Shown here piece by piece: positions 1 to 58,969 of a stretch of 58,969 bases of DNA (the stretch's first letter is position 1; each line of letters starts with the position of its first letter). Location: NCBI GenBank assembly GCA_017458225.1, contig JAFTFX010000034.1, positions 1-58,969 of the forward strand, in the 5' to 3' direction. The notes beneath the pieces are model-generated. The model searched no databases. It was not told the DNA's origin and worked only from the letters and a program-made list of their open reading frames with translations. Origin of the DNA: Prevotella sp. (lineage in GTDB: Bacteria > Bacteroidota > Bacteroidia > Bacteroidales > Bacteroidaceae). The position numbers and the translations under genes are program-made.

Positions 1-1
1 G

Positions 2-337
2 GACGGCAGTTCGCACGACTACCGGTTCGAGTACGACGAGCAGCGGACGGCGTTCCTCGGCGAGCAGGGAATCAGGGTCGTCCGGTTCCGCAACGAGCAG
101 GTCTGGGCGAGCGTCGAGGGGATTGTGGCGGAGATTGTGAGGATTGGACGGGAGATTCAGGGCGATACTACGGTCATTGAAGTTACAGACCCCACCCCCA
201 GCCCCTCCCCTTCTTGCGTCCCTTCGGTAGCAAGCGTCCCCAAGGGGCCGAGCGGAAGGGAGGGGAGCGGCTGCGCACTGAAACGGCTCGATTTGAGGGC
301 GAATCACCGCCGGAACAGCCCCTTTTCTATTAAATAA
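2..337 (+). CDS. DUF559 (Vsr/PD-(D/E)XK-like) endonuclease-domain protein, 5'-truncated by window edge
   Basis: Only the C-terminal part is in the window; reading frame 2 is open from the first bases to TAA at 335-337. The first 50 or so residues match the end of the DUF559 domain in style: DGSSHD, then a YDEQRTAFL segment and a VVRFRNEQV segment, which in this family form the last catalytic and core strands. The family is related to very-short-patch endonucleases; the role of stand-alone members is unknown. After about residue 57 the protein turns into a Pro/Ser/Gly-rich tail encoded by a GC-rich imperfect inverted repeat (about 201-270). The DNA is clearly richer in GC than its neighbours, which suggests transfer or a mobile repeat. 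Family call is fairly confident; function is not inferred. Confidence 0.7.
   Translation, partial: DGSSHDYRFEYDEQRTAFLGEQGIRVVRFRNEQVWASVEGIVAEIVRIGREIQGDTTVIEVTDPTPSPSPSCVPSVASVPKGPSGREGSGCALKRLDLRANHRRNSPFSIK
201..267. repeat. GC-rich imperfect inverted repeat encoding the DUF559 protein tail
   Basis: GCCCCTCCCCTTC near 201-213 pairs imperfectly with GAAGGGAGGGGAGC near 255-268, enclosing the element described at 213-258. The repeat is inside the reading frame and supplies the low-complexity C-terminus. Confidence 0.55.
213..258 (+). repeat. Dispersed repeat, copy A (CTTGC...GCAAGCG...GCCGAGC)
   Basis: The segment begins CTTGCGTCCC, continues with GGTAGCAAGCG and ends in GGCCGAGCGG. The same order of blocks is found inverted at 784-830 and again in a shorter form at 4646-4684. 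CTTGC and GCAAG can pair as a small hairpin. Confidence 0.55.
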
Positions 338-341
338 GCAT

Positions 342-379
342 AAAAATCGCATACGGATGATACGCTGTATGCGATTTTT
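342..379. terminator. Perfect 13-bp hairpin, likely terminator of the DUF559 gene
   Basis: AAAAATCGCATAC (342-354) and GTATGCGATTTTT (367-379) are exact reverse complements around a 12-nt loop, five bases after the DUF559 stop codon. A and T runs at both ends make it usable on either strand. Confidence 0.75.
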
Positions 380-518
380 GTGCGTTGTCGGGCGAGGTGG
401 TTTTGGCTGTGAATCCGTAAAATGGGTAGATAAATCCAGACTCGCAGCCCAGAGACGACGGAGAAGATATTCAAGAGACTCAACTAAAACATGACTACAG
501 AGAATCCCACCCATCTTT

Positions 519-665
519 CGCTCTGACTAACGCCTGATTCCGCTCTGGTTAACGTCAAATTCCGCTCTATTTTGCGTCATATCTCGCTCTGATCAGACAT
601 TAACCAGAGCGGGATTTGACGTTAATTAGAGCGAGATATGATGCCAAACAGAGTGAAACTTGACG
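519..665. repeat. Head-to-head 22-nt tandem array
   Basis: Plus-oriented units begin CGCTCT at 519, 541, 563 and 585, exactly 22 nt apart. From 600 the sequence reads in the opposite orientation, with units at 600, 622 and 644 carrying AGAGYG followed by TTGACG or TATGATG. The two halves together form a large imperfect inverted repeat centred near 600. There is no open frame of interest. Confidence 0.8.
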
Positions 666-738
666 CTTGTTTCGAAACAACACGCGAAAGGGGCTTAATG
701 CATGTTTCGTGATAGTCCGAGTGACAGCAGTGACAGCA

Positions 739-765
739 AAAACTGCAAAAAGTTTTTTCAGTTTT
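739..765. terminator. A/T hairpin downstream of the YhcG-like gene
   Basis: AAAACTG (739-745) pairs with CAGTTTT (759-765), and the interior AAAAA/TTTTT can extend the stem. Read on the minus strand it ends in CAGTTTTTG, about 100 nt past the stop codon at 869. Confidence 0.5.
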
Positions 766-783
766 ATTTTGATATGCTCATGA

Positions 784-830
784 CTTTTCGTCGCTCGGCC
801 TTCGGTCGCTTGCAACCATCGGGACGCAAG
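784..830 (-). repeat. Dispersed repeat, copy B (inverted relative to A)
   Basis: Read on the minus strand it starts CTTGCGTCCC, continues GGTTGCAAGCG and ends GGCCGAGCGACG, matching copy A block by block. It lies just outside the 3' end of the defence cassette. Confidence 0.55.
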
Positions 831-868
831 AAAGGTAATCATTTCTTCTGAATCTGCCAAACGTATTG

Positions 869-1918
869 CTATTGTTTTTCACTATATTCCTTTGCAATGA
901 GTATCGAGCGATTGAGTTTGTCGATGAACCATTGTTTGTCAGGCAGACAGGTAAGATATTGTGCAACTTTGATGTGGTCCTCGTTCAGCATCATTAGTTC
1001 GATATGCTCAGTATTACCTTCACTACACAACAGAAGGCCGATAGGTGGATTCTCGTCCGGCTGCATATCGTATTTCTGCATATATTTGAGGTACAATTCC
1101 ATTTGCCCCTTATATTGAGGCTTGAATTTTCCAAGCTTAAGGTCGATGGCAACCAAACATTTCAGTTTACGATGATAGAACAGCAAATCCAGTTTGTAGT
1201 CAGTACCATCGATGGTAAAACGCTTTTGACGCTCCAAGAAAGCGAAGCCTTGTCCCAATTCCAGAATGAATGCTTCTAACTGTTTTGCAATAGCATCTTC
1301 CAGTTCTTCCTCGGAATAATAGCCACTCAAGCCCAAGAAGTCAAGTACATACGAATTGCGGAGTACAACATCTGGCTCCATGTGAGTAGGTGTCACCTTC
1401 TCAAGTGTTTTGACAATTTCGTCTTCAGGCTTAACAGCAATGAGAGAACGTTCATACAACATCTCATCCTGCTTATCCCGTAAATCTCTAACACTCCAAT
1501 GTTCTGCGATACCCATCTGCTGATAGAACAATCTTTTTGTTGCATCCTCAATAGTTACAAGCTCCAGAAAATGACTCCACGTCAATGTTTGCGACAGCGT
1601 CGCAAACGTTTCCTCGTCACTGTAATAGCGAGCCACCTTCATCATTCTTGTTACGGCAGAATACGTATAGCCTTTGCCATAGCGTGCTGTCAATCTTTGC
1701 GACAGTGTCGCAAGAATCTTGCTTCCATAGGCCGAGTACTGTTTATAGCCCATGTCCTCATTGATGTAGCGCCCTATGTGCCAGAACATCATATCAGAAT
1801 GTTTGTTCACATATACTACAACTTCTTGACGTGCATTGTCTATAATGTCTGTGACACCCTTATACAGACTTTCACTGACTTGCTCTATTACTTTTGTGTT
1901 TACAATTTCGTTTGCCAT
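869..1918 (-). CDS. YhcG/DUF1016 family PD-(D/E)XK nuclease-domain protein
   Basis: The 349-residue protein has a helical DUF1016 N-terminal region (with FWHIGRYINE near residue 50) and a C-terminal PD-(D/E)XK-type core. The core shows KLDLLFYHRKLKCLVAIDLK at about residues 242-261, giving D244, D259 and K261 as candidate active-site residues, then a GQMELYLKYM helix. Members are common in defence and mobile regions, and a role as a structure- or modification-dependent nuclease is predicted but unproven. The start is ATG at 1918 because the -7 box TAACTTTG (1934-1941) lies only 15 nt upstream, which excludes longer starts. It follows the EVE-HNH gene; its promoter overlaps that gene's stop codon, so it can be transcribed both with it and alone. 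Confidence 0.85.
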   Translation of the reverse strand: MANEIVNTKVIEQVSESLYKGVTDIIDNARQEVVVYVNKHSDMMFWHIGRYINEDMGYKQYSAYGSKILATLSQRLTARYGKGYTYSAVTRMMKVARYYSDEETFATLSQTLTWSHFLELVTIEDATKRLFYQQMGIAEHWSVRDLRDKQDEMLYERSLIAVKPEDEIVKTLEKVTPTHMEPDVVLRNSYVLDFLGLSGYYSEEELEDAIAKQLEAFILELGQGFAFLERQKRFTIDGTDYKLDLLFYHRKLKCLVAIDLKLGKFKPQYKGQMELYLKYMQKYDMQPDENPPIGLLLCSEGNTEHIELMMLNEDHIKVAQYLTCLPDKQWFIDKLNRSILIAKEYSEKQ

Positions 1919-1933
1919 ATATTGTTTCGTTTG

Positions 1934-1941
1934 CAAAGTTA
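1934..1941 (-). promoter_or_regulatory. Bacteroidota -7 box (TAACTTTG) for the YhcG-like gene
   Basis: TAACTTTG on the minus strand overlaps the stop codon of the upstream EVE-HNH gene and predicts a very short leader before ATG at 1918. Confidence 0.65.
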
Positions 1942-3357
1942 ATCAATTATTCCGTGATTATGCTTCATTTTTTGCTCAACCGTAATTGGCTTTCCAAGCA
2001 TTTTTTTCAGGTCATCCACGCTGTATGGCGGTTCTTGTCTATGCAACATAGCATGACAATTGGGACAGACTGGTATCAAGTCTTTTACAGGGTCGATTTG
2101 ATACTCTGCGCCAATGGACGATATTGGCACTATGTGATGAACATGAATAAAGCCCTTGCCAATTTCTCCATACATCTTCTCGAAATCTAAGCCACAGACA
2201 GCGCATTTGCATCCATGAGCAGCAATACACATATTCCTTGCTTCCGGACTACGTTCATAACGATTAACGACAATCTCTTTCTTTGCTCCCTCGAAAACTG
2301 TTTCTGGATTGGGGATTTCATCGAAGTAATCTTGGTAAGGTTCAAATGCATTAAGGATATATTCCAAAAGGTTTCCAAACAGTCTTCTTGGACCTTGCGG
2401 GACACCTTTCATCCCTTGTTTTTGCAATTCTTTTAGATGCAAGGATTCTGATATCGGCTTTTTCAAAAATTTTAGCCTATGGTATAGTTCATCTGGATTC
2501 GTTGTTCCTTCTGGAGAATGATTATCTCCCCAATATTTTGAATCATTTATGGTATTACGATATGGAATGTTAATTGTTTCAACTTCCATCATATAACATA
2601 TCCGTTGAGAGGGCTTTGTGCGATAAATAAATACTATGTCTCCTTTCTTTGGCGAAAAACTTCCCTGCCAATCAACAGATTTGTTTTCAGCCAAACAGTC
2701 TTCTAATCTGAATACATCATCATTTGAAGAAATGAGCCAATAAGTTTTCAATTCTGTCTTTTCTTTGTCTCTAAACAGTTTTAACAATTTCCAGGGAATG
2801 TATGAAAAATCCAGATAATGCCTTTCTGGGAAGAGTTCATGGAACACCTTCAAAAGGAAAAAACTTGCTTTCTCCCAATTATTTCTGTCATATTCTGGAA
2901 TGATGGTATCAGTATATGTTATAATATAATCAATCAATTCGTTGACTTTCTTAAGGTCAACTTCCGTACATAGCAGCTTGGGCTGCAAACACGCCAACAA
3001 TCTGTTTGTGGCTATTTGCATATTATCCTCAGTACACTCTCTGATAATCTTTCTTATGATCTCATATTCACCCCATAGAGGTACATCTTGGCTGGAAGCA
3101 ATAGCTTTTAGATGAGGTGCCAATCTCATCCAACTCTTCTTTATTTTTTCTTTGTGATGAGGACGCAGCACACCCTGCCCTAAATATGCCACACTATTGT
3201 GTGCTATTTCAAAATAATCATTGAATACTTCGACATCCCATTCGTCCCAATTCAAACCCCTTGCAGCTTCCTTTATATACAATGGTGTGTATCGCTTGTA
3301 TTGAGAAAAATCAGGCGTTTCAATTTGATTTATAAGTTCTTTTAGAGAATATTTCAT
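1939..3357 (-). CDS. EVE-HNH endonuclease, predicted modification-dependent (type IV) restriction enzyme
   Basis: The protein has 472 residues. Residues 1-200 are a helical region I do not recognise. Residues about 205-340 look like an EVE (PUA-like) domain: YWLISSNDDVFRLED, KKGDIVFIYRT, a strand with MMEVE, and QGPRRLFGNLLEYI at the end. EVE domains read modified bases. Residues about 370-440 form an HNH nuclease with C385xxC388, HVHHIVP (His407/408) and CPNCHAMLH, including a structural zinc CxxC pair. EVE-HNH proteins such as VcaM4I cut DNA carrying modified cytosine, so this gene is likely a nuclease directed at modified phage DNA. It lies 58 nt downstream of the Nmad3-like gene in the same orientation. 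Domain call is strong; the target modification is unknown. Confidence 0.85.
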   Translation of the reverse strand: MKYSLKELINQIETPDFSQYKRYTPLYIKEAARGLNWDEWDVEVFNDYFEIAHNSVAYLGQGVLRPHHKEKIKKSWMRLAPHLKAIASSQDVPLWGEYEIIRKIIRECTEDNMQIATNRLLACLQPKLLCTEVDLKKVNELIDYIITYTDTIIPEYDRNNWEKASFFLLKVFHELFPERHYLDFSYIPWKLLKLFRDKEKTELKTYWLISSNDDVFRLEDCLAENKSVDWQGSFSPKKGDIVFIYRTKPSQRICYMMEVETINIPYRNTINDSKYWGDNHSPEGTTNPDELYHRLKFLKKPISESLHLKELQKQGMKGVPQGPRRLFGNLLEYILNAFEPYQDYFDEIPNPETVFEGAKKEIVVNRYERSPEARNMCIAAHGCKCAVCGLDFEKMYGEIGKGFIHVHHIVPISSIGAEYQIDPVKDLIPVCPNCHAMLHRQEPPYSVDDLKKMLGKPITVEQKMKHNHGIID

Positions 3358-3415
3358 AATTCTTTGTATTTACATGTTTATATACTTTACGGGATTCGCG
3401 CAATGACCATAATAA

Positions 3416-4225
3416 TCACATTCTGTTAAACAAACATTTCACCCAATCCATTACGGCAGAAGTGCCATCCATGACAAACTCCTGTCCACGAGCTGCCGAT
3501 TGAAAATAATCATCTTTCCATCCATGTGGATTATGAGAGATTTCGACTCCTTGCATCGTTGTAGGAAACTCCCATCGACTTCTGCTATATCCTTCCTTTG
3601 TCAACACAAGACTCTTGTGGAAAGAAAAAGTTCCGCACCCAGACACTGTTGGCGCGAAAGACAAATGGTGTGTCGGCAAATAGATGGCGTTCATCCCTTT
3701 GCTCCATGCATCCCTATATTTTTCAAAATTCGAATGAGGATGGTATTTTAGCCATTCGGGAATTTGTGTTGGCGATTCCACGATACGACCAATCTGCATA
3801 TATCCATATATCACATGAAGGTCTGGTGCCTTCGGGATATAGCGCAACTTCCCTTTATAATATTCTGTTTGCCTGAACCAACCGAAAAACAGGAACAAGT
3901 CTCCTTCTTTTACTCTGTTCTCTCTGAGTTCAGTAAGAGAACTTCCTGTTTGGCCAAATGCAGGCATCCAGCCTTCAGCTCTTTCTATAGTTTCTGCTCT
4001 TAAATCTGGGTCAAGATGGCAATGGCAGTCCTCGTTCAAGTAAGTCCTTGGTCTTAACTCTTTTATAACGTCTAAATATGAACGTTCACCCCATTTTATA
4101 CTATTGTAGGTCAGAAAATCATCAGAAGGAATGGGCATTGACAGCAAAATCCCATTAGGTAAGATGGGACTTGCCTGTTTACCAAACTGGCTGTCGAACC
4201 CTTTTCTACTTAGAATGATCTTCAT
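3416..4225 (-). CDS. Nmad3-like protein (nucleotide modification-associated domain 3)
   Basis: The 269-residue protein starts with MKIILSRKGFDS, followed by ASPILPNGILLSMPIPSDD, the opening typical of proteins annotated Nmad3. Further conserved-looking segments are CHCHLDPDL, the acidic/aromatic EGDLFLFFGWFRQTE strand near residue 110 and HVIYGYMQIG. Nmad families were proposed from gene context to act with base-modifying enzymes of phages and bacteria; no reaction has been shown for Nmad3 as far as I know. Its position between an Xre regulator and an EVE-HNH nuclease fits sensing or processing of modified nucleotides. There is no signal peptide. The family call rests on memory of the N-terminal motif. 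Confidence 0.7.
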   Translation of the reverse strand: MKIILSRKGFDSQFGKQASPILPNGILLSMPIPSDDFLTYNSIKWGERSYLDVIKELRPRTYLNEDCHCHLDPDLRAETIERAEGWMPAFGQTGSSLTELRENRVKEGDLFLFFGWFRQTEYYKGKLRYIPKAPDLHVIYGYMQIGRIVESPTQIPEWLKYHPHSNFEKYRDAWSKGMNAIYLPTHHLSFAPTVSGCGTFSFHKSLVLTKEGYSRSRWEFPTTMQGVEISHNPHGWKDDYFQSAARGQEFVMDGTSAVMDWVKCLFNRM

Positions 4226-4281
4226 ATTATAAAACTATCTTTCTTTAACAACTTAGCCATATAGGCAGAAAACCTATTTTA

Positions 4282-4488
4282 TTATTTCGTTGAAACCAAT
4301 AACTCTCTCACATCCACATCAAGATGCTTGGCAATGTCATATAGCTGCTCTACAGATGGCTGAACTTTGTTTGTCATCCATCGTGAGACAGTTCCAATAT
4401 TTCGTCCGACCTGTCCTGAAAGCCAGGTTCCTGTCTTGTCTTTCTCTGCCAGAACCGCTTTGATGCGGTTGTAATGAGGATTCTCCAT
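4282..4488 (-). CDS. Xre-family helix-turn-helix regulator
   Basis: This 68-residue protein is almost entirely a Cro/C1-type HTH. TGTWLSGQVGRNIGTVSRWM supplies the two DNA-contacting helices, followed by PSVEQLYDIAKHLDVDVREL, the usual fourth and fifth helices. It is the first gene of the defence cassette, 56 nt before the Nmad3-like gene, and has its own -7 box just upstream. Small Xre proteins in this position usually repress their own operon; that is inference here. Confidence 0.85.
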   Translation of the reverse strand: MENPHYNRIKAVLAEKDKTGTWLSGQVGRNIGTVSRWMTNKVQPSVEQLYDIAKHLDVDVRELLVSTK

Positions 4489-4528
4489 TGTTCTAAGTCG
4501 ATTTGTATAAAATTAGGCGTTTCGTGTG

Positions 4529-4536
4529 CAAATTTA
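4529..4536 (-). promoter_or_regulatory. -7 box (TAAATTTG) of the xre-nmad3-eve-hnh unit
   Basis: TAAATTTG on the minus strand lies 41 nt before the xre ATG at 4488, with a T-rich TTTCTTTCTTTG segment at the expected -33 distance. No operator dyad was obvious. Confidence 0.55.
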
Positions 4537-4645
4537 ATGAATTATTCGCAAAGAAAGAAACTTATTGGCATTTTTGTTGCTTAATCACCTATACGCCCCC
4601 CCAAAAAATCCACTAATGGGATAGACTCGGAACTTCTTCTATATT

Positions 4646-4684
4646 CTTGCCCTGGCAAGCGTCTCCTATCGTCGCCGAGCAGCC
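4646..4684 (+). repeat. Dispersed repeat, copy C (shortened)
   Basis: CTTGCCCTGGCAAGCGTC followed by CGTCGCCGAGCAGCC keeps the block order of copies A and B with a shorter loop. With copy B it flanks the 869-4488 cassette in inverted orientation. Confidence 0.5.
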
Positions 4685-4745
4685 TTATTTCAGGCCAAAT
4701 TGCGTTAATCTTCCCAAATCCGTTGTTCTTTACAACCTTTTTTCG

Positions 4746-4753
4746 TAACTTTG
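4746..4753 (+). promoter_or_regulatory. phoH: Distal phoH promoter -7 box (P1)
   Basis: TAACTTTG inside the first copy of TTTTTTCGTAACTTTG. It is followed by a GGCTTCGCC hairpin and, at 4808-4831, by a 10-bp hairpin ending in CTTTTCTTTT that could attenuate transcripts from this start. Confidence 0.5.
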
Positions 4754-4807
4754 GCTTCGCCGAAGTTTTTCGCTTTGCTCAAGGAAACTTCTTTGCACTC
4801 GGAAATG

Positions 4808-4831
4808 AAAAGAAAAGCTGTCTTTTCTTTT
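4808..4831 (+). terminator. Perfect 10-bp hairpin between the two phoH promoters
   Basis: AAAAGAAAAG (4808-4817) and CTTTTCTTTT (4822-4831) are exact reverse complements around CTGT. It is pyrimidine-rich and weak, so it may be an attenuator or only a spacer. Confidence 0.4.
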
Positions 4832-4851
4832 GCATTTCTCTCATTTTTTCG

Positions 4852-4859
4852 TAACTTTG
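4852..4859 (+). promoter_or_regulatory. phoH: Proximal phoH promoter -7 box (P2)
   Basis: TAACTTTG in the second copy of the promoter repeat. TTTG lies 19 nt upstream at the -33 position, the canonical Bacteroidota spacing. The TTG start at 4886 is 27 nt downstream. Confidence 0.7.
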
Positions 4860-4885
4860 CACTCAAATTAAATATTTAATTAGGT

Positions 4886-5869
4886 TTGATAGAAAAGCAT
4901 ATTGTTTTAGAGGATATTGACCCGGTTGTCTTCTATGGGGTTGGCAATGCCCACTTGCAAATGATCAGGGCACTGTATCCGAAGCTGCGCATCGTGGCAC
5001 GCGACAATGTGATGCGTGTGCTGGGTGACGAGGAACAGATGGCCGCTTTCGAAGAGAATACTGAGAAGATGCGACAACACGTCCTGAAGTTCAATTCGCT
5101 GAAAGAAGAGGACATTCTGGACATCATCAAGGGCAAGCGTACAAAAGACGAGGTGCCCGACGGCGTGGTGTGCTATACCATGTCGGGGCGTGCCATCAAA
5201 GCCCGTTCGGAGAATCAGCAACGGCTCATTGATGCCCACTTCAGTAATGACATGATCTTTGCTGTAGGACCTGCAGGAACAGGCAAGACCTATCTTAGTA
5301 TTGCGCTGGCTGTCAAGGCGCTGAAAGAGAAGACCGTCAAGAAAATCATCCTTTCGCGCCCTGCTGTTGAAGCAGGTGAGAAGCTGGGCTTTCTGCCTGG
5401 CGACATGAAGGACAAGATTGACCCCTACCTGCAGCCGCTCTACGACGCGCTGGAGGACATGCTGCCGCAGGTAAAACTGCAGGACATGATGGAGAAACAC
5501 GTCATTCAGATTGCTCCGCTGGCATTCATGCGCGGCCGAACACTGAGCGATGCTGTAGTCATTCTCGATGAAGCCCAGAACACGACACCTGCCCAACTGC
5601 GCATGTTTCTCACCCGTATGGGATGGAATACAAAGATGATTGTCACAGGCGACACCTCGCAGATCGACCTGCCTAAGACGCAGAAGAGCGGACTCATCGA
5701 GGCGCTACATATATTGAGTAATGTGGAGGGCATCAGTGTGGTGAGACTTGACCAGAAAGACATTGTTCGCCACAAACTGGTGACACGTATCGTCAACGCA
5801 TACGAATCATTCGACAAAGAAAGAAACAACGAAAATATCAACAACAATGAAAGCATTAACAAAGACTGA
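4886..5869 (+). CDS. phoH: PhoH-like ATPase/ribonuclease family protein
   Basis: The protein has 327 residues. A short N-terminal RNA-binding-like region precedes the P-loop NTPase core: Walker [12 protein letters not shown], then [19 protein letters not shown] typical of PhoH, and Walker [24 protein letters not shown] with an arginine-containing sensor region. PhoH proteins are cytosolic ATPases linked to RNA metabolism and ribosome maturation. The start is a TTG; homologues begin at the same [18 protein letters not shown] sequence and no in-frame ATG is available. It is the first gene of the long plus-strand unit and overlaps purC by 23 nt. Confidence 0.93.
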
Positions 5870-6794
5870 CTTCCACTTCGAGGGACAGAAAAGTGTGTAT
5901 CACGGCAAGGTTCGTGATGTGTATAATATCAACGACGACCTGATGGTAATGGTGGCCACCGACCGTATCTCGGCTTTCGACGTGGTGCTGCCTAAGGGCA
6001 TTCCCTTCAAGGGACAGGTGCTCAACCAGATTGCCGCTAAGTTTCTGGATGCCACTACCGACATCTGCCCCAACTGGAAACTGGCCACCCCCGACCCGAT
6101 GGTGACGGTAGGCCTGAAGTGCGAGGGCTTCCGCGTGGAAATGATCATCCGTTCCATCTTGACCGGTTCTGCCTGGCGTGAATACAAAAACGGATGCCGC
6201 GAGCTCTGCGGTGTTCGCTTGCCTGACGGTATGAAGGAGAACGAGCGCTTCCCCGAGCCCATCATCACGCCGACGACAAAGGCCGACGAGGGTCACGACA
6301 TGAATATCTCGAAGGAAGAAATCATCGCCCAGGGCATTGTCTCGGCTGAAGACTATGCCGTGATGGAAGACTACACGCGCAAGATCTTTGCACGCGGACA
6401 GGAAATTGCAGCCAAGCGTGGGTTGATTCTCGTCGACACGAAATATGAGTTTGGCAAGCGCGATGGCAAGGTCTACCTTATTGATGAGATTCACACTCCT
6501 GACAGCAGCCGCTACTTCTACGCCGACGGCTACGAGGAGAAACTGGCCAAAGGCGAGCCGCAGCGCCAACTGTCGAAGGAGTTCGTGCGCCAGTGGCTCA
6601 TTGAACATGACTTCATGAACGAGCCCGGACAGGTGATGCCTGAGATTACGGACGAATATGCTGAGAGCGTCTCTGAGCGTTACATCGAGCTCTACGAGCA
6701 CATCGTGGGCGAGCGCTTCGACCGTGCTGCTGAAGAAGGCGACATTGCCGCCCGTATTGAAAAGAATGTCAGCGAGTGGCTGAAAAAAAGATAA
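5847..6794 (+). CDS. purC: Phosphoribosylaminoimidazole-succinocarboxamide synthase (SAICAR synthetase)
   Basis: PurC joins aspartate to CAIR with ATP, a step of purine synthesis. The 315-residue length and the motifs [31 protein letters not shown] and [12 protein letters not shown] are those of the longer SAICAR synthetase type found in Bacteroidota and fungi. The ATG lies inside the 3' end of phoH, so the two are probably translationally coupled. A second purine gene, purM, is five genes downstream in the same unit. Confidence 0.96.
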
Positions 6795-6798
6795 CTAT

Positions 6799-6825
6799 CT
6801 AGCCACACTAGAAAGACTAGCAGCA
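6799..6825 (+). repeat. Three-unit 9-nt CTAG array between purC and ubiE
   Basis: Three consecutive 9-mers start with CTAG at 6799, 6808 and 6817. The last base is the A of the ubiE start codon, so the array fills the spacer from just after the purC stop to the next start. Confidence 0.7.
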
Positions 6826-7556
6826 TGTACCAGCAAGAAAAAATCAACCCCTATCACGAAGGTGAGAAGGCCGCACAGGTAGAGGCGATGTTCGACAACA
6901 TTGCCCCTACCTACGACAAACTGAACCACCGATTGTCGTGGGATATCGACCGTGGATGGCGCAAGAAAGCCATTCTACAGCTACAGCCCTGTCAGCCGCA
7001 GTCGATACTCGACATTGCAACGGGGACGGGCGATTTTGCCATTCTTGCTGCCCAGATGCTACACCCAAAACGCCTTGTAGGAGCCGATATCAGCGACGGC
7101 ATGATGGCCGTGGGCCGACAAAAGGTGGAACGGTTGGGATTGCAGGACACAATATCCTTTGCCAAAGAAGACTGTCTGGCACTCTCCTACCCTGATGGCA
7201 CGTTTGATGCCGTCACTGCAGCTTTCGGCATCCGCAACTTTGCCGATCTGGAAAAGGGGCTCTCAGAGATGTGTCGAGTACTCAAAAAGGGCGGTCACCT
7301 AAGCATCGCAGAACTGACTACACCCGTCAGTTTCCCCATGAAGCAGCTCTTCTATGTCTACTCGCACACCATTCTTCCTGTTTATGGGCGTTTGATTTCG
7401 AAGGACACCAGTGCCTACTCCTATCTTACGAAGACCATCGAGGCTTTCCCACAGGGCGAGCGCATGATGGAAATACTCAAAAAGGTTGGCTTCAGTGATA
7501 CCTCTTTCCGACGGCTCACCTTTGGCATATGCACCATATATTTCGCAACAAAATAG
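6825..7556 (+). CDS. ubiE: Demethylmenaquinone methyltransferase (UbiE/MenG)
   Basis: This 243-residue class I SAM-dependent methyltransferase converts demethylmenaquinone to menaquinone, the last step of the quinone pathway in anaerobic Bacteroidota. Family signs are [24 protein letters not shown] near residue 25, motif [13 protein letters not shown], the NADISDGMM-like GADISDGMM, and the [13 protein letters not shown] segment specific to UbiE/MenG. It starts immediately after the 9-nt array and no ribosome-binding site is present. MenG activity is more likely than ubiquinone synthesis in this group. Confidence 0.94.
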
Positions 7557-7584
7557 GTTTAACAAATAGATTGTATCACACGTT

Positions 7585-8328
7585 ATGGATAAGTACGGAC
7601 TCATAGGCTTTCCCTTAGGGCATTCGTTCTCCATCGGCTACCACAACCAGCGGTTTGCCGACGAAGGCATCAATGCCAAGTATGTAAACTTCGAGATTCC
7701 CTCTATCGACGACCTGCCAGAGGTGCTCAGTTCCAATCCCGATCTGAAAGGGCTTAATGTCACCATCCCTTATAAAGAGAAGGTGATGGCATTTCTCGAC
7801 TATGTAAGTCCAGAGGCACGCGCCATCGGAGCCGTCAATGTCATCAAGGTTGAACACGAAGGCAAGAAAATCAGGCTGAAGGGCTATAACTCTGATGTCA
7901 TCGGTTTCACGCAGAGCATTGAGCCCATGCTTGAGGATTATCATAAGAAAGCCCTGGTGCTGGGTACGGGCGGTGCATCGAAAGCTGTTGCCTACGGGTT
8001 GAAGTCACTGGGCATCGAGCCCGTCTTCGTCAGTCGCTACGAACGCCCAGGCACCATTCAGTACAGCAACATCACTCCTGACGTGGTGAAGGAATACAAT
8101 GTCATTGTCAACTGCACGCCGCTGGGCATGTATCCCAAGACAGAGACTTGTCCAGACCTGCCTTATGAGGCACTTGACGACCACAATATTCTCTACGACC
8201 TTATCTATAACCCCGACGAGACACTCTTTATGAAGAAAGGGGCGGCTCGCGGTGCGCAGACGAAGAACGGTCTCGAAATGCTCCTGTTGCAGGCATTCGC
8301 TTCGTGGGAGTTCTGGAACGGGAAATAA
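7585..8328 (+). CDS. aroE: Shikimate dehydrogenase
   Basis: AroE reduces 3-dehydroshikimate with NADPH in aromatic amino-acid synthesis. The 247-residue protein shows the substrate-site opening GLIGFPLGHSFSIGYH, the catalytic LNVTIPYKEKVM (lysine), an NADP-binding LGTGGASKAV loop, NCTPLGMYP and the C-terminal KNGLEMLLLQA. It is somewhat shorter than the E. coli enzyme, as usual for this group. It lies 28 nt after ubiE and ends in a TAA that overlaps the ribosome-binding site of the next gene. Confidence 0.95.
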   Translation: MDKYGLIGFPLGHSFSIGYHNQRFADEGINAKYVNFEIPSIDDLPEVLSSNPDLKGLNVTIPYKEKVMAFLDYVSPEARAIGAVNVIKVEHEGKKIRLKGYNSDVIGFTQSIEPMLEDYHKKALVLGTGGASKAVAYGLKSLGIEPVFVSRYERPGTIQYSNITPDVVKEYNVIVNCTPLGMYPKTETCPDLPYEALDDHNILYDLIYNPDETLFMKKGAARGAQTKNGLEMLLLQAFASWEFWNGK

Positions 8329-8333
8329 GGAGG
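8327..8333 (+). promoter_or_regulatory. Strong Shine-Dalgarno site (AAGGAGG) deciding a TTG start
   Basis: AAGGAGG begins inside the aroE stop codon and sits 7 nt before the TTG at 8341. Such a site is rare in this window, where most genes have none; here it supports the non-ATG start. Confidence 0.7.
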
Positions 8334-8340
8334 CAACAAC

Positions 8341-9684
8341 TTGGCAAAACGGAACAACATATCAGCATCGACCGTGATGATTGGCTCGACAGCCGCAGTC
8401 ATCGGTACAGGAGCAGCCATCACGGTTGGCTCTGCCATCGGCTCTGTGGCATCGGCTTGGAGCGTACTGCAATGCTACTGCGCCATCTTCATTCCCCTTG
8501 TCATTGCTTCCATATATGCCGACCGCAAGAAGAATACCGAACTGGTTAGCAAGCAGTTGACGCGCCGCAACGGACTGAAAGACATTGCACAGAGATACAA
8601 TGCCGTCACCGACTTGCTGGAACAGGAATACCGTCTGAAGAAGCGTTCGATGGGGTTCTTCAGCAGAGGACAGAAAGAAGCCCTTCGACAACAATATGAA
8701 GATCAATACGAACTGAACCGCACTGCCTTTACACGCGAATGTGAACGTTTCCTGCAGTCAAGCGACACGGAGACGACCACCTCTGTCCGCTTCAAGAAAT
8801 ACTGGCAACGCCTGATTGTTATCGGATTGCTGACTCAGGTAGCGGCTTGTGGCTACACTATTGGCTCTGCTCCTGCTGATGTGCAACCAGAGCCAGCAAC
8901 AGCCAAGAGCGTAAATAGTGATGGCGAGACCGAACAGACGCTATGGACAGCTGCCAGCATACCGATGCCACATCTAACCGATGGCTCGCGCTATGTCTCT
9001 AATCCCGACGGAGTGGTAACCACGACGACCGAACAACAACTGAACCAATGGCTGAAGAAGATGGATGACTCTCTGAAGATTGAATCGGCCATGATCATCG
9101 TCAACAGGGTGGAAGACGGAGATGTGTTCCGCTTCTCACAGGAACTCTTCGACCGCTATCATATAGGCAAGGACGACCGAGGACTGGTCATCGTCCTGTC
9201 ATACCAAGATCATCTGGTGCGCACACATACAGGCCGGTCATTGGAAGCCGACCTTACTGATATAGAATGTTCGCGCCTGCAACAGACCTATGCCATTCCT
9301 TTCATGAAAAGCGAACAGCCCGACAGCGGCATGCTCTATCTGACAGAGGCCATCTACAACACGCTCCAGAAGAAAGAACTGCCCCTCACCTACGCACAAA
9401 AGCAGGAAAGCCTGGGAGACCAGATGGCTGCCATCATAGCCATCTATATGTTGCTGCTGGGAGCATGGGCGCTACTAATTGCTTATTTAGCCCATCGCTA
9501 CAACGGTCCCTCTGCAAGTCATCTGCTGCATGCAAATCCTTTCGCACAGGCCCCTGTGGTCATTGTTGGAGGCGGAGGCTTCGGTGGAGGTCATGGCGGT
9601 GGCTTTGGCGGCGGAGGAGGCTTCGGTGGAGGAGGCTTCAGCGGCGGCAGTTCAGGTGGCGGAGGTGCCACTTCAAGTTGGTAG
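8341..9684 (+). CDS. TPM-domain membrane protein with glycine-rich tail
   Basis: The 447-residue protein has hydrophobic segments near residues 15-60 and 155-180, then a TPM domain at about 215-345 (RYVSNPDGVV, IVNRVEDGDVFRFSQELF, DDRGLVIVLSYQDHLVRTHTGRSLE), a membrane helix near 365-385 and a C-terminal GGGFGGGHGGG-type tail ending in SSW. TPM proteins (YgcG-like) are envelope proteins often encoded next to LemA, as here (25 nt apart). A few plant relatives act as acid phosphatases, but the bacterial role is unclear. The start is TTG, supported by AAGGAGG. The two N-terminal helices are longer than in simple YgcG proteins, so domain limits are approximate. Confidence 0.85.
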   Translation: MAKRNNISASTVMIGSTAAVIGTGAAITVGSAIGSVASAWSVLQCYCAIFIPLVIASIYADRKKNTELVSKQLTRRNGLKDIAQRYNAVTDLLEQEYRLKKRSMGFFSRGQKEALRQQYEDQYELNRTAFTRECERFLQSSDTETTTSVRFKKYWQRLIVIGLLTQVAACGYTIGSAPADVQPEPATAKSVNSDGETEQTLWTAASIPMPHLTDGSRYVSNPDGVVTTTTEQQLNQWLKKMDDSLKIESAMIIVNRVEDGDVFRFSQELFDRYHIGKDDRGLVIVLSYQDHLVRTHTGRSLEADLTDIECSRLQQTYAIPFMKSEQPDSGMLYLTEAIYNTLQKKELPLTYAQKQESLGDQMAAIIAIYMLLLGAWALLIAYLAHRYNGPSASHLLHANPFAQAPVVIVGGGGFGGGHGGGFGGGGGFGGGGFSGGSSGGGGATSSW

Positions 9685-9708
9685 ACACATTATTATATTA
9701 TTAAAGAT

Positions 9709-10296
9709 ATGAAACAGAACAAAACTCTAATCGGAATTATCGTTGCCCTCGTTGTCATTGCGCTTTGGGCAATCAGTGCTTACAACGGAATGGTGGGAGC
9801 TGAGGAGAATGCCACCACAGCTCTGGCCAATGTACAGTCGGCCTATCAGCGTCGTGCCGACCTGATTCCTAATCTGGTAGAGACCGTCAAAGGCTATGCT
9901 GCCCATGAACAGGAGACGCTCGAAGGCGTGGTCAGCGCACGTTCGAAGGCCACACAGGTAACGCTCGATCCGGAAAACATGACACCTGAGAAGCTTAAGG
10001 AGTTCCAGGCTGCACAGGGTGAGTTGTCGAGCGCACTGGGTCGCCTCATCGCTATTCAGGAGAACTATCCTGACCTGAAAGCCAACGAAAACTTCCGCGA
10101 TCTGCAAGTGCAACTGGAAGGCACCGAGAACCGCATTAACACTGAACGCAACAAGTACAATACTGCTGTTCAGGAATACAACCTGAAGATTCGTCGTTTC
10201 CCCAACTCGATGCTCTCAGGCGTATTTGGATTTGACAAAATGCAGAAGTTCGAGGCAGAGGCCGGTGCTGAGAAGGCTCCGCAAGTTAAGTTCTAA
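9709..10296 (+). CDS. lemA: LemA family protein
   Basis: The 195-residue protein has one N-terminal membrane helix (residues 5-22) and then the LemA helical domain: NVQSAYQRRADLIPNLVETVKGYA, EQETLEGVVSARSKA and the long C-terminal helices with ENYPDLKANENFRDLQ and YNTAVQEYN. It is probably anchored in the inner membrane with the helical bundle outside. The function of LemA is poorly known. The TPM-domain gene upstream is its usual partner, suggesting a joint envelope role. Confidence 0.92.
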   Translation: MKQNKTLIGIIVALVVIALWAISAYNGMVGAEENATTALANVQSAYQRRADLIPNLVETVKGYAAHEQETLEGVVSARSKATQVTLDPENMTPEKLKEFQAAQGELSSALGRLIAIQENYPDLKANENFRDLQVQLEGTENRINTERNKYNTAVQEYNLKIRRFPNSMLSGVFGFDKMQKFEAEAGAEKAPQVKF

Positions 10297-10314
10297 TTGA
10301 CAATCGACCATTCA

Positions 10315-11511
10315 ATGACTGACAATCGTTATATGCAGCGCGGCGTTTCGGCCGCCAAGGAAGACGTTCACAACGCCATTAAGAACATCGACAAAGGTCT
10401 CTATCCACAGGCCTTCTGCAAAATCATCCCCGACATTCTGGGGGGCGATCCTGACTACTGCAACATCATGCATGCCGACGGTGCCGGCACCAAGTCGAGC
10501 CTCGCCTATATGTACTGGAAGGAAACGGGCGACCTCTCTGTATGGAAAGGCATTGCACAGGATGCTATCGTCATGAATACCGACGACCTGCTCTGCGTGG
10601 GTGCCGTCGACAATATCCTTGTCTCATCAACCATCGGTCGCAACAAGATGCTCGTCCCTGGCGAAGTGATCTCTGCCATCATTAACGGCACCGACGAATT
10701 GCTCAGCGAACTGCGCCAGATGGGTATCGGCATCTATCCTACAGGTGGCGAGACGGCCGACGTGGGCGACCTGGTGCGCACCATCATTGTCGACTCAACC
10801 GTTACCTGCCGCATGAAGCGCAGTGATGTCATCGACAATGCCAACATCCGTCCGGGCGATGTTAGCGTAGGCCTTTCTTCTACCGGACAGGCCACCTATG
10901 AGCATCGCTATAATGGCGGCATGGGCTCGAACGGCCTCACCTCTGCCCGTCACGATGTGTTTGCGAAATATCTGGCGGAGAAATATCCCGAGAGCTTTGA
11001 CCACGCTGTGCCCGACGACCTCGTCTATAGTGGCAAGTATCGCCTGACGGACGCAGTTCCGTATACTGCGACATTGTCGCAGTTTACCGAACTGCCCGAC
11101 ATGGGCGAGCTTGTTCTCTCCCCCACCCGCACCTACGCTCCTGTCATCAAGCGGCTGCTCGACGAGCTGCGCCCAGAGATTCACGGTATGGTGCATTGCA
11201 CGGGCGGCGCTCAGACCAAGGTGCTCCACTTTGTAGGCGACAACTGTCGCGTAGTGAAGGACAACATGTTCCCCGTACCACCATTGTTCCGCGCCATCCA
11301 CGACTGTTCAGGCACCGACTGGAAGGAGATGTACCAGGTGTTCAACATGGGTCATCGCATGGAGATCTATGTTCGTCCTGAGGTGGCTGAGCAGGTCATT
11401 GCTATCAGCAAGAGCTTTAACATCGATGCTCAGGTTGTGGGACACATCGAGGAAGGGGCAAGATCGCTCACCATTAATTCTGAATTTGGAACATTCAATT
11501 ATGGACAATAA
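10315..11511 (+). CDS. purM: Phosphoribosylformylglycinamidine cyclo-ligase (AIR synthetase)
   Basis: PurM closes the imidazole ring of AIR with ATP. The 398-residue protein has the long form seen in Bacteroidota, starting MTDNRYMQRGVSAAKEDV. Family motifs are HADGAGTKSSLAY, DAIVMNTDDLLCVGA, YPTGGETADVGDLV and MVHCTGGAQTKVL. The ATG at 10315 is preferred over an in-frame TTG at 10297, which directly abuts the lemA stop and would add six atypical residues. The last 11 nt overlap the prfA start, so the two are coupled. Confidence 0.92.
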   Translation: MTDNRYMQRGVSAAKEDVHNAIKNIDKGLYPQAFCKIIPDILGGDPDYCNIMHADGAGTKSSLAYMYWKETGDLSVWKGIAQDAIVMNTDDLLCVGAVDNILVSSTIGRNKMLVPGEVISAIINGTDELLSELRQMGIGIYPTGGETADVGDLVRTIIVDSTVTCRMKRSDVIDNANIRPGDVSVGLSSTGQATYEHRYNGGMGSNGLTSARHDVFAKYLAEKYPESFDHAVPDDLVYSGKYRLTDAVPYTATLSQFTELPDMGELVLSPTRTYAPVIKRLLDELRPEIHGMVHCTGGAQTKVLHFVGDNCRVVKDNMFPVPPLFRAIHDCSGTDWKEMYQVFNMGHRMEIYVRPEVAEQVIAISKSFNIDAQVVGHIEEGARSLTINSEFGTFNYGQ

Positions 11512-12610
11512 CAGCATATTACAAAAACTTGACGGCCTTGAGAGCCGTTTCGAAGAAGTGTCGACACTCATCACCGACCCCAGTGTCATTGCCGATCAGC
11601 AGCGCTTTGTGAAGTTGACGAAGGAATACAAGGACCTGGGCGACATCATGGATGCACGCCGACGCTACATCAACTGTCTGAACAGCATCAAAGAGGCTAA
11701 GGACATACTGACTAACGAAGACGATCCTGAAATGAAAGAGATGGCTCGCGAGGAGTTGGCCGTGAACGAAGCCTTGCAGCCAAAGTTGGAAGAGGAAATC
11801 AAGATTGCGCTCATTCCGAAAGACCCTGAGGACGGTAAGAATGTGCAGATGGAGATACGCGCAGGAACAGGTGGTGACGAGGCCTGCCTGTTTGCCGGCG
11901 ACCTGTTCAAGATGTACAAGAACTATTGCGAGTCGAAAGGCTGGCAGCTCTCAGTGACCGACTTCAACGAAGGGGCTGTGGGCGGCTACAAGGAGATTGA
12001 CTTCGCCGTCTCGGGTGCCGATGTTTACGGTACGCTGAAATACGAGAGCGGTGTGCATCGCGTGCAGCGAGTGCCCGTCACCGAGTCAAACGGTCGCATG
12101 CAGACTTCGGCCGCAACGGTGGCCGTACTGCCTGAGGCCGACAAGTTTGAAGTGCACATCAACGAAGGGGAAATCAAGTGGGACACCTTCCGCTCTTCGG
12201 GTGCCGGTGGTCAGAACGTGAACAAGGTGGAATCGGGCGTTCGTCTGCGCTACATGTGGAAGAACCCTAACACGGGCGAGACCGAGGAGATTCTTATCGA
12301 GTGTACAGAGACCCGAGACCAGCCGAAGAACAAAGAGCGAGCCCTAAGCCGCCTATACACTTTTATTTATGACAAGGAGCATCAGAAGTACGTCGATGAT
12401 ATTGCCTCGCGCCGCAAGACGCTGGTCTCCACCGGCGACCGTAGTGCTAAAATACGCACCTACAACTTCCCGCAGGGCCGCGTGACCGACCACCGCATCG
12501 GCTACACCACCCACGACCTGCAGGGCTTCCTCGCTGGCGACATACAGGCTATGATTGATGCCCTCACCGTGGCCGAGAATGCCGAGCGCATGAAAGAAGC
12601 AGAACTGTAA
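11501..12610 (+). CDS. prfA: Peptide chain release factor 1
   Basis: RF1 reads UAA and UAG stop codons and triggers peptide release. The 369-residue protein shows [10 protein letters not shown] with the PxT-type reading tripeptide of RF1, the catalytic GGQ in [18 protein letters not shown], and the [10 protein letters not shown] end. The open frame reaches back to 11369, but homologues start at [20 protein letters not shown], which is ATG at 11501 inside the last codons of purM. It is followed 20 nt later by pyrF. Confidence 0.95.
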
Positions 12611-12630
12611 CGAATCAAGAATTGAGAATC

Positions 12631-13458
12631 ATGACAAGACAACAGCTCATACAGCAAATTAAGCAGAAGAGAAGCTTCCTCTGCGTGGGTCTCGACACCG
12701 ACCCGAAGAAGATGCCGCAGTGCGTCTTTGACCTGCACGACCCCGTGTTCGAATTCAACAAGGCCATCATTGATGCCACTGCCCCCTACTGCGTGGCCTA
12801 TAAGCCTAACCTGGCTTTCTACGAGGCTTACGGTTTGAAGGGCATGGAGAGTTTTGTGAAAACGGTGAAGTACTTGAAGGAGAACCATCCCAATCACCTG
12901 ATCATTGCCGATGCCAAGCGTGGCGATATTGGCAACACCAGCCAAATGTATGCCCGTACGTTCTTTGAGGAATACGACATCGATGCGCTCACCGTAGCCC
13001 CCTATATGGGTGAGGACAGCGTGACACCGTTCCTCCAGTATGAAGGCAAGTGGGTCATCCTGCTCGCGCTGACCAGCAACAAGGGCTCGCACGACTTCCA
13101 GCTTTTTGAGGACAAAGACGGTCAGCGACTCTTCGAGAAGGTGCTGACGAAAAGTCAGGAATGGGGAACAGAAGACAATATGATGTATGTCGTTGGTGCC
13201 ACTCAAGGCAAGATGTTCGAGGACATCCGTCGCGTGGCTCCCCAGCACTTCCTGCTCGTGCCTGGCGTGGGTGCACAGGGTGGCAGTCTTCAGGAAGTAT
13301 GCCACTACGGTATGAATAAAGACTGCGGACTACTCGTGAACTCCAGCCGAGGCATCATTTATGCCTCTAATGGAGACGATTTTGCTGAAGTTGCTGGCAA
13401 CAAAGCCCGTGAGCTGCAGCAAGAAATGGCTATAGAATTAGAAAAGGCAGGACTCTAA
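12631..13458 (+). CDS. pyrF: Orotidine 5'-phosphate decarboxylase (type 2)
   Basis: This enzyme decarboxylates OMP to UMP, the last step of pyrimidine synthesis. The 275-residue protein carries [15 protein letters not shown] and the catalytic [18 protein letters not shown], which with the length place it in the larger type-2 group. ATG at 12631 is chosen over the in-frame TTG at 12622. It ends the plus-strand unit, and its stop codon lies in the loop of a hairpin shared with the convergent ilvN gene. Confidence 0.94.
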
Positions 13459-13471
13459 CGACCTGCCTTTT
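13442..13471. terminator. Bidirectional terminator spanning the pyrF and ilvN stop codons
   Basis: AAAAGGCAGG (13442-13451) and CCTGCCTTTT (13462-13471) form a perfect 10-bp stem. Both stop codons (pyrF TAA 13456-13458, ilvN TAG 13455-13457 on the minus strand) lie in its 10-nt loop. T runs are present on both strands. Confidence 0.85.
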
Positions 13472-14000
13472 CTCTTTGTTCCAAGAACTCGCTGACCTGT
13501 TCCTGCGTACTTCGGGTGACGGCGATACGGCCTGAACGGGTGTACTGCAGCACACAGCCATACTCATTCAGTGCATTATAGAGACTCATGATGTCATCAG
13601 TCTTACCGCTCTTCATCGCAATGACATAAGTAGGATTGACCTCTGTGATTTGAGCATCGTAATGGCGAACAATTCGCGAAATCTCAGGATGCTGCATCAC
13701 AATGTCAGTAGACAGCTTGTAGAGACCCGTCTCACGGATGAACAGCTGGTCGTCAGTGAAATAGTTTGCTTTGATAACATCAATTTTCTTCTCAATCTGC
13801 TGGGTGATCTTCGCCACCTGATCATCATAGCACCAAGCAGTGATGGTGTACTTGTGAACGCCCTCAATGCTTGATGCCGACACATTCAAGCTCTCGATAT
13901 TCACCTGTCGGCGCGTAAAGACGGCCGTTATCTGATTCAAAATACCTGCAATATTCTCTGAATATACTAATAAGGTATAGAATTTCTTCTCCTGTTCCAT
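13455..14000 (-). CDS. ilvN: Acetolactate synthase small (regulatory) subunit
   Basis: The 181-residue protein begins with an ACT domain ([35 protein letters not shown]), which binds valine for feedback control, followed by the usual C-terminal domain. It partners IlvB, whose gene is 28 nt upstream in the same direction. It is the last gene of the pbp1A-rmuC-ilvD-ilvB-ilvN run and converges on pyrF with a 4-nt overlap. Confidence 0.93.
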
Positions 14001-14028
14001 TGTTAAGAATTTATTTTACAGATATCAC

Positions 14029-15744
14029 TTATCCCTCAAAATTCAGCATCATTTCGTCAACGCTCTTTCCTGGAGCCGTCATTGGCATCACATCGGCATC
14101 TTCCTTGATGGCACACTCCAAAATGAAAGGCCCATCGGTAGTCAGCATTGCCTGAACCTTTGCTACCAGTTCTTCTCTGTTGACAACCAGCTCATAGGGT
14201 ATTCCGTAAGCCCTCGCAATGAGATCGTATTTCGGATTAAGCATCGGGGTGAACGAGCGATGGCCTTCCCAAAACATATCCTGCCACTGACGCACGTTGC
14301 CCAGATAGTTATTGTTCAGCAGAACCATCTTCACAGGTGCCTGCTGTTCCATGATGGTGCCCAGTTCCTGCAGGTTCATTTGGAAGCCTCCGTCTCCGCA
14401 GAACATGCAGACAGTCCTGTCAGGAGCTCCAAAGGTGGCTCCAATGGCAGCCGGCATGCCAAAGCCCATTGTGCCAAGTCCACCGCTGGTGACGATGGAA
14501 CGCTGACGGTTGTAGTGGAAATAGCGGGCCGAGAGCATTTGGTTCTGCCCCACGTCGGTCACCAGCACGGCATCACCTTTCGTGGCCTCAGCCACCACGT
14601 TCACCACCTCGCCCATCAGCAAAGGTCCTTCAGTGGGATGAATGGCCGGTTCGATGACCTGTTGTTTCTCCATTTCAAAATATTCGTCGAACGAGTTCTT
14701 CCATTCCGTATGGTCGTTCTTCTTCAGCAGTTTTGTGATGGCAGGCAATGTCACCTTACAATCGCCTATCACGGGCACATCTGCATGAATGCACTTGTTG
14801 ATTTCGGCCTTGTCGATGTCCAAATGAATGATCTTGGCCTGACGGGCATAGGTAGAGGGCAGGCCTGTCACACGGTCGCTGAAACGCATGCCGATGGCAA
14901 TAATCACGTCGGCCTCCTGCGTCTTCATGTTCAGTGAGTACTGTCCGTGCATGCCAAGCATACCTTTGTTCAAGGGATGACGGCTGGAGAGAGCCGAAAG
15001 GCCCAACAGTGTTCTGCCTACAGGAATATCGGCTTTTTCAATCATTTCGAGCAACTCCTGATGGGCGTTTCCGAGTTCAACGCCTTGCCCAACCAAAGCT
15101 AACGGACGTTTAGCCTCGTTGATGAGTTGTGCCGCCTGGGCAATAGCCTCATCAGAGGGCGTAGGATAAGGCACATAGCTACGCACGAAGTCTACATGAG
15201 CAGGGCCCGTCCACTCACAAGTGTGCGTCTGTGCATTTTTGGGGAAGTCGAGCACCACTGGGCCAGGCCGACCGCTACGAGCGATGTAGAAAGCACGACT
15301 GACCGCCCAAGCCACATCGTCAGCATGGCGAATCTGATAGCTCCACTTCGAGATGGGTTGCGACACACCCACGAGATCGACCTCCTGAAAGGCATCAGTA
15401 CCCAGTGCGCCAATACCCACCTGACCGGCAATGACAACCAACGGTGTAGAGTCGAGCATGGCATCGGCCACACCCGTCAGTGTGTTCGTAGCACCTGGGC
15501 CGCTAGTGACAATCGACACGCCCACCTTTCCGCTTACACGGGCATAGCCCTGAGCAGCATGAACAGCACCCTGTTCGTGGCGCACCAACACGTGGTGGAA
15601 TGATTTCTTGTCGCCTCGCGTATAGTCGTAGAGCGAGTCATAGACAGGCATGATGCTTCCACCTGGATAGCCAAAGATGGTGTCGACCCCTTCGGCTTTC
15701 AGCGCACGCATCAGTGCCTCTCGTCCTGTGATTATTTCTTTCAT
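14029..15744 (-). CDS. ilvB: Acetolactate synthase large (catalytic) subunit
   Basis: IlvB is a ThDP- and FAD-dependent enzyme that condenses pyruvate with pyruvate or 2-oxobutyrate, the first common step to valine, leucine and isoleucine. The 571-residue protein has EGVDTIFGYPGGSIMPVYD, the catalytic glutamate in LVRHEQGAVHAAQGYAR, the TSGPGATNT loop, and the ThDP-binding GDGGFQMNLQELGT...NNNYLG segment. It is separated from ilvD by 114 nt that are mostly a 9-nt repeat array, with no -7 box seen, so co-transcription with ilvD is likely. Confidence 0.96.
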   Translation of the reverse strand: MKEIITGREALMRALKAEGVDTIFGYPGGSIMPVYDSLYDYTRGDKKSFHHVLVRHEQGAVHAAQGYARVSGKVGVSIVTSGPGATNTLTGVADAMLDSTPLVVIAGQVGIGALGTDAFQEVDLVGVSQPISKWSYQIRHADDVAWAVSRAFYIARSGRPGPVVLDFPKNAQTHTCEWTGPAHVDFVRSYVPYPTPSDEAIAQAAQLINEAKRPLALVGQGVELGNAHQELLEMIEKADIPVGRTLLGLSALSSRHPLNKGMLGMHGQYSLNMKTQEADVIIAIGMRFSDRVTGLPSTYARQAKIIHLDIDKAEINKCIHADVPVIGDCKVTLPAITKLLKKNDHTEWKNSFDEYFEMEKQQVIEPAIHPTEGPLLMGEVVNVVAEATKGDAVLVTDVGQNQMLSARYFHYNRQRSIVTSGGLGTMGFGMPAAIGATFGAPDRTVCMFCGDGGFQMNLQELGTIMEQQAPVKMVLLNNNYLGNVRQWQDMFWEGHRSFTPMLNPKYDLIARAYGIPYELVVNREELVAKVQAMLTTDGPFILECAIKEDADVMPMTAPGKSVDEMMLNFEG

Positions 15745-15768
15745 TCTTCTTTCTGTTTTCTATTTCTG

Positions 15769-15858
15769 CTAGTATCTCTAGTTCTGCTAGTTCCTCTAGT
15801 CTTACTAGTCTCTCTAGTTTTACTAGGACTACTAGTGCAATTAGTTTGTCTAGTTTTT
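15769..15858 (-). repeat. Ten-unit 9-nt CTAGTnnnn array between ilvD and ilvB
   Basis: Ten consecutive 9-mers start with CTAGT, CTAGG or TTAGT from 15769 to 15858. The next three bases (15859-15861) are the ilvD stop codon. The variable four bases differ in almost every unit. Confidence 0.85.
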
Positions 15859-17670
15859 CTATTCAATGATTCTCACGCCACCTTTATCGGCTGAACTAAC
15901 GCTCTGAGCGTAGGCACGCAGAGCCTTGCTGACCACGCGGTTGCGCTTTAGTGGCTGCTGTGGGCGCGCTGCCAGTTCCTCATCGCTGAGTTTTACGTTG
16001 ATGCTGCGCGAAGGAATGTCAATAACAATAATATCGCCGTCCTTAATCTTGCCTATATTGCCACCGTTGGCTGCCTCAGGCGAGATATGGCCGATAGAGA
16101 GGCCACTGGTGCCACCCGAGAATCGTCCGTCAGTGATGAGTGCACACTCCTTGCCCAGATGCATACTCTTTATATAAGAGGTGGGATAGAGCATTTCCTG
16201 CATGCCGGGGCCACCCTTCGGTCCCTCATGGGTGATGACCACGCAGTCGCCGCTCTTCACCTTGCCGCCCAAGATACCCTCGCAGGCATCTTCCTGCGAG
16301 TCGAACACCACGGCAGGTCCTTCGAAGTGCCACAGAGCCTCGTCGACACCAGCCGTCTTCACCACGCATCCGTCTTGTGCGATATTGCCGAAGAGCACAG
16401 CCAAGCCGCCATCCTTCGTATAGGCATGCTCCACATCGCGGATGCAGCCGTTGACGCGGTCGGTGTCGAGCGAAGGATAGAGTTCGCTCTGCGACCCCAT
16501 TTTCGTAGAGAAGCGGTTACCTGGGGCGGAATAGTAGATGCTAGTGGGACTAGTAGAGCTAGTAGAACTAGTGAGACTAGTAATATCGTACGCCTTCATT
16601 GCTTCGGCAAGCGTCATGCCGTCAACACGCGGAGCAGAACTATCCACCAAGCCAGCCTTGTTCAGCTCGTTGAGAATGCCCAAAATTCCACCGGCACGTC
16701 CACACTCCTGCACACTGTACTTTTGTGTGTTGGGAGCCAGCTTGCACAGGCAGGGAACCTTTCGGCTCAAAGCATCAATATCGCTCATTTTGAAATCAGC
16801 ACCAGCTTCCTGAGCGACTGCCAGCAGATGAAGCACGGTATTAGTAGAGCCACCCATTGCAATATCGAGTGTCATCGCGTTAAGGAAAGCCTTCCGTGTG
16901 GCGATGTTCCGAGGCAAGACGCTCTCATCGCCGTCCTCATAATAGGCAAAGGCGTTTTTCACCACTTGGCGTGCAGCCTTCTTGAACAACTCGATACGGT
17001 TGGTGTGTGTGGCAAGAATCGTTCCGTTGCCAGGCAGCGACAGACCGATAGCCTCGGTGAGCGAGTTCATGGAGTTTGCCGTGAACATGCCGCTACACGA
17101 ACCGCATCCAGGACAGGCGCACGATTCCAGTTCTTTCATATCCTCGTCGCTCACCGACGGGTCGGCACCTTTCACCATCGCCGTAATCAGATCGGCATTC
17201 TCGCCGCGCCAGCGACCTGCCTCCATCGGGCCACCGCTGACGAACACCGTAGGGATGTTCAGTCGCATCGAAGCCATCAGCATGCCTGGAGTCACCTTGT
17301 CGCAATTCGAGATGCAAATCATCGCATCGGCCTTGTGGGCGTTAACCATATATTCTACAGAGTCGGCGATGATATCTCGTGAAGGCAGCGAATAGAGCAT
17401 ACCGTCGTGTCCCATAGCAATGCCGTCATCAATAGCAATCGTGTTGAACTCAGCGGCATAGCAGCCCATCTTCTCAATCTCTTCACGCACAATCTGTCCA
17501 ATCTCATGCAAATGAGTATGACCGGGCACAAACTGTGTGAACGAGTTGACAATGGCAATAATGGGCTTGCCAAACTGTTCGTGCTTCATGCCGGTAGCTA
17601 CCCAAAGGGCTCTGGCTCCGGCCATTCGTCTGCCTTCAGTACAGACGCTGCTTCTTAATTGGTGTTTCAT
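15859..17670 (-). CDS. ilvD: Dihydroxy-acid dehydratase
   Basis: IlvD is an iron-sulphur enzyme that dehydrates dihydroxy acids to 2-oxo acids in branched-chain amino-acid synthesis. The 603-residue protein shows [15 protein letters not shown] (cluster cysteine), [35 protein letters not shown] and [22 protein letters not shown]. At about residues 362-377 it contains [15 protein letters not shown], encoded by five 9-nt CTAGT units (16541-16585) like those in the spacer downstream. The insertion keeps the frame and lies between conserved blocks, so the enzyme may still work. The start is 3 nt after the rmuC stop. Confidence 0.95.
16541..16585 (-). repeat. In-frame 9-nt CTAGT array inside ilvD
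   Basis: Five 9-mers beginning CTAGT start at 16541, 16550, 16559, 16568 and 16577. On the coding strand each encodes a Thr-Ser-X tripeptide. Confidence 0.85.
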
Positions 17671-17673
17671 TCT

Positions 17674-19026
17674 TTATTTTGTATTGGTTGAATCATTTAG
17701 TTCCAGCAACTCGCCGTCCAAGTCGGGCAACGGATGCTTAGGGTCTTCCTTCACGCCCAACTTCTTCAGTTCTGCAGCTTTCTGAACAATACTTAGCCGA
17801 CCGTTCAGGCTCTTCTGAACGTCGTCGTAGTCGGTATGCAACTGCTGAATGTCGCGTCCAATCTTCCCTACCCTCTCTGTAAAGAGCCCGATGCGCGACA
17901 ACAACTGCTCGGCCAGCGATACGATGCGCTGCTGGTTCTCCGTCTGCCGGTGCTGTCGCCAGGCAATCTGGATCATGCGAAGGATGGCAAAAAGGTTTTG
18001 CGTGCTGGATATGAATACTTTCTGGTCGAAGGCTTCCTGCCACAATTTGGGTTCGCGTGCAAGAGCCACTTGCAGAGCGGCTTCATTGGGCACATACATA
18101 ATCACGAAGTCGATAGCTGTCCTCGGCGGCTGTATATAGCGGCTGTAGTCCTTTGAGACCAGTTCCTTGACGTGCGACCTGAGGCTCTGCACATGACGGT
18201 CCAACAATTGCCGCTTCAACTGGTCGTTCGTTTCGTTCACGTAGTCATAGTAGGCCTTGATAGACACTTTTGCATCGATGACCACGTCTTGCCGGTCAGG
18301 ATAGTGAAGCACCACATCGGGACGCATTTTCTGTCCTGACTCCTCGTTGATGATCACATTGCCGTCGCCGTCCATAATGGTGCCCTGCACGTCATAGTCA
18401 ATGCCCCGACGAAAGCCCTGTGAATCGAGCAGTTCCTGCAGCACCAGCTCGCCCCAGTCGCCCGCCTGCTTCGAGTCGCCTCGAAGAGCATTGGTCAGTC
18501 GGGTGGCCGTCTGATCCATTTTCTCAGCTTGCTCGCCCACCTGCCGCAAGCGTTCGGTCAGCGAGGCAGCTGTGCGTGCCTGCTCCTTGTCGCTTTCGCG
18601 AATGGCTTGTTGCAGTTGTTCAAAATTGTCGTTGATAGGTTTTGTGATGGCCTCCAAGCTCTCTTTGTTACGCGCCCTCAGCTGTTCGCTACTTTCAGTC
18701 AACAGCCGTGCGGCCAGATTCCTGAACTGCTCTTGAGCCAGTTTCAGCTGTTCCTGAAACTGCTCGTTTCTCAGTTGTGCCTCGCGTGCGGTTTGTTCTT
18801 TGTGCAGTTGTGCCTCGCGTGCAATTTGCTCTTTGTGCAGTTGTGCCTCGCGGTCAGCTTGCTCACGCATCTGTTGCAAATCCTCATCGGTTTTCTCGCG
18901 CAGCAGGTCAAGCTCTCGCTGCCTCACCTCACACTGCACGCGCAGATCGGCCACTTTTTTCTGCATCCACGCATAAATGGCAGCCGCGCCTATCACAACA
19001 CCTATTATAATATAGAGTAGCACCAT
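17674..19026 (-). CDS. rmuC: DNA recombination protein RmuC
   Basis: The 450-residue protein has an N-terminal membrane helix (residues 3-16), a long coiled coil (about 20-170) and the RmuC domain with a PD-(D/E)XK-like fold (GDWGELVLQELLDSQGF, RPDVVLHYPDRQDVVIDAKVSIKAY, FVIMYVPNEAALQVAL). RmuC limits recombination at inverted repeats and has a predicted nuclease activity. The coiled coil contains three copies of an 11-residue unit, REAQLHKEQIA and variants, encoded by a 33-nt DNA repeat. The gene lies between pbp1A and ilvD with gaps of 12 and 3 nt. Confidence 0.92.
   Translation of the reverse strand: MVLLYIIIGVVIGAAAIYAWMQKKVADLRVQCEVRQRELDLLREKTDEDLQQMREQADREAQLHKEQIAREAQLHKEQTAREAQLRNEQFQEQLKLAQEQFRNLAARLLTESSEQLRARNKESLEAITKPINDNFEQLQQAIRESDKEQARTAASLTERLRQVGEQAEKMDQTATRLTNALRGDSKQAGDWGELVLQELLDSQGFRRGIDYDVQGTIMDGDGNVIINEESGQKMRPDVVLHYPDRQDVVIDAKVSIKAYYDYVNETNDQLKRQLLDRHVQSLRSHVKELVSKDYSRYIQPPRTAIDFVIMYVPNEAALQVALAREPKLWQEAFDQKVFISSTQNLFAILRMIQIAWRQHRQTENQQRIVSLAEQLLSRIGLFTERVGKIGRDIQQLHTDYDDVQKSLNGRLSIVQKAAELKKLGVKEDPKHPLPDLDGELLELNDSTNTK
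18772..18870 (-). repeat. Three-copy 33-nt repeat in rmuC
   Basis: Units begin CAGTTGTGCCTCGCG at 18772, 18805 and 18838, each 33 nt. They encode 11-residue coiled-coil repeats. Confidence 0.85.
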
Positions 19027-19038
19027 CCGTTTTCTGTT

Positions 19039-21405
19039 CTAATCGAATATGCGGTTTTCGTCCTCCAGTTCTTCACCCTCGCCGAAGTCATCAGCATCGC
19101 CCTGATCATCGGCCGACATTCTGCAGGGGTCGAAGCCCTCAGGGAAGTCGAAATGCTCGTTCTGGTTGTAGTCGAGTGTCTCGTCAGCATATACTTTCTG
19201 CATGTAGTAGGCAAAGATGGGCAGTGCCATCGTGGCACCTTGTCCCATAGCCATGCTGTTGAAGTGTATGTCGCGATCGTCGCCGCCCACCCAGCATCCG
19301 CTGACCAGTCGCGGCGTAACGCCCATGAACCAAGCGTCAGAGTTCTTATTCGTTGTGCCCGTCTTGCCGCCCATTTCGGCAGTCAGGTTGTAGCGGAAAC
19401 GCAAGCGTCCGCCCGTACCTCCGTCGACCACAGCCTTCAGCATGTAGAGCATTTTGTGGGCACTATGCTCACTGATCACTTCGTTCATACGCGGTTCGAA
19501 CTTTGCCACTTCGTTGCCCTCGCTGTCCACTATGCGTGTGACATACAACGGAGCCATTCGGATGCCGTGATTGACAAATGCCGTATAGGCACTCACCATT
19601 TCCTGTACGGTGATATCGCAGGGCCCCAAGCAGAGAGCCATTGATGGATGTATCTCAGGGTTGCGAATGCCGTATTCATGCAACAGTTGAACGAAGGCCT
19701 CAGGATTCAACCGCGACATCAGATAGGCCGATATCCAGTTGTTCGACTGCTGCAGACCCCATTTCAGGGTGACCATCTCGCCATAATGCGACTTGCTGCC
19801 GTTTCGTGGTGTCCAAGGACGGCCAGCTACCATATAGGTCTGCTGTACATTGGGAGCCAGGTCGCAGGGTGTCATTCCGTCTTCCATTGCCAGCGAGTAG
19901 AGGAAGGGCTTGATGGTCGACCCCACCTGTCGGCGTCCCTCTGTGGCCATATCGTAGGCGAAGTGCTGGAAGTCGAGTCCTCCCACATAGGCTTTCACAT
20001 GACCGTTCTGTGGGCACATGCTGAAGAAGCCTGTGCGCAGGAACGACTTCAGGTAGCGTATGGAGTCCATAGGGGTCATCAGTGTGTCTATATCGCCATG
20101 ATAGCTGAACACTTGCATCTCTGTCTTCTTGTTGAAGGCCGCCAGTATCTGCTCGTCATTATATCCTGCTGCCTTCATGGTGCGATAGCGGTCGCTCTGC
20201 CGCATGGCACGGTTCAGGATATCGTTCATCTGCTGGGTAGAGAGGTCGCTGTAAGGGAAGTTCTTCTTCACCTTCCGTCCCTCGTTGAAAGCCGGCTGCA
20301 GGAACTTCACCACATGGTCGTAGCAGGCCTGCTCGGCATAGTTCTGCATGCGCGAGTCGACGGTGGTGTATACCTTCAGGCCATCGGTGTACAGGTTGTA
20401 GCTGTCGCCGTCGCGTTTTTTGTTCTTATGGCACCAGCCGTACAGCGGATCTTGCTCCCAGGCAATCGAGTCGAGGTGATATTTGATGTAGCCCCACGAC
20501 GGATAGTCGCTGAGCACGGGCTTCTTTGCCAGCATGTAGCGGCGCAGGAAGTCGCGGAAATAGGTGGCAATGCCGTCCTTATGGTCGTTCACGTGGAAAT
20601 GCAGTTCCATGGGTTGTGCCGAGCAGCTGTCGAACACTTCCTGTGTGATGTAGCCCTCTTTCAGCATTTGTCCCAGCACCACGTTGCGCCGCGAGCGTGA
20701 GCGTTCAGGAAAGCGCACAGGATTGAAGTAGCTGGGATTCTTGCAGAGACCCACCAGCGTGGCACACTCGTTGAGGTTCAGCTCGGAAGGCTCTTTCGAG
20801 AAATAAGTGTTGGCAGCCGTCTTGATGCCGACGGCATTGTGCAGAAAGTCGAAGTAGTTCAGATAGAGCGATATGATTTCATCTTTCGTGTAGATACGCT
20901 CCAATTCTACGGCTATCACCCACTCGTTGGGCTTCTGCAACAGGCGCTCGAATGAGGAATGGGCCGTTTCGCTGAACAGCTGCTTGGCCAGCTGCTGAGT
21001 GATGGTCGATGCGCCGCCTGCCGATTTCTGTCCCAACAGGCCGCGCTTCACGATAGAGCGCATCAGTGCATAGAAGTCTATGCCTGAGTGTTCATAGAAG
21101 CGTGCATCCTCGGTTGCCACAAGGGCCTGAATGAGCTCTGTCGGCAGTTTAGAGTAGTCGACCATCACACGGTTCTCCCTGCTCAGGCTCCAAGTGCCTA
21201 TCAGCTTACCGTCGTCTGAATATACCTGAGTGGCAAAACGGCTGATGGGATTCTGCAGGTCTTCAATGGGCGGACGATATCCGAACCATCCATCTACAAT
21301 GCCCCAAAAGCCTATTGCTACCGCGATTACGCATGTCAACAACAACGCCCAAAGAACTGTAACCACAGGTTGCCACCACGAACTGCCTAATATCTTTTTC
21401 TCCAT
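19039..21405 (-). CDS. mrcA: Penicillin-binding protein 1A (bifunctional peptidoglycan glycosyltransferase/transpeptidase)
   Basis: The 788-residue protein has a membrane anchor (about residues 10-30), a GT51 glycosyltransferase domain (EDARFYEHSGIDFYALMRS, GASTITQQLAKQLF) and a penicillin-binding transpeptidase domain with the S-x-x-K motif GSTIKPFLYSL, SNN in QQSNNWISAYL, and KTGTT. It polymerises and cross-links peptidoglycan in the periplasm. The C-terminus is very acidic (DDQGDADDFGEGEELEDEN). ATG at 21405 is preferred over a GTG at 21438 that would put extra residues before the anchor. It heads the pbp1A-rmuC-ilvDBN run and has a -7 box at 21455-21462. Confidence 0.94.
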   Translation of the reverse strand: MEKKILGSSWWQPVVTVLWALLLTCVIAVAIGFWGIVDGWFGYRPPIEDLQNPISRFATQVYSDDGKLIGTWSLSRENRVMVDYSKLPTELIQALVATEDARFYEHSGIDFYALMRSIVKRGLLGQKSAGGASTITQQLAKQLFSETAHSSFERLLQKPNEWVIAVELERIYTKDEIISLYLNYFDFLHNAVGIKTAANTYFSKEPSELNLNECATLVGLCKNPSYFNPVRFPERSRSRRNVVLGQMLKEGYITQEVFDSCSAQPMELHFHVNDHKDGIATYFRDFLRRYMLAKKPVLSDYPSWGYIKYHLDSIAWEQDPLYGWCHKNKKRDGDSYNLYTDGLKVYTTVDSRMQNYAEQACYDHVVKFLQPAFNEGRKVKKNFPYSDLSTQQMNDILNRAMRQSDRYRTMKAAGYNDEQILAAFNKKTEMQVFSYHGDIDTLMTPMDSIRYLKSFLRTGFFSMCPQNGHVKAYVGGLDFQHFAYDMATEGRRQVGSTIKPFLYSLAMEDGMTPCDLAPNVQQTYMVAGRPWTPRNGSKSHYGEMVTLKWGLQQSNNWISAYLMSRLNPEAFVQLLHEYGIRNPEIHPSMALCLGPCDITVQEMVSAYTAFVNHGIRMAPLYVTRIVDSEGNEVAKFEPRMNEVISEHSAHKMLYMLKAVVDGGTGGRLRFRYNLTAEMGGKTGTTNKNSDAWFMGVTPRLVSGCWVGGDDRDIHFNSMAMGQGATMALPIFAYYMQKVYADETLDYNQNEHFDFPEGFDPCRMSADDQGDADDFGEGEELEDENRIFD

Positions 21406-21430
21406 CTTTATGCGAACTAATATATTGACT

Positions 21431-21462
21431 TCTAACACTACTTGTTAGAAAGTGCAAAGGTA
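21431..21462 (-). promoter_or_regulatory. pbp1A promoter -7 box with a leader inverted repeat
   Basis: TACCTTTG on the minus strand is at 21455-21462. Just downstream in the leader, TCTAACA and TGTTAGA (21431-21437 and 21443-21449) form a 7-bp stem with a 5-nt loop, a candidate operator or leader hairpin. Confidence 0.5.
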
Positions 21463-21556
21463 GTCATTTCGGCTCATATTACCCCCATTTTAAGATTAAA
21501 ATTCGCTAAGATCGCAAAAAAAAGCCTCTTCGCTATTCCGTCTGCAGTATTTTTTG

Positions 21557-21564
21557 TACTTTTG
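21557..21564 (+). promoter_or_regulatory. -7 box (TACTTTTG) of pyrBI
   Basis: TACTTTTG is 27 nt before the pyrB start. The leader is too short for a UTP-sensing attenuator of the enteric type. Confidence 0.6.
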
Positions 21565-21590
21565 CGGCACATTTACCAATACCCCTCCTT

Positions 21591-22538
21591 ATGGACAAGC
21601 ATAACTTTGTAACCATCGCCGATCTCACTCGCGAGAAAATACTCTATATGATTGAGATGGCACAAGAGTTCGAGCGGCATCCCAACCGCGAACTGCTGAA
21701 GGGGAAGGTGGTTGCCACCTTGTTCTTCGAACCGTCCACTCGCACCCGTCTGTCGTTTGAAACTGCCGCCAACCGGCTTGGTGCCCGTGTCATCGGTTTT
21801 GCCGATCCGAAAGTAACCAGCGGCACAAAGGGCGAGACGCTGAAGGACACCATCCTGATGGTGGCCAACTATGCCGACGTGATTGTGATGCGCCACTACA
21901 TCGAGGGGGCTGCCCAGTATGCTTCTGAGGTGAGCCCCGTTCCCATTGTGAATGCCGGCGACGGTGCCCACCAGCATCCCTCGCAGTGCATGCTCGACCT
22001 CTACAGCATCTACAAGACGCAGGGCACGCTGGAGAACCTGAACATCTATCTGGTGGGCGACCTGAAATACGGGCGCACCGTTCACTCCCTGCTGATGGCG
22101 ATGCGCCACTTCAACCCCACATTCCACTTCGTAGCGCCCAAAGAGTTGCAGATGCCGAAGGAGTACAAGCTGTACTGCGACGAACATGGCATCAAATATC
22201 AGGAGCACACGGCTTTCAACGAGAAGATCATTGCCGATGCCGACATTCTCTATATGACGCGCGTGCAGAAGGAGCGCTTCAGCGACCTGATGGAATATGA
22301 ACGGGTGAAGAATGTGTATGTGCTGAACAACGACCTGCTGCGCTTGGCCAAGCCGAACATGAAGATTCTGCATCCGCTGCCTCGCGTCAACGAGATTGCC
22401 TACGAGGTTGACGACAATCCCCATGCCTACTACATCCAGCAGGCCGGCAACGGTCTCTTTGCTCGCGAAGCCATTTTCTGCGATGTGCTGGGCATCGGCA
22501 TCGATGAAGTAAGAAACGACAAAACCATCATCCTATGA
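21591..22538 (+). CDS. pyrB: Aspartate carbamoyltransferase catalytic subunit
   Basis: ATCase makes carbamoyl aspartate, the committed step of pyrimidine synthesis. The 315-residue protein has the carbamoyl-phosphate site [20 protein letters not shown], the lysine loop [18 protein letters not shown], and [22 protein letters not shown]. It overlaps pyrI by 4 nt (ATGA), giving the classical coupled catalytic and regulatory pair. Confidence 0.96.
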
Positions 22539-22981
22539 ACAAGAAAGAACGTCTGGTTGCCGCTATTGAGCAAGGCACCGTCATCGACCACATACCTGCC
22601 GCCAAGACCTATCAGGTGGCACAGCTGCTGGGTCTCTTCGAACTGAAGAGTCCTGTCACCATCGGCATCAACTATCCCTCGCTGAAAGTTGGGAACAAGG
22701 GCATCATCAAAGTATCCGACAAGTTTTTCACCGACGACGAGATATCACGCCTCTCGGTTGTGGCTCCGAATGTTATTCTGAACATCATTCGCGACTACGA
22801 GGTGGTGGAGAAGAAAACGGTGGAAACGCCCAGCGAGATATGCGGCATCGTGCGCTGCAACAACCCGAAGTGCATCACCAACAACGAGCCCATGCAGACG
22901 CATTTCCACGTCAGCAACGGTGTGCTCACCTGCCACTACTGCGAAAAGGAACAGGACATAAACAAGGTGGAGCTCGTTTGA
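22535..22981 (+). CDS. pyrI: Aspartate carbamoyltransferase regulatory subunit
   Basis: The 148-residue protein has an N-terminal allosteric domain ([33 protein letters not shown]) that binds CTP or ATP, and a C-terminal zinc domain with four cysteines (CNNPKC and CHYCEK). It assembles with PyrB. Its stop codon lies in the loop of the terminator hairpin. Confidence 0.96.
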
Positions 22982-22994
22982 GCCCCACCTTTTT
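22966..22994 (+). terminator. pyrBI terminator overlapping the pyrI stop codon
   Basis: GGTGG-A-GCTC (22966-22975) pairs with GAGC-C-CCACC (22980-22989), a 10-position stem with one mismatch, followed by five T. The last pyrI codons form the stem and loop. Confidence 0.75.
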
Positions 22995-23007
22995 CTTGCC
23001 TATTGTC

Positions 23008-23063
23008 TGAACTCCAGTAACTTCTGAACTCCTGAACTCCTGTAGTCCTGTAGTCATCAGTCC
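23008..23063 (-). repeat. 8-nt tandem array at the 3' end of ilvC
   Basis: Seven 8-mers of the type CTGAACTC or CTGTAGTC run from 23008, and the array enters the ilvC stop codon at 23057-23059. Confidence 0.65.
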
Positions 23064-24106
23064 TGACTATTCTCAGGACGCAACTGGCGAACCACCTGTC
23101 CAGCCTGCCACATTTCCTGATTGCGCATAGCCTCCAGCTCTTTCTCAAGACCGGCACGATAGTCCGGCTTCGAGTTGGCATCAATGCTGATCTGAGCCTC
23201 ATTGCCAGTCAGCACCGAGTAGTACAGCCACTCCATGACGGGCTTGATAGCATCGTGGAAACGGGGAGCCCAGTCGAGTGCACCGCGCTGGGCAGTGGTA
23301 GAACAGTTGGCATACATCCAGTCCATACCCTTAGCGCCAAAGAGCGGGCCAAGACTCTGCGTCAGCTCCTCAACAGTCTCGTTGAATGCCTCCGAGGGTG
23401 AGTGTCCGTGCTCACGCAGCACTTCATACTGTGCCAGCAGCAATCCCTGAATGGCACCCATCAGCGAGCCACGCTCACCAGTCAGATCACTGGTAGCCTC
23501 GCGCTCAAAGGTGGTCTTGAACAGATAGCCGGCACCAATACCGATACCGAAAGCAATCGTCTTCTCCTCAGCCTTGCCGCTGGCATCCTGATAGACTGCA
23601 TACGAGCAGTTCAGTCCACGACCCTCGCAGAACATGGTACGCAAACTGGTTCCGCTACCCTTAGGAGCCACCAGGATAACGTCGACATCCTTCGGGGGAA
23701 CAACACCCGTGCGGTCGCTCCAGTTGATGGCAAAGCCGTGGCTGTAGTAGAGCGTCTTGCCGGGAGTAAGATATTTCTTGATGGTGGGCCACACCTGAAT
23801 CTGACCGGCATCGGAGAGTAGCATGCACAGGATAGTGCCCTTCTGGGCAGCCTCTTCAATGGAGAACAGCGTCTTGCCGGGCACCCATCCGTCGGCAACT
23901 GCCTTCTCGTAGGTCTTGCCCTCGCGCTGGCCAACAATGACGTTGAAGCCGTTGTCGCGCAGGTTGCAGGCCTGTCCGGGGCCCTGAATACCATAGCCTA
24001 TCACGGCTATCGTCTCGTTCTTCAATACTTCACGTGCTTTCTCGAGTGAGAACTCCTTGCTGGTGACCACTGTTTCAACTACGCCACCAAAATTCATTTC
24101 TGCCAT
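23057..24106 (-). CDS. ilvC: Ketol-acid reductoisomerase (class I, NADP)
   Basis: IlvC rearranges and reduces acetolactate and acetohydroxybutyrate. The 349-residue protein has the dinucleotide loop IAVIGYGIQGPGQACNLRDNG, then LLSDAGQIQVW, HGFAINW, VILVAPKGSGTSLR, and the metal-binding EATSDLTGERGSLMG and E residues of the helical C-terminal domain. It is apart from ilvDBN and has its own -7 box and a leader of about 120 nt. leuB is divergent from it across a 315-nt spacer, suggesting joint control. Confidence 0.95.
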   Translation of the reverse strand: MAEMNFGGVVETVVTSKEFSLEKAREVLKNETIAVIGYGIQGPGQACNLRDNGFNVIVGQREGKTYEKAVADGWVPGKTLFSIEEAAQKGTILCMLLSDAGQIQVWPTIKKYLTPGKTLYYSHGFAINWSDRTGVVPPKDVDVILVAPKGSGTSLRTMFCEGRGLNCSYAVYQDASGKAEEKTIAFGIGIGAGYLFKTTFEREATSDLTGERGSLMGAIQGLLLAQYEVLREHGHSPSEAFNETVEELTQSLGPLFGAKGMDWMYANCSTTAQRGALDWAPRFHDAIKPVMEWLYYSVLTGNEAQISIDANSKPDYRAGLEKELEAMRNQEMWQAGQVVRQLRPENSQD

Positions 24107-24235
24107 AATTGCAATTAATGTTTTAAAATTGATACTATCCCTTTGGCCCTGCCAGCCCTGAACACGAGAGCCGTCGTCTTATGAGTCCAAAACACACTTT
24201 ACCCGAAAGTGCGACGAGAGACTTTTTTCGAACTG

Positions 24236-24243
24236 CAAAATTA
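24236..24243 (-). promoter_or_regulatory. -7 box (TAATTTTG) of ilvC
   Basis: TAATTTTG on the minus strand predicts a start near 24229 and a leader of about 120 nt, long for this window. Confidence 0.55.
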
Positions 24244-24369
24244 TCAAATTGAAACGATACAGCAAAATATTCTTTCATATTTATACGAATTTAACGTATT
24301 TTACTTCCATTTTATAGGTAAAAACACAAAAAACTGTGCAGTTTCTATACAAAATTGAAAAAATTCGAC

Positions 24370-24377
24370 TAACTTTG
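24370..24377 (+). promoter_or_regulatory. -7 box (TAACTTTG) of leuB
   Basis: TAACTTTG lies 44 nt before the leuB ATG. Confidence 0.6.
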
Positions 24378-24421
24378 CAATCCGAATTGACGATTGAATC
24401 TTTAACACAACCTAAAAAAGA

Positions 24422-25489
24422 ATGAAACTAAGAATTGCCGTCCTTCCGGGCGACGGAATAGGTCCGGAAATTATGCAACAGGGAGTTGCCGTGCTGAACG
24501 CCATTGCACAGAAGTTTGGCCACCAGTTTGAATACGAAGAGGCCATCTGCGGCGCTCACGCCATCGATGCCGTGGGCGACCCCTACCCCGAGTCTACCCA
24601 TGAAGTGTGCATGCGTGCCGATGCAGTGCTCTTTGCCGCTGTGGGCGACCTGCGTTTCGACAACAACCCCACAGCCAAGGTGCGCCCCGAGCAAGGCCTG
24701 CTGGCCATGCGCAAGAAGCTGGGGCTCTTTGCCAACGTGCGCCCTGTGGCCACCTTCGACTGCCTGCTGCACATGTCGCCGCTGAAAGACGAGCTGCTGC
24801 GCGGTGCCGACTTCATCGTGATCCGCGAGCTGACGGGAGGCATGTACTTCGGCGAGAAATATCAAGACAACGATCGCGCCTACGACACCGATATCTATAC
24901 GCGCCCGGAGATAGAGCGCATCCTGAAGGTGGCTTTCGAGACGGCCCAGAAGCGCCGGAAGCACCTCACCGTCGTCGACAAGGCCAACGTGCTGGCCAGC
25001 AGCCGCCTGTGGCGACAGATTGCAAAGGAAATGGAACCCCAATATCCTGACGTGAACACCGACTATATGTTCATCGACAACGCCTCGATGCGCGTATTGA
25101 CAGAGCCCCGTTTCTTCGACGTGATCGTAACCGAGAACACCTTTGGCGACATACTCACCGACGAGACCTCGTGCATCACAGGCTCAATGGGCCTGCAGCC
25201 CTCTTCGTCGCTGGGCGAGCACACACCCCTGTTCGAACCCGTTCACGGCTCATGGCCGCAGGCAGCCGGACAGAATCTGGCTAACCCCTTGGCACAGATT
25301 CTCTCAGCTGCCATGCTGCTTGAACACTTTGGTCTGAACCGCGAGGGAGCCCTCATCCGTCAGGCCGTCGATGCCTCGCTGGCCGCTGGCGTGCGCACGC
25401 CGGAGATACAGGTGGAAGGCGGTGCCCACTATGGCACCCGTGAGGTAGGAGCCTGGATAGTAGACTACATTGCGAAGCAGGCGCTGTAG
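24422..25489 (+). CDS. leuB: 3-isopropylmalate dehydrogenase
   Basis: LeuB oxidises and decarboxylates 3-isopropylmalate with NAD in leucine synthesis. The 355-residue protein has [36 protein letters not shown] (catalytic lysine), [29 protein letters not shown] and [24 protein letters not shown]. It stands alone: leuA and leuCD, which often accompany it, are not in the window. A perfect palindromic terminator follows. Confidence 0.95.
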
Positions 25490-25513
25490 AGAGAAACGTC
25501 TGTATGTCTGTGA

Positions 25514-25555
25514 AAGCACAAAAACGAAAGAAAATTTTCTTTCGTTTTTGTGCTT
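25514..25555. terminator. Perfect 42-nt palindrome, bidirectional terminator
   Basis: The 21 bases AAGCACAAAAACG...AAAA are followed at once by their exact reverse complement, with no spacer. It ends leuB and could also end minus-strand transcription of the 25641-29115 island. Confidence 0.8.
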
Positions 25556-25564
25556 ACTTATTCG

Positions 25565-25572
25565 TACCTTTG
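25565..25572 (+). promoter_or_regulatory. Orphan plus-strand -7 box (TACCTTTG) without a gene
   Basis: TACCTTTG followed by CAC is a typical start site, but the next 70 nt encode only a 9-codon frame (ATG at 25583) before the 3' ends of minus-strand genes. The original downstream gene may have been displaced by the island. Confidence 0.5.
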
Positions 25573-25640
25573 CACTTCAATTATGCAAACACCTATGGCT
25601 TGTTCTCCATAACACACAATTATTCTCGTAAATTCTATGT

Positions 25641-26099
25641 TCATTTTGCAATATGAGAGTACACGTAATTCAACTTGTTAATACATTCCTGATACAAGTT
25701 AATCCTTTCTTCATCCTTTTTCACTGATGCAGTCCATAAAGAGTGCTCAATTACCCTCTTGGCTTTAAGTACTTCTGTTTGGTATTTCCCCAAATCAGAA
25801 TGGGAAGTGAACTTTCGAGGCTTATAAGAAAAGGGGGCTTTTGATTGAATATTCTCTTGTTCAATATAATCTTTCAAAACTTGTTTCACAAAGTCAACAT
25901 TGTCTTTACATGTAGAAAGAATGGAATAGTGCTCAGTGTCCTTGTCAAGCAATGCCTTACCAATAGAACTTGTATAATTTGCATGCCTTTGCACATTTTC
26001 CTTTTCTTTTTCCAATACTTCGCTTAGAAAAAGGGAAACGGTTTCCAAGTCCAACTCACTCTTTATGAAATCTTCGAATATCATATACTTCCTGTTCAT
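25641..26099 (-). CDS. Hypothetical protein coupled to the Mrr-like nuclease
   Basis: I do not recognise this 152-residue protein. It is charged and mostly helical, with no signal peptide or membrane segment; the C-terminal half (ERINLYQECINKLNYVYS) looks like a helical bundle. The ATG shares one base with the stop codon of the Mrr-like gene (TAATG), so translation is likely coupled and a partner role in the same restriction function is possible. Base composition is more A/T-rich than in neighbouring housekeeping genes. Confidence 0.6.
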   Translation of the reverse strand: MNRKYMIFEDFIKSELDLETVSLFLSEVLEKEKENVQRHANYTSSIGKALLDKDTEHYSILSTCKDNVDFVKQVLKDYIEQENIQSKAPFSYKPRKFTSHSDLGKYQTEVLKAKRVIEHSLWTASVKKDEERINLYQECINKLNYVYSHIAK

Positions 26100-26998
26100 T
26101 ACTCGTTATTCCCCAAGAATGAAATCCGCTTTAGCGGCAGCATATTCTTGTCGTCGTCACTCATCTTGTCGTAATATTCCTGCCACATTTCAATAAACTC
26201 GTCGCCATCAATCAGACGGAGAAACTTGTCACTACCAGAGGCTGCATTACGAGCATCTGCCGAATAAGTGCCACTGGTAACGAACAAAGCAATATCGCCA
26301 GCCTTTAACACTCCAGACAAAGCACGAACTTCTGAGGCTCCTATGGCGGTGTCGGGCTTATGCTTTACTTGTACTTTGATGCGTGGTGTTTGTGCGCCCA
26401 GCGGGTCTAAGTAGGCAATAATATCAATGCCGCCATCTTTTCCTTTGGGAGCAACAAAAGGAGTATGATACCCCATAGCACGAAGCAAAGCTGCAACTAA
26501 GTCTTGAAATTCGTAGGGACTCTTTGAAACGACATAGCGTTTAATGCCCTCTCTGGCATCAGATTCCAACAAATCAAGATTCATAGAGTTGTCTTTTTCA
26601 GCGGTCTCGTCCGTTGGTTCATCATCAGGCCCGACTTCAATGTCACGCAGTTTCTTCCATTCCATATATGCGGCTCTTGCCAAGTTCATTACTTCCTCTG
26701 GACTTTTCTTTAGAACTTTTTCGCCTTCAGGAGTAATATACCAAGTGCCGTTTTTCTTCACAATGAAGCCTGCCTTCTGATAGTCTATAGAATAGAATTG
26801 GAAACTGTTAGTCCAACGAATATACTGCATCTTGCCAGCAGGCTCTCGTTCCCAATCAGTAAGTGAGACATTTTCATTGACGAAAGGATATATCTCTTTT
26901 GCAGGGATGCTTCCACCACGACGAACCATCTCTTTCAATACCGCATACAACGTTTTGGTTGCACAGGCTTTTGTTCTGCTAAATTGTTCTTTTGCCAT
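26099..26998 (-). CDS. Mrr-family restriction endonuclease
   Basis: The 299-residue protein has an N-terminal winged-helix region (TLYAVLKEMVRRGGSI, TEEGxK-like ITPEGEKVLKK) and a C-terminal Mrr catalytic domain: SPYEFQDLVAALLRAMGYHT, GKDGGIDIIAY and IKVQVKHK, giving the D...QxK active site. Mrr enzymes are type IV nucleases acting on methylated DNA. This fits a defence role next to remnants of a methyltransferase-endonuclease pair. ATG at 26998; 13 nt downstream of the DUF262-HNH remnant. Confidence 0.87.
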   Translation of the reverse strand: MAKEQFSRTKACATKTLYAVLKEMVRRGGSIPAKEIYPFVNENVSLTDWEREPAGKMQYIRWTNSFQFYSIDYQKAGFIVKKNGTWYITPEGEKVLKKSPEEVMNLARAAYMEWKKLRDIEVGPDDEPTDETAEKDNSMNLDLLESDAREGIKRYVVSKSPYEFQDLVAALLRAMGYHTPFVAPKGKDGGIDIIAYLDPLGAQTPRIKVQVKHKPDTAIGASEVRALSGVLKAGDIALFVTSGTYSADARNAASGSDKFLRLIDGDEFIEMWQEYYDKMSDDDKNMLPLKRISFLGNNE

Positions 26999-27011
26999 AT
27001 CTCTTTGTTTT

Positions 27012-27902
27012 TTATCTATTCCCTTTCGCCCTGTTATGCGTCTTGCACAACATCTGGCAGTTTTCTATATCTGTGCTGCCGCCCTTGCTCCATGCTGTAA
27101 CGTGGTCGGCATCCATTTCTTCCAGTTTCCAAATGCGCTGGCGGTTGGCATCGTGGCCGATGGCGCAGTAGGGGCAGTTTGATGTTCCCTCGGCTTTGGC
27201 TTTGTCGGTCTGCTGCTGATAGACCTTGCGCATGGTGGGCTTGTCGAACAAACGGACATTCAACAGCTTTGTATCTTGACAGCCGCCCAGCACATACTCA
27301 AAGATTCCTCGGCGATTTGTCACAAAATCATCGTGCATCAGTTCACGGACTTTTGCCGATAATTCTGTGTGGTCGTATGGCTTTGCATGGAAACGCTCAT
27401 AGAGTTCGCCCCAATTCAAGCCTTGCATTTCTGGATATACATCGTCGATCTTACTATCAACCCAATCTATAACCGTATTGAAATAAGTCTTTATCTCGTT
27501 GATGTTTGTGTCGCGACGGTGAGCACTCATATAGCCAGCCACATTGCCCTTGCTTACCCATTCCAATGCTGTAGCCAAGAACTGCTGACGATTGGCTGGG
27601 CCTTTTACATAACTTTCCCAACGTTGAATGTGAGAACTTTGAGAATTGCTAAACTCGGCTTTACAAAGAGTTACAAACTCTCCGCTAAAAATGGCATTCA
27701 GTTTCTCTTGTTCATTTAGAGGTATGCCAACTATGTTAATTGTTTCAAACCATTCTTTGATTTCTTCCTCTGCTTTCTCTCCCTCACCTTCACAGATATA
27801 GACCAATAGCTCGGTGTTGAGAATCTTGTTTTGCAATCCCTCATTCAGACCGTCAAATATCTGTTCAAGTCCGTTAATCTTTACAGCAAATATTTCATAA
27901 TG
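27012..27902 (-). pseudogene. DUF262-HNH endonuclease, N-terminally truncated at the fic junction
   Basis: The C-terminal part of a GmrSD/DUF262-type endonuclease is intact: LLVYICEGEGE, EWFETINIVGIPLNEQEKLNAIFSGEFV from the DUF262 domain, and an HNH site CPYC...MDADHVTAWSKGGSTDIENCQMLC at the C-terminus. The region that should carry the DGxQR nucleotide-binding motif is missing. The frame stays open upstream through 27902 into the fic gene, but no ATG is available (only a TTG at 27836). In related genomes, as I recall, such genes directly follow an EcoRI-type methylase, the other remnant in this island. Confidence 0.7.
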
Positions 27903-27904
27903 TG

Positions 27905-28645
27905 TCAGTATTTGATTCTGAAATAGTCAAGGACGGCCTTATACTGGTCTTGCGCCGTCAGGCAGGTGTCGGTCAGGTAGCCGTCGATGTGGCCCCATTC
28001 GCGAAGGCCGCGATAGTAGAACATTTTCAGTTCGTCGGTAATGATAAACGGTACGATGCCGCTGTGCAGGCACTCCTTGAACATGATGAGACGCCCCACA
28101 CGACCGTTGCCGTCCTGGAACGGGTGAATCTTCTCAAAGCGGACGTGCAGGTCAAGGATGTCCTCCAGCGTGTGCTGCGGCATGGCATTATACCACTCCA
28201 GGAGCCGCTGCATGCTTTCTTGCACCCGCTCCGGCTCACACGTCTGCTCGCCACCTACTTCATTTGGCAGGCGCTTATAGTCGCCTACGGCAAACCAGTC
28301 CTTGCGGCTGTCGCTGGTTCCCGTCTTCAGGATGCCATGCAGCTGCTTAATCAGTTCTTCCGTAAGCGGCTCGTCGGCTTTGTCAATAATCAGGTCGATG
28401 CAGCGGAAGTGGTTGACGGTCTCCACGATGTCATTTACATTTACCGCTTCGTCAGCAGTCACACCGATGGTGTTTGTCTCAAAGATATATCGCGTCTGTT
28501 CGTGCGTCAGGCGACTGCCTTCTATATGGTTAGAGTTATAGGTCAGGTCTATCTGCGTCTTGTGATAGATGCTGCCCTTCATCTTCATCGCCTTCTGCTC
28601 GCGGAGTATGTCAAGCAGAGTTTGTTTATGCTGGTCGTTGTTCAT
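27905..28645 (-). CDS. fic: Fic family AMPylase-type protein
   Basis: The 246-residue protein has the Fic core motif HPFQDGNGR at residues 174-182, with catalytic His174, and an N-terminal inhibitory motif SNHIEG at 38-43, which matches S/T-xxx-E-G/N and makes it a class II Fic protein. Fic enzymes transfer AMP or other nucleotides to protein hydroxyls; the inhibitory glutamate keeps this class self-restrained. The gene is complete. Its ATG overlaps the stop codon of the truncated methylase, and its 3' end abuts the truncated DUF262-HNH frame, so it appears to have replaced the middle of a two-gene restriction system. Confidence 0.92.
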   Translation of the reverse strand: MNNDQHKQTLLDILREQKAMKMKGSIYHKTQIDLTYNSNHIEGSRLTHEQTRYIFETNTIGVTADEAVNVNDIVETVNHFRCIDLIIDKADEPLTEELIKQLHGILKTGTSDSRKDWFAVGDYKRLPNEVGGEQTCEPERVQESMQRLLEWYNAMPQHTLEDILDLHVRFEKIHPFQDGNGRVGRLIMFKECLHSGIVPFIITDELKMFYYRGLREWGHIDGYLTDTCLTAQDQYKAVLDYFRIKY

Positions 28646-29115
28646 ATTACGATTGCTTTTTGCGGATTAGTATTCTTGCGTATTTCTTTGCTGCGGAAGT
28701 CACCATCACCCTCCAGATACTGCCATTGCAAATCATCTAAGTTTATCCGTCCATCCCCAGACACGTCCTCGGTCAAAACAAATATCTTGCCGTGCGTTTT
28801 GCTCTTGTCTGCGTCGAAGTACGGCTGCCCAGTCTCAAAGAGCGTCGGCTGATACGGCATCTTGTACTTCTTGCTTTCTGGCGCATAACTGGTAGAGATA
28901 AGTTTCTTCAAGCCCAGCAGTTCAAAGTTCTGCGCAAAAAACTTGGTAAAGTTGCTCCATTCTGGGTCGTCGCAAGGCAGCAGCACCGTCTTACCACGGA
29001 ACACATCAGGGTCATACTCCAGATAGGCGTTTATCTCCTTCTGAATATCTTGATATTGCGTATAGAACTCGTCGTTCTTCGCCGTCTTTGCATTTGCTAA
29101 GTTCGTATTTGCCAT
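28642..29115 (-). pseudogene. EcoRI-type adenine methyltransferase, C-terminally truncated
   Basis: The 157-residue product carries the conserved N-terminal half of the EcoRI-methylase family: NDEFYTQYQDIQKEINAYL, KTVLLPCDDPEWSNFTKFFA, and DLQWQYLEGDGDFRS. It then diverges (KNTNPQKAIVI) and stops before the catalytic NPPF motif and target-recognition region, so it cannot be an active methylase. Full-length relatives have well over 300 residues. ATG at 29115 is chosen because the -7 box lies at 29149-29156. Confidence 0.8.
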
Positions 29116-29148
29116 TATCGAATGTCTTAGGATTGAATTTACTGGATG

Positions 29149-29172
29149 CAAAGTTACTCAATTTTATTGAGT
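29149..29172 (-). promoter_or_regulatory. Island promoter with overlapping inverted repeat
   Basis: The -7 box TAACTTTG (minus, 29149-29156) is abutted upstream by ACTCAAT-AAA-ATTGAGT (29156-29172), a perfect 7-bp inverted repeat sharing one base with the box. Its place in the promoter spacer suggests an operator. Confidence 0.55.
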
Positions 29173-29231
29173 ATTCGGCCTGTAACGTACAAAAAATGCT
29201 AATTTTTAGGGCTATTTAATGAAAATATAAA

Positions 29232-29519
29232 ATGAAGGCTCTGGTTGACAAGGTGGAAATGATAGTGAAGGCCAACCATGCACCTATGCTATCAGGAGAT
29301 ATTATCTCTAAGAATTTGACTAAGGCAGATGAGATGATGACAAAAGGCGTACCCTTAATGAAGTTCAGGTTAATCATATATCTTAGAACAAACATAGGCT
29401 ATGGAAATATCTGGATTGCTATTAAATACGACTACAGATATCTATCTGTTTTTCAGGATTTTACTTCTCCCAAAAATTCTTTTTCGTTTGGGAGAAAAAC
29501 TCCGAGCGTCACGGAGTAA
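29232..29519 (+). CDS. Doubtful 95-codon hypothetical ORF
   Basis: The first 45 or so residues (MKALVDKVEMIVKANHA, then KADEMMTKGV) look protein-like, but the C-terminal third is encoded by the repeat hairpin and the first 22-nt unit. No -7 box was found in front of it. It may be the 5' fragment of a lost gene; I do not recognise a family. Confidence 0.25.
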   Translation: MKALVDKVEMIVKANHAPMLSGDIISKNLTKADEMMTKGVPLMKFRLIIYLRTNIGYGNIWIAIKYDYRYLSVFQDFTSPKNSFSFGRKTPSVTE

Positions 29520-29651
29520 TTCTCCGAAAGTCTTGTAGTGTTACTCCGGATGTCGCGAAGCGTTACTCCGGATGTCGCGAAGCGTTACTCCGGAAGGCGC
29601 GGAGCATTACTCCAAGAGAGGGGGAGTACTACTCCGAAACGCCTATCTCAG
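29465..29651 (+). repeat. Composite repeat copy 1: hairpin plus 22-nt array
   Basis: TTCTCCCAAA (29465-29474) and TTTGGGAGAA (29487-29496) form a 10-bp hairpin. After AAA, units beginning CTCC start at 29500, 29522, 29544, 29566, 29588, 29610 and 29632, all exactly 22 nt apart. The general form is CTCCG-N7-CGGAG-N5, with A/T-rich N5. Units 3 and 4 are identical. The same design recurs at 57040-57206. Confidence 0.92.
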
Positions 29652-29718
29652 AATGTCAGCACACTTCCTCCAGACGTTTCATCACAGAGGACATGCTTAG
29701 CCACACCTACTCACAACA

Positions 29719-29752
29719 ACACCGGCATGCCTAACGTTCGGTATGCCGGTGT
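29719..29752 (-). terminator. tkt terminator hairpin
   Basis: ACACCGGCAT-GCC and GGT-ATGCCGGTGT form a 13-position stem with one G-U pair, 54 nt beyond the tkt stop codon on the minus strand. Confidence 0.65.
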
Positions 29753-29806
29753 CCATTGCACAAAAAGTTTATTTATAATACGGGGGTAAGTGCTTGCCAC
29801 AGAGGC

Positions 29807-31822
29807 TTATTCTGCCAGCAGCTTCTTCACCTGCTCGTAGACGTTCTGGCCGGTGTAGCCCAGCTTCTCGTCAAGCACCTTGTAGGGAGCTGAGAAACCG
29901 AAGCTCTCCAGACCCCAAACACAGCCGTCGGCACCAACAAGACCTTCGAGGTTGACGGGCAGACCGGCGGTCAAGCCGAACTTCTTCTTGCCTGCAGGCA
30001 GCACGCTCTGCTGATATTCCTTCGGCTGGCTGCGGAACAGACCCTCAGAGGGAACACTGACGATGCGCACCTTCACGCCGTCTTCGCGCAGCAACTTGGC
30101 ACCGGCTTCGAGCGTAGACACCTCGGAACCTGAAGCAAGCATAATCACGTCGTAGTCTTCGTCGGATCCAGCCACAACGTAGGCACCCTTCGTAGCTTGG
30201 CTGTAGTCGTTGCCCTCGGGCAGCATGTCGATGTTCTGGCGAGAGAAGATAAGGGCCGTGGGCGTGTCGACGTTCTCCATAGCCATGCGCCAGCAGACGG
30301 TGGTCTCCTCGGCATCAGCTGGACGGACAACCAATACGCTGTTTTTGCCGTGGTGGTTCTTCAGCTTCTCCATCAGGCGAATCTGTGCCTCCTGTTCAAC
30401 AGGCTCGTGGGTTGGACCGTCCTCGCCTACACGGAAGGCATCGTGAGTCCAGATGAACTTCACAGGCAGCTCCATCAGGGCAGCCATGCGCACAGCCGGC
30501 TTCATATAGTCGCTGAACACAAAGAACGTGCCGCAAGCAGGAATCACGCCGCCATGCAGAGCCATACCGATGCAGCAGCAAGCCATCGTCAGCTCAGCCA
30601 CACCAGCCTCGAAGAAAGCACCGCTGAAGTCGCCGCGCACCAGGTCGTGGGTCTTCTTCAGGAAGCCGTTGGTGTTATCGCTGTTCGACAGGTCGGCCGA
30701 GGCGCAGATCATGTTGGGCACCTGCTCAGCCAGCTGACCGAGAACGGCTGCCGAAGCACTGCGTGTAGCCGAGCCGGGCTTCTGCTCAACCTTGCTCCAG
30801 TCAATCTTGGGAGCACGGCCGCTGAACCACTCTTCCAGCTGCTTGGCCTGTTCAGGATGCCCCTTGGCCCACTCGGCCTTCTCGGCATAGCGCTCGGCCA
30901 CAATCTTCTTCAGTTCCTCACGGCGACGGGCATAGAGTTCCTGCACCTCGGGGAATATCTGGAAGGGATTCTCAGGATCGGCACCCAGGTTCTTCATGGT
31001 CTGCACGTAGTTGTCGCCACCGAGGGGAGCGCCATGAGTGGCACAGTTGCTCTCGTAGCTGGAACCGTCGGCCTTGCGGGCACCCTTACCCATGACGCAG
31101 TGGCCGATGATCAGGCTGGGACGCTCTTTTTCGGCCTGTGCCTTCTTGATGGCCTCGCGAATCTGGTCGACATCGTTGCCGTCGATTTTCTGCACATACC
31201 AGCCCCAGGCTTCATACTTCTTGGCAGTGTCCTCGCTGGTCACCACCTCGGTCTTCGTAGAGAGCTGAATGTCGTTGGCATCGTAGAACATGATGAGGTT
31301 GTCGAGTCCCAGATTGCCTGCAATACGGCCTGCGCCCTGCGAAATTTCTTCCTGCACGCCGCCGTCGGAAATATAGGCATAGATGGTCTGGTTCATCACG
31401 TTGCCCAGTCGAGCCTTTAGGAACTTGGCTGCAATGGCAGCACCCACAGCGAAGGTGTGGCCCTGACCGAGCGGTCCTGAGGTATTCTCAATGCCGCGCT
31501 CAATCTCGCGCTCGGGGTGACCGGGAGTAACCGAACCCCACTGGCGCAGATTCTTCAGGTCGTCAAGGGAGAACTTGCCGATAAGGGCCAGCTGAGAGTA
31601 GAGCATCGGAGCCATGTGGCCGGGATCGAGGAAAAAGCGGTCTCGACCTTCCCATGCTGGGTTCTCGGGATCGTAGACCAGGAACTCGCTGTAGAGCGTG
31701 TTGATGAAATCAGCACCACCCATAGCACCGCCGGGATGACCCGACTTAGCTTTCTCAACCATAGAGGCAGCCAGAATACGAATGTTGTCGGCCGCTCTGT
31801 TCATCACTTTGTTGTCGTTCAT
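29807..31822 (-). CDS. tkt: Transketolase
   Basis: This ThDP enzyme moves two-carbon units between sugar phosphates in the pentose phosphate pathway. The 671-residue protein shows KAKSGHPGGAMGGAD, DPGHMAPMLYSQL, SGPLGQGHTFAVGAAIA, the ThDP-binding ISDGGVQEEISQGAGRIAGNLGLDN...DANDIQ, EAGVAELTMACCCIGMA and HDAFRVGEDGPTHEPVEQ. It is transcribed alone from a -7 box at 31885-31892. ATG at 31822. Confidence 0.96.
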   Translation of the reverse strand: MNDNKVMNRAADNIRILAASMVEKAKSGHPGGAMGGADFINTLYSEFLVYDPENPAWEGRDRFFLDPGHMAPMLYSQLALIGKFSLDDLKNLRQWGSVTPGHPEREIERGIENTSGPLGQGHTFAVGAAIAAKFLKARLGNVMNQTIYAYISDGGVQEEISQGAGRIAGNLGLDNLIMFYDANDIQLSTKTEVVTSEDTAKKYEAWGWYVQKIDGNDVDQIREAIKKAQAEKERPSLIIGHCVMGKGARKADGSSYESNCATHGAPLGGDNYVQTMKNLGADPENPFQIFPEVQELYARRREELKKIVAERYAEKAEWAKGHPEQAKQLEEWFSGRAPKIDWSKVEQKPGSATRSASAAVLGQLAEQVPNMICASADLSNSDNTNGFLKKTHDLVRGDFSGAFFEAGVAELTMACCCIGMALHGGVIPACGTFFVFSDYMKPAVRMAALMELPVKFIWTHDAFRVGEDGPTHEPVEQEAQIRLMEKLKNHHGKNSVLVVRPADAEETTVCWRMAMENVDTPTALIFSRQNIDMLPEGNDYSQATKGAYVVAGSDEDYDVIMLASGSEVSTLEAGAKLLREDGVKVRIVSVPSEGLFRSQPKEYQQSVLPAGKKKFGLTAGLPVNLEGLVGADGCVWGLESFGFSAPYKVLDEKLGYTGQNVYEQVKKLLAE

Positions 31823-31884
31823 AATTTTAGTTATAATTTAAAATTTAGGTTATGAGTATTTGCTTTTTTGACATAAATCAAGTG

Positions 31885-31892
31885 CAAAGATA
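31885..31892 (-). promoter_or_regulatory. -7 box (TATCTTTG) of tkt
   Basis: TATCTTTG on the minus strand, 62 nt before the tkt start. Confidence 0.6.
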
Positions 31893-31996
31893 ACGATAAA
31901 TTTTGAAACGGCAAGCATTTGCCGAAAAAAACTGCCAAATGCAACATCTTGGCGGTCGTTTAAAACAAGAATAGTCAGTCTTGGCAAGTCGAAGGT

Positions 31997-32650
31997 TCAG
32001 TGCTGATAGACCGTGGGATCGTCGATGCCTGCCTCGGCCAGTGCTTCACGACGCTCCATACAGGTGCCGCAGCGTCCGCAATGAACGTTGCCTCCCTTAT
32101 AGCAGCTCCACGTCTGAGCGTAGTCAATGCCCAGTTGCTTGCCGCGACGGGCAATGTCGGCCTTCGTCATGTTGACATAGGGTGAAAGAAGCGTCACGCC
32201 AACATAGGTGCCCGTTCGTGCTGCTTCGCTGAAGGCATCGACAAACGCTTGCCGGCAGTCGGGATAAATGGCATGGTCGCCGCCATGATTGGCCATCATG
32301 ACATGCTGCAAGCCTGCCGACTCGGCCATACCCACAGCGATGGAGAGCATGATGCCGTTGCGGAAAGGAACCACCGTAGACTGCATGTTCGCATCATCGT
32401 AGTTGCCCTCGGGAATGGCATCGGCACCCTGCAGCAACGAACTCTTGAAATGCTCGGCCATAAAGTGCAGGGGAATGACCACATGGCGAATGCCAAGTTG
32501 CTCACAATGATAACGGGCAAAGGGAATCTCACGGGCATTGTGGTTGCTGCCATAATCGAACGAGACAGCCAGCGCTATACGATCCTTGTAGTCGTAGAGC
32601 AAGGTGACGGAATCCATGCCGCCACTCAGAATCAATACAGTATCTTTCAT
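31997..32650 (-). CDS. queC: 7-cyano-7-deazaguanine synthase
   Basis: QueC makes preQ0 from carboxydeazaguanine with ATP and ammonia, for queuosine tRNA modification (and in some genomes DNA modification). The 217-residue protein has the PP-loop LILSGGMDSVTLLYDY, SFDYGSNHNAREI and the zinc site CYKGGNVHCGRCGTC. The start is ATG at 32650, because the -7 box TACCTTTG at 32659-32666 lies just upstream and excludes the longer frame. The other queuosine genes are not in the window. Confidence 0.94.
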   Translation of the reverse strand: MKDTVLILSGGMDSVTLLYDYKDRIALAVSFDYGSNHNAREIPFARYHCEQLGIRHVVIPLHFMAEHFKSSLLQGADAIPEGNYDDANMQSTVVPFRNGIMLSIAVGMAESAGLQHVMMANHGGDHAIYPDCRQAFVDAFSEAARTGTYVGVTLLSPYVNMTKADIARRGKQLGIDYAQTWSCYKGGNVHCGRCGTCMERREALAEAGIDDPTVYQH

Positions 32651-32658
32651 AATGGGCA

Positions 32659-32666
32659 CAAAGGTA
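32659..32666 (-). promoter_or_regulatory. -7 box (TACCTTTG) of queC
   Basis: It lies 8 nt before the queC ATG, so the mRNA is nearly leaderless. Confidence 0.6.
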
Positions 32667-32728
32667 CAAAATAAAACTGAATAATGTACAGACATGGGAA
32701 AAAGTTTTGTCGGAACAGTTTTTTTTCG

Positions 32729-32736
32729 TACCTTTG
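32729..32736 (+). promoter_or_regulatory. -7 box (TACCTTTG) of the ABC-F gene
   Basis: TACCTTTG is 33 nt before the ATG at 32770, divergent from queC. Confidence 0.6.
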
Positions 32737-32757
32737 CACCAATTTTAATAATAATAG

Positions 32758-34383
<1,626 letters not shown>

Positions 34384-34437
34384 ATCAGGCATGGCATAGT
34401 TTTTGCTAAACATTCAGTAACAAAAAAATTGACAATT

Positions 34438-35022
34438 ATGGCAGAAGAAAAGAATATCAATGAGGAAGAAGAGCTGAAAACTGACGAAGTGGCAGCCGAA
34501 GCCGAAAATGACGAAGTGACAGAAAACGAGCAGTCGCAGCCCGAAGAAGAAGCAGCCCCTGCAGAGGAAAAAGACCCGCTGGAGCTTGCCAATGAGCAGA
34601 TTGCCGACCTGAAGGACAAATATCTGCGCCAAGTGGCTGAGTTCGACAACTATCGCAAGCGCACACTGAAAGAGCGCGCCGAACTGATTCTGAACGGCGG
34701 AGAGAAGGTGATCACTACCCTACTGCCCGTGCTCGACGACATGGAGCGTGCCCTGCAAAGCGGCGAAAAGACCGACGACCCACAAGTGCTGCGCGAAGGC
34801 ATGGAGCTCATCTACCACAAGCTGGTGAAAGTGCTGGAGGGGCACGGTGTGAGCAAGATTGACACGCAGGATGCCGACTTCGACACCGACATTCATGAGG
34901 CCGTAGCAATGGTTCCGGGCATGGGCGACGACAAAAAAGGCAAAGTGATTGACTGCCTGTCGGCCGGCTATAAACTCAACGACAAAGTGATACGCCACGC
35001 CAAGGTGGCCGTGGGACAGTAA
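34438..35022 (+). CDS. grpE: Nucleotide exchange factor GrpE
   Basis: GrpE releases ADP from DnaK. The 194-residue protein has an acidic disordered N-terminus (EEELKTDEV, EEEAAPAEEKD), a long helix with KDKYLRQVAEFDNYRKRT and the C-terminal beta domain ending in the short form. ATG at 34438 is chosen over a TTG three codons upstream. dnaJ follows 22 nt later; dnaK is not in the window. Confidence 0.95.
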   Translation: MAEEKNINEEEELKTDEVAAEAENDEVTENEQSQPEEEAAPAEEKDPLELANEQIADLKDKYLRQVAEFDNYRKRTLKERAELILNGGEKVITTLLPVLDDMERALQSGEKTDDPQVLREGMELIYHKLVKVLEGHGVSKIDTQDADFDTDIHEAVAMVPGMGDDKKGKVIDCLSAGYKLNDKVIRHAKVAVGQ

Positions 35023-35044
35023 CAGTAATAGTGAAAAGTGAATA

Positions 35045-36205
35045 ATGGCACAAAAAAGAGACTACTACGAGGTACTGGGCGTAGCGAAGACAGCCTCGGA
35101 AGACGAGATTAAAAAGGCATACCGAAAAATTGCCATCAAATATCACCCTGACCGCAATCCCGGTGACAAAGAGGCTGAGGAGAAGTTCAAGGAAGCCGCA
35201 GAGGCCTACGACGTGCTGCACGACCCACAGAAACGACAGCAGTACGATCAGTTCGGCTTCAACGGGCCAATGGGCGGAAACGGCTTCGGCGGCTTCGGCG
35301 GCGCATCGATGAACATGGATGACATCTTCTCAATGTTCGGCGACATCTTCGGAGGTCACGGATTCGGAGGCTTCAGCGGTAGCGGAGGACGCGCACGGGC
35401 TCAACAGCAGCGCGGCGGCGACCTGCGCCTGAAGGTTCGCTTAACGCTGGAAGAAATCAACAAGGGTGTCACAAAGAAATTCAAGGTGCGCAAGGACATA
35501 GAGTGCGCACACTGTCACGGCAGCGGTGCCGAGGCTGGCAGCGGCAAAGAGACCTGCCCTACCTGTCACGGCAGCGGCGTGATCACACATACCACGCAGA
35601 GCATCTTCGGGATGATGCAGACTCAGGGCGTATGCCCGACATGTCACGGTCAGGGCGAAGTGATCAAGAACAAATGCCATGAATGCGGAGGCACCGGCGT
35701 GGTAAAAGGCGAAGAGGTTGTAGAAATCAAAATTCCTGCAGGCGTAGCCGAAGGCATGGTGGTCAACGTGCCGGGCAAAGGCAATGCAGGCCCCAACAAC
35801 GGCATTAGCGGTGACATACAGGTATTCATCGAGGAAGAACCAAGCGAAACTTTTATCAGAGACGGTAACGATCTGATTTACAATCTGCTATTAGACTTCC
35901 CAACAGCAGCTCTTGGCGGTGAGATAGAGATACCGACCATCGAAGGAACCAAACTGAAAGTGAAGATTGAGAACGGCACACAGCCTGGCAAAACACTGCG
36001 CCTGCGCGGAAAAGGTCTGCCCACCGTACAGGGCTATGGAAGCGGTCGCGGCGACTTGGTGGTCAACATCAGCGTCTACGTGCCAAAAACGCTTTCGCGC
36101 GACGAGAAGCAGGCACTGGAGAACTTCCGCAACAGCGACAACTTCAAGGGTGACAAGCAGACACGCGACTCCATCTTCCAGCGATTCAAAAACTACTTCA
36201 GTTAA
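35045..36205 (+). CDS. dnaJ: Chaperone protein DnaJ
   Basis: The 386-residue co-chaperone stimulates DnaK ATPase. The J domain has the HPD motif in [17 protein letters not shown] (about 33-48), followed by a Gly/Phe-rich linker (about 77-120), four zinc-binding repeats [24 protein letters not shown] and CHECGGTG, and the C-terminal substrate domains. Complete and of normal length. Confidence 0.97.
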
Positions 36206-36237
36206 GAATTTAAATCTGATTTTAAATTTAGTTCAAT

Positions 36238-37560
36238 ATGACATACAGCGAAGTAACCGATTATCTGTTCAGTCAGGTGCCCAGCTACGAGAGCCAAGGT
36301 GCCTCAGGCTACAAAGAAGGGCTCGACACTACACTGAAGCTGGATGAGCACTTCGACCATCCGCATGAGTATTTCCGCTCTATCCATATTGCAGGCACTA
36401 ACGGCAAAGGATCTGTATCGCACAGCATTGCTGCCCTGCTGCAGGTGTTCGGCTATCGCGTAGGACTCTACACATCGCCCCATTTGGTAGACTTCACCGA
36501 GCGCATCAGGGTCAACGGAATACCCATTCCGCAAGATTACGTGGTGGAATTTGTGGAAAAAGAAAAAGACTTCCTGGAAACACTGAAGCCTTCGTTCTTT
36601 GAAATCACAACAGCAATGGCATTCAAGTATTTCAAGGAAATGGAAGTCGACATCGCGGTCATCGAAGTGGGACTGGGCGGACGGCTAGACTGCACGAACA
36701 TCATCACCCCCATCGTGTGTGCCATCACTAATATCTCGCTCGACCACACACAACTGCTGGGCAACTCATTGGAGCAGATTGCCATGGAGAAAGGCGGTAT
36801 CATCAAGGCAGGCATCCCTGTCGTCATCGGTGAGGCTACGCCCGAGACGCGCCCTGTCTTCGAGCAATTGGCCGAGGCAGTAAAGGCACCTATCTACTTT
36901 GCAGAGGATGAAGGCGAACGGGAAATCATTTCAGCAGAGCCGCTGCCCAACGGACACATACTCTACAAGGCACACCATCTAGCCGACTTCGAAGGCGAGC
37001 TGGGCGGCCTCTATCAGGAGAAGAACACCAACACGGTGATGGCTATCATGCACCGACTGATGGACAGCGGCTACATCAGCGAGTCGTACTCACCAGAAAA
37101 CCAGAAGAAAATACAGGCAGAGATGAACCGCGCCCTGCAGCACGTCAGTGAGATTACCGGACTGAAAGGACGCTGGCAGACCATACACCGCCACCCCACA
37201 GTGGTATGCGACACGGGTCACAACGTGGCCGGGTGGGACTATATCAGCCGACAACTGGCAACTGTAAAATGCAAAACTATGCGAATCATCTTCGGCGTTG
37301 TGGAAGACAAAGATGTATACGGAATGATGGCACTGCTGCCCAAAGATGCCGTCTACTACTTCACAAAGCCAAGTTCGAAGCGCGGATTCCCCGAGACCTC
37401 GCTGCAGGTGTTCGGTGAGCAGTTCGGACTGACAGGAAAAGCCTATCCAACAGTGGCCCAAGCTTATTTCGAAGCACAGACAGATGCCGGTCCTGACGAC
37501 TTCATCTTTGTGGGAGGCAGCAGCTATGTGGTGGCCGACTTCCTGAAATCGCGAAACTGA
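36238..37560 (+). CDS. folC: Folylpolyglutamate synthase/dihydrofolate synthase
   Basis: The 440-residue Mur-ligase-like enzyme adds glutamate to dihydropteroate and to folates. It shows the ATP-binding HIAGTNGKGSVSHSIAALL, YTSPHLVDFTERIRVNG, GLGGRLDCTNII and SLDHTQLLGNSLEQIAMEKGGIIK, and the C-terminal HPTVVCDTGHNVAGW. It is followed by a terminator that contains part of the galM promoter. Confidence 0.95.
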   Translation: MTYSEVTDYLFSQVPSYESQGASGYKEGLDTTLKLDEHFDHPHEYFRSIHIAGTNGKGSVSHSIAALLQVFGYRVGLYTSPHLVDFTERIRVNGIPIPQDYVVEFVEKEKDFLETLKPSFFEITTAMAFKYFKEMEVDIAVIEVGLGGRLDCTNIITPIVCAITNISLDHTQLLGNSLEQIAMEKGGIIKAGIPVVIGEATPETRPVFEQLAEAVKAPIYFAEDEGEREIISAEPLPNGHILYKAHHLADFEGELGGLYQEKNTNTVMAIMHRLMDSGYISESYSPENQKKIQAEMNRALQHVSEITGLKGRWQTIHRHPTVVCDTGHNVAGWDYISRQLATVKCKTMRIIFGVVEDKDVYGMMALLPKDAVYYFTKPSSKRGFPETSLQVFGEQFGLTGKAYPTVAQAYFEAQTDAGPDDFIFVGGSSYVVADFLKSRN

Positions 37561-37620
37561 CCAATTGACAGACTTTTCTGCCGACGAAAAACAATTAGGT
37601 GTTTTTAACACCAATTTTAT

Positions 37621-37652
37621 GCCGATATGTTTGCACATGTCGGCTTTTTTTT
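37621..37652 (+). terminator. folC terminator overlapping the galM promoter
   Basis: GCCGATATG (37621-37629) and CATGTCGGC (37636-37644) form a 9-bp stem with one G-U pair, followed by eight T. Confidence 0.8.
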
Positions 37653-37661
37653 GTTCCTTTG
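37630..37661 (+). promoter_or_regulatory. galM promoter embedded in the folC terminator
   Basis: The likely -33 element TTTG (37630-37633) lies in the terminator loop, and the -7 box TTCCTTTG (37654-37661) follows its T run, 20 nt apart. ATG of galM is at 37695. Confidence 0.55.
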
Positions 37662-37694
37662 CAGAAGTTACAGTAACTAAAAACATTTTTAATT

Positions 37695-38786
37695 ATGACA
37701 AACACAACAGAAAATGCGAATCTGTGTGGTTTGAAGCGCGAAGACTTTCAAACCACGATTAATGGCAAAAAGACCGATCTCTACATTCTGCGCAACCGCA
37801 AGGGTTACGAGGTAGCCATCACCAATTACGGCGGTGCCATCTGCGCCATCATGGTGCCCGACAAGAACGGTCAGGTAGCCAATGTCATTCAAGGACACGA
37901 TAACATCCAGTCGGTCATTAACTCGCCAGAGCCATTCCTCTCTACCCTCATCGGCCGCTATGGCAACCGCATCTGCAAGGGTTTGTTCACGCTGAACGGC
38001 AAGGAATATCAGCTGGCCATCAACAATGGCCCCAACGCTCTGCACGGAGGTCCCACAGGTTTCCACGCCCGTGTATGGGATGCCAAGCAGATGGGTCCGC
38101 GTGCACTTGCTCTGCACCGCATTTCTTCATACGGTGAGGAAGGCTTCACAGGCGAAGTTGACATCACTGTAGAGTTCACCTTTACCGACCAGAACGAGTT
38201 GGTGCTAGAATATCTGGCTACGACAAACAAGAAAACCATCGTAAACTTCACTCACCACGGTTTCTTCTGTTTGGCAGGAACAGCCGCTCCCACCCCGACT
38301 ATCGACGACCTGATGTGCGAAATCAACGCCGACTTCTATATCCCCATCGACGACACCTCTATTCCTACGGGTGAAATCCGCAAGGTGGCAGGCACACCGT
38401 TCGACTTCCGCACAGCTAAGCCTGTAGGGCAGGACATCGATGCCGACGACGAGCAGATCAAGAACGGTGCAGGCTATGACCACTGCTTCGTGCTGAACAA
38501 GAAAGAAGAGGGCGAGCTGAGCTTTGCAGCCAAGATTACAGAGCCCAACAGCGGCCGCACGATGGAAGTCTACACCACAGAGCCAGGCGTGCAGGTGTAC
38601 AGCGACAACTGGGCCGACGGCTACAAAGGCTATCACGGTGCCACATTCGGTCGCCGCTCAGCCATCTGCTTCGAGTGTCAGCACTTCCCCGATACGCCCA
38701 ACCGTCCCTACTTCCCCAGTGTGGTGCTGAACCCCGGTCAGCGCTATAAGCAGAAGACGGTCTATCGATTCGGAATTGTTGAATAG
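37695..38786 (+). CDS. galM: Aldose 1-epimerase (mutarotase)
   Basis: GalM interconverts the alpha and beta anomers of galactose and other aldoses before phosphorylation. The 363-residue protein has NYGGAICAIMVPD, LIGRYGNRI, LHGGPTGFHARVWD, NFTHHGFFCLAG (catalytic His), the YDHCFVLN motif, and the catalytic Glu region FECQHFPDTPNRPYFPS. First gene of the galactose unit; no signal peptide, so it is cytosolic. Confidence 0.95.
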   Translation: MTNTTENANLCGLKREDFQTTINGKKTDLYILRNRKGYEVAITNYGGAICAIMVPDKNGQVANVIQGHDNIQSVINSPEPFLSTLIGRYGNRICKGLFTLNGKEYQLAINNGPNALHGGPTGFHARVWDAKQMGPRALALHRISSYGEEGFTGEVDITVEFTFTDQNELVLEYLATTNKKTIVNFTHHGFFCLAGTAAPTPTIDDLMCEINADFYIPIDDTSIPTGEIRKVAGTPFDFRTAKPVGQDIDADDEQIKNGAGYDHCFVLNKKEEGELSFAAKITEPNSGRTMEVYTTEPGVQVYSDNWADGYKGYHGATFGRRSAICFECQHFPDTPNRPYFPSVVLNPGQRYKQKTVYRFGIVE

Positions 38787-38859
38787 TAATTTGAGAATTG
38801 AGATTTCATTGATAGACTCGACAACAGACTAAAAAATCAATAAAATAAAACGAACAACA

Positions 38860-40137
38860 ATGACACAAGTAAAGAACAATAGCAACATTATTGCTATTAT
38901 CACCATGTGCTTCATCTTCGCGATGATTAGCTTTGTGACCAATATGGGTGCTCCCTTCGGCAACATTTGGGGCTACTCTTATCCTTTTGCCAAGGCATGG
39001 GGTAATTTGATGAACTTTGCTGCTTACCTGTTCATGGGAATCCCTGCAGGCAAGATGCTTATCAAATACGGTTATAAAAAGACCGCCCTCATCGCACTGG
39101 TCGTCGGAATCGTAGGTCTTGCACTACAGTATCTGTCAAGCATTGCAGGTGCCGGCACATTTGTCTTCACCTACGACGAGATTCCTGTGGCTCTCAACCT
39201 GCTTATTTATCTGCTGGGTGCTTTCATCTGCGGCTTCTGCGTCTGCATGCTGAACACTGTGGTAAACCCCATGCTGAACCTGCTGGGTGGCGGCGGCAAC
39301 CGTGGTAACCAGTTCATTCAGATTGGCGGCACACTGAACTCGCTCACTGCTACACTTACTCCTATGCTGACAGGCATCCTCGTTGGTACTGTTACAGAGA
39401 ACACCAGCATGAGCGACGTATCACCCCTGCTGTTCATCGGCATGGCCGTGTTTGCAGTTTCTTTCTTCATCATCATGGGTGTAAGTATTCCTGAACCCAC
39501 TTTGGGCAAGGAACAGCCGAAGTATGAACACAGCCCACTGGCTTTCCGTCACTGTCTGCTGGGAGTCATCGCCATTTTCTTCTATGTTGGTATAGAGATT
39601 GGTATCCCCATGCACTTACAGTTCTATGTCACTGACCTCGGCTTCGAAGGCTCTGCAGCCGTCGGCGGTGTGATTGCAGGTATCTACTGGATTCTGATGA
39701 TGGTGGGCCGCTTCACGTCGAGCCTCATTTCCGGCAAGGTTTCTACCGCCCTTCAGATGACTGTTGTTTCGAGCGTAGCTATCTGCCTGTTGCTCATCGC
39801 CATCTTCATGCCTGAGAGCAGCACCGCTGTCTATGACGGCCATGACATTCCTGTGAAGGCTTTCTTCATTGCAGCTTGCGGACTTTGCACATCAATCATG
39901 TGGGGTGGCATCTTCAACCTCTCGGTTGAGGGACTTGGCAAGTACACAGAGGCAGCTTCCGGCATCTTCATGACGATGGTTGTTGGCGGTGGCATCATGC
40001 CGCTCATTCAGCAGAGTATTGCCAGCAGTGCAGGCAACATCGCCTCTTACTGGCTCATCATCGCCATGCTCGCCTACATTCTGTTCTACGCCACTGTAGG
40101 TTGCAAGAACGTGAACAAGGACATCAAAGTCGACTAA
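38860..40137 (+). CDS. MFS sugar (probably galactose) permease
   Basis: The 425-residue protein is an integral membrane transporter with about twelve hydrophobic segments, beginning IIAIITMCFIFAMISFVTNMG. GIPAGKMLIKYGYKK is the MFS-type loop between helices 2 and 3, and MLNTVVNPMLNLLGGGGNRG resembles the family of sugar:proton symporters (FucP/GluP-like). Its position between galM and galK makes galactose or a related hexose the likely substrate. That is inference; no substrate residues were identified. Confidence 0.82.
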   Translation: MTQVKNNSNIIAIITMCFIFAMISFVTNMGAPFGNIWGYSYPFAKAWGNLMNFAAYLFMGIPAGKMLIKYGYKKTALIALVVGIVGLALQYLSSIAGAGTFVFTYDEIPVALNLLIYLLGAFICGFCVCMLNTVVNPMLNLLGGGGNRGNQFIQIGGTLNSLTATLTPMLTGILVGTVTENTSMSDVSPLLFIGMAVFAVSFFIIMGVSIPEPTLGKEQPKYEHSPLAFRHCLLGVIAIFFYVGIEIGIPMHLQFYVTDLGFEGSAAVGGVIAGIYWILMMVGRFTSSLISGKVSTALQMTVVSSVAICLLLIAIFMPESSTAVYDGHDIPVKAFFIAACGLCTSIMWGGIFNLSVEGLGKYTEAASGIFMTMVVGGGIMPLIQQSIASSAGNIASYWLIIAMLAYILFYATVGCKNVNKDIKVD

Positions 40138-40179
40138 TACAAACCTATTTATTAACATAAACCTCAAAACAAAAGTATT

Positions 40180-41346
40180 ATGATTGATATCGAATTCGTA
40201 AGAAGCCGCTTCATCAAGCACTTCGATGGTAAGACTGGTAACGTCTACACTTCTCCTGGTCGCATCAACTTGATTGGTGAGCACACCGACTATAACGGTG
40301 GTTTCGTATTCCCCGGCGCAGTGGATAAGGGCGTGACCGCCGAAATGCGTGCCAACGGTACGGAAGATACCGTGATGGCTTACGCTATCGACCTGAAAGA
40401 CCGCGTGGACTTCAAGTTGAACGATCCTGCAGGCCCCAAGGCCTCTTGGGCTCGCTACATTTATGGCATTGCTCTGGAGATGAAGAAGCTGGGCGTTCCC
40501 GTGAAGGGCTTCAATATTGCTTTCGCCGGCGACGTTCCCCTCGGTGCCGGTATGTCTTCAAGCGCTGCTATGGAGAGCTGCTTTGCCTGCGGCCTGAACG
40601 ACATCTTCGGTGAGAACAAGGTTTCTCAGTGGGATATGGTGCTGGCCGGTCAGGCTACTGAGCACAACTACTGCGGCGTGAACTGTGGCATCATGGACCA
40701 GTTTGCTTCTGTCTTCGGCAAGGCAGGCTGTCTGATGCGTCTCGATTGCCGTAGCCGTGAGTTCGAATACTTCCCCTTCAAGCCCGATGGCTATCGCCTC
40801 GTGCTGCTTGACTCAGTGGTGAAGCACCAGCTGGCAGGCTCGCCCTACAACGACCGTCGCAACAGCTGCGAGAACGTGGTGAAGCACATTCAGGCCAAGC
40901 ATCCCGAAGGCAAGTTCGAGACCCTGCGCGACTGCACATGGGAACAGCTTGAAGAGGTGAAGGCTGAAGTTGGCGAAGAGGACTACAAGCGCGCTAAGTT
41001 CGTGCTGGGCGAGAAAGACCGCGTGCTGGCTGTCTGCGACGCTCTGAACGAAGGCGACTATGAGAAGGTCGGTGAAATGATGTACAAGACCCACGAGGGT
41101 CTGTCGAAGGACTACGAGGTAAGCTGTGAGGAACTCGACTTCCTGAACGACATCGCCAAGGAGAATGGCGTGACCGGTTCTCGCATCATGGGTGGTGGCT
41201 TCGGTGGCTGCACCATCAACCTAGTTCGCAACGACCTGTACAAGAAGTTCATTGAGGATGCCAAGAAGCGCTTCAACGAGAAGTATGGCCACGAGCCCAA
41301 AGTCTACGATGTAGTTATTGGCGACGGCTCGCGCAAGCTCTGCTAA
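40180..41346 (+). CDS. galK: Galactokinase
   Basis: GalK phosphorylates galactose at C1 with ATP. The 388-residue GHMP kinase has the galactokinase signature SPGRINLIGEHTDYNGGFVFPGA, the ATP-binding DVPLGAGMSSSAAMES, the catalytic-Asp region NCGIMDQFASVFGK, and the C-terminal SRIMGGGFGGCTINL. Last gene of the unit. The uridylyltransferase and epimerase of the Leloir pathway are not in the window. Confidence 0.96.
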   Translation: MIDIEFVRSRFIKHFDGKTGNVYTSPGRINLIGEHTDYNGGFVFPGAVDKGVTAEMRANGTEDTVMAYAIDLKDRVDFKLNDPAGPKASWARYIYGIALEMKKLGVPVKGFNIAFAGDVPLGAGMSSSAAMESCFACGLNDIFGENKVSQWDMVLAGQATEHNYCGVNCGIMDQFASVFGKAGCLMRLDCRSREFEYFPFKPDGYRLVLLDSVVKHQLAGSPYNDRRNSCENVVKHIQAKHPEGKFETLRDCTWEQLEEVKAEVGEEDYKRAKFVLGEKDRVLAVCDALNEGDYEKVGEMMYKTHEGLSKDYEVSCEELDFLNDIAKENGVTGSRIMGGGFGGCTINLVRNDLYKKFIEDAKKRFNEKYGHEPKVYDVVIGDGSRKLC

Positions 41347-41366
41347 TCGAAGTATTATCAAAAACG

Positions 41367-41417
41367 AAATCTTCAAAAATCTTTCACAAACAGTGTTAGA
41401 TTTTTGAAGATTTTTTT
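41367..41417 (+). terminator. galK terminator, perfect 16-bp stem
   Basis: AAATCTTCAAAAATCT (41367-41382) and AGATTTTTGAAGATTT (41398-41413) are exact reverse complements, followed by more T. It can also serve the convergent GH13 gene. Confidence 0.85.
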
Positions 41418-41452
41418 GTGTCAGAATGAGATCTGACTTAGTTAGAACACCG

Positions 41453-43174
41453 TCAGAATTTCAGCACGATACTGCCGCGAGGCTCCAGATGAAGGAGCGT
41501 CTGAGCATCACGTTGCAAGGTGAGCGAATATTTCTCACCCATCAGCAAGTCGGTAGCCTTATAGTTCTTTTCCGTGATTCCCATGTAGTCGAACGCATGA
41601 GCAGGGATGGTCAGCAGCATGTCGACAGGCGTATCGTCAAAGTTCGCAACGACGAGGATTGTGTCCTTACCATGATGACGCATAAAAGCATACTGCCGCT
41701 GATAGCGCCCACACTGAGCATACATCAGATCGAACGACAGCCCCTCAGTGACGGCTTTTTCTTTCAAAGCAATGTTCAAGACCTTATTATATAAATTACT
41801 TAACTGCTGTTCGTCCTCAGTCAGCGTACCCTCGGCAGCACGGCAGAGCGTCACGGGCGACCAATAGTCGAAGATGGTGGTGCGGCCGTCGCGTCCACTG
41901 AAGCCCTCAGCATCCATTCCACGCTCGCCGTACTCCTGCCCAGCATAAAGCATGAAGGGGTTCGACTGCAACAAGGCGTTCACCACAAGAGCCGGAACGG
42001 CCTTCCGCCCGATGGATGCTCCGCTCACAAGCATTCCTTCACTATTGCTGCAACCCTCGCCTGCAAAGAAATCGCTGCAGACGCGCTGCTCGTCGTGATT
42101 CTCAAGGAAGTAGAGCATATGCTGGCGGATATCGTCTGTTTGCTGCCAAGCCCATGTGATTGCATCGGCCGTGCGACGATGACAAATGACGTCGCGCATC
42201 GCATCATACATGCCCACTTTGTCGTAGAGATAGTCAAAGCCTGATGCCAAATAGTGACGGTATTCGTTTGGATTGTACACCTCGCCGATGAAGATAATGT
42301 CTGGATATTGCTCCTTCACCTTCTGCGTAGCATAGGCCCAGAAAGCGGCAGGCACCATCTCAGCCATATCGCAGCGGAAGCCGTCGATGCCCTTTGCTGC
42401 CCAAAACAGCAAAATGTCAGTCATCTTCTGCCAAGTAGAGAAGAGTGAATGCTGAGTGGTGAGCGGTGAGAGTGAAGATGGTGTCTGGCCAGCATAGTAA
42501 TCAACGCCATAGTTCAACTTCACAGTCTCATACCAGTCGTTCTGTCCAGGTGCATTGTTAAAGCAGTCGTTACCTGTAGCTTTGGCAGGCATTTCCTCGT
42601 AGGGTTCCTTCTCACCGTGATACAGGTCGAAGTAAGGCGTGAAAGCCTGTCCTGGGCAGTAGTAGAAATTGTTACGCTCAGGATTGAAGCCTTGTGTGTT
42701 GTCGTCGTCTTCGCCCAAATCGCGCACACCCTCGGGTTTGCAGATGCTCTTGTATTGACGTGCCACATGGTTAGGAACGAAATCAATAATGACTTTCAAT
42801 CCTGCGCGGTGGGTGCGGCTGACAAGCTTCTCGAACTCCTCCATGCGTTTCGGCACATTCACAGCCAAGTCGGGATCGACATCATAATAGTCTGTGATGG
42901 CATAAGGCGAGCCTGCCCTACCCTTCACCACAGCCGGATGCTGCGTGGGGATGCCATACTTAGAATAGTCGGTCACAGTGGCGTGGCGAATAACCCCTGT
43001 ATACCACACGTGGGTGATGCCCTTCTCACGAATCTGCTTCAGCACCGACGGTGTGAAAGCATTAAACTTGCCACAGCCATTCTCTTCGATGGTGCCAAAA
43101 GGTTTACGCGCCTGACGGGTATTCCCATACAAGCGCGTAAAGATTTGGTAAACGGTGAATTTATTGGATTCCAT
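41453..43174 (-). CDS. GH13 alpha-amylase family glycosidase with in-frame repeat insertion
   Basis: The 573-residue cytosolic enzyme (no signal peptide) has the GH13 regions DFVPNHV, GIDGFRCDMAEMVP (nucleophile Asp), IFIGEVYNPNEYRHY (acid Glu) and FLENHDEQR (transition-state Asp), then a C-terminal beta domain. It probably acts on alpha-glucans or maltodextrins. Near residues 232-244, before the catalytic WQKMTDILLFWAAKG segment, it contains SSLSPLTTQHSLFS, encoded by a 7-nt repeat (42444-42477). The ATG at 43174 lies inside the last 14 nt of fabD, an unusual overlap between unrelated functions. Confidence 0.9.
   Translation of the reverse strand: MESNKFTVYQIFTRLYGNTRQARKPFGTIEENGCGKFNAFTPSVLKQIREKGITHVWYTGVIRHATVTDYSKYGIPTQHPAVVKGRAGSPYAITDYYDVDPDLAVNVPKRMEEFEKLVSRTHRAGLKVIIDFVPNHVARQYKSICKPEGVRDLGEDDDNTQGFNPERNNFYYCPGQAFTPYFDLYHGEKEPYEEMPAKATGNDCFNNAPGQNDWYETVKLNYGVDYYAGQTPSSLSPLTTQHSLFSTWQKMTDILLFWAAKGIDGFRCDMAEMVPAAFWAYATQKVKEQYPDIIFIGEVYNPNEYRHYLASGFDYLYDKVGMYDAMRDVICHRRTADAITWAWQQTDDIRQHMLYFLENHDEQRVCSDFFAGEGCSNSEGMLVSGASIGRKAVPALVVNALLQSNPFMLYAGQEYGERGMDAEGFSGRDGRTTIFDYWSPVTLCRAAEGTLTEDEQQLSNLYNKVLNIALKEKAVTEGLSFDLMYAQCGRYQRQYAFMRHHGKDTILVVANFDDTPVDMLLTIPAHAFDYMGITEKNYKATDLLMGEKYSLTLQRDAQTLLHLEPRGSIVLKF
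42444..42477 (-). repeat. In-frame 7-nt repeat array inside the GH13 gene
   Basis: About five heptamers of the type GGTGAGN (plus strand), or TCACCRC on the coding strand, run without interruption. Three heptamers equal seven codons, so the frame is kept. Confidence 0.7.
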
Positions 43175-44048
43175 GAGCCGAGACTGTGTTGTTGATCTTT
43201 GCAATCATGCCTTGCAGAGCCTTGCCTGGTCCGCACTCAGTGAAATCGTCGGCACCATCGGCAATCATCGACTGCACGCACTGTGTCCAGCGCACTGAAC
43301 TTGTCAGCTGAGCAATCAGGTTTTGCTTGATCTCAGCAGCATCGGTATGAGGCTTGCCGTCCACGTTCTGATAGACGGGGCACATCGGAGTCTTGAACTC
43401 GGTCTTTTCAATAGCAGCCTGCAGTTCGTCCTTGGCAGGCTGCATCAGGGGCGAGTGGAATGCGCCGCCCACCTTCAGTGGCAGGGCACGCTTGGCACCG
43501 GCAGCCTTCAGCTGTTCGCAAGCCTCGTTGATGGCTTCCACGTTACCGCTGATAACCAGCTGACCGGGGTTGTTATAGTTGGCACACACCACCACATGGC
43601 CTTCGCGGTTGATGCCTGCGCAAATCTCCTCCACCTTCTCGTCGGGCAGGCCGATGATGGCAGCCATCGTTGAAGGCTGAGCCTCGCAGGCCTTCTGCAT
43701 GGCCATGGCACGGGCATACACCAGTTTCAAGCCGTCTTCAAACGAAAGAGCCCCGGCAGCTACAAGGGCAGAGAACTCGCCCAGTGAGTGACCGGCAGTC
43801 ATCTGGGGCTGGAATGCCTCGCCCATGCAGATGGCCGAGATAACCGAGTGCAGGAATACGGCAGGCTGTGTCACCTTTGTCTGCTTCAGGTCGTCGTCGG
43901 TACCCTCGAACATGATATCAGTGATTCTGTAACCCAGAATCTCATTAGCTTTCTCAAACAATTCTTTTGCTGTGGGATTGTTGTCGTAGAGGTCCTTACC
44001 CATTCCTACGAACTGTGCTCCCTGTCCAGGGAATACAAATGCTTTCAT
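43161..44048 (-). CDS. fabD: Malonyl-CoA:ACP transacylase
   Basis: FabD loads malonyl groups on acyl carrier protein for fatty-acid synthesis. The 295-residue protein has FVFPGQGAQFVGMGKDLYD, the catalytic-serine motif GHSLGEFSALVAAGAL, QKACEAQPSTMAA, the His region GGAFHSPLM, and ECGPGKALQGMI near the end. It is transcribed from a -7 box at 44086-44093 and overlaps the GH13 gene at its 3' end. Confidence 0.95.
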   Translation of the reverse strand: MKAFVFPGQGAQFVGMGKDLYDNNPTAKELFEKANEILGYRITDIMFEGTDDDLKQTKVTQPAVFLHSVISAICMGEAFQPQMTAGHSLGEFSALVAAGALSFEDGLKLVYARAMAMQKACEAQPSTMAAIIGLPDEKVEEICAGINREGHVVVCANYNNPGQLVISGNVEAINEACEQLKAAGAKRALPLKVGGAFHSPLMQPAKDELQAAIEKTEFKTPMCPVYQNVDGKPHTDAAEIKQNLIAQLTSSVRWTQCVQSMIADGADDFTECGPGKALQGMIAKINNTVSAHGIQ

Positions 44049-44085
44049 TTTTCTTACAAGTGTTTAAAATAAATAAATGCGGCTG

Positions 44086-44093
44086 CAAAGGTA
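44086..44093 (-). promoter_or_regulatory. -7 box (TACCTTTG) of fabD
   Basis: TACCTTTG on the minus strand, 37 nt before the fabD ATG. Confidence 0.6.
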
Positions 44094-44186
44094 CAGTTTT
44101 TTCGTGATACGTGCAACTTTTTAGTGCCTAAAACACTATTTTCATTTTTTAAATCAAGTGATGAGCCATAATTCGGAAATAATATG

Positions 44187-44194
44187 TAACTTTG
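44187..44194 (+). promoter_or_regulatory. -7 box (TAACTTTG) of radA
   Basis: It lies 21 nt before ATG at 44216 and therefore excludes the upstream in-frame TTG at 44192 as a start. Confidence 0.65.
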
Positions 44195-44215
44195 TGGCTG
44201 CTAAAAGAAAACGAG

Positions 44216-45601
44216 ATGGCAAAGGACAAAATAGCATACGTCTGTTCCAACTGCGGACAGGAATCGGCCAAATGGATTGGCAAGTGTCCAGCATGCGGAC
44301 AATGGAACACTTTCAAGGAAATCAAGGTAGCAGCCGACAATGCACGGCAGACAGCCACTACGGCAGCAGCCAAAGTGGGACACGAACTGCGCAACAACAA
44401 AGCCATGCGGCTGAGCGACATCTCCAGTCATGATGATCCGCGTATCGACATGCACGACCAAGAGCTGAACCGTGTGCTTGGCGGTGGCTTGGTGCCAGGC
44501 AGCATTGTGCTGTTAGGCGGCGAACCCGGCATCGGCAAATCGACACTGTCACTACAGACGATGCTGAGATTGCCTGAAAAGCATATACTATATGTAAGCG
44601 GTGAGGAGAGTGCCCATCAGCTGAAGATGCGTGCCGAGCGCATTCCCCACGAGGAGAACGACAACTTCCTGATTTTGTGCGAGAACTCGCTGGAGAACAT
44701 TTTCAACCACATCAAGGAAGAAAAGCCCGATCTGTTGGTCATCGACTCCATACAGACGATTGCCACTGAAGATGTTGAGTCGTCAGCCGGCTCTATCGCC
44801 CAAGTACGTGAATGTGCCTCATCGCTGCTCCGCTTTGCAAAGACAAGCGGTGTGCCCGTCATTCTGATTGGACACATCACGAAGGAAGGAACGCTGGCTG
44901 GTCCTAAAATTCTGGAACACATCGTAGACACAGTGATTCAGTTTGAAGGCGACCAACACTACATGTACCGCATTCTGAGAAGTATCAAAAACCGTTTTGG
45001 AAGCACGTCTGAATTAGGTATTTACGAAATGCAGCAAAACGGTCTCCGACAAGTGTCGAACCCCTCTGAGCTACTGCTTACCGATCGTGAAGACAACCTT
45101 TCGGGCATTGCCATTTCGAGCGCCATAGAAGGTGTTCGTCCTTTCTTGGTTGAGACCCAGGCACTGGTGTCGAGTGCCGCCTACGGAACCCCTCAGCGAA
45201 CGGCTACAGGCTTCGACCAACGCCGTCTGAACATGCTGTTAGCCGTACTGGAAAAGCGAGTGGGATTCAAACTGATGCAGAAGGATGTGTTCCTGAATAT
45301 TGCCGGAGGCTTGCGTGTTACCGATTTGGCTATGGACCTCTCCGTCATTGCCGCCGTACTTTCCAGCAATGTCGACACGCCCATTGAGAGTGGATGGTGT
45401 ATGGCTGGAGAAGTGGGTCTCAGTGGCGAGGTGCGCCCTGTGAGCCGCATAGAGCAGCGCATTGCCGAAGCCGAAAAGCTGGGATTCCAACACATCATCA
45501 TCCCTCGCTATAACCTGCAGGGCATCAATCCCAAGAAATACTCCATCGAGCTCCATCCTGTCAGAAAGGTTGAGGAAGCCTTGAGAGCACTGTTTGGCTG
45601 A
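44216..45601 (+). CDS. radA: DNA repair protein RadA (Sms)
   Basis: RadA is a RecA-like, DnaB-type helicase that extends recombination intermediates. The 461-residue protein has a C4 zinc finger (CSNCGQ, CPACGQW), Walker A LLGGEPGIGKST, Walker B LLVIDSIQT, the RadA-specific IKNRFGSTSELGIYEM (KNRFG) and a C-terminal Lon-like domain (DVFLNIAGGLRVTDLAMDL). Complete and of normal length. Confidence 0.95.
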   Translation: MAKDKIAYVCSNCGQESAKWIGKCPACGQWNTFKEIKVAADNARQTATTAAAKVGHELRNNKAMRLSDISSHDDPRIDMHDQELNRVLGGGLVPGSIVLLGGEPGIGKSTLSLQTMLRLPEKHILYVSGEESAHQLKMRAERIPHEENDNFLILCENSLENIFNHIKEEKPDLLVIDSIQTIATEDVESSAGSIAQVRECASSLLRFAKTSGVPVILIGHITKEGTLAGPKILEHIVDTVIQFEGDQHYMYRILRSIKNRFGSTSELGIYEMQQNGLRQVSNPSELLLTDREDNLSGIAISSAIEGVRPFLVETQALVSSAAYGTPQRTATGFDQRRLNMLLAVLEKRVGFKLMQKDVFLNIAGGLRVTDLAMDLSVIAAVLSSNVDTPIESGWCMAGEVGLSGEVRPVSRIEQRIAEAEKLGFQHIIIPRYNLQGINPKKYSIELHPVRKVEEALRALFG

Positions 45602-45711
45602 GAGAAAGCGTCAAACGGCTCCAAGAGTTTGATGCAAACGCTACGAGAGTTGATGCAAACGCCCCAAGGGTTTAATGCAAATACTCCAAGAGAAAACGTC
45701 ACCTCCTACAA
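45602..45711 (+). repeat. 22-nt tandem array between radA and the TonB receptor
   Basis: Five units of 23, 22, 21, 22 and 22 nt run from the base after the radA stop codon. Most begin with GAG and centre on a dyad of the type TTTGATGCAAA. No -7 box is seen between here and 45744, so the receptor may be read through the array from radA. Confidence 0.75.
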
Positions 45712-45743
45712 TAAATTGTGGGAAATGAACGTTATTGTTACTG

Positions 45744-48137
45744 ATGAAGTGTTTCACCAAACGTCTGATTCTTACCTTTGCCCTGTTGGCTACCTGCATG
45801 GCAATGTGGTCACAATCGTTCACGCTGAAAGGAAAAGTGAGCGATGGCGATGGTAATGCATTGGAACTGGCCACCGTGAGTTGTCTGGAACAAGGCAAAG
45901 TGACGATGACCAACCTGAAGGGCGAATACTCCATGCAGTTGCATTCGGCCGACTCCGTCGTAATCAAGTTCTCCATGGTGGGCTATAAGACGAAAACGAA
46001 GGTGCTGAAGAACCCGCGAACGACCCAAACTATCCAAATCACCCTGCAACCAATGGACGAACTGGGCGAGGTGGTGGTTACTGAGAGGCGCAAGCAGACC
46101 AGTCAGATGGAGCAGCTGGATCTGAAAGATGCCAAGTCGTCGCCCTCAGCCAGCGGCAATGCCGTTGAAGAGCTGATTCAGCAGCAGGCCGGTGTTTCCT
46201 CTCATAACGAGTTGTCGTCGCAATACAACGTTCGAGGCGGTTCGTTCGATGAGAATTCTGTATATATAAATAATGTGGAGGTCTATCGTCCGCTGCTCAT
46301 CCGAAGCGGACAGCAAGAAGGCTTGTCAGTCATCAATCCCGATATGGTGGAACGGGTCAGTTTCTCCAGCGGCGGATTCCCTGCCAAGTATGGCGACAAG
46401 ATGTCGTCAGCACTCGATATCACCTACAAACGGCCGAAGAAGTTTGAGGCATCGGCTATGGGTTCCCTGTTGGGCGGAAGTGCCTATGTGGGCATGAGCA
46501 ACAAGAAATTCTCGATGAGTCACGGCGTGCGCTACAAGACCAACCGCTACCTGTTGGGGTCTTTAGAAACTACAGGAGAGTATCGGCCAAACTTCCTTGA
46601 TTATCAAACGAATATAACCTATGAGCCCAACCGCCGGTGGACTTTCAACTTCATCGGAAACATCTCAGAGAACCACTATAACTTCAAGCCGATAGATCGC
46701 AACACATCGTTTGGAACGCTGACCGATGTAAAGTCGTTCAAAGTGTATTTCGACGGTCAGGAGAAAGACGTGTTCCGCACATTCTTCGGAACAGCCAGCA
46801 TCACGCGCCATCTGGGCGACTCCACCCACGTGCGCCTGCTGTGGTCAGCTTTCCGCACCAAAGAGAAGGAATGCTACGACATTCAAGGACAATACTGGCT
46901 CGACGAGACCCAATCGACGGAAAATCTGGGCGTGGGCACCTATATGGAACATGCACGCAACTATCTCACCGCTAACGTGCAGAGCCTGAAACTGATGGTT
47001 GAAAAGAAACTGAAGCGTCACGACATTGAGGGTGCTCTGACCATCAAATGGGAACACATCAAAGAACAGAACCGCGAATGGGAAATGCGCGATTCCAGCG
47101 GCTACTCTGTTCCCCACAAGGAAGACCGCTTGGACCTTATCTACACACTGGCCTCCAAAAACGACATCAGTTCGCGCCGCTATGAAGGCTATCTGCAGGA
47201 CGTTGTGAAATGGGCGACAGGCGCTGCCGACGATGAAACAGCGACTTTTTACACACTGACCTATGGCTTAAGATTCTCCCATTGGACCTTCAGCCGCGAG
47301 ACAACCGTTTCGCCCCGTGCTTCTCTGGCCATCGTTCCTGCATGGAACAACGACCTGACTTTCCGTTTTGCCACAGGCCTTTACTATCAGGCACCGTTCT
47401 ATAAAGAGTTCAGAGACACCACCTCGCAGGTGAACAACGTGACCGTTGCCACGCTGAACAACAAGATCAAGAGCCAGCGCTCGCTGCAGTTCATTGCAGC
47501 TGCCGACTATCGCTTCCGCATGATCAACAGGCCGTTCAAGTTCACTGCCGAAGCCTACTACAAAGCCTTGTCGAACATTATTCCCTATAACGTGCAGAAC
47601 GTGAAGGTGACCTACTACGGGCAGAATCTCACTTCAGGACACTCTATGGGCCTCGACCTGAAGCTCTTCGGCGAGTTTGTGCCTGGCACCGACTCTTGGA
47701 TCACCTTCTCGCTGATGCGGAGTCGACAGAAGTTTAACGGCCAGTGGGTGCCGATGCCTACCGACCAGCGCTATGCCATCAATCTTCACTTCACCGACTA
47801 CTTCCCTGGAACCACCCGATGGAAGATGACCCTGCGACTGGCCTATGCTGACGGCCTGCCTTTTGGCGCTCCCCACCGAGGACTCGAACAACAGAACTTC
47901 CGCGCGCCGGCCTACAAACGCGCCGATATCGGTATGAGCTATCTGGCATACAAAAACGAAAGACCGTCAACCTACAACCTCAAGAACGTATGGGTGGGAC
48001 TTGACTGTCTGAACTTGTTTGGCATTTCGAACGTCAACTCCTACTACTGGGTGACCGATGTCACTAATCGTCAGTGGGCCGTCCCCAATTATCTGACGGG
48101 AAGAATGATTAACGGCAAAGTGATTGTAGAGTTTTAA
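45744..48137 (+). CDS. TonB-dependent outer-membrane receptor
   Basis: The 797-residue protein has a signal peptide (MKCFTKRLILTFALLATCMAMWSQ), a carboxypeptidase-regulatory-like domain (about 27-105, GKVSDGDGNALELATVSC) and a TonB plug (about 130-230, SSQYNVRGGSFDENSVYINNVEV, SSGGFPAKYGDKMSSAL), followed by a beta-barrel ending in the aromatic-rich GKVIVEF. It imports an unknown ligand with TonB energy. No SusD-like partner or other transport gene is adjacent, so a SUS-type glycan role is not supported. ATG at 45744 gives the signal peptide. Confidence 0.9.
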   Translation: MKCFTKRLILTFALLATCMAMWSQSFTLKGKVSDGDGNALELATVSCLEQGKVTMTNLKGEYSMQLHSADSVVIKFSMVGYKTKTKVLKNPRTTQTIQITLQPMDELGEVVVTERRKQTSQMEQLDLKDAKSSPSASGNAVEELIQQQAGVSSHNELSSQYNVRGGSFDENSVYINNVEVYRPLLIRSGQQEGLSVINPDMVERVSFSSGGFPAKYGDKMSSALDITYKRPKKFEASAMGSLLGGSAYVGMSNKKFSMSHGVRYKTNRYLLGSLETTGEYRPNFLDYQTNITYEPNRRWTFNFIGNISENHYNFKPIDRNTSFGTLTDVKSFKVYFDGQEKDVFRTFFGTASITRHLGDSTHVRLLWSAFRTKEKECYDIQGQYWLDETQSTENLGVGTYMEHARNYLTANVQSLKLMVEKKLKRHDIEGALTIKWEHIKEQNREWEMRDSSGYSVPHKEDRLDLIYTLASKNDISSRRYEGYLQDVVKWATGAADDETATFYTLTYGLRFSHWTFSRETTVSPRASLAIVPAWNNDLTFRFATGLYYQAPFYKEFRDTTSQVNNVTVATLNNKIKSQRSLQFIAAADYRFRMINRPFKFTAEAYYKALSNIIPYNVQNVKVTYYGQNLTSGHSMGLDLKLFGEFVPGTDSWITFSLMRSRQKFNGQWVPMPTDQRYAINLHFTDYFPGTTRWKMTLRLAYADGLPFGAPHRGLEQQNFRAPAYKRADIGMSYLAYKNERPSTYNLKNVWVGLDCLNLFGISNVNSYYWVTDVTNRQWAVPNYLTGRMINGKVIVEF

Positions 48138-48169
48138 TGCTAAAATTTTGGTATAATGGAAATAATTCG

Positions 48170-48177
48170 TATCTTTG
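48170..48177 (+). promoter_or_regulatory. -7 box (TATCTTTG) of the mce-mmd unit
   Basis: TATCTTTG lies 69 nt before the mce ATG. Confidence 0.6.
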
Positions 48178-48246
48178 CACCCGTTATACCTTATTTATAA
48201 GCAGACGCTAAACAGAAAAATATTGAATATTCAAATTTAAACCATT

Positions 48247-48657
48247 ATGAAGATTTCACACATTGAGCACTTGGGCATTGCTGTCCAGAGCATCGAAGAA
48301 AGCCTGCCGTTCTTTCAGGACGTGCTGGGGCTGGAGTGTTATGCAACCGAAGTTGTAGAGGACCAGAAGGTGAAGACAGCCTTCCTGCGCTGTGGCGAAG
48401 TAAAGCTGGAGCTGCTAGAGCCGACAAGCCCCGAGAGCACCATTCAGAAGTGGCTCGACAAAGGCAACAAGGGTGTACACCATGTAGCATTCTGCATCGA
48501 AGACGGCGTTGCCAACGCTTTGGCTGAAGTCAGCGAGAAGGGTGTCCGCCTTATCGACCAGGCTCCTCGCAAGGGTGCCGAAGGTCTGAACATCGCTTTC
48601 CTGCATCCGAAGTCAACTGCAGGCGTGCTGACCGAACTGTGCGAGCATCCTGAGTAA
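48247..48657 (+). CDS. mce: Methylmalonyl-CoA epimerase
   Basis: This small vicinal-oxygen-chelate enzyme interconverts (R)- and (S)-methylmalonyl-CoA. The 136-residue protein has ISHIEHLGIAVQSIEES, the metal ligands in KLELLEP and HHVAFCIED, and FLHPKSTAGVLTELCE at the C-terminus, diagnostic for this family. It begins the succinate-to-propionate branch with mmdA and mmdC downstream. Confidence 0.95.
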   Translation: MKISHIEHLGIAVQSIEESLPFFQDVLGLECYATEVVEDQKVKTAFLRCGEVKLELLEPTSPESTIQKWLDKGNKGVHHVAFCIEDGVANALAEVSEKGVRLIDQAPRKGAEGLNIAFLHPKSTAGVLTELCEHPE

Positions 48658-48666
48658 AAAGGCTGG

Positions 48667-48714
48667 AATAACGACATCACGTAAAAACGAAACAACGTAA
48701 TAACGAAAGAAATA
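48667..48714 (+). repeat. 8-nt tandem array between mce and mmdA
   Basis: Six 8-mers of the type AAtAACGa run from 48667 to 48714 and end 4 nt before the mmdA ATG. Confidence 0.6.
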
Positions 48715-48718
48715 AACA

Positions 48719-50284
48719 ATGTCAAAACAATTAGAAAAGATTAAGCAGCTCATCGAGAAGCGCGAACAAGCCCGTCTCGGTGGTGGTGAGAAAGCCATTC
48801 AGAAGCAGCATGAGCGTGGCAAATACACGGCCCGCGAGCGTATTGAAATGCTCCTCGACGAGGGCTCGTTCGAGGAATACGACATGTTCAAGGAACACCG
48901 TTGCCACAACTTCGGTATGGAGAAGAAGCAGTTCCCGGGCGACGGTGTGGTTGCCGGTAGCGGAACCATCGAAGGCCGTCTGGTCTTCGTGTTCGCACAA
49001 GACTTCACCGTACATGCCGGCTCGCTCTCTGAGACCATGAGCCAGAAGATCTGTAAGGTGATGGATATGGCCATGAAGATGGGAGCCCCCGTCATCGGCA
49101 TCAACGACTCGGGTGGTGCCCGTATTCAGGAAGGCATCAACGCTCTGGCCGGCTATGCCGAGATCTTCGAGCGCAACATTTTGGCTTCAGGTGTTATTCC
49201 GCAGATTAGCGGCATCTTCGGTCCTTGCGCAGGTGGCGCTGTATACAGCCCTGCACTGACCGACTTCACGCTGATGATGGAAGGCACCAGCTATATGTTC
49301 CTCACTGGCCCGAAAGTGGTGAAGACCGTTACGGGCGAGGACATTGACCAGGAACACCTGGGCGGTGCATCAGTACACGCCACGAAGAGCGGTGTCACCC
49401 ACTTCACGGCAAAGACTGAGGAGGAAGGCATCCAGATGCTGAAAACGCTGCTGTCGTATATTCCTTCGAACAACATGGAGGTGGCTCCTCGCAAGAAGTG
49501 CGACGACCCCATCAACCGCATGGAAGATGCGCTGAACGAGATTATTCCTGAGAACCCCAACGAGGCCTACGACATGTACAAGGTCATCGCCGCAATCACC
49601 GACAACGGTGAGTTCTTCGAGGTGCAGCCTAAGTTTGCCAAGAACATCATCGTGGGCTTTGCCCGTTTCAACGGTCAAAGCGTAGGTATCGTGGCCAACC
49701 AGCCCTCTTGCTATGCTGGTGTGCTCGACGTGAATGCTTCGCGCAAGGGTGCCCGCTTCGTCCGTTTCTGCGATGCCTTCAATATCCCCATCGTTTCGCT
49801 GGTCGACGTTCCCGGCTTCCTGCCCGGTACAGGTCAGGAGTACAACGCCGTCATCCTGCACGGAGCTCAGCTGCTCTACGCCTATGGTGAGGCCACAGTG
49901 CCCAAGATCACCGTTACACTGCGCAAGTCGTATGGTGGTTCTCACATCGTGATGGGCTCGAAGCAGCTGCACACCGACCTGAACTATGCATGGCCTTCGG
50001 CTGAGATCGCCGTGATGGGTGCCAGTGGTGCTGCCGCCGTTCTCTATGCCAAGGAGGCTAAGGCTAAGAAAGAAGCAGGCGAGGACGTGAAGGCCTTCAT
50101 CGCCGAAAAGGAAGACGAGTACAACGAGCTCTTCGCCAATCCTTATCAGGCAGCCAAGTACGGCTATATCGACGATGTCATCGAGCCGCGCAACACGCGC
50201 TTCCGCATCTGCCGTGCTCTGGCACAGCTCGCCACCAAGCGCGATGCCCTGCCTGCCAAGAAACATGGTAACATTCCGATGTAA
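48719..50284 (+). CDS. mmdA: Methylmalonyl-CoA decarboxylase alpha subunit (carboxyltransferase)
   Basis: The 521-residue biotin-dependent carboxyltransferase has [39 protein letters not shown], GVPViGI-like [34 protein letters not shown] and [25 protein letters not shown]. It transfers CO2 from methylmalonyl-CoA to biotin on MmdC; with a membrane beta subunit this drives sodium export during propionate formation. Propionyl-CoA carboxylase beta chains look alike, but the downstream MmdC-type carrier and small subunit favour the decarboxylase. Confidence 0.9.
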
Positions 50285-50291
50285 TAGCCGA

Positions 50292-50347
50292 AATATCGAG
50301 ATATTGAAACATTGAAATATCGAGATATCGAAATAACGAAATATCGA
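50292..50347 (+). repeat. 8-nt tandem array between mmdA and the small subunit gene
   Basis: Seven consecutive 8-mers of the type RATATCGA fill the spacer from 50292 to 50347, just before the ATG at 50354. Confidence 0.8.
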
Positions 50348-50353
50348 AAAAAT

Positions 50354-50503
50354 ATGAAGAACGAAGTTTATGCTGCCATAGCAATGGCTCTGCATGAGCA
50401 TCTGGGAAACAACGTTCACGACGTGGAGCCCGGCATCATCACGATTGCCGAGCATCCCACGCAGTGGAACGGCTATGCTCAGACCATGACAGCTCACCCG
50501 TAA
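50354..50503 (+). CDS. Small decarboxylase-associated protein (OadG/MmdD C-terminal-like)
   Basis: This 49-residue protein begins MKNEVYAAIAMALHEHLG and continues GIITIAEHPTQWNGYAQTM. The EVYAAIAMAL helix and the TIxxxxTQW strand resemble the soluble C-terminal tail of OadG/MmdD subunits of sodium-pumping decarboxylases, but the membrane helix of those subunits is absent. It lies between mmdA and mmdC, where such a gene is usual in Bacteroidota. It probably helps bind the alpha subunit. Function is inferred from position and short similarity only. Confidence 0.65.
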   Translation: MKNEVYAAIAMALHEHLGNNVHDVEPGIITIAEHPTQWNGYAQTMTAHP

Positions 50504-50514
50504 ATCTAAAGACA

Positions 50515-50949
50515 ATGAAAGAATACAAGTATACCATTAACGGTACGAAATATGAGGTTGCCGTTGGCGACATCGAAGAGAACATCGTGACCGTAACCGT
50601 GAACGGCGAAGACTTCAAAGTGGAAATGGAGAAGCCCGCCGAGCCAGAGAAGAAGAAGCCCGTGCTGGGCAAGCCTACTACTGCCGCTGCAGTGTCCGAT
50701 GCTTCTCCATCGGACAACAAGGCTGCCGTCAATAAGAACAATGCCATCAAGGCTCCGCTGCCTGGTGTCATCACCGACATCAAGGTGGCCGTGGGCGACG
50801 AAGTACAGGTGGGTGACACCGTCGTTGTGCTCGAAGCTATGAAGATGGCCAACAACCTGCAGGCTGAAAAGGCAGGCAAAGTGACTGCCATCTGCGTGAA
50901 GATCGGCGAGAGCGTGATGGAAGACGATGCTCTGGTCGTGATTGAGTAA
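50515..50949 (+). CDS. mmdC: Biotin carboxyl carrier subunit of methylmalonyl-CoA decarboxylase
   Basis: The 144-residue protein has an N-terminal beta region, a flexible Ala/Pro/Lys linker (about 40-75) and a biotinyl domain with the VLEAMKM motif; Lys110 is the biotin site. It carries CO2 between MmdA and the membrane subunit. ATG at 50515 matches homologues starting MKEYKYTING. The next gene should be the membrane subunit mmdB, but instead a methylase fragment overlaps its stop codon. Confidence 0.92.
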   Translation: MKEYKYTINGTKYEVAVGDIEENIVTVTVNGEDFKVEMEKPAEPEKKKPVLGKPTTAAAVSDASPSDNKAAVNKNNAIKAPLPGVITDIKVAVGDEVQVGDTVVVLEAMKMANNLQAEKAGKVTAICVKIGESVMEDDALVVIE

Positions 50950-52255
50950 CCACTTGAACAGAGCCTCTAAACATTTCGACCTTGAACAGAACCTCTATAT
51001 TGAGGGCGACAATCTTGAGGCGTTAAAACTGCTTCGGCAGGATTATCGCGACAAGGTCAAGCTCATCTATATTGATCCGCCCTACAACACCGGCCATCAA
51101 TTTGTCTATTCCGACAAATTCACGAGTCAGCAATGGGGTTCTATGATGCTCCATCGTCTCGAAGCAGCGCGAGAACTGCTGAGCGACGATGGAGCCATCT
51201 TCATTTCCATCGACCAGCACGAAATGATCCGTCTCGTCGGCATCTGCGACGAAGTGTTCGGAAGCGTCAACCGTGTGGCCATCATCTCAGTTATTAACAA
51301 TCTGAAAGGCCGCTCCGACAATGCTTTCTTTGCCACCTGCCACGAGTTTCTACTCGTCTACGCAAAAGCTGTTGACAAGCTGTCAATCACAGGATTCCCG
51401 TTGAGCGACGATGAAGTCAACGACGAATACGACCAGCAAGACGAAATAGGCCGTTACAAACTGATAGGATTCAGGAAGACCGGCAGAGCGTGGAAGCGCG
51501 AAGAGCGTCCCAACATGTTCTACCCTGTACTGTTCAAGAATCAACAGTTCAGCACTCTCCCACCCCACGAGCTGGTTCAACTCTACGACGAGCAGCGCGG
51601 CACGTTCAACGATGCCTATTTGCTGGCCCTCACGGAACGCTGCCAACGACAAGGATTTCAGGTCATTTGGCCAAAGAACGAGCAAGGAGTCTATGGCAGA
51701 TGGCGCTGGGGCATTGAGACTTTCCTTGCCCAAAAGGACAGTCATTTGGCCCTGAATGCCGCAGGAACGCTGTGCACCAAGATGCGAGCCACACTGGAAA
51801 ACGGGCAGTTGCGGATGAAAGCCGCAAAGACCGTGTGGTATAAGCCCGACTATGACACGGGCAGTGCCGCCCGACAACTGGCAACGCTGATGGGACGGGC
51901 CGACCTGTTTGAGAATCCGAAATCGCTCACGTTCATCGCCGATATCATAAAGATTGCCACTCGCAAAGACAGCATCGTACTCGACTTCTTCTCCGGTTCG
52001 TCGACGACAGCCCACGCGGTGATGCAGCAGAATGCCGAAGATGGCGGATGTCGCAAATTCATCATGGTGCAACGCCCAGACCCTACAGCCACAGGGAGTG
52101 CTGCCCGTCAGGCAGGCTATCACACCATCTGCGAGATTGGCGAAGAACGTATTCGTCGAAGCGGTCAGCTAATTCTGGCCAAACAGAAAGAACGAGGTGA
52201 CACTCAGCTTATCAACACCGTCTTTCGCATTGAGAAACTTCCACAATCGCATTGA
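50942..52255 (+). pseudogene. Type III restriction-modification DNA methyltransferase (Mod), truncated at both ends
   Basis: The frame encodes the core of a beta-class N6-adenine methylase: LYIEGDNLEALKLLRQDY, the catalytic IYIDPPYNTG, LLSDDGAIFISIDQHE and the SAM-binding VLDFFSGSSTTAHAVM near the C-terminus. Type III Mod proteins usually have about 600 residues with about 90 before IEGDN; here only about 18 precede it, without an ATG (first candidates are TTG at 50942 or 50954, overlapping or abutting mmdC). At the other end the protein stops at VFRIEKLPQSH, where relatives continue. The last codons lie inside a 22-nt array. No res gene is nearby. It is most likely a remnant, though a short functional methylase cannot be excluded. 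Confidence 0.65.
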
Positions 52256-52335
52256 GAAACTTTTACAATCACACTGAAATACTAACAGGATTGCAATGAA
52301 ATTCTGACAGAATTGCAGTGAGATTCCTAAACGAA
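52226..52335 (+). repeat. 22-nt tandem array at the end of the Mod fragment
   Basis: Five exact 22-nt steps start at 52226, 52248, 52270, 52292 and 52314. Units 1 and 2 begin CGCATTGAGAAACTT and differ at two positions; later units diverge but keep the TGA(g/a)A and ACA(g/a) core. The Mod reading frame ends at 52255 inside unit 2. Confidence 0.85.
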
Positions 52336-52350
52336 CAGACAGGAACACAA

Positions 52351-53532
52351 ATGACAAAGAAACGAACAGCAGTCATAGGCGGAGGCGCTGCTGGCTTTTT
52401 TGCAGCCATCAATCTGAAAGAGATGATGCCCGAGATGGAGGTCACCATCCTGGAAGGCGGCAGCAAAGTACTTCGCAAGGTGGAAATCTCAGGCGGCGGA
52501 CGCTGCAACTGCACGAATACCTTTGCCGACGTGAAAGACCTCTCGGCGGTCTATCCTCGTGGCCATCGGCTGATGAAACGGCTGTTCAAGGGCTTCAACC
52601 AGCGTGATGCCTACGAATGGTTCGAGCGTCACGGCGTGCGACTGACCATTCAAGACGACCAATGCGTGTTTCCCTTTTCGCAAGATTCGCACACCATCAT
52701 CAACCTCTTTTTGGCAGAAGCCGGCAAACGGGGCATCACGATTGAAACAGGCCGGAAAATCAATTCACTGAACGAACTCGACGATTTCGATTTCATCATC
52801 GTCACGACAGGCGGAAGCCCCAAAGCGGAAAACTTGCAATGGCTTCAGCATGAAATAGTTAAGCCCGTTCCTTCACTTTTCACTTTCACTATTAAAGATG
52901 CGTCTTTACACAATCTTATGGGCACTGTCGTCGAAGATGCCAGCGTGCATTTTCCTGGCACTAAATTGCGTAGCAGCGGCCCACTGCTCATCACTCATTG
53001 GGGTATGAGCGGCCCCGCAATTCTGAAGCTATCCAGCTATGGTGCCCGCCTGCTGGCCGACAATCACTATCATCTTCCATTGAGCGTGAACTGGACGAAT
53101 AGCACCGAGGCAAACGTGAAGGAAGAGCTCTGCAACATCATGCAACAGCACGCGCAGAAACAGATTACAACCATTCGTCCTTTAGGGCTCCCCACCCGTC
53201 TTTGGCAATATGTCGCCGAAAAGAGTCTGGGCGAGCGATCGGCCTATCGCTGGAAGGATCTGAATCAGAAAGAACTGAACCGACTTGTGAACACACTGAC
53301 CAACGACAACTATCAGATAGCCGGCCGCGCAGCTTTCAAAGAAGAGTTTGTTACCTGTGGCGGCATTTCACTATCAGCAGTGAACCCCTCCACTTTGGAA
53401 AGCAAGACCCGACCCAACATTTTCTTCGCCGGCGAAGTGCTTGATATTGACGGAGTGACTGGCGGTTTCAACTTCCAAGCAGCCTGGACAACAGCTTACA
53501 CCGTAGCGACTGCCATCAAAAACAAGCTATAA
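52351..53532 (+). CDS. HI0933/BaiN-like NAD(P)/FAD-dependent flavoprotein
   Basis: The 393-residue protein has the FAD-binding AVIGGGAAGFFAAI at the N-terminus, KVEISGGGRCNCTN, PRGHRLMKRLF, TTGGSP, HWGMSGPAIL and the C-terminal FAGEVLDIDGVTGGFNFQAAW, all typical of the HI0933 (YhiN) family. BaiN-type members are proposed bile-acid dehydrogenases, but most members have no known substrate. The start is ATG at 52351; the open frame upstream is only array sequence. Confidence 0.88.
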   Translation: MTKKRTAVIGGGAAGFFAAINLKEMMPEMEVTILEGGSKVLRKVEISGGGRCNCTNTFADVKDLSAVYPRGHRLMKRLFKGFNQRDAYEWFERHGVRLTIQDDQCVFPFSQDSHTIINLFLAEAGKRGITIETGRKINSLNELDDFDFIIVTTGGSPKAENLQWLQHEIVKPVPSLFTFTIKDASLHNLMGTVVEDASVHFPGTKLRSSGPLLITHWGMSGPAILKLSSYGARLLADNHYHLPLSVNWTNSTEANVKEELCNIMQQHAQKQITTIRPLGLPTRLWQYVAEKSLGERSAYRWKDLNQKELNRLVNTLTNDNYQIAGRAAFKEEFVTCGGISLSAVNPSTLESKTRPNIFFAGEVLDIDGVTGGFNFQAAWTTAYTVATAIKNKL

Positions 53533-53580
53533 TTTTTGCAAGAAATGCATGCATTTAGGCATCATTTCAAAAAAAATGCG

Positions 53581-53588
53581 TACATTTG
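53581..53588 (+). promoter_or_regulatory. -7 box (TACATTTG) of the RelA-like gene
   Basis: TACATTTG followed by CAC lies 70 nt before ATG at 53658. Upstream is the 14-nt palindrome AAATGCATGCATTT (about 53542-53555). Confidence 0.55.
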
Positions 53589-53657
53589 CACGCAAAACGT
53601 ATATGCGAACACGATATTCGCAATACAAAGAAAAAGAACCAAGACAAGTGTAAGCAC

Positions 53658-55871
53658 ATGACGGAGAAGCTGCATTTCACGACAGAAGAACGCGAACAAT
53701 CCCTCAAGCTCTATACCGAACTCAGGGAACTGATTGCCGACAACATAGAGGCAGACGACGAAGAAAAACTGCGCACCCATCTGCTGAAAGCCATCGAGGA
53801 AGGACAGGTGCATCGCGACACGTTCGACCTGAACCCCATCCTGACGGCTCTTCAGACGGCCAAGCTCATTGTAGAGGAAATTGGTCTGCGCCGCGATGCC
53901 GTGATGGCCGTCATGTTGCGCCCCAGCGTTGAGCAGGGGTTCTTGAGTCTCGACGACATTGAGAAAGACTATGGCCAGTCCGTAGCACGCATTCTGCACG
54001 GCTTGGAGCGCATTCAGGAACTCTACCGCAAGAATCCCGTCATTGAGAGCGAGAACTTCCGCAACCTGTTGTTGTCGTTTGCCGAGGACATGCGCGTCAT
54101 TCTCATCATGATTGCCGACCGCGTGAACTTGATGCGGCAGATACGCGACACCACGAATCAGCAAGCCCAAACCGAGGTCAGCCAAGAGGCCGCCTATCTC
54201 TATGCGCCCCTGGCCCATAAGCTGGGTCTCTACAAGCTGAAGAGCGAACTGGAAGACCTCTCGCTGAAATACCTGGAACACGATGCCTACTATCACATCA
54301 AGGAAAAGCTGAATGCCACCAAGCAGGCACGCGATGCCTATATCGAGAACTTCATCGGCCCCATTGAGCAGAAGCTGAAGGCGGCTGGCCTAAAGTTCCA
54401 CATGAAAGGGCGCACAAAGTCCATCCACAGCATCTGGCAGAAGATGAAGAAACAGAAGTGCGAGTTCGAAGGTGTCTACGACCTCTTTGCCATCCGCATC
54501 ATCATCGACTGTCCGCCAGAGAAGGAGAAGCAGAGCTGCTGGCAGACCTTCGCCATCATCACCGACATGTACACTTCGAACCCCAAGCGCATGCGCGACT
54601 GGCTCTCAGTGCCTAAGTCAAACGGCTATGAGAGCCTGCACATCACCGTGCTGGGTCCTGAGAAGAAATGGGTGGAAGTGCAGATTCGCACCGAGCGAAT
54701 GGACGAGATAGCCGAGCGCGGCGTGGCTGCCCACTGGCGCTACAAGGGTGTGAAGGCCGAAGGCGGCATGGACGACTGGCTGGCCAGCATCCGCCAGATG
54801 CTGGAGAACGCCTCGGAGGGTCTGGAAGGCATGGATCAGTTCAAGATGGAGCTACAGGGCGAAGAGATCTACGTCTTCACGCCCAAGGGCGACCTGCTGA
54901 AGTTCCCCAAGGGAGCCACCGTGCTCGACATGGCCTACCACATCCACTCGAAGGTGGGAAGCGCCTGCACAGGTGCCAAGATAAACGGCAAGATCGTCAC
55001 CTTCCGACAGGAGCTCAGTTCGGGCGACCAAGTGGAAATCATCACCTCGGCCAATCAGAAGCCCAAGCAGGAATGGCTCAGCATCGTCAAGACCTCGCGC
55101 GCCAAGGCGAAGATTCGCCTGGCTCTGAAAGAGACGCAGCAGAAAGAGGCCTTGATGGTGAAGGAGATGCTGGAACGCAAGTTCAAAAACAAGAAGATTG
55201 AGCAGGACGAGAGCCTAATGATGCGCACCATGAAGAAGCTGGGCTACAAGGAAGCCAGCGACTTCTACCGCGACATTGCCAGCGAGGCACTCGATGTGAG
55301 CACCATCATCGACAAATACTTGGAACTGCAGCAAGGCGAGAAGGTGGTGACGGGCGACAATCTGGCACGCTCGGCTGAAGAGTTCGTGCTGGAAGAACAC
55401 CTGCCTGCCAAGACCACCCAGAACGACGACGTGCTGGTCATCGACAAGAACCTGAAAGGCATTGACTACCAGTTGGCACACTGCTGCAACCCCATCTATG
55501 GCGACGAGGTGTTTGGCTTCGTAACGGCAGGCGGCGGCATCAAGATTCACCGCTGCGACTGTCCCAATGCGCCTGAGATGCGCCGCCGCTTCGGCTATCG
55601 CATCGTACGTGCCAAATGGAGCGGCAAGGGCTCGTCGCAATACAGCATCACACTGCGCGTCATCGGCATCGACGACCTGGGCATCGTGAACAACCTGACC
55701 AGCATCATCTCGAAAGACGAGAAACTGGTTCTGCGCTCTATCAACATCGACTCGAACGACGGTCTGTTCCGTGGCAACCTGGTCATCATGATCAACGACA
55801 ACACCCGGCTGGAGTCGCTCATCAAGAAGCTGCGCACCGTCAAGGGCGTGAAGCAGGTGGAGAGAATCTAA
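53658..55871 (+). CDS. relA: RelA/SpoT homologue, synthetase-type with degenerate hydrolase site
   Basis: The 737-residue long RSH protein makes (p)ppGpp from ATP and GTP or GDP. Order: a hydrolase-like helical domain (1-185), the synthetase domain (GRTKSIHSIWQKMK, YDLFAIRIIID, SVPKSNGYESLHITV, EVQIRTERMDEIAERGVAAHWRYKG), TGS (IYVFTPKGDLLKFPKG), a Cys/His zinc-finger region (HCCNPIYGDEVFGF) and a C-terminal ACT domain. In the hydrolase domain the HDxxED motif is replaced by RPSVEQ (88-93), so ppGpp hydrolysis is unlikely. A bifunctional SpoT is expected elsewhere in the genome. ATG at 53658 follows the -7 box. Confidence 0.92.
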   Translation: MTEKLHFTTEEREQSLKLYTELRELIADNIEADDEEKLRTHLLKAIEEGQVHRDTFDLNPILTALQTAKLIVEEIGLRRDAVMAVMLRPSVEQGFLSLDDIEKDYGQSVARILHGLERIQELYRKNPVIESENFRNLLLSFAEDMRVILIMIADRVNLMRQIRDTTNQQAQTEVSQEAAYLYAPLAHKLGLYKLKSELEDLSLKYLEHDAYYHIKEKLNATKQARDAYIENFIGPIEQKLKAAGLKFHMKGRTKSIHSIWQKMKKQKCEFEGVYDLFAIRIIIDCPPEKEKQSCWQTFAIITDMYTSNPKRMRDWLSVPKSNGYESLHITVLGPEKKWVEVQIRTERMDEIAERGVAAHWRYKGVKAEGGMDDWLASIRQMLENASEGLEGMDQFKMELQGEEIYVFTPKGDLLKFPKGATVLDMAYHIHSKVGSACTGAKINGKIVTFRQELSSGDQVEIITSANQKPKQEWLSIVKTSRAKAKIRLALKETQQKEALMVKEMLERKFKNKKIEQDESLMMRTMKKLGYKEASDFYRDIASEALDVSTIIDKYLELQQGEKVVTGDNLARSAEEFVLEEHLPAKTTQNDDVLVIDKNLKGIDYQLAHCCNPIYGDEVFGFVTAGGGIKIHRCDCPNAPEMRRRFGYRIVRAKWSGKGSSQYSITLRVIGIDDLGIVNNLTSIISKDEKLVLRSINIDSNDGLFRGNLVIMINDNTRLESLIKKLRTVKGVKQVERI

Positions 55872-55909
55872 GAGTGCAGCAGGAGTATAGAATTTAGACT
55901 TAAAATACA

Positions 55910-56968
55910 ATGCAAAAAACTAAAATTGTGACTTTCGGTGAACTGCTGTTGCGCTTTTCAAAAGCCGACCACCAACGCCTCACACAGGGCGACATGTTCA
56001 CCAGCAAATACGGGGGCAGTGAGGCCAACGTAGCCGTTTCGCTCGCCACCCTCGGCGACAACGTAGAGTATATCACCCGACTGCCCGACAATGCCATCGG
56101 GCATGCTGCTGCACAAAGCCTGATGCAGCTGGGTGTCGACACCCATCGCGTGCTCTATGGAGGCAACCGCATAGGCACCTACTATCTGGAACCAGCCGCC
56201 GGCATGCGCGCCTCGAAGGTCATCTACGACCGCAACGGTTCGGCCTATTCAGAACTGACACCCGGCATGATTCCCTGGCGCGAGATTCTGAAAGATGCCG
56301 ATGTGCTGCACGTGTCGGGCATCACAGCTGCCATCTCGCAGAATGCCGCCGAGGCCACCTTCGAAGCCCTCGACATTGCCGACGAGCTGGGCATCAAGAT
56401 TTCCTTCGACATCAACTACCGCAAGAACCTTTGGAAATACGGAGCCGACGCGCGCAAAACACTGAAGCAGATGCTTTTACGCTGCGATATGATGTTCGGC
56501 GATGCCATCGAGTTCGAGTGGATCTGCGAGCGCAAGCAGCCTCCCTTCACGGCTACCGACTCTCACTTCGAGATGCAGATGGACGAATATCGTGCGTGGT
56601 TCGACGACCTGCACCGCGAGTTCCCACGCTGTCAGCGCTGGCTGATGGGCATGCGCAACATGGTAGCCTCCAGCCATCACACGCTCACCGCCCTGCTCTG
56701 GACCAACGGCACCCTGCTACAGGCCCCCATCATGGACATTCCCGATGTGGTAGACCCCGTCGGCGTGGGCGATGCCTTCATGGCCGGCCTGCTCCACTCC
56801 ATCTACGCCTTCCCCGGCGACGAGCAGATGGCCCTCGACTACTCGCTGGCAGCCTCAGCACTGAAGAACACCATCCCTGGCGACTTTAACCTGGCTACCG
56901 ACGAAGAAATCATGGCCGTGGTGCAACACCGATACAACACCGCCTCGCTCTACAAGGTTACTATCTGA
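55910..56968 (+). CDS. kdgK: 2-dehydro-3-deoxygluconokinase (PfkB family)
   Basis: The 352-residue sugar kinase has VTFGELLLRFS, the substrate-binding YGGSEANVAVSLATLG, a SFDINYRKNLW motif typical of KDG kinases, and the PfkB signature DPVGVGDAFMAGLL with the catalytic Asp. It phosphorylates KDG from pectin or glucuronate breakdown. The KDPG aldolase gene usually found beside it is missing; composite repeat 2 begins 71 nt after the stop codon. Confidence 0.9.
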   Translation: MQKTKIVTFGELLLRFSKADHQRLTQGDMFTSKYGGSEANVAVSLATLGDNVEYITRLPDNAIGHAAAQSLMQLGVDTHRVLYGGNRIGTYYLEPAAGMRASKVIYDRNGSAYSELTPGMIPWREILKDADVLHVSGITAAISQNAAEATFEALDIADELGIKISFDINYRKNLWKYGADARKTLKQMLLRCDMMFGDAIEFEWICERKQPPFTATDSHFEMQMDEYRAWFDDLHREFPRCQRWLMGMRNMVASSHHTLTALLWTNGTLLQAPIMDIPDVVDPVGVGDAFMAGLLHSIYAFPGDEQMALDYSLAASALKNTIPGDFNLATDEEIMAVVQHRYNTASLYKVTI

Positions 56969-57039
56969 CCTCCTTATCTGTAGTTGGAAGTATCATCTCG
57001 TCCACCTTACAGCTATTTAATTGTATATCAGAACGTTAA

Positions 57040-57206
57040 TTCTCCCAAAAATTTATTTTTGTTTGGGAGAAAAACTCCGGACGTCCCGGAGTAATTCTCC
57101 GAAAGGCATGGAGTAATTCTCCGAATATCCCGGAGTGTTACTCCAAGCGTCTTGGAGTGATTCTCCGAAAGTTCCGGAGCATTACTCCGAATGACTTGGA
57201 CATATT
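57040..57206 (+). repeat. Composite repeat copy 2: hairpin plus 22-nt array
   Basis: TTCTCCCAAA (57040-57049) and TTTGGGAGAA (57062-57071) form the same 10-bp hairpin as copy 1. After 3 nt (AAA), units start at 57075, 57097, 57119, 57141, 57163 and 57185, exactly 22 nt apart. Arms co-vary: CTCCGG/CCGGAG in unit 1 and CTCCAAG/CTTGGAG in unit 4. Confidence 0.92.
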
Positions 57207-57231
57207 TCTGCCTCATACACCTATTTTTATG

Positions 57232-57849
57232 TTATAGTGGCAAAGGCTCTATCCAGATTGTCCTAACAAGATGTGGAGTTTCATTATCCCAATGGTCGGT
57301 TGCCATAATTCTTACTTCGACAGGTCGTGGCGGACGACCGCAAAAGATGGCCGGTGTCAGGTATATTTCTGTCTTGTCATCCGATGCTGTTAATGAGGCA
57401 ACTACTTCAGTGTCTCCATCTTTCCATACTGCACAGAATTGTGTTTCTGGCAAGAATTGATGATTTCCAATTACTATCAACGAATCAAGTAGCAATAAAG
57501 TATCTTCTCTTTCTTCATTGAATCCTTTTGTTCCAAGTTGTTGCGTACTCCTAAGATATTCCAAGAATGTAAGTCTTTGTTTGGGAGCTTTTCGTGCAGC
57601 AAACACTTTCTGAACATTACGATTCTTTCTTAACTCAGTAAGGTTGACAGCCCTAAACGATTGTTTTGCCGAAGTCCAATGAATAGTCTCGCAATCTTTG
57701 AATCTCAACCTTTTTCGTACAGGTTTGCCCCCAATGAATATTTTCCCATATCCATTGACATAAGCCACTTCATACCAATCTGCCAAAACTGGCGTAATTA
57801 CCATACTGAGCAAAAGTCCGCAAAGGACTACTTTCACTTTGTATCCCAT
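57232..57849 (-). CDS. Exported hypothetical protein
   Basis: The 205-residue protein has a signal peptide (MGYKVKVVLCGLLLSMVITPVLA) and a soluble remainder with VNGYGKIFIGGKPVRKRLRF and CETIHWTSAKQSFRAVNL. Short secreted proteins with a similar IxIGxxxxxxGxxF...IxW pattern occur in Bacteroidota, but I cannot name a family. It overlaps the end of the preceding membrane-protein frame by 16 nt, so the two belong to one unit. It ends near composite repeat 2. Confidence 0.6.
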   Translation of the reverse strand: MGYKVKVVLCGLLLSMVITPVLADWYEVAYVNGYGKIFIGGKPVRKRLRFKDCETIHWTSAKQSFRAVNLTELRKNRNVQKVFAARKAPKQRLTFLEYLRSTQQLGTKGFNEEREDTLLLLDSLIVIGNHQFLPETQFCAVWKDGDTEVVASLTASDDKTEIYLTPAIFCGRPPRPVEVRIMATDHWDNETPHLVRTIWIEPLPL

Positions 57850-58439
57850 AAATAACGTGGTGTTTTTAGTCTTACAAGTATATTGACAATATCAAACAAT
57901 GTGGCTGTAAGGAGAATATCATAGACTTCACCTATCAGCGCATAAGTTACTACGCAAAGAATGCTGAGATATGTCGAGAAACCAATCCACGAACACATGG
58001 CCACAAGTGCTCTTTTCGCTGCTCGTTGCCACTTCATACCGAGGCTGGCTTGGTTGGTCAGTGCTTCGCTGAGTTTCTGCCTACTTAGAATAAGATAGCT
58101 AAAGACAAAGAAAGATGCAAATAATAATAGGCCAACAAGTATAGACATTCTGTGATGGCCCGCCATCAGTGCTTGATAAGCATTGAAATTGATAGTTGCT
58201 CCCGACAAGTCGCCTCAGTATGTACTATGAATATCATCATCCACAAACGAGCCAATTACGATATATTTGTCTTTAGTGGATATAAGCCCATGATTCAACA
58301 TATTTATACAGTCGCTCAAATCTGTCCACGCAACATTACCGTCATCTGTAACAGGGGCCTTTGGAGCAAAATCAATGTTTAGAACAATACTGCGGCGTGC
58401 TAAACACATACCATCCAAATAAATCGGGCCATCATTCAA
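57834..58439 (-). pseudogene. Soluble-plus-membrane protein gene interrupted by an in-frame TGA
   Basis: Two frames, 58215-58439 (74 codons) and 57834-58208 (124 codons), are in the same reading frame, separated only by TGA at 58215-58217 and two sense codons. The joined protein would have a soluble part (MCLARRSIVLNIDFAP, VAWTDLSDCINMLNHG) followed by about three membrane helices (ILVGLLLFASFFVFSYLIL and others). A TGG-to-TGA change would explain it. Neither half has an ATG start (both begin TTG). The family is unknown. Confidence 0.5.
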
Positions 58440-58968
58440 TCAAGACCTTATATGCCACGATGCAGTCCGTTTCTGCAATGCGCTTATGAACGTAGGTCGT
58501 GCCTTTGGCTATTCCTTGCAGCCCACCTTCCACGATACGTGCTACAACTCCGTCGGCAAACACAAAACTGTCACCGTTCTCACACACCAGCGGTTCACCG
58601 CCTGCTTGCAGATGCAGCACCTCCGGCTGTAGCCTGTAATAGACGAACTGCCCCATCTTTGTCATCACATCGAGGGCGTTGCTTGTCAGCCCCATTACGA
58701 ACCAGTTGTAGCGACGGTTATATCCATAGCCGTTCGACTGCAACGTGAGCATACTGCCCATCTGCATATACCATCCGTATGTCATCGTGTCGAAGCCATA
58801 CGTGAAGTAGTTGTCATACCCCGTATAGGTCTTGTCTTCGTTGAATGTCAGCAGTTCATAGTAGCCTGCCTCTGCATCTCCCCACAGCCAACCGCCCACA
58901 AGACTCCCTTCGTTTGCAGGCAAGTCACTCCTATCAACGAACGTGATGCTGTCGATCTGCTCTATCGC
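58432..58968 (-). CDS. Cell-envelope protein with IDSITF motif, 5'-truncated by window edge
   Basis: The frame is open to the window end, so the start is missing. The first visible residues, AIEQIDSITFVD, are the IDSITF motif seen near the N-terminus of many Bacteroidota lipoproteins. Then comes a lipocalin-like beta segment (GGWLWGD, YYELLTFNEDKTYTGYD, GWYMQMGSMLTLQSNGY, FVYYRLQ) and a second beta-rich part. It is probably a surface or periplasmic lipoprotein of unknown role. Its stop overlaps the start of the interrupted membrane-protein frame. Confidence 0.65.
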   Translation of the reverse strand, partial: AIEQIDSITFVDRSDLPANEGSLVGGWLWGDAEAGYYELLTFNEDKTYTGYDNYFTYGFDTMTYGWYMQMGSMLTLQSNGYGYNRRYNWFVMGLTSNALDVMTKMGQFVYYRLQPEVLHLQAGGEPLVCENGDSFVFADGVVARIVEGGLQGIAKGTTYVHKRIAETDCIVAYKVLIE

Positions 58969-58969
58969 C

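Follow-up and report, generated by a model that had tools for sequence, protein, structure and literature searches.

What is the composite element, a hairpin followed by a strictly phased array of palindromic 22-nt units, that occurs twice in the Prevotella sp. DNA stretch analyzed here (58,969 nt, hereafter referred to as the window), and what could such an array serve for? The first-pass annotation had described a 10-bp hairpin followed after 3 nt by seven CTCC-starting units at 22 nt, all of which were read directly in copy 1, and a second copy 27.6 kb away with identical hairpin arms, equal spacer and period, and other unit interiors, which was borne out at a distance of 27,575 nt. The two copies are composed of the following features:

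29436..29464, plus strand: copy 1, upstream part of approximately 28 nt with a CTGT..ACAG-like core, mostly GTTAC at its end
29465..29496, plus strand: copy 1, head hairpin with 10-bp arms and a 12-nt variable loop
29465-29474 and 29487-29496, plus strand: copy 1, hairpin arms TTCTCCCAAA and TTTGGGAGAA, read directly
29497..29499, plus strand: copy 1, spacer AAA, read directly
29500..29653, plus strand: copy 1, array of seven 22-nt steps, dyad arms at -8..-5 and +5..+8
29465-29653, plus strand: copy 1, whole element (hairpin, 3 nt, dyad units)
57040..57071, plus strand: copy 2, head hairpin, arms identical to those of copy 1, loop different
57072..57074, plus strand: copy 2, spacer AAA, read directly
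57075..57206, plus strand: copy 2, array of six 22-nt steps, right arm of the last step decayed
57040-57206, plus strand: copy 2, whole element, 27,575 nt from copy 1

The seven CTCC starts of copy 1 are located at 29500, 29522, 29544, 29566, 29588, 29610, and 29632, i.e., in an exact 22-nt step, and its array represents six complete units plus a left half, the right arm of unit 7 being gone. Of the unit form CTCCG-N7-CGGAG-N5 proposed previously, the 22-nt step held, and the strict CTCCG-N7-CGGAG sequence was confined to two of the seven units (1 and 5). Copy 2 features six CTCC starts from 57075 with unit interiors unlike those of copy 1. Furthermore, the GGAG of the right hairpin arm of copy 1 (29491-29494) lies exactly 22 nt upstream of the GGAG of unit 1, placing the hairpin in phase with the array.

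As had been suggested, the genome and its relatives were searched with the hairpin and the CTCCG period-22 pattern. Within the window's own genome (G000, an assembly of 75% completeness), the hairpin-plus-CTCC pattern matched ten times and its reversed control not at all. A covariance model built from these ten matches, which ten of its copies hence match by construction, detected 11 full-length copies with E-values of 2.1e-37 or better. The unit pattern yielded 94 matches, of which 93 belong to the 11 sites and a single one is isolated; its reversed control gave none. Since both patterns are abundant in G000 and both reversed controls empty, the copies are not a product of chance. The sites are spread over eight contigs; ten copies were read, the eleventh (C35:104451) being known from the covariance model and unit pattern matches. 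The annotation's view of a defined element, as opposed to random low complexity or a chance local duplication of fixed length, was thus supported by eleven genomic copies and by variable unit numbers in the ten copies read (6, 8, 6, 6, 6, 6, 7, 9, 7, and 5, i.e., 66 in total, counted by 22-nt steps with any slip ending the count). One copy, at locus L011, has a 1-nt slip ahead of its last unit and was also found to carry a 19-nt direct repeat on both flanks, within a terminator-like palindrome.

Alignment of the ten copies revealed that the upstream part is loosely common to most of them and absent from the L011 copy, and that the spacer between hairpin and array is AAA in nine copies and TTA in one. 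The hairpin arms are invariant, partly because they were fixed by the search pattern. Within the arrays, as judged from the copies read and aligned, the first unit is best conserved and later units decay. Over the 66 units, the family is characterized by period 22 and by dyad arms on either side of a fixed centre, the best-kept positions being -8..-5 (0.97-1.00) and +5, +7, and +8 (0.97-0.98). Position +6 is occupied by G in 59% and T in 33% of the units, and its partner, -6, by C in 97%.

Regarding the distribution of the sequence, the hairpin pattern was found in one out of 150 genus genomes, namely G000 itself, and had no match in the genome_contigs and viral_contigs collections. The more permissive pattern CTCCG-N7-CGGAG-N5-CTCCG was detected in 7 out of 398 genomes (G000 with 18 matches, G183 with 10, G350 with 5, G352 and G071 with 2 each, and G080 and G117 with 1 each). 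The single matches in G080 and G117 may be due to chance, as the reversed pattern likewise gave one match each in two other genomes of the 398.

To place the element in a wider context, period-22 repeats of any sequence were considered. Tandem Repeats Finder (TRF) revealed a sharp peak at 22 nt in the intergenic DNA of the sampled stretches, with 25 rows in G000 and 31 in G028, where overlapping rows may describe one array. A lag scan, representing a lag count over 44-nt windows, was applied to 11 same-genus and four outgroup samples, with L148 (G046, 11 kb) and L113 (G164, 1.3 kb) left out. Intergenic lag-22 counts were 18 for G000, 22 for G028, 7 for G026, 4 for G027 (partly multiples of an 11-nt repeat), 3 for G003, 3 for G010 (one from a run matching at every lag), 2 for G016, and 1 each for G024 and G044. 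Accordingly, 9 out of 11 same-genus samples (all except G009 and G045, 20 kb each) contained period-22 arrays between genes, their units being unrelated, and in eight samples no intergenic lag was more frequent than 22. Other lags were also observed, namely 8 and its multiples in G028, 7 in G009, and 11 in G027. No lag-22 count was obtained for the four outgroup samples (approximately 300 kb in total), G173 having other lags and G157, G170, and G151 no intergenic row. The sequence of the window element is rare elsewhere, and its build is common in Prevotella-type bacteria.

Three further arrays of this period, with units unrelated to the CTCCG element, are present in the window itself:

510..680, no strand assigned: units CGCTCTGATTAACGTCAAATTC, then inverted copies (read by eye); 3' of a DUF1016/YhcG nuclease gene (869-1936, minus strand)
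45612..45692, no strand assigned: units CAAACGCTCCAAGAGTTTGATG with small indels (TRF, 5% indels; outside the indel-free catalogue)
52207..52337, no strand assigned: units TCGCATTGAGAAACTTCCACAA and TGAAATTCTAACAGAATTGCAA (TRF and catalogue)

Repeats of other periods were noticed as well: period-9 CTAGT repeats at 15759-15861 and 16528-16582, one of them intergenic and one in a long ORF, and period-8 repeats at 50289-50349 and 23007-23050 (CGAAATAT and CTGAACTC), lag 8 being frequent in G028, too.

The resulting catalogue comprises 62 arrays, two of which are really the short-period repeat of G027, and the unit sequence varies by family. Some arrays standing alone are embedded in larger elements with inverted wings that are also approximately 22-periodic. 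In G028, loci L075, L084, L089, and others contain about four AACAAAGTTAATAACATTGTT units between the inverted wings GATATCAAACGGGG and CCCCATTTGTATC, these wings being seemingly 22-periodic. The orientation of the genes neighboring the arrays (++ 20, +- 15, -- 14, -+ 9) differs weakly from that at background gaps (156, 85, 151, and 123, respectively), and the excess of convergent pairs is at most weak.

Candidate partner genes were sought by clustering the neighbors of the arrays across genomes. A small cysteine-rich protein recurred beside arrays of G026 (two members) and G027 (one member), corresponding to PF19555 (DUF6078). With three members, and six in a wider repeat of the clustering that admitted smaller ORFs (the six including G003/G026 orthologues), this was the largest family to be met next to arrays in more than one genome. 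Other families in more than one genome were ABC ATPases (4) and acetyltransferases (3), and pairs were formed by transketolase-, VapE-, and TonB-receptor-like proteins; these names, VapE excepted, represent a reading of the sequences. One further three-member cluster was confined to G000. The families other than DUF6078 look like common gene types or orthologue pairs. DUF1016 and VapE-like genes, which occur by some arrays, were considered as general partners and judged not to be general. BT4734/VapE-like genes were seen directly after the arrays of L151, L154, L157, L293, and L053, as deduced from profile matches (L157, as L138:4106-5941, and L053), the record annotation (L293), or reading by eye (L151 and L154).

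A profile search identified 20 DUF6078 genes in 12 genomes, with a period-22 array beside 13 of the 20 according to the detector and, by eye, beside 15 of the 18 unbroken genes, always on the 3' side; no array was seen beside the unbroken genes L160, L165, and L168. The arrays of G010 and G016 occur in genomes in which DUF6078 was not detected. The linkage was evaluated on 69 DUF6078 loci (five of them already among the 20) from species genomes of Prevotella, Bacteroides, Parabacteroides, Segatella, Xylanibacter, Alloprevotella, and others, the array score being the best lag of 15-30, with a cut-off of at least 0.70, within 400 nt downstream of the stop codon, as compared to a 400-nt stretch on the 5' side. 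This cut-off was reached by 40 of the 69 loci on the 3' side (lag 22 in 35, 23 in 3, and 21 in 2) vs. three on the 5' side, and the best lag was 22 in 55 loci 3' and in five loci 5'. The genes often have their array within approximately 150 nt of the stop codon; at L253 and L254 it lies 5' of the gene.

Ten further members matched in plasmid and phage collections, and the nine that were read (24-36% identity to the query) all had 22 as best 3' lag, with scores of 0.68-0.80; those from phage records lie on scaffolds that are unverified, and the three records listed as Bacteroidales plasmids resemble pieces of a chromosome. No DUF6078 match was obtained in viral_contigs. One of these members, L294 on the Treponema saccharophilum plasmid pTS1, represents DUF6078 with a 3' array outside Bacteroidota, which suggests that gene and array were transferred together.

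DUF6078 contains four invariant or nearly invariant cysteines, on account of which it is read as a predicted zinc protein, and the motif G.xTYYR..G...LTPEQQ..I...F..YGY in its C-terminal half. In the AlphaFold2 model (pLDDT 94.3), helices span residues 82-96, 99-106, and 114-126; the helix-turn-helix (HTH) fragment modelled alone was poorer (pLDDT 82.9) and lost the middle helix. Foldseek searches gave no match at E <= 0.001, either in the PDB, where the best weak rows were 4yba (E 0.37) and TP901-1 CI (E 3.1) and HTH proteins were mixed with unrelated folds, or among viral models. The best three viral rows covered 52-63 columns with probabilities of 0.98-1.00 and E-values of 5.4e-3 to 5.8e-2; the best viral rows represent short phage proteins, the first of them unnamed or uncharacterized and some lower ones named HTH. 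By sequence, the PDB returned two unrelated molecules (E 0.55 and 0.78), and NCBIfam (two proteins) as well as PHROGs and PADLOC (three proteins each) had no match up to E 1. Based on the motif, the three helices, and the weak structural matches, DUF6078 is read as a predicted HTH protein. We infer that it binds DNA, and does so as a dimer.

Whether protein and array vary together was examined on units derived for 57 of the 69 loci (best lag 21-23, score of 0.60 or more), some arrays stepping by 21 or 23 nt. The mean dyad score of these units was 0.51, as compared to 0.40 (sd 0.04) for shuffled columns. The DUF6078 alignment covered 67 of the 69 loci, with L258 (a fragment) and L198 (an oversight) left out, and 44 of the 57 loci were kept for covariation (those in the alignment with a lag of exactly 22 and a score of at least 0.65); the 13 loci left out include rows with Arg104 whose half-site is not clearly CA (L209 and L237; L238 is of low complexity) and a Glu104 row with no CA (L245). 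For 13 of the 44 half-sites, the register was moved to the other dyad by a rule set after the units had been viewed; the CA/TG count described below is independent of this step, and the scan and the footprint average depend on it in part. Averaged over the 44 arrays, positions -8..-3 and +3..+8 are kept (0.72-0.85) vs. 0.56-0.64 for loop and spacer.

Residue 104 of the predicted HTH helix, which was picked by eye ahead of the scan, is Arg in 38 loci, all 38 of which have arrays with the half-site NNNNCA/TGNNNN, and Leu, Cys, Lys, or Trp in six, none of which has a CA/TG half-site (Fisher 1.4e-7 overall). In the covariation scan of residues 10-140 against the six half-site bases, using 40 representatives of the 44 (under 80% identity), residue 104 and base 5 ranked first (z 12.1, 0 of 300 permutations). 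Other high pairs were residue 99 with base 1 and residues 100 and 101 with base 4. High rows also occurred outside the recognition segment (130 with base 5 and 76 with base 6) and at near-invariant columns (97, 70, and 138 with base 2). When the tree was inferred with the recognition segment removed, each trait changed five times, and the two agreed in all 53 rows. Nine of these rows were added with hand-labelled half-sites (L158 and L159 having unlike left and right arms, neither of them CA), and L165, which lacks an array, and L167, which lacks the YY motif, were left out. Two independent contrasts fall on well supported branches, a number with which a sign test is unable to reach significance, and the covariation is phylogenetically not decisive. 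In view of the 3' linkage and the covariation of residue 104 with the half-site, DUF6078 most likely reads the arrays to which it is linked.

Arrays of DUF6078-linked types were also found away from the gene, three such types having been matched by pattern count, by pattern and reading, and by eye, respectively. The TATAC type, located beside one DUF6078 gene each of G026 and G003, matched 121 and 41 times in these genomes and not at all in 16 others, in ten of which DUF6078 was sought (reversed control: 0); as G026 and G003 are close relatives, this result counts as one contrast. The TTACC type of G000 occupies two sites, one behind DUF6078 and one solo at C8:12055, and the GTATCA type, beside another DUF6078 gene of G026, recurs twice on contig 1.

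How does the CTCCGA family of the window compare with this class? Its footprint is narrower (-8..-5 and +5..+8, as compared to -8..-3 and +3..+8), with weaker positions -4, -3, +3, and +4 (0.38-0.86) and a stronger centre (0 and +2, 0.86). Its half-site is CTCCGA, and the hairpin arm reads CTCCCA, as do arrays of L199, L204, and L220. No DUF6078 gene lies beside any of the 11 copies. The one DUF6078 gene found in G000 with PF19555 and HTH profiles is located at C9:118612, whereas the only window-family copy on this contig is at 19.4 kb; the gene encodes Arg104 and lies next to a TTACCA array; the CTCCGA half-site is not of its CA type. Likewise, none was present in the fetched stretches of 30 CTCCG-array loci (30 of the 39 matches, ten of them from G000). 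As the sole gene found in G000 lies beside a TTACCA array and none was seen at the CTCCG loci fetched, the CTCCGA family is connected to DUF6078 by architecture only. By analogy, we infer that it is read by a DUF6078-type protein, whose gene may be missing from the 75%-complete assembly, lost, or diverged, and the best reading of the window element is that of a solo docking array for such a dimer.

The dispersed element probably serves as a docking array for a dimeric protein that binds DNA, and would belong to a class best defined by DUF6078. One 22-bp unit would represent one dyad site for one dimer, and, given the fixed 22-bp phase of two turns, the dimers would sit every two turns on one helix face, stacked as a regular nucleoprotein array. 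An array beside a DUF6078 gene could act as a sink for its own protein or as a feedback site, and solo arrays as secondary docking sites condensing or insulating intergenic DNA; any effect or purpose of binding at the arrays is proposed here from their arrangement. A protein array on one helical face had been one of two suggestions of the first-pass annotation and has gained indirect but specific evidence from the DUF6078-linked arrays and the residue-base covariation; the other, a string of RNA hairpins, proved to be the weaker one.

An unlikely alternative is a selfish repeat of the REP, BOX, or MITE kind, spread by a transposase and devoid of a binding function, its regular units being a by-product of slippage. 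The scattering of eleven copies with five to nine units each, in a genus where the sequence is otherwise rare, would fit such an origin, as would the 19-nt direct repeat around the L011 copy and the different arrays held by equivalent intergenic gaps of the related species G003 and G026 (three gaps read). However, a direct repeat as expected for a target-site duplication was present in only one of ten copies, and decay is uneven, with arms at 0.97 or more (except +6) and other unit positions down to 0.38; moreover, the DUF6078 linkage and the covariation would be left unexplained. A Y1 transposase was tried as partner and rejected: within the 1.7-2.7 kb read at each of three PF01797 loci from six genomes (in G000, G028, and G014), no array of period 22 was present. 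As a separate observation, a 12-nt repeat at L050:1917-1960, CATGTTTCGTGA, closely follows the Y1-transposase-like gene of G028, the sole one detected there.

In genomic habit, the nearest known system is REP/RAYT (REP-associated tyrosine transposase): in PMC3733652, REP elements are described as small palindromic, mainly intergenic repeats, some families being species-specific, that occur beside a dedicated gene as well as solo. Bacteroidetes Y1 genes, in turn, are flanked by atypical structures, according to PMC6006769. Of the GTAG or CGTC tag that, as defined in PMC3733652, marks one end of a single REP hairpin, GTAG occurs in about one third of the right arms of the window family and CGTC within many units, here as parts of the dyad unit and not as an unpaired tag. 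Unlike REP/RAYT, the arrays described here are arranged head-to-tail in 22-bp phase, and the linked gene is DUF6078 and not a Y1 transposase. The window element also shares its head and variable unit number with another known design. BOX elements of Streptococcus pneumoniae are composite, with an unlike head and a variable number of internal units. They differ from our arrays, which have dyad units in 22-bp phase and many unrelated unit sequences per genome and genus. Iteron and partition-site arrays, e.g., 22-bp plasmid iterons, offer proteins binding sites at regular intervals of about two helical turns; this spacing is shared, whereas the window family is distributed over eleven sites on eight contigs. 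Similar to CRISPR, a head-like region precedes the repeats and the first unit is best kept, but there are no spacers, the units of the window family being contiguous and homologous along 22 nt.

That the array docks a protein of another family, its likeness to DUF6078-linked arrays being convergence on 22-bp phasing, is improbable: no DUF6078 partner was found for the CTCCGA family, arrays also occur in genomes without detected DUF6078, and the window-family footprint differs at its centre, yet the other recurring neighbors looked like common gene types or orthologue pairs and no second candidate partner emerged. Just as improbable is an RNA element, i.e., a transcript forming a string of small hairpins that stabilizes, terminates, or regulates RNA; the arrays are intergenic, those of DUF6078 lie just 3' of the gene, and single units are able to pair, but the stem is interrupted at +6, opposite a conserved C at -6, in about one third of the units of the window family, and no Rfam family reached its gathering score in the window, which weakens this alternative; both-sided changes affect one of 22 predicted pairs in the alignment of ten copies, and the covariation between half-site and predicted HTH residues is indicative of double-stranded DNA.

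Returning to the docking array for a DUF6078-type dimer, no papers naming DUF6078 and none describing such period-22 arrays were found in the open-access full-text literature searched. The ingredients, dyad arrays and HTH proteins, are known; their combination is regarded here as new. In its widest form, to which we give about an even chance, DUF6078 and its arrays would constitute undescribed orthogonal docking systems, with a cis array for each paralogue, a code switched via few residues (104 above all), seeding of solo arrays, and transfer of gene plus array to the Treponema plasmid. In that case, the window element would belong to one of these systems as its solo array and might organize or insulate the chromosome.

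The proposed reading offers a testable role for an uncharacterized family of Prevotella, Bacteroides, Parabacteroides, and relatives, and would account for part of the large class of intergenic repeats in these bacteria. Furthermore, the residue-base covariation would represent a readable recognition code with many natural variants, which may be used to study changes in DNA-binding specificity and the formation of protein arrays on DNA.
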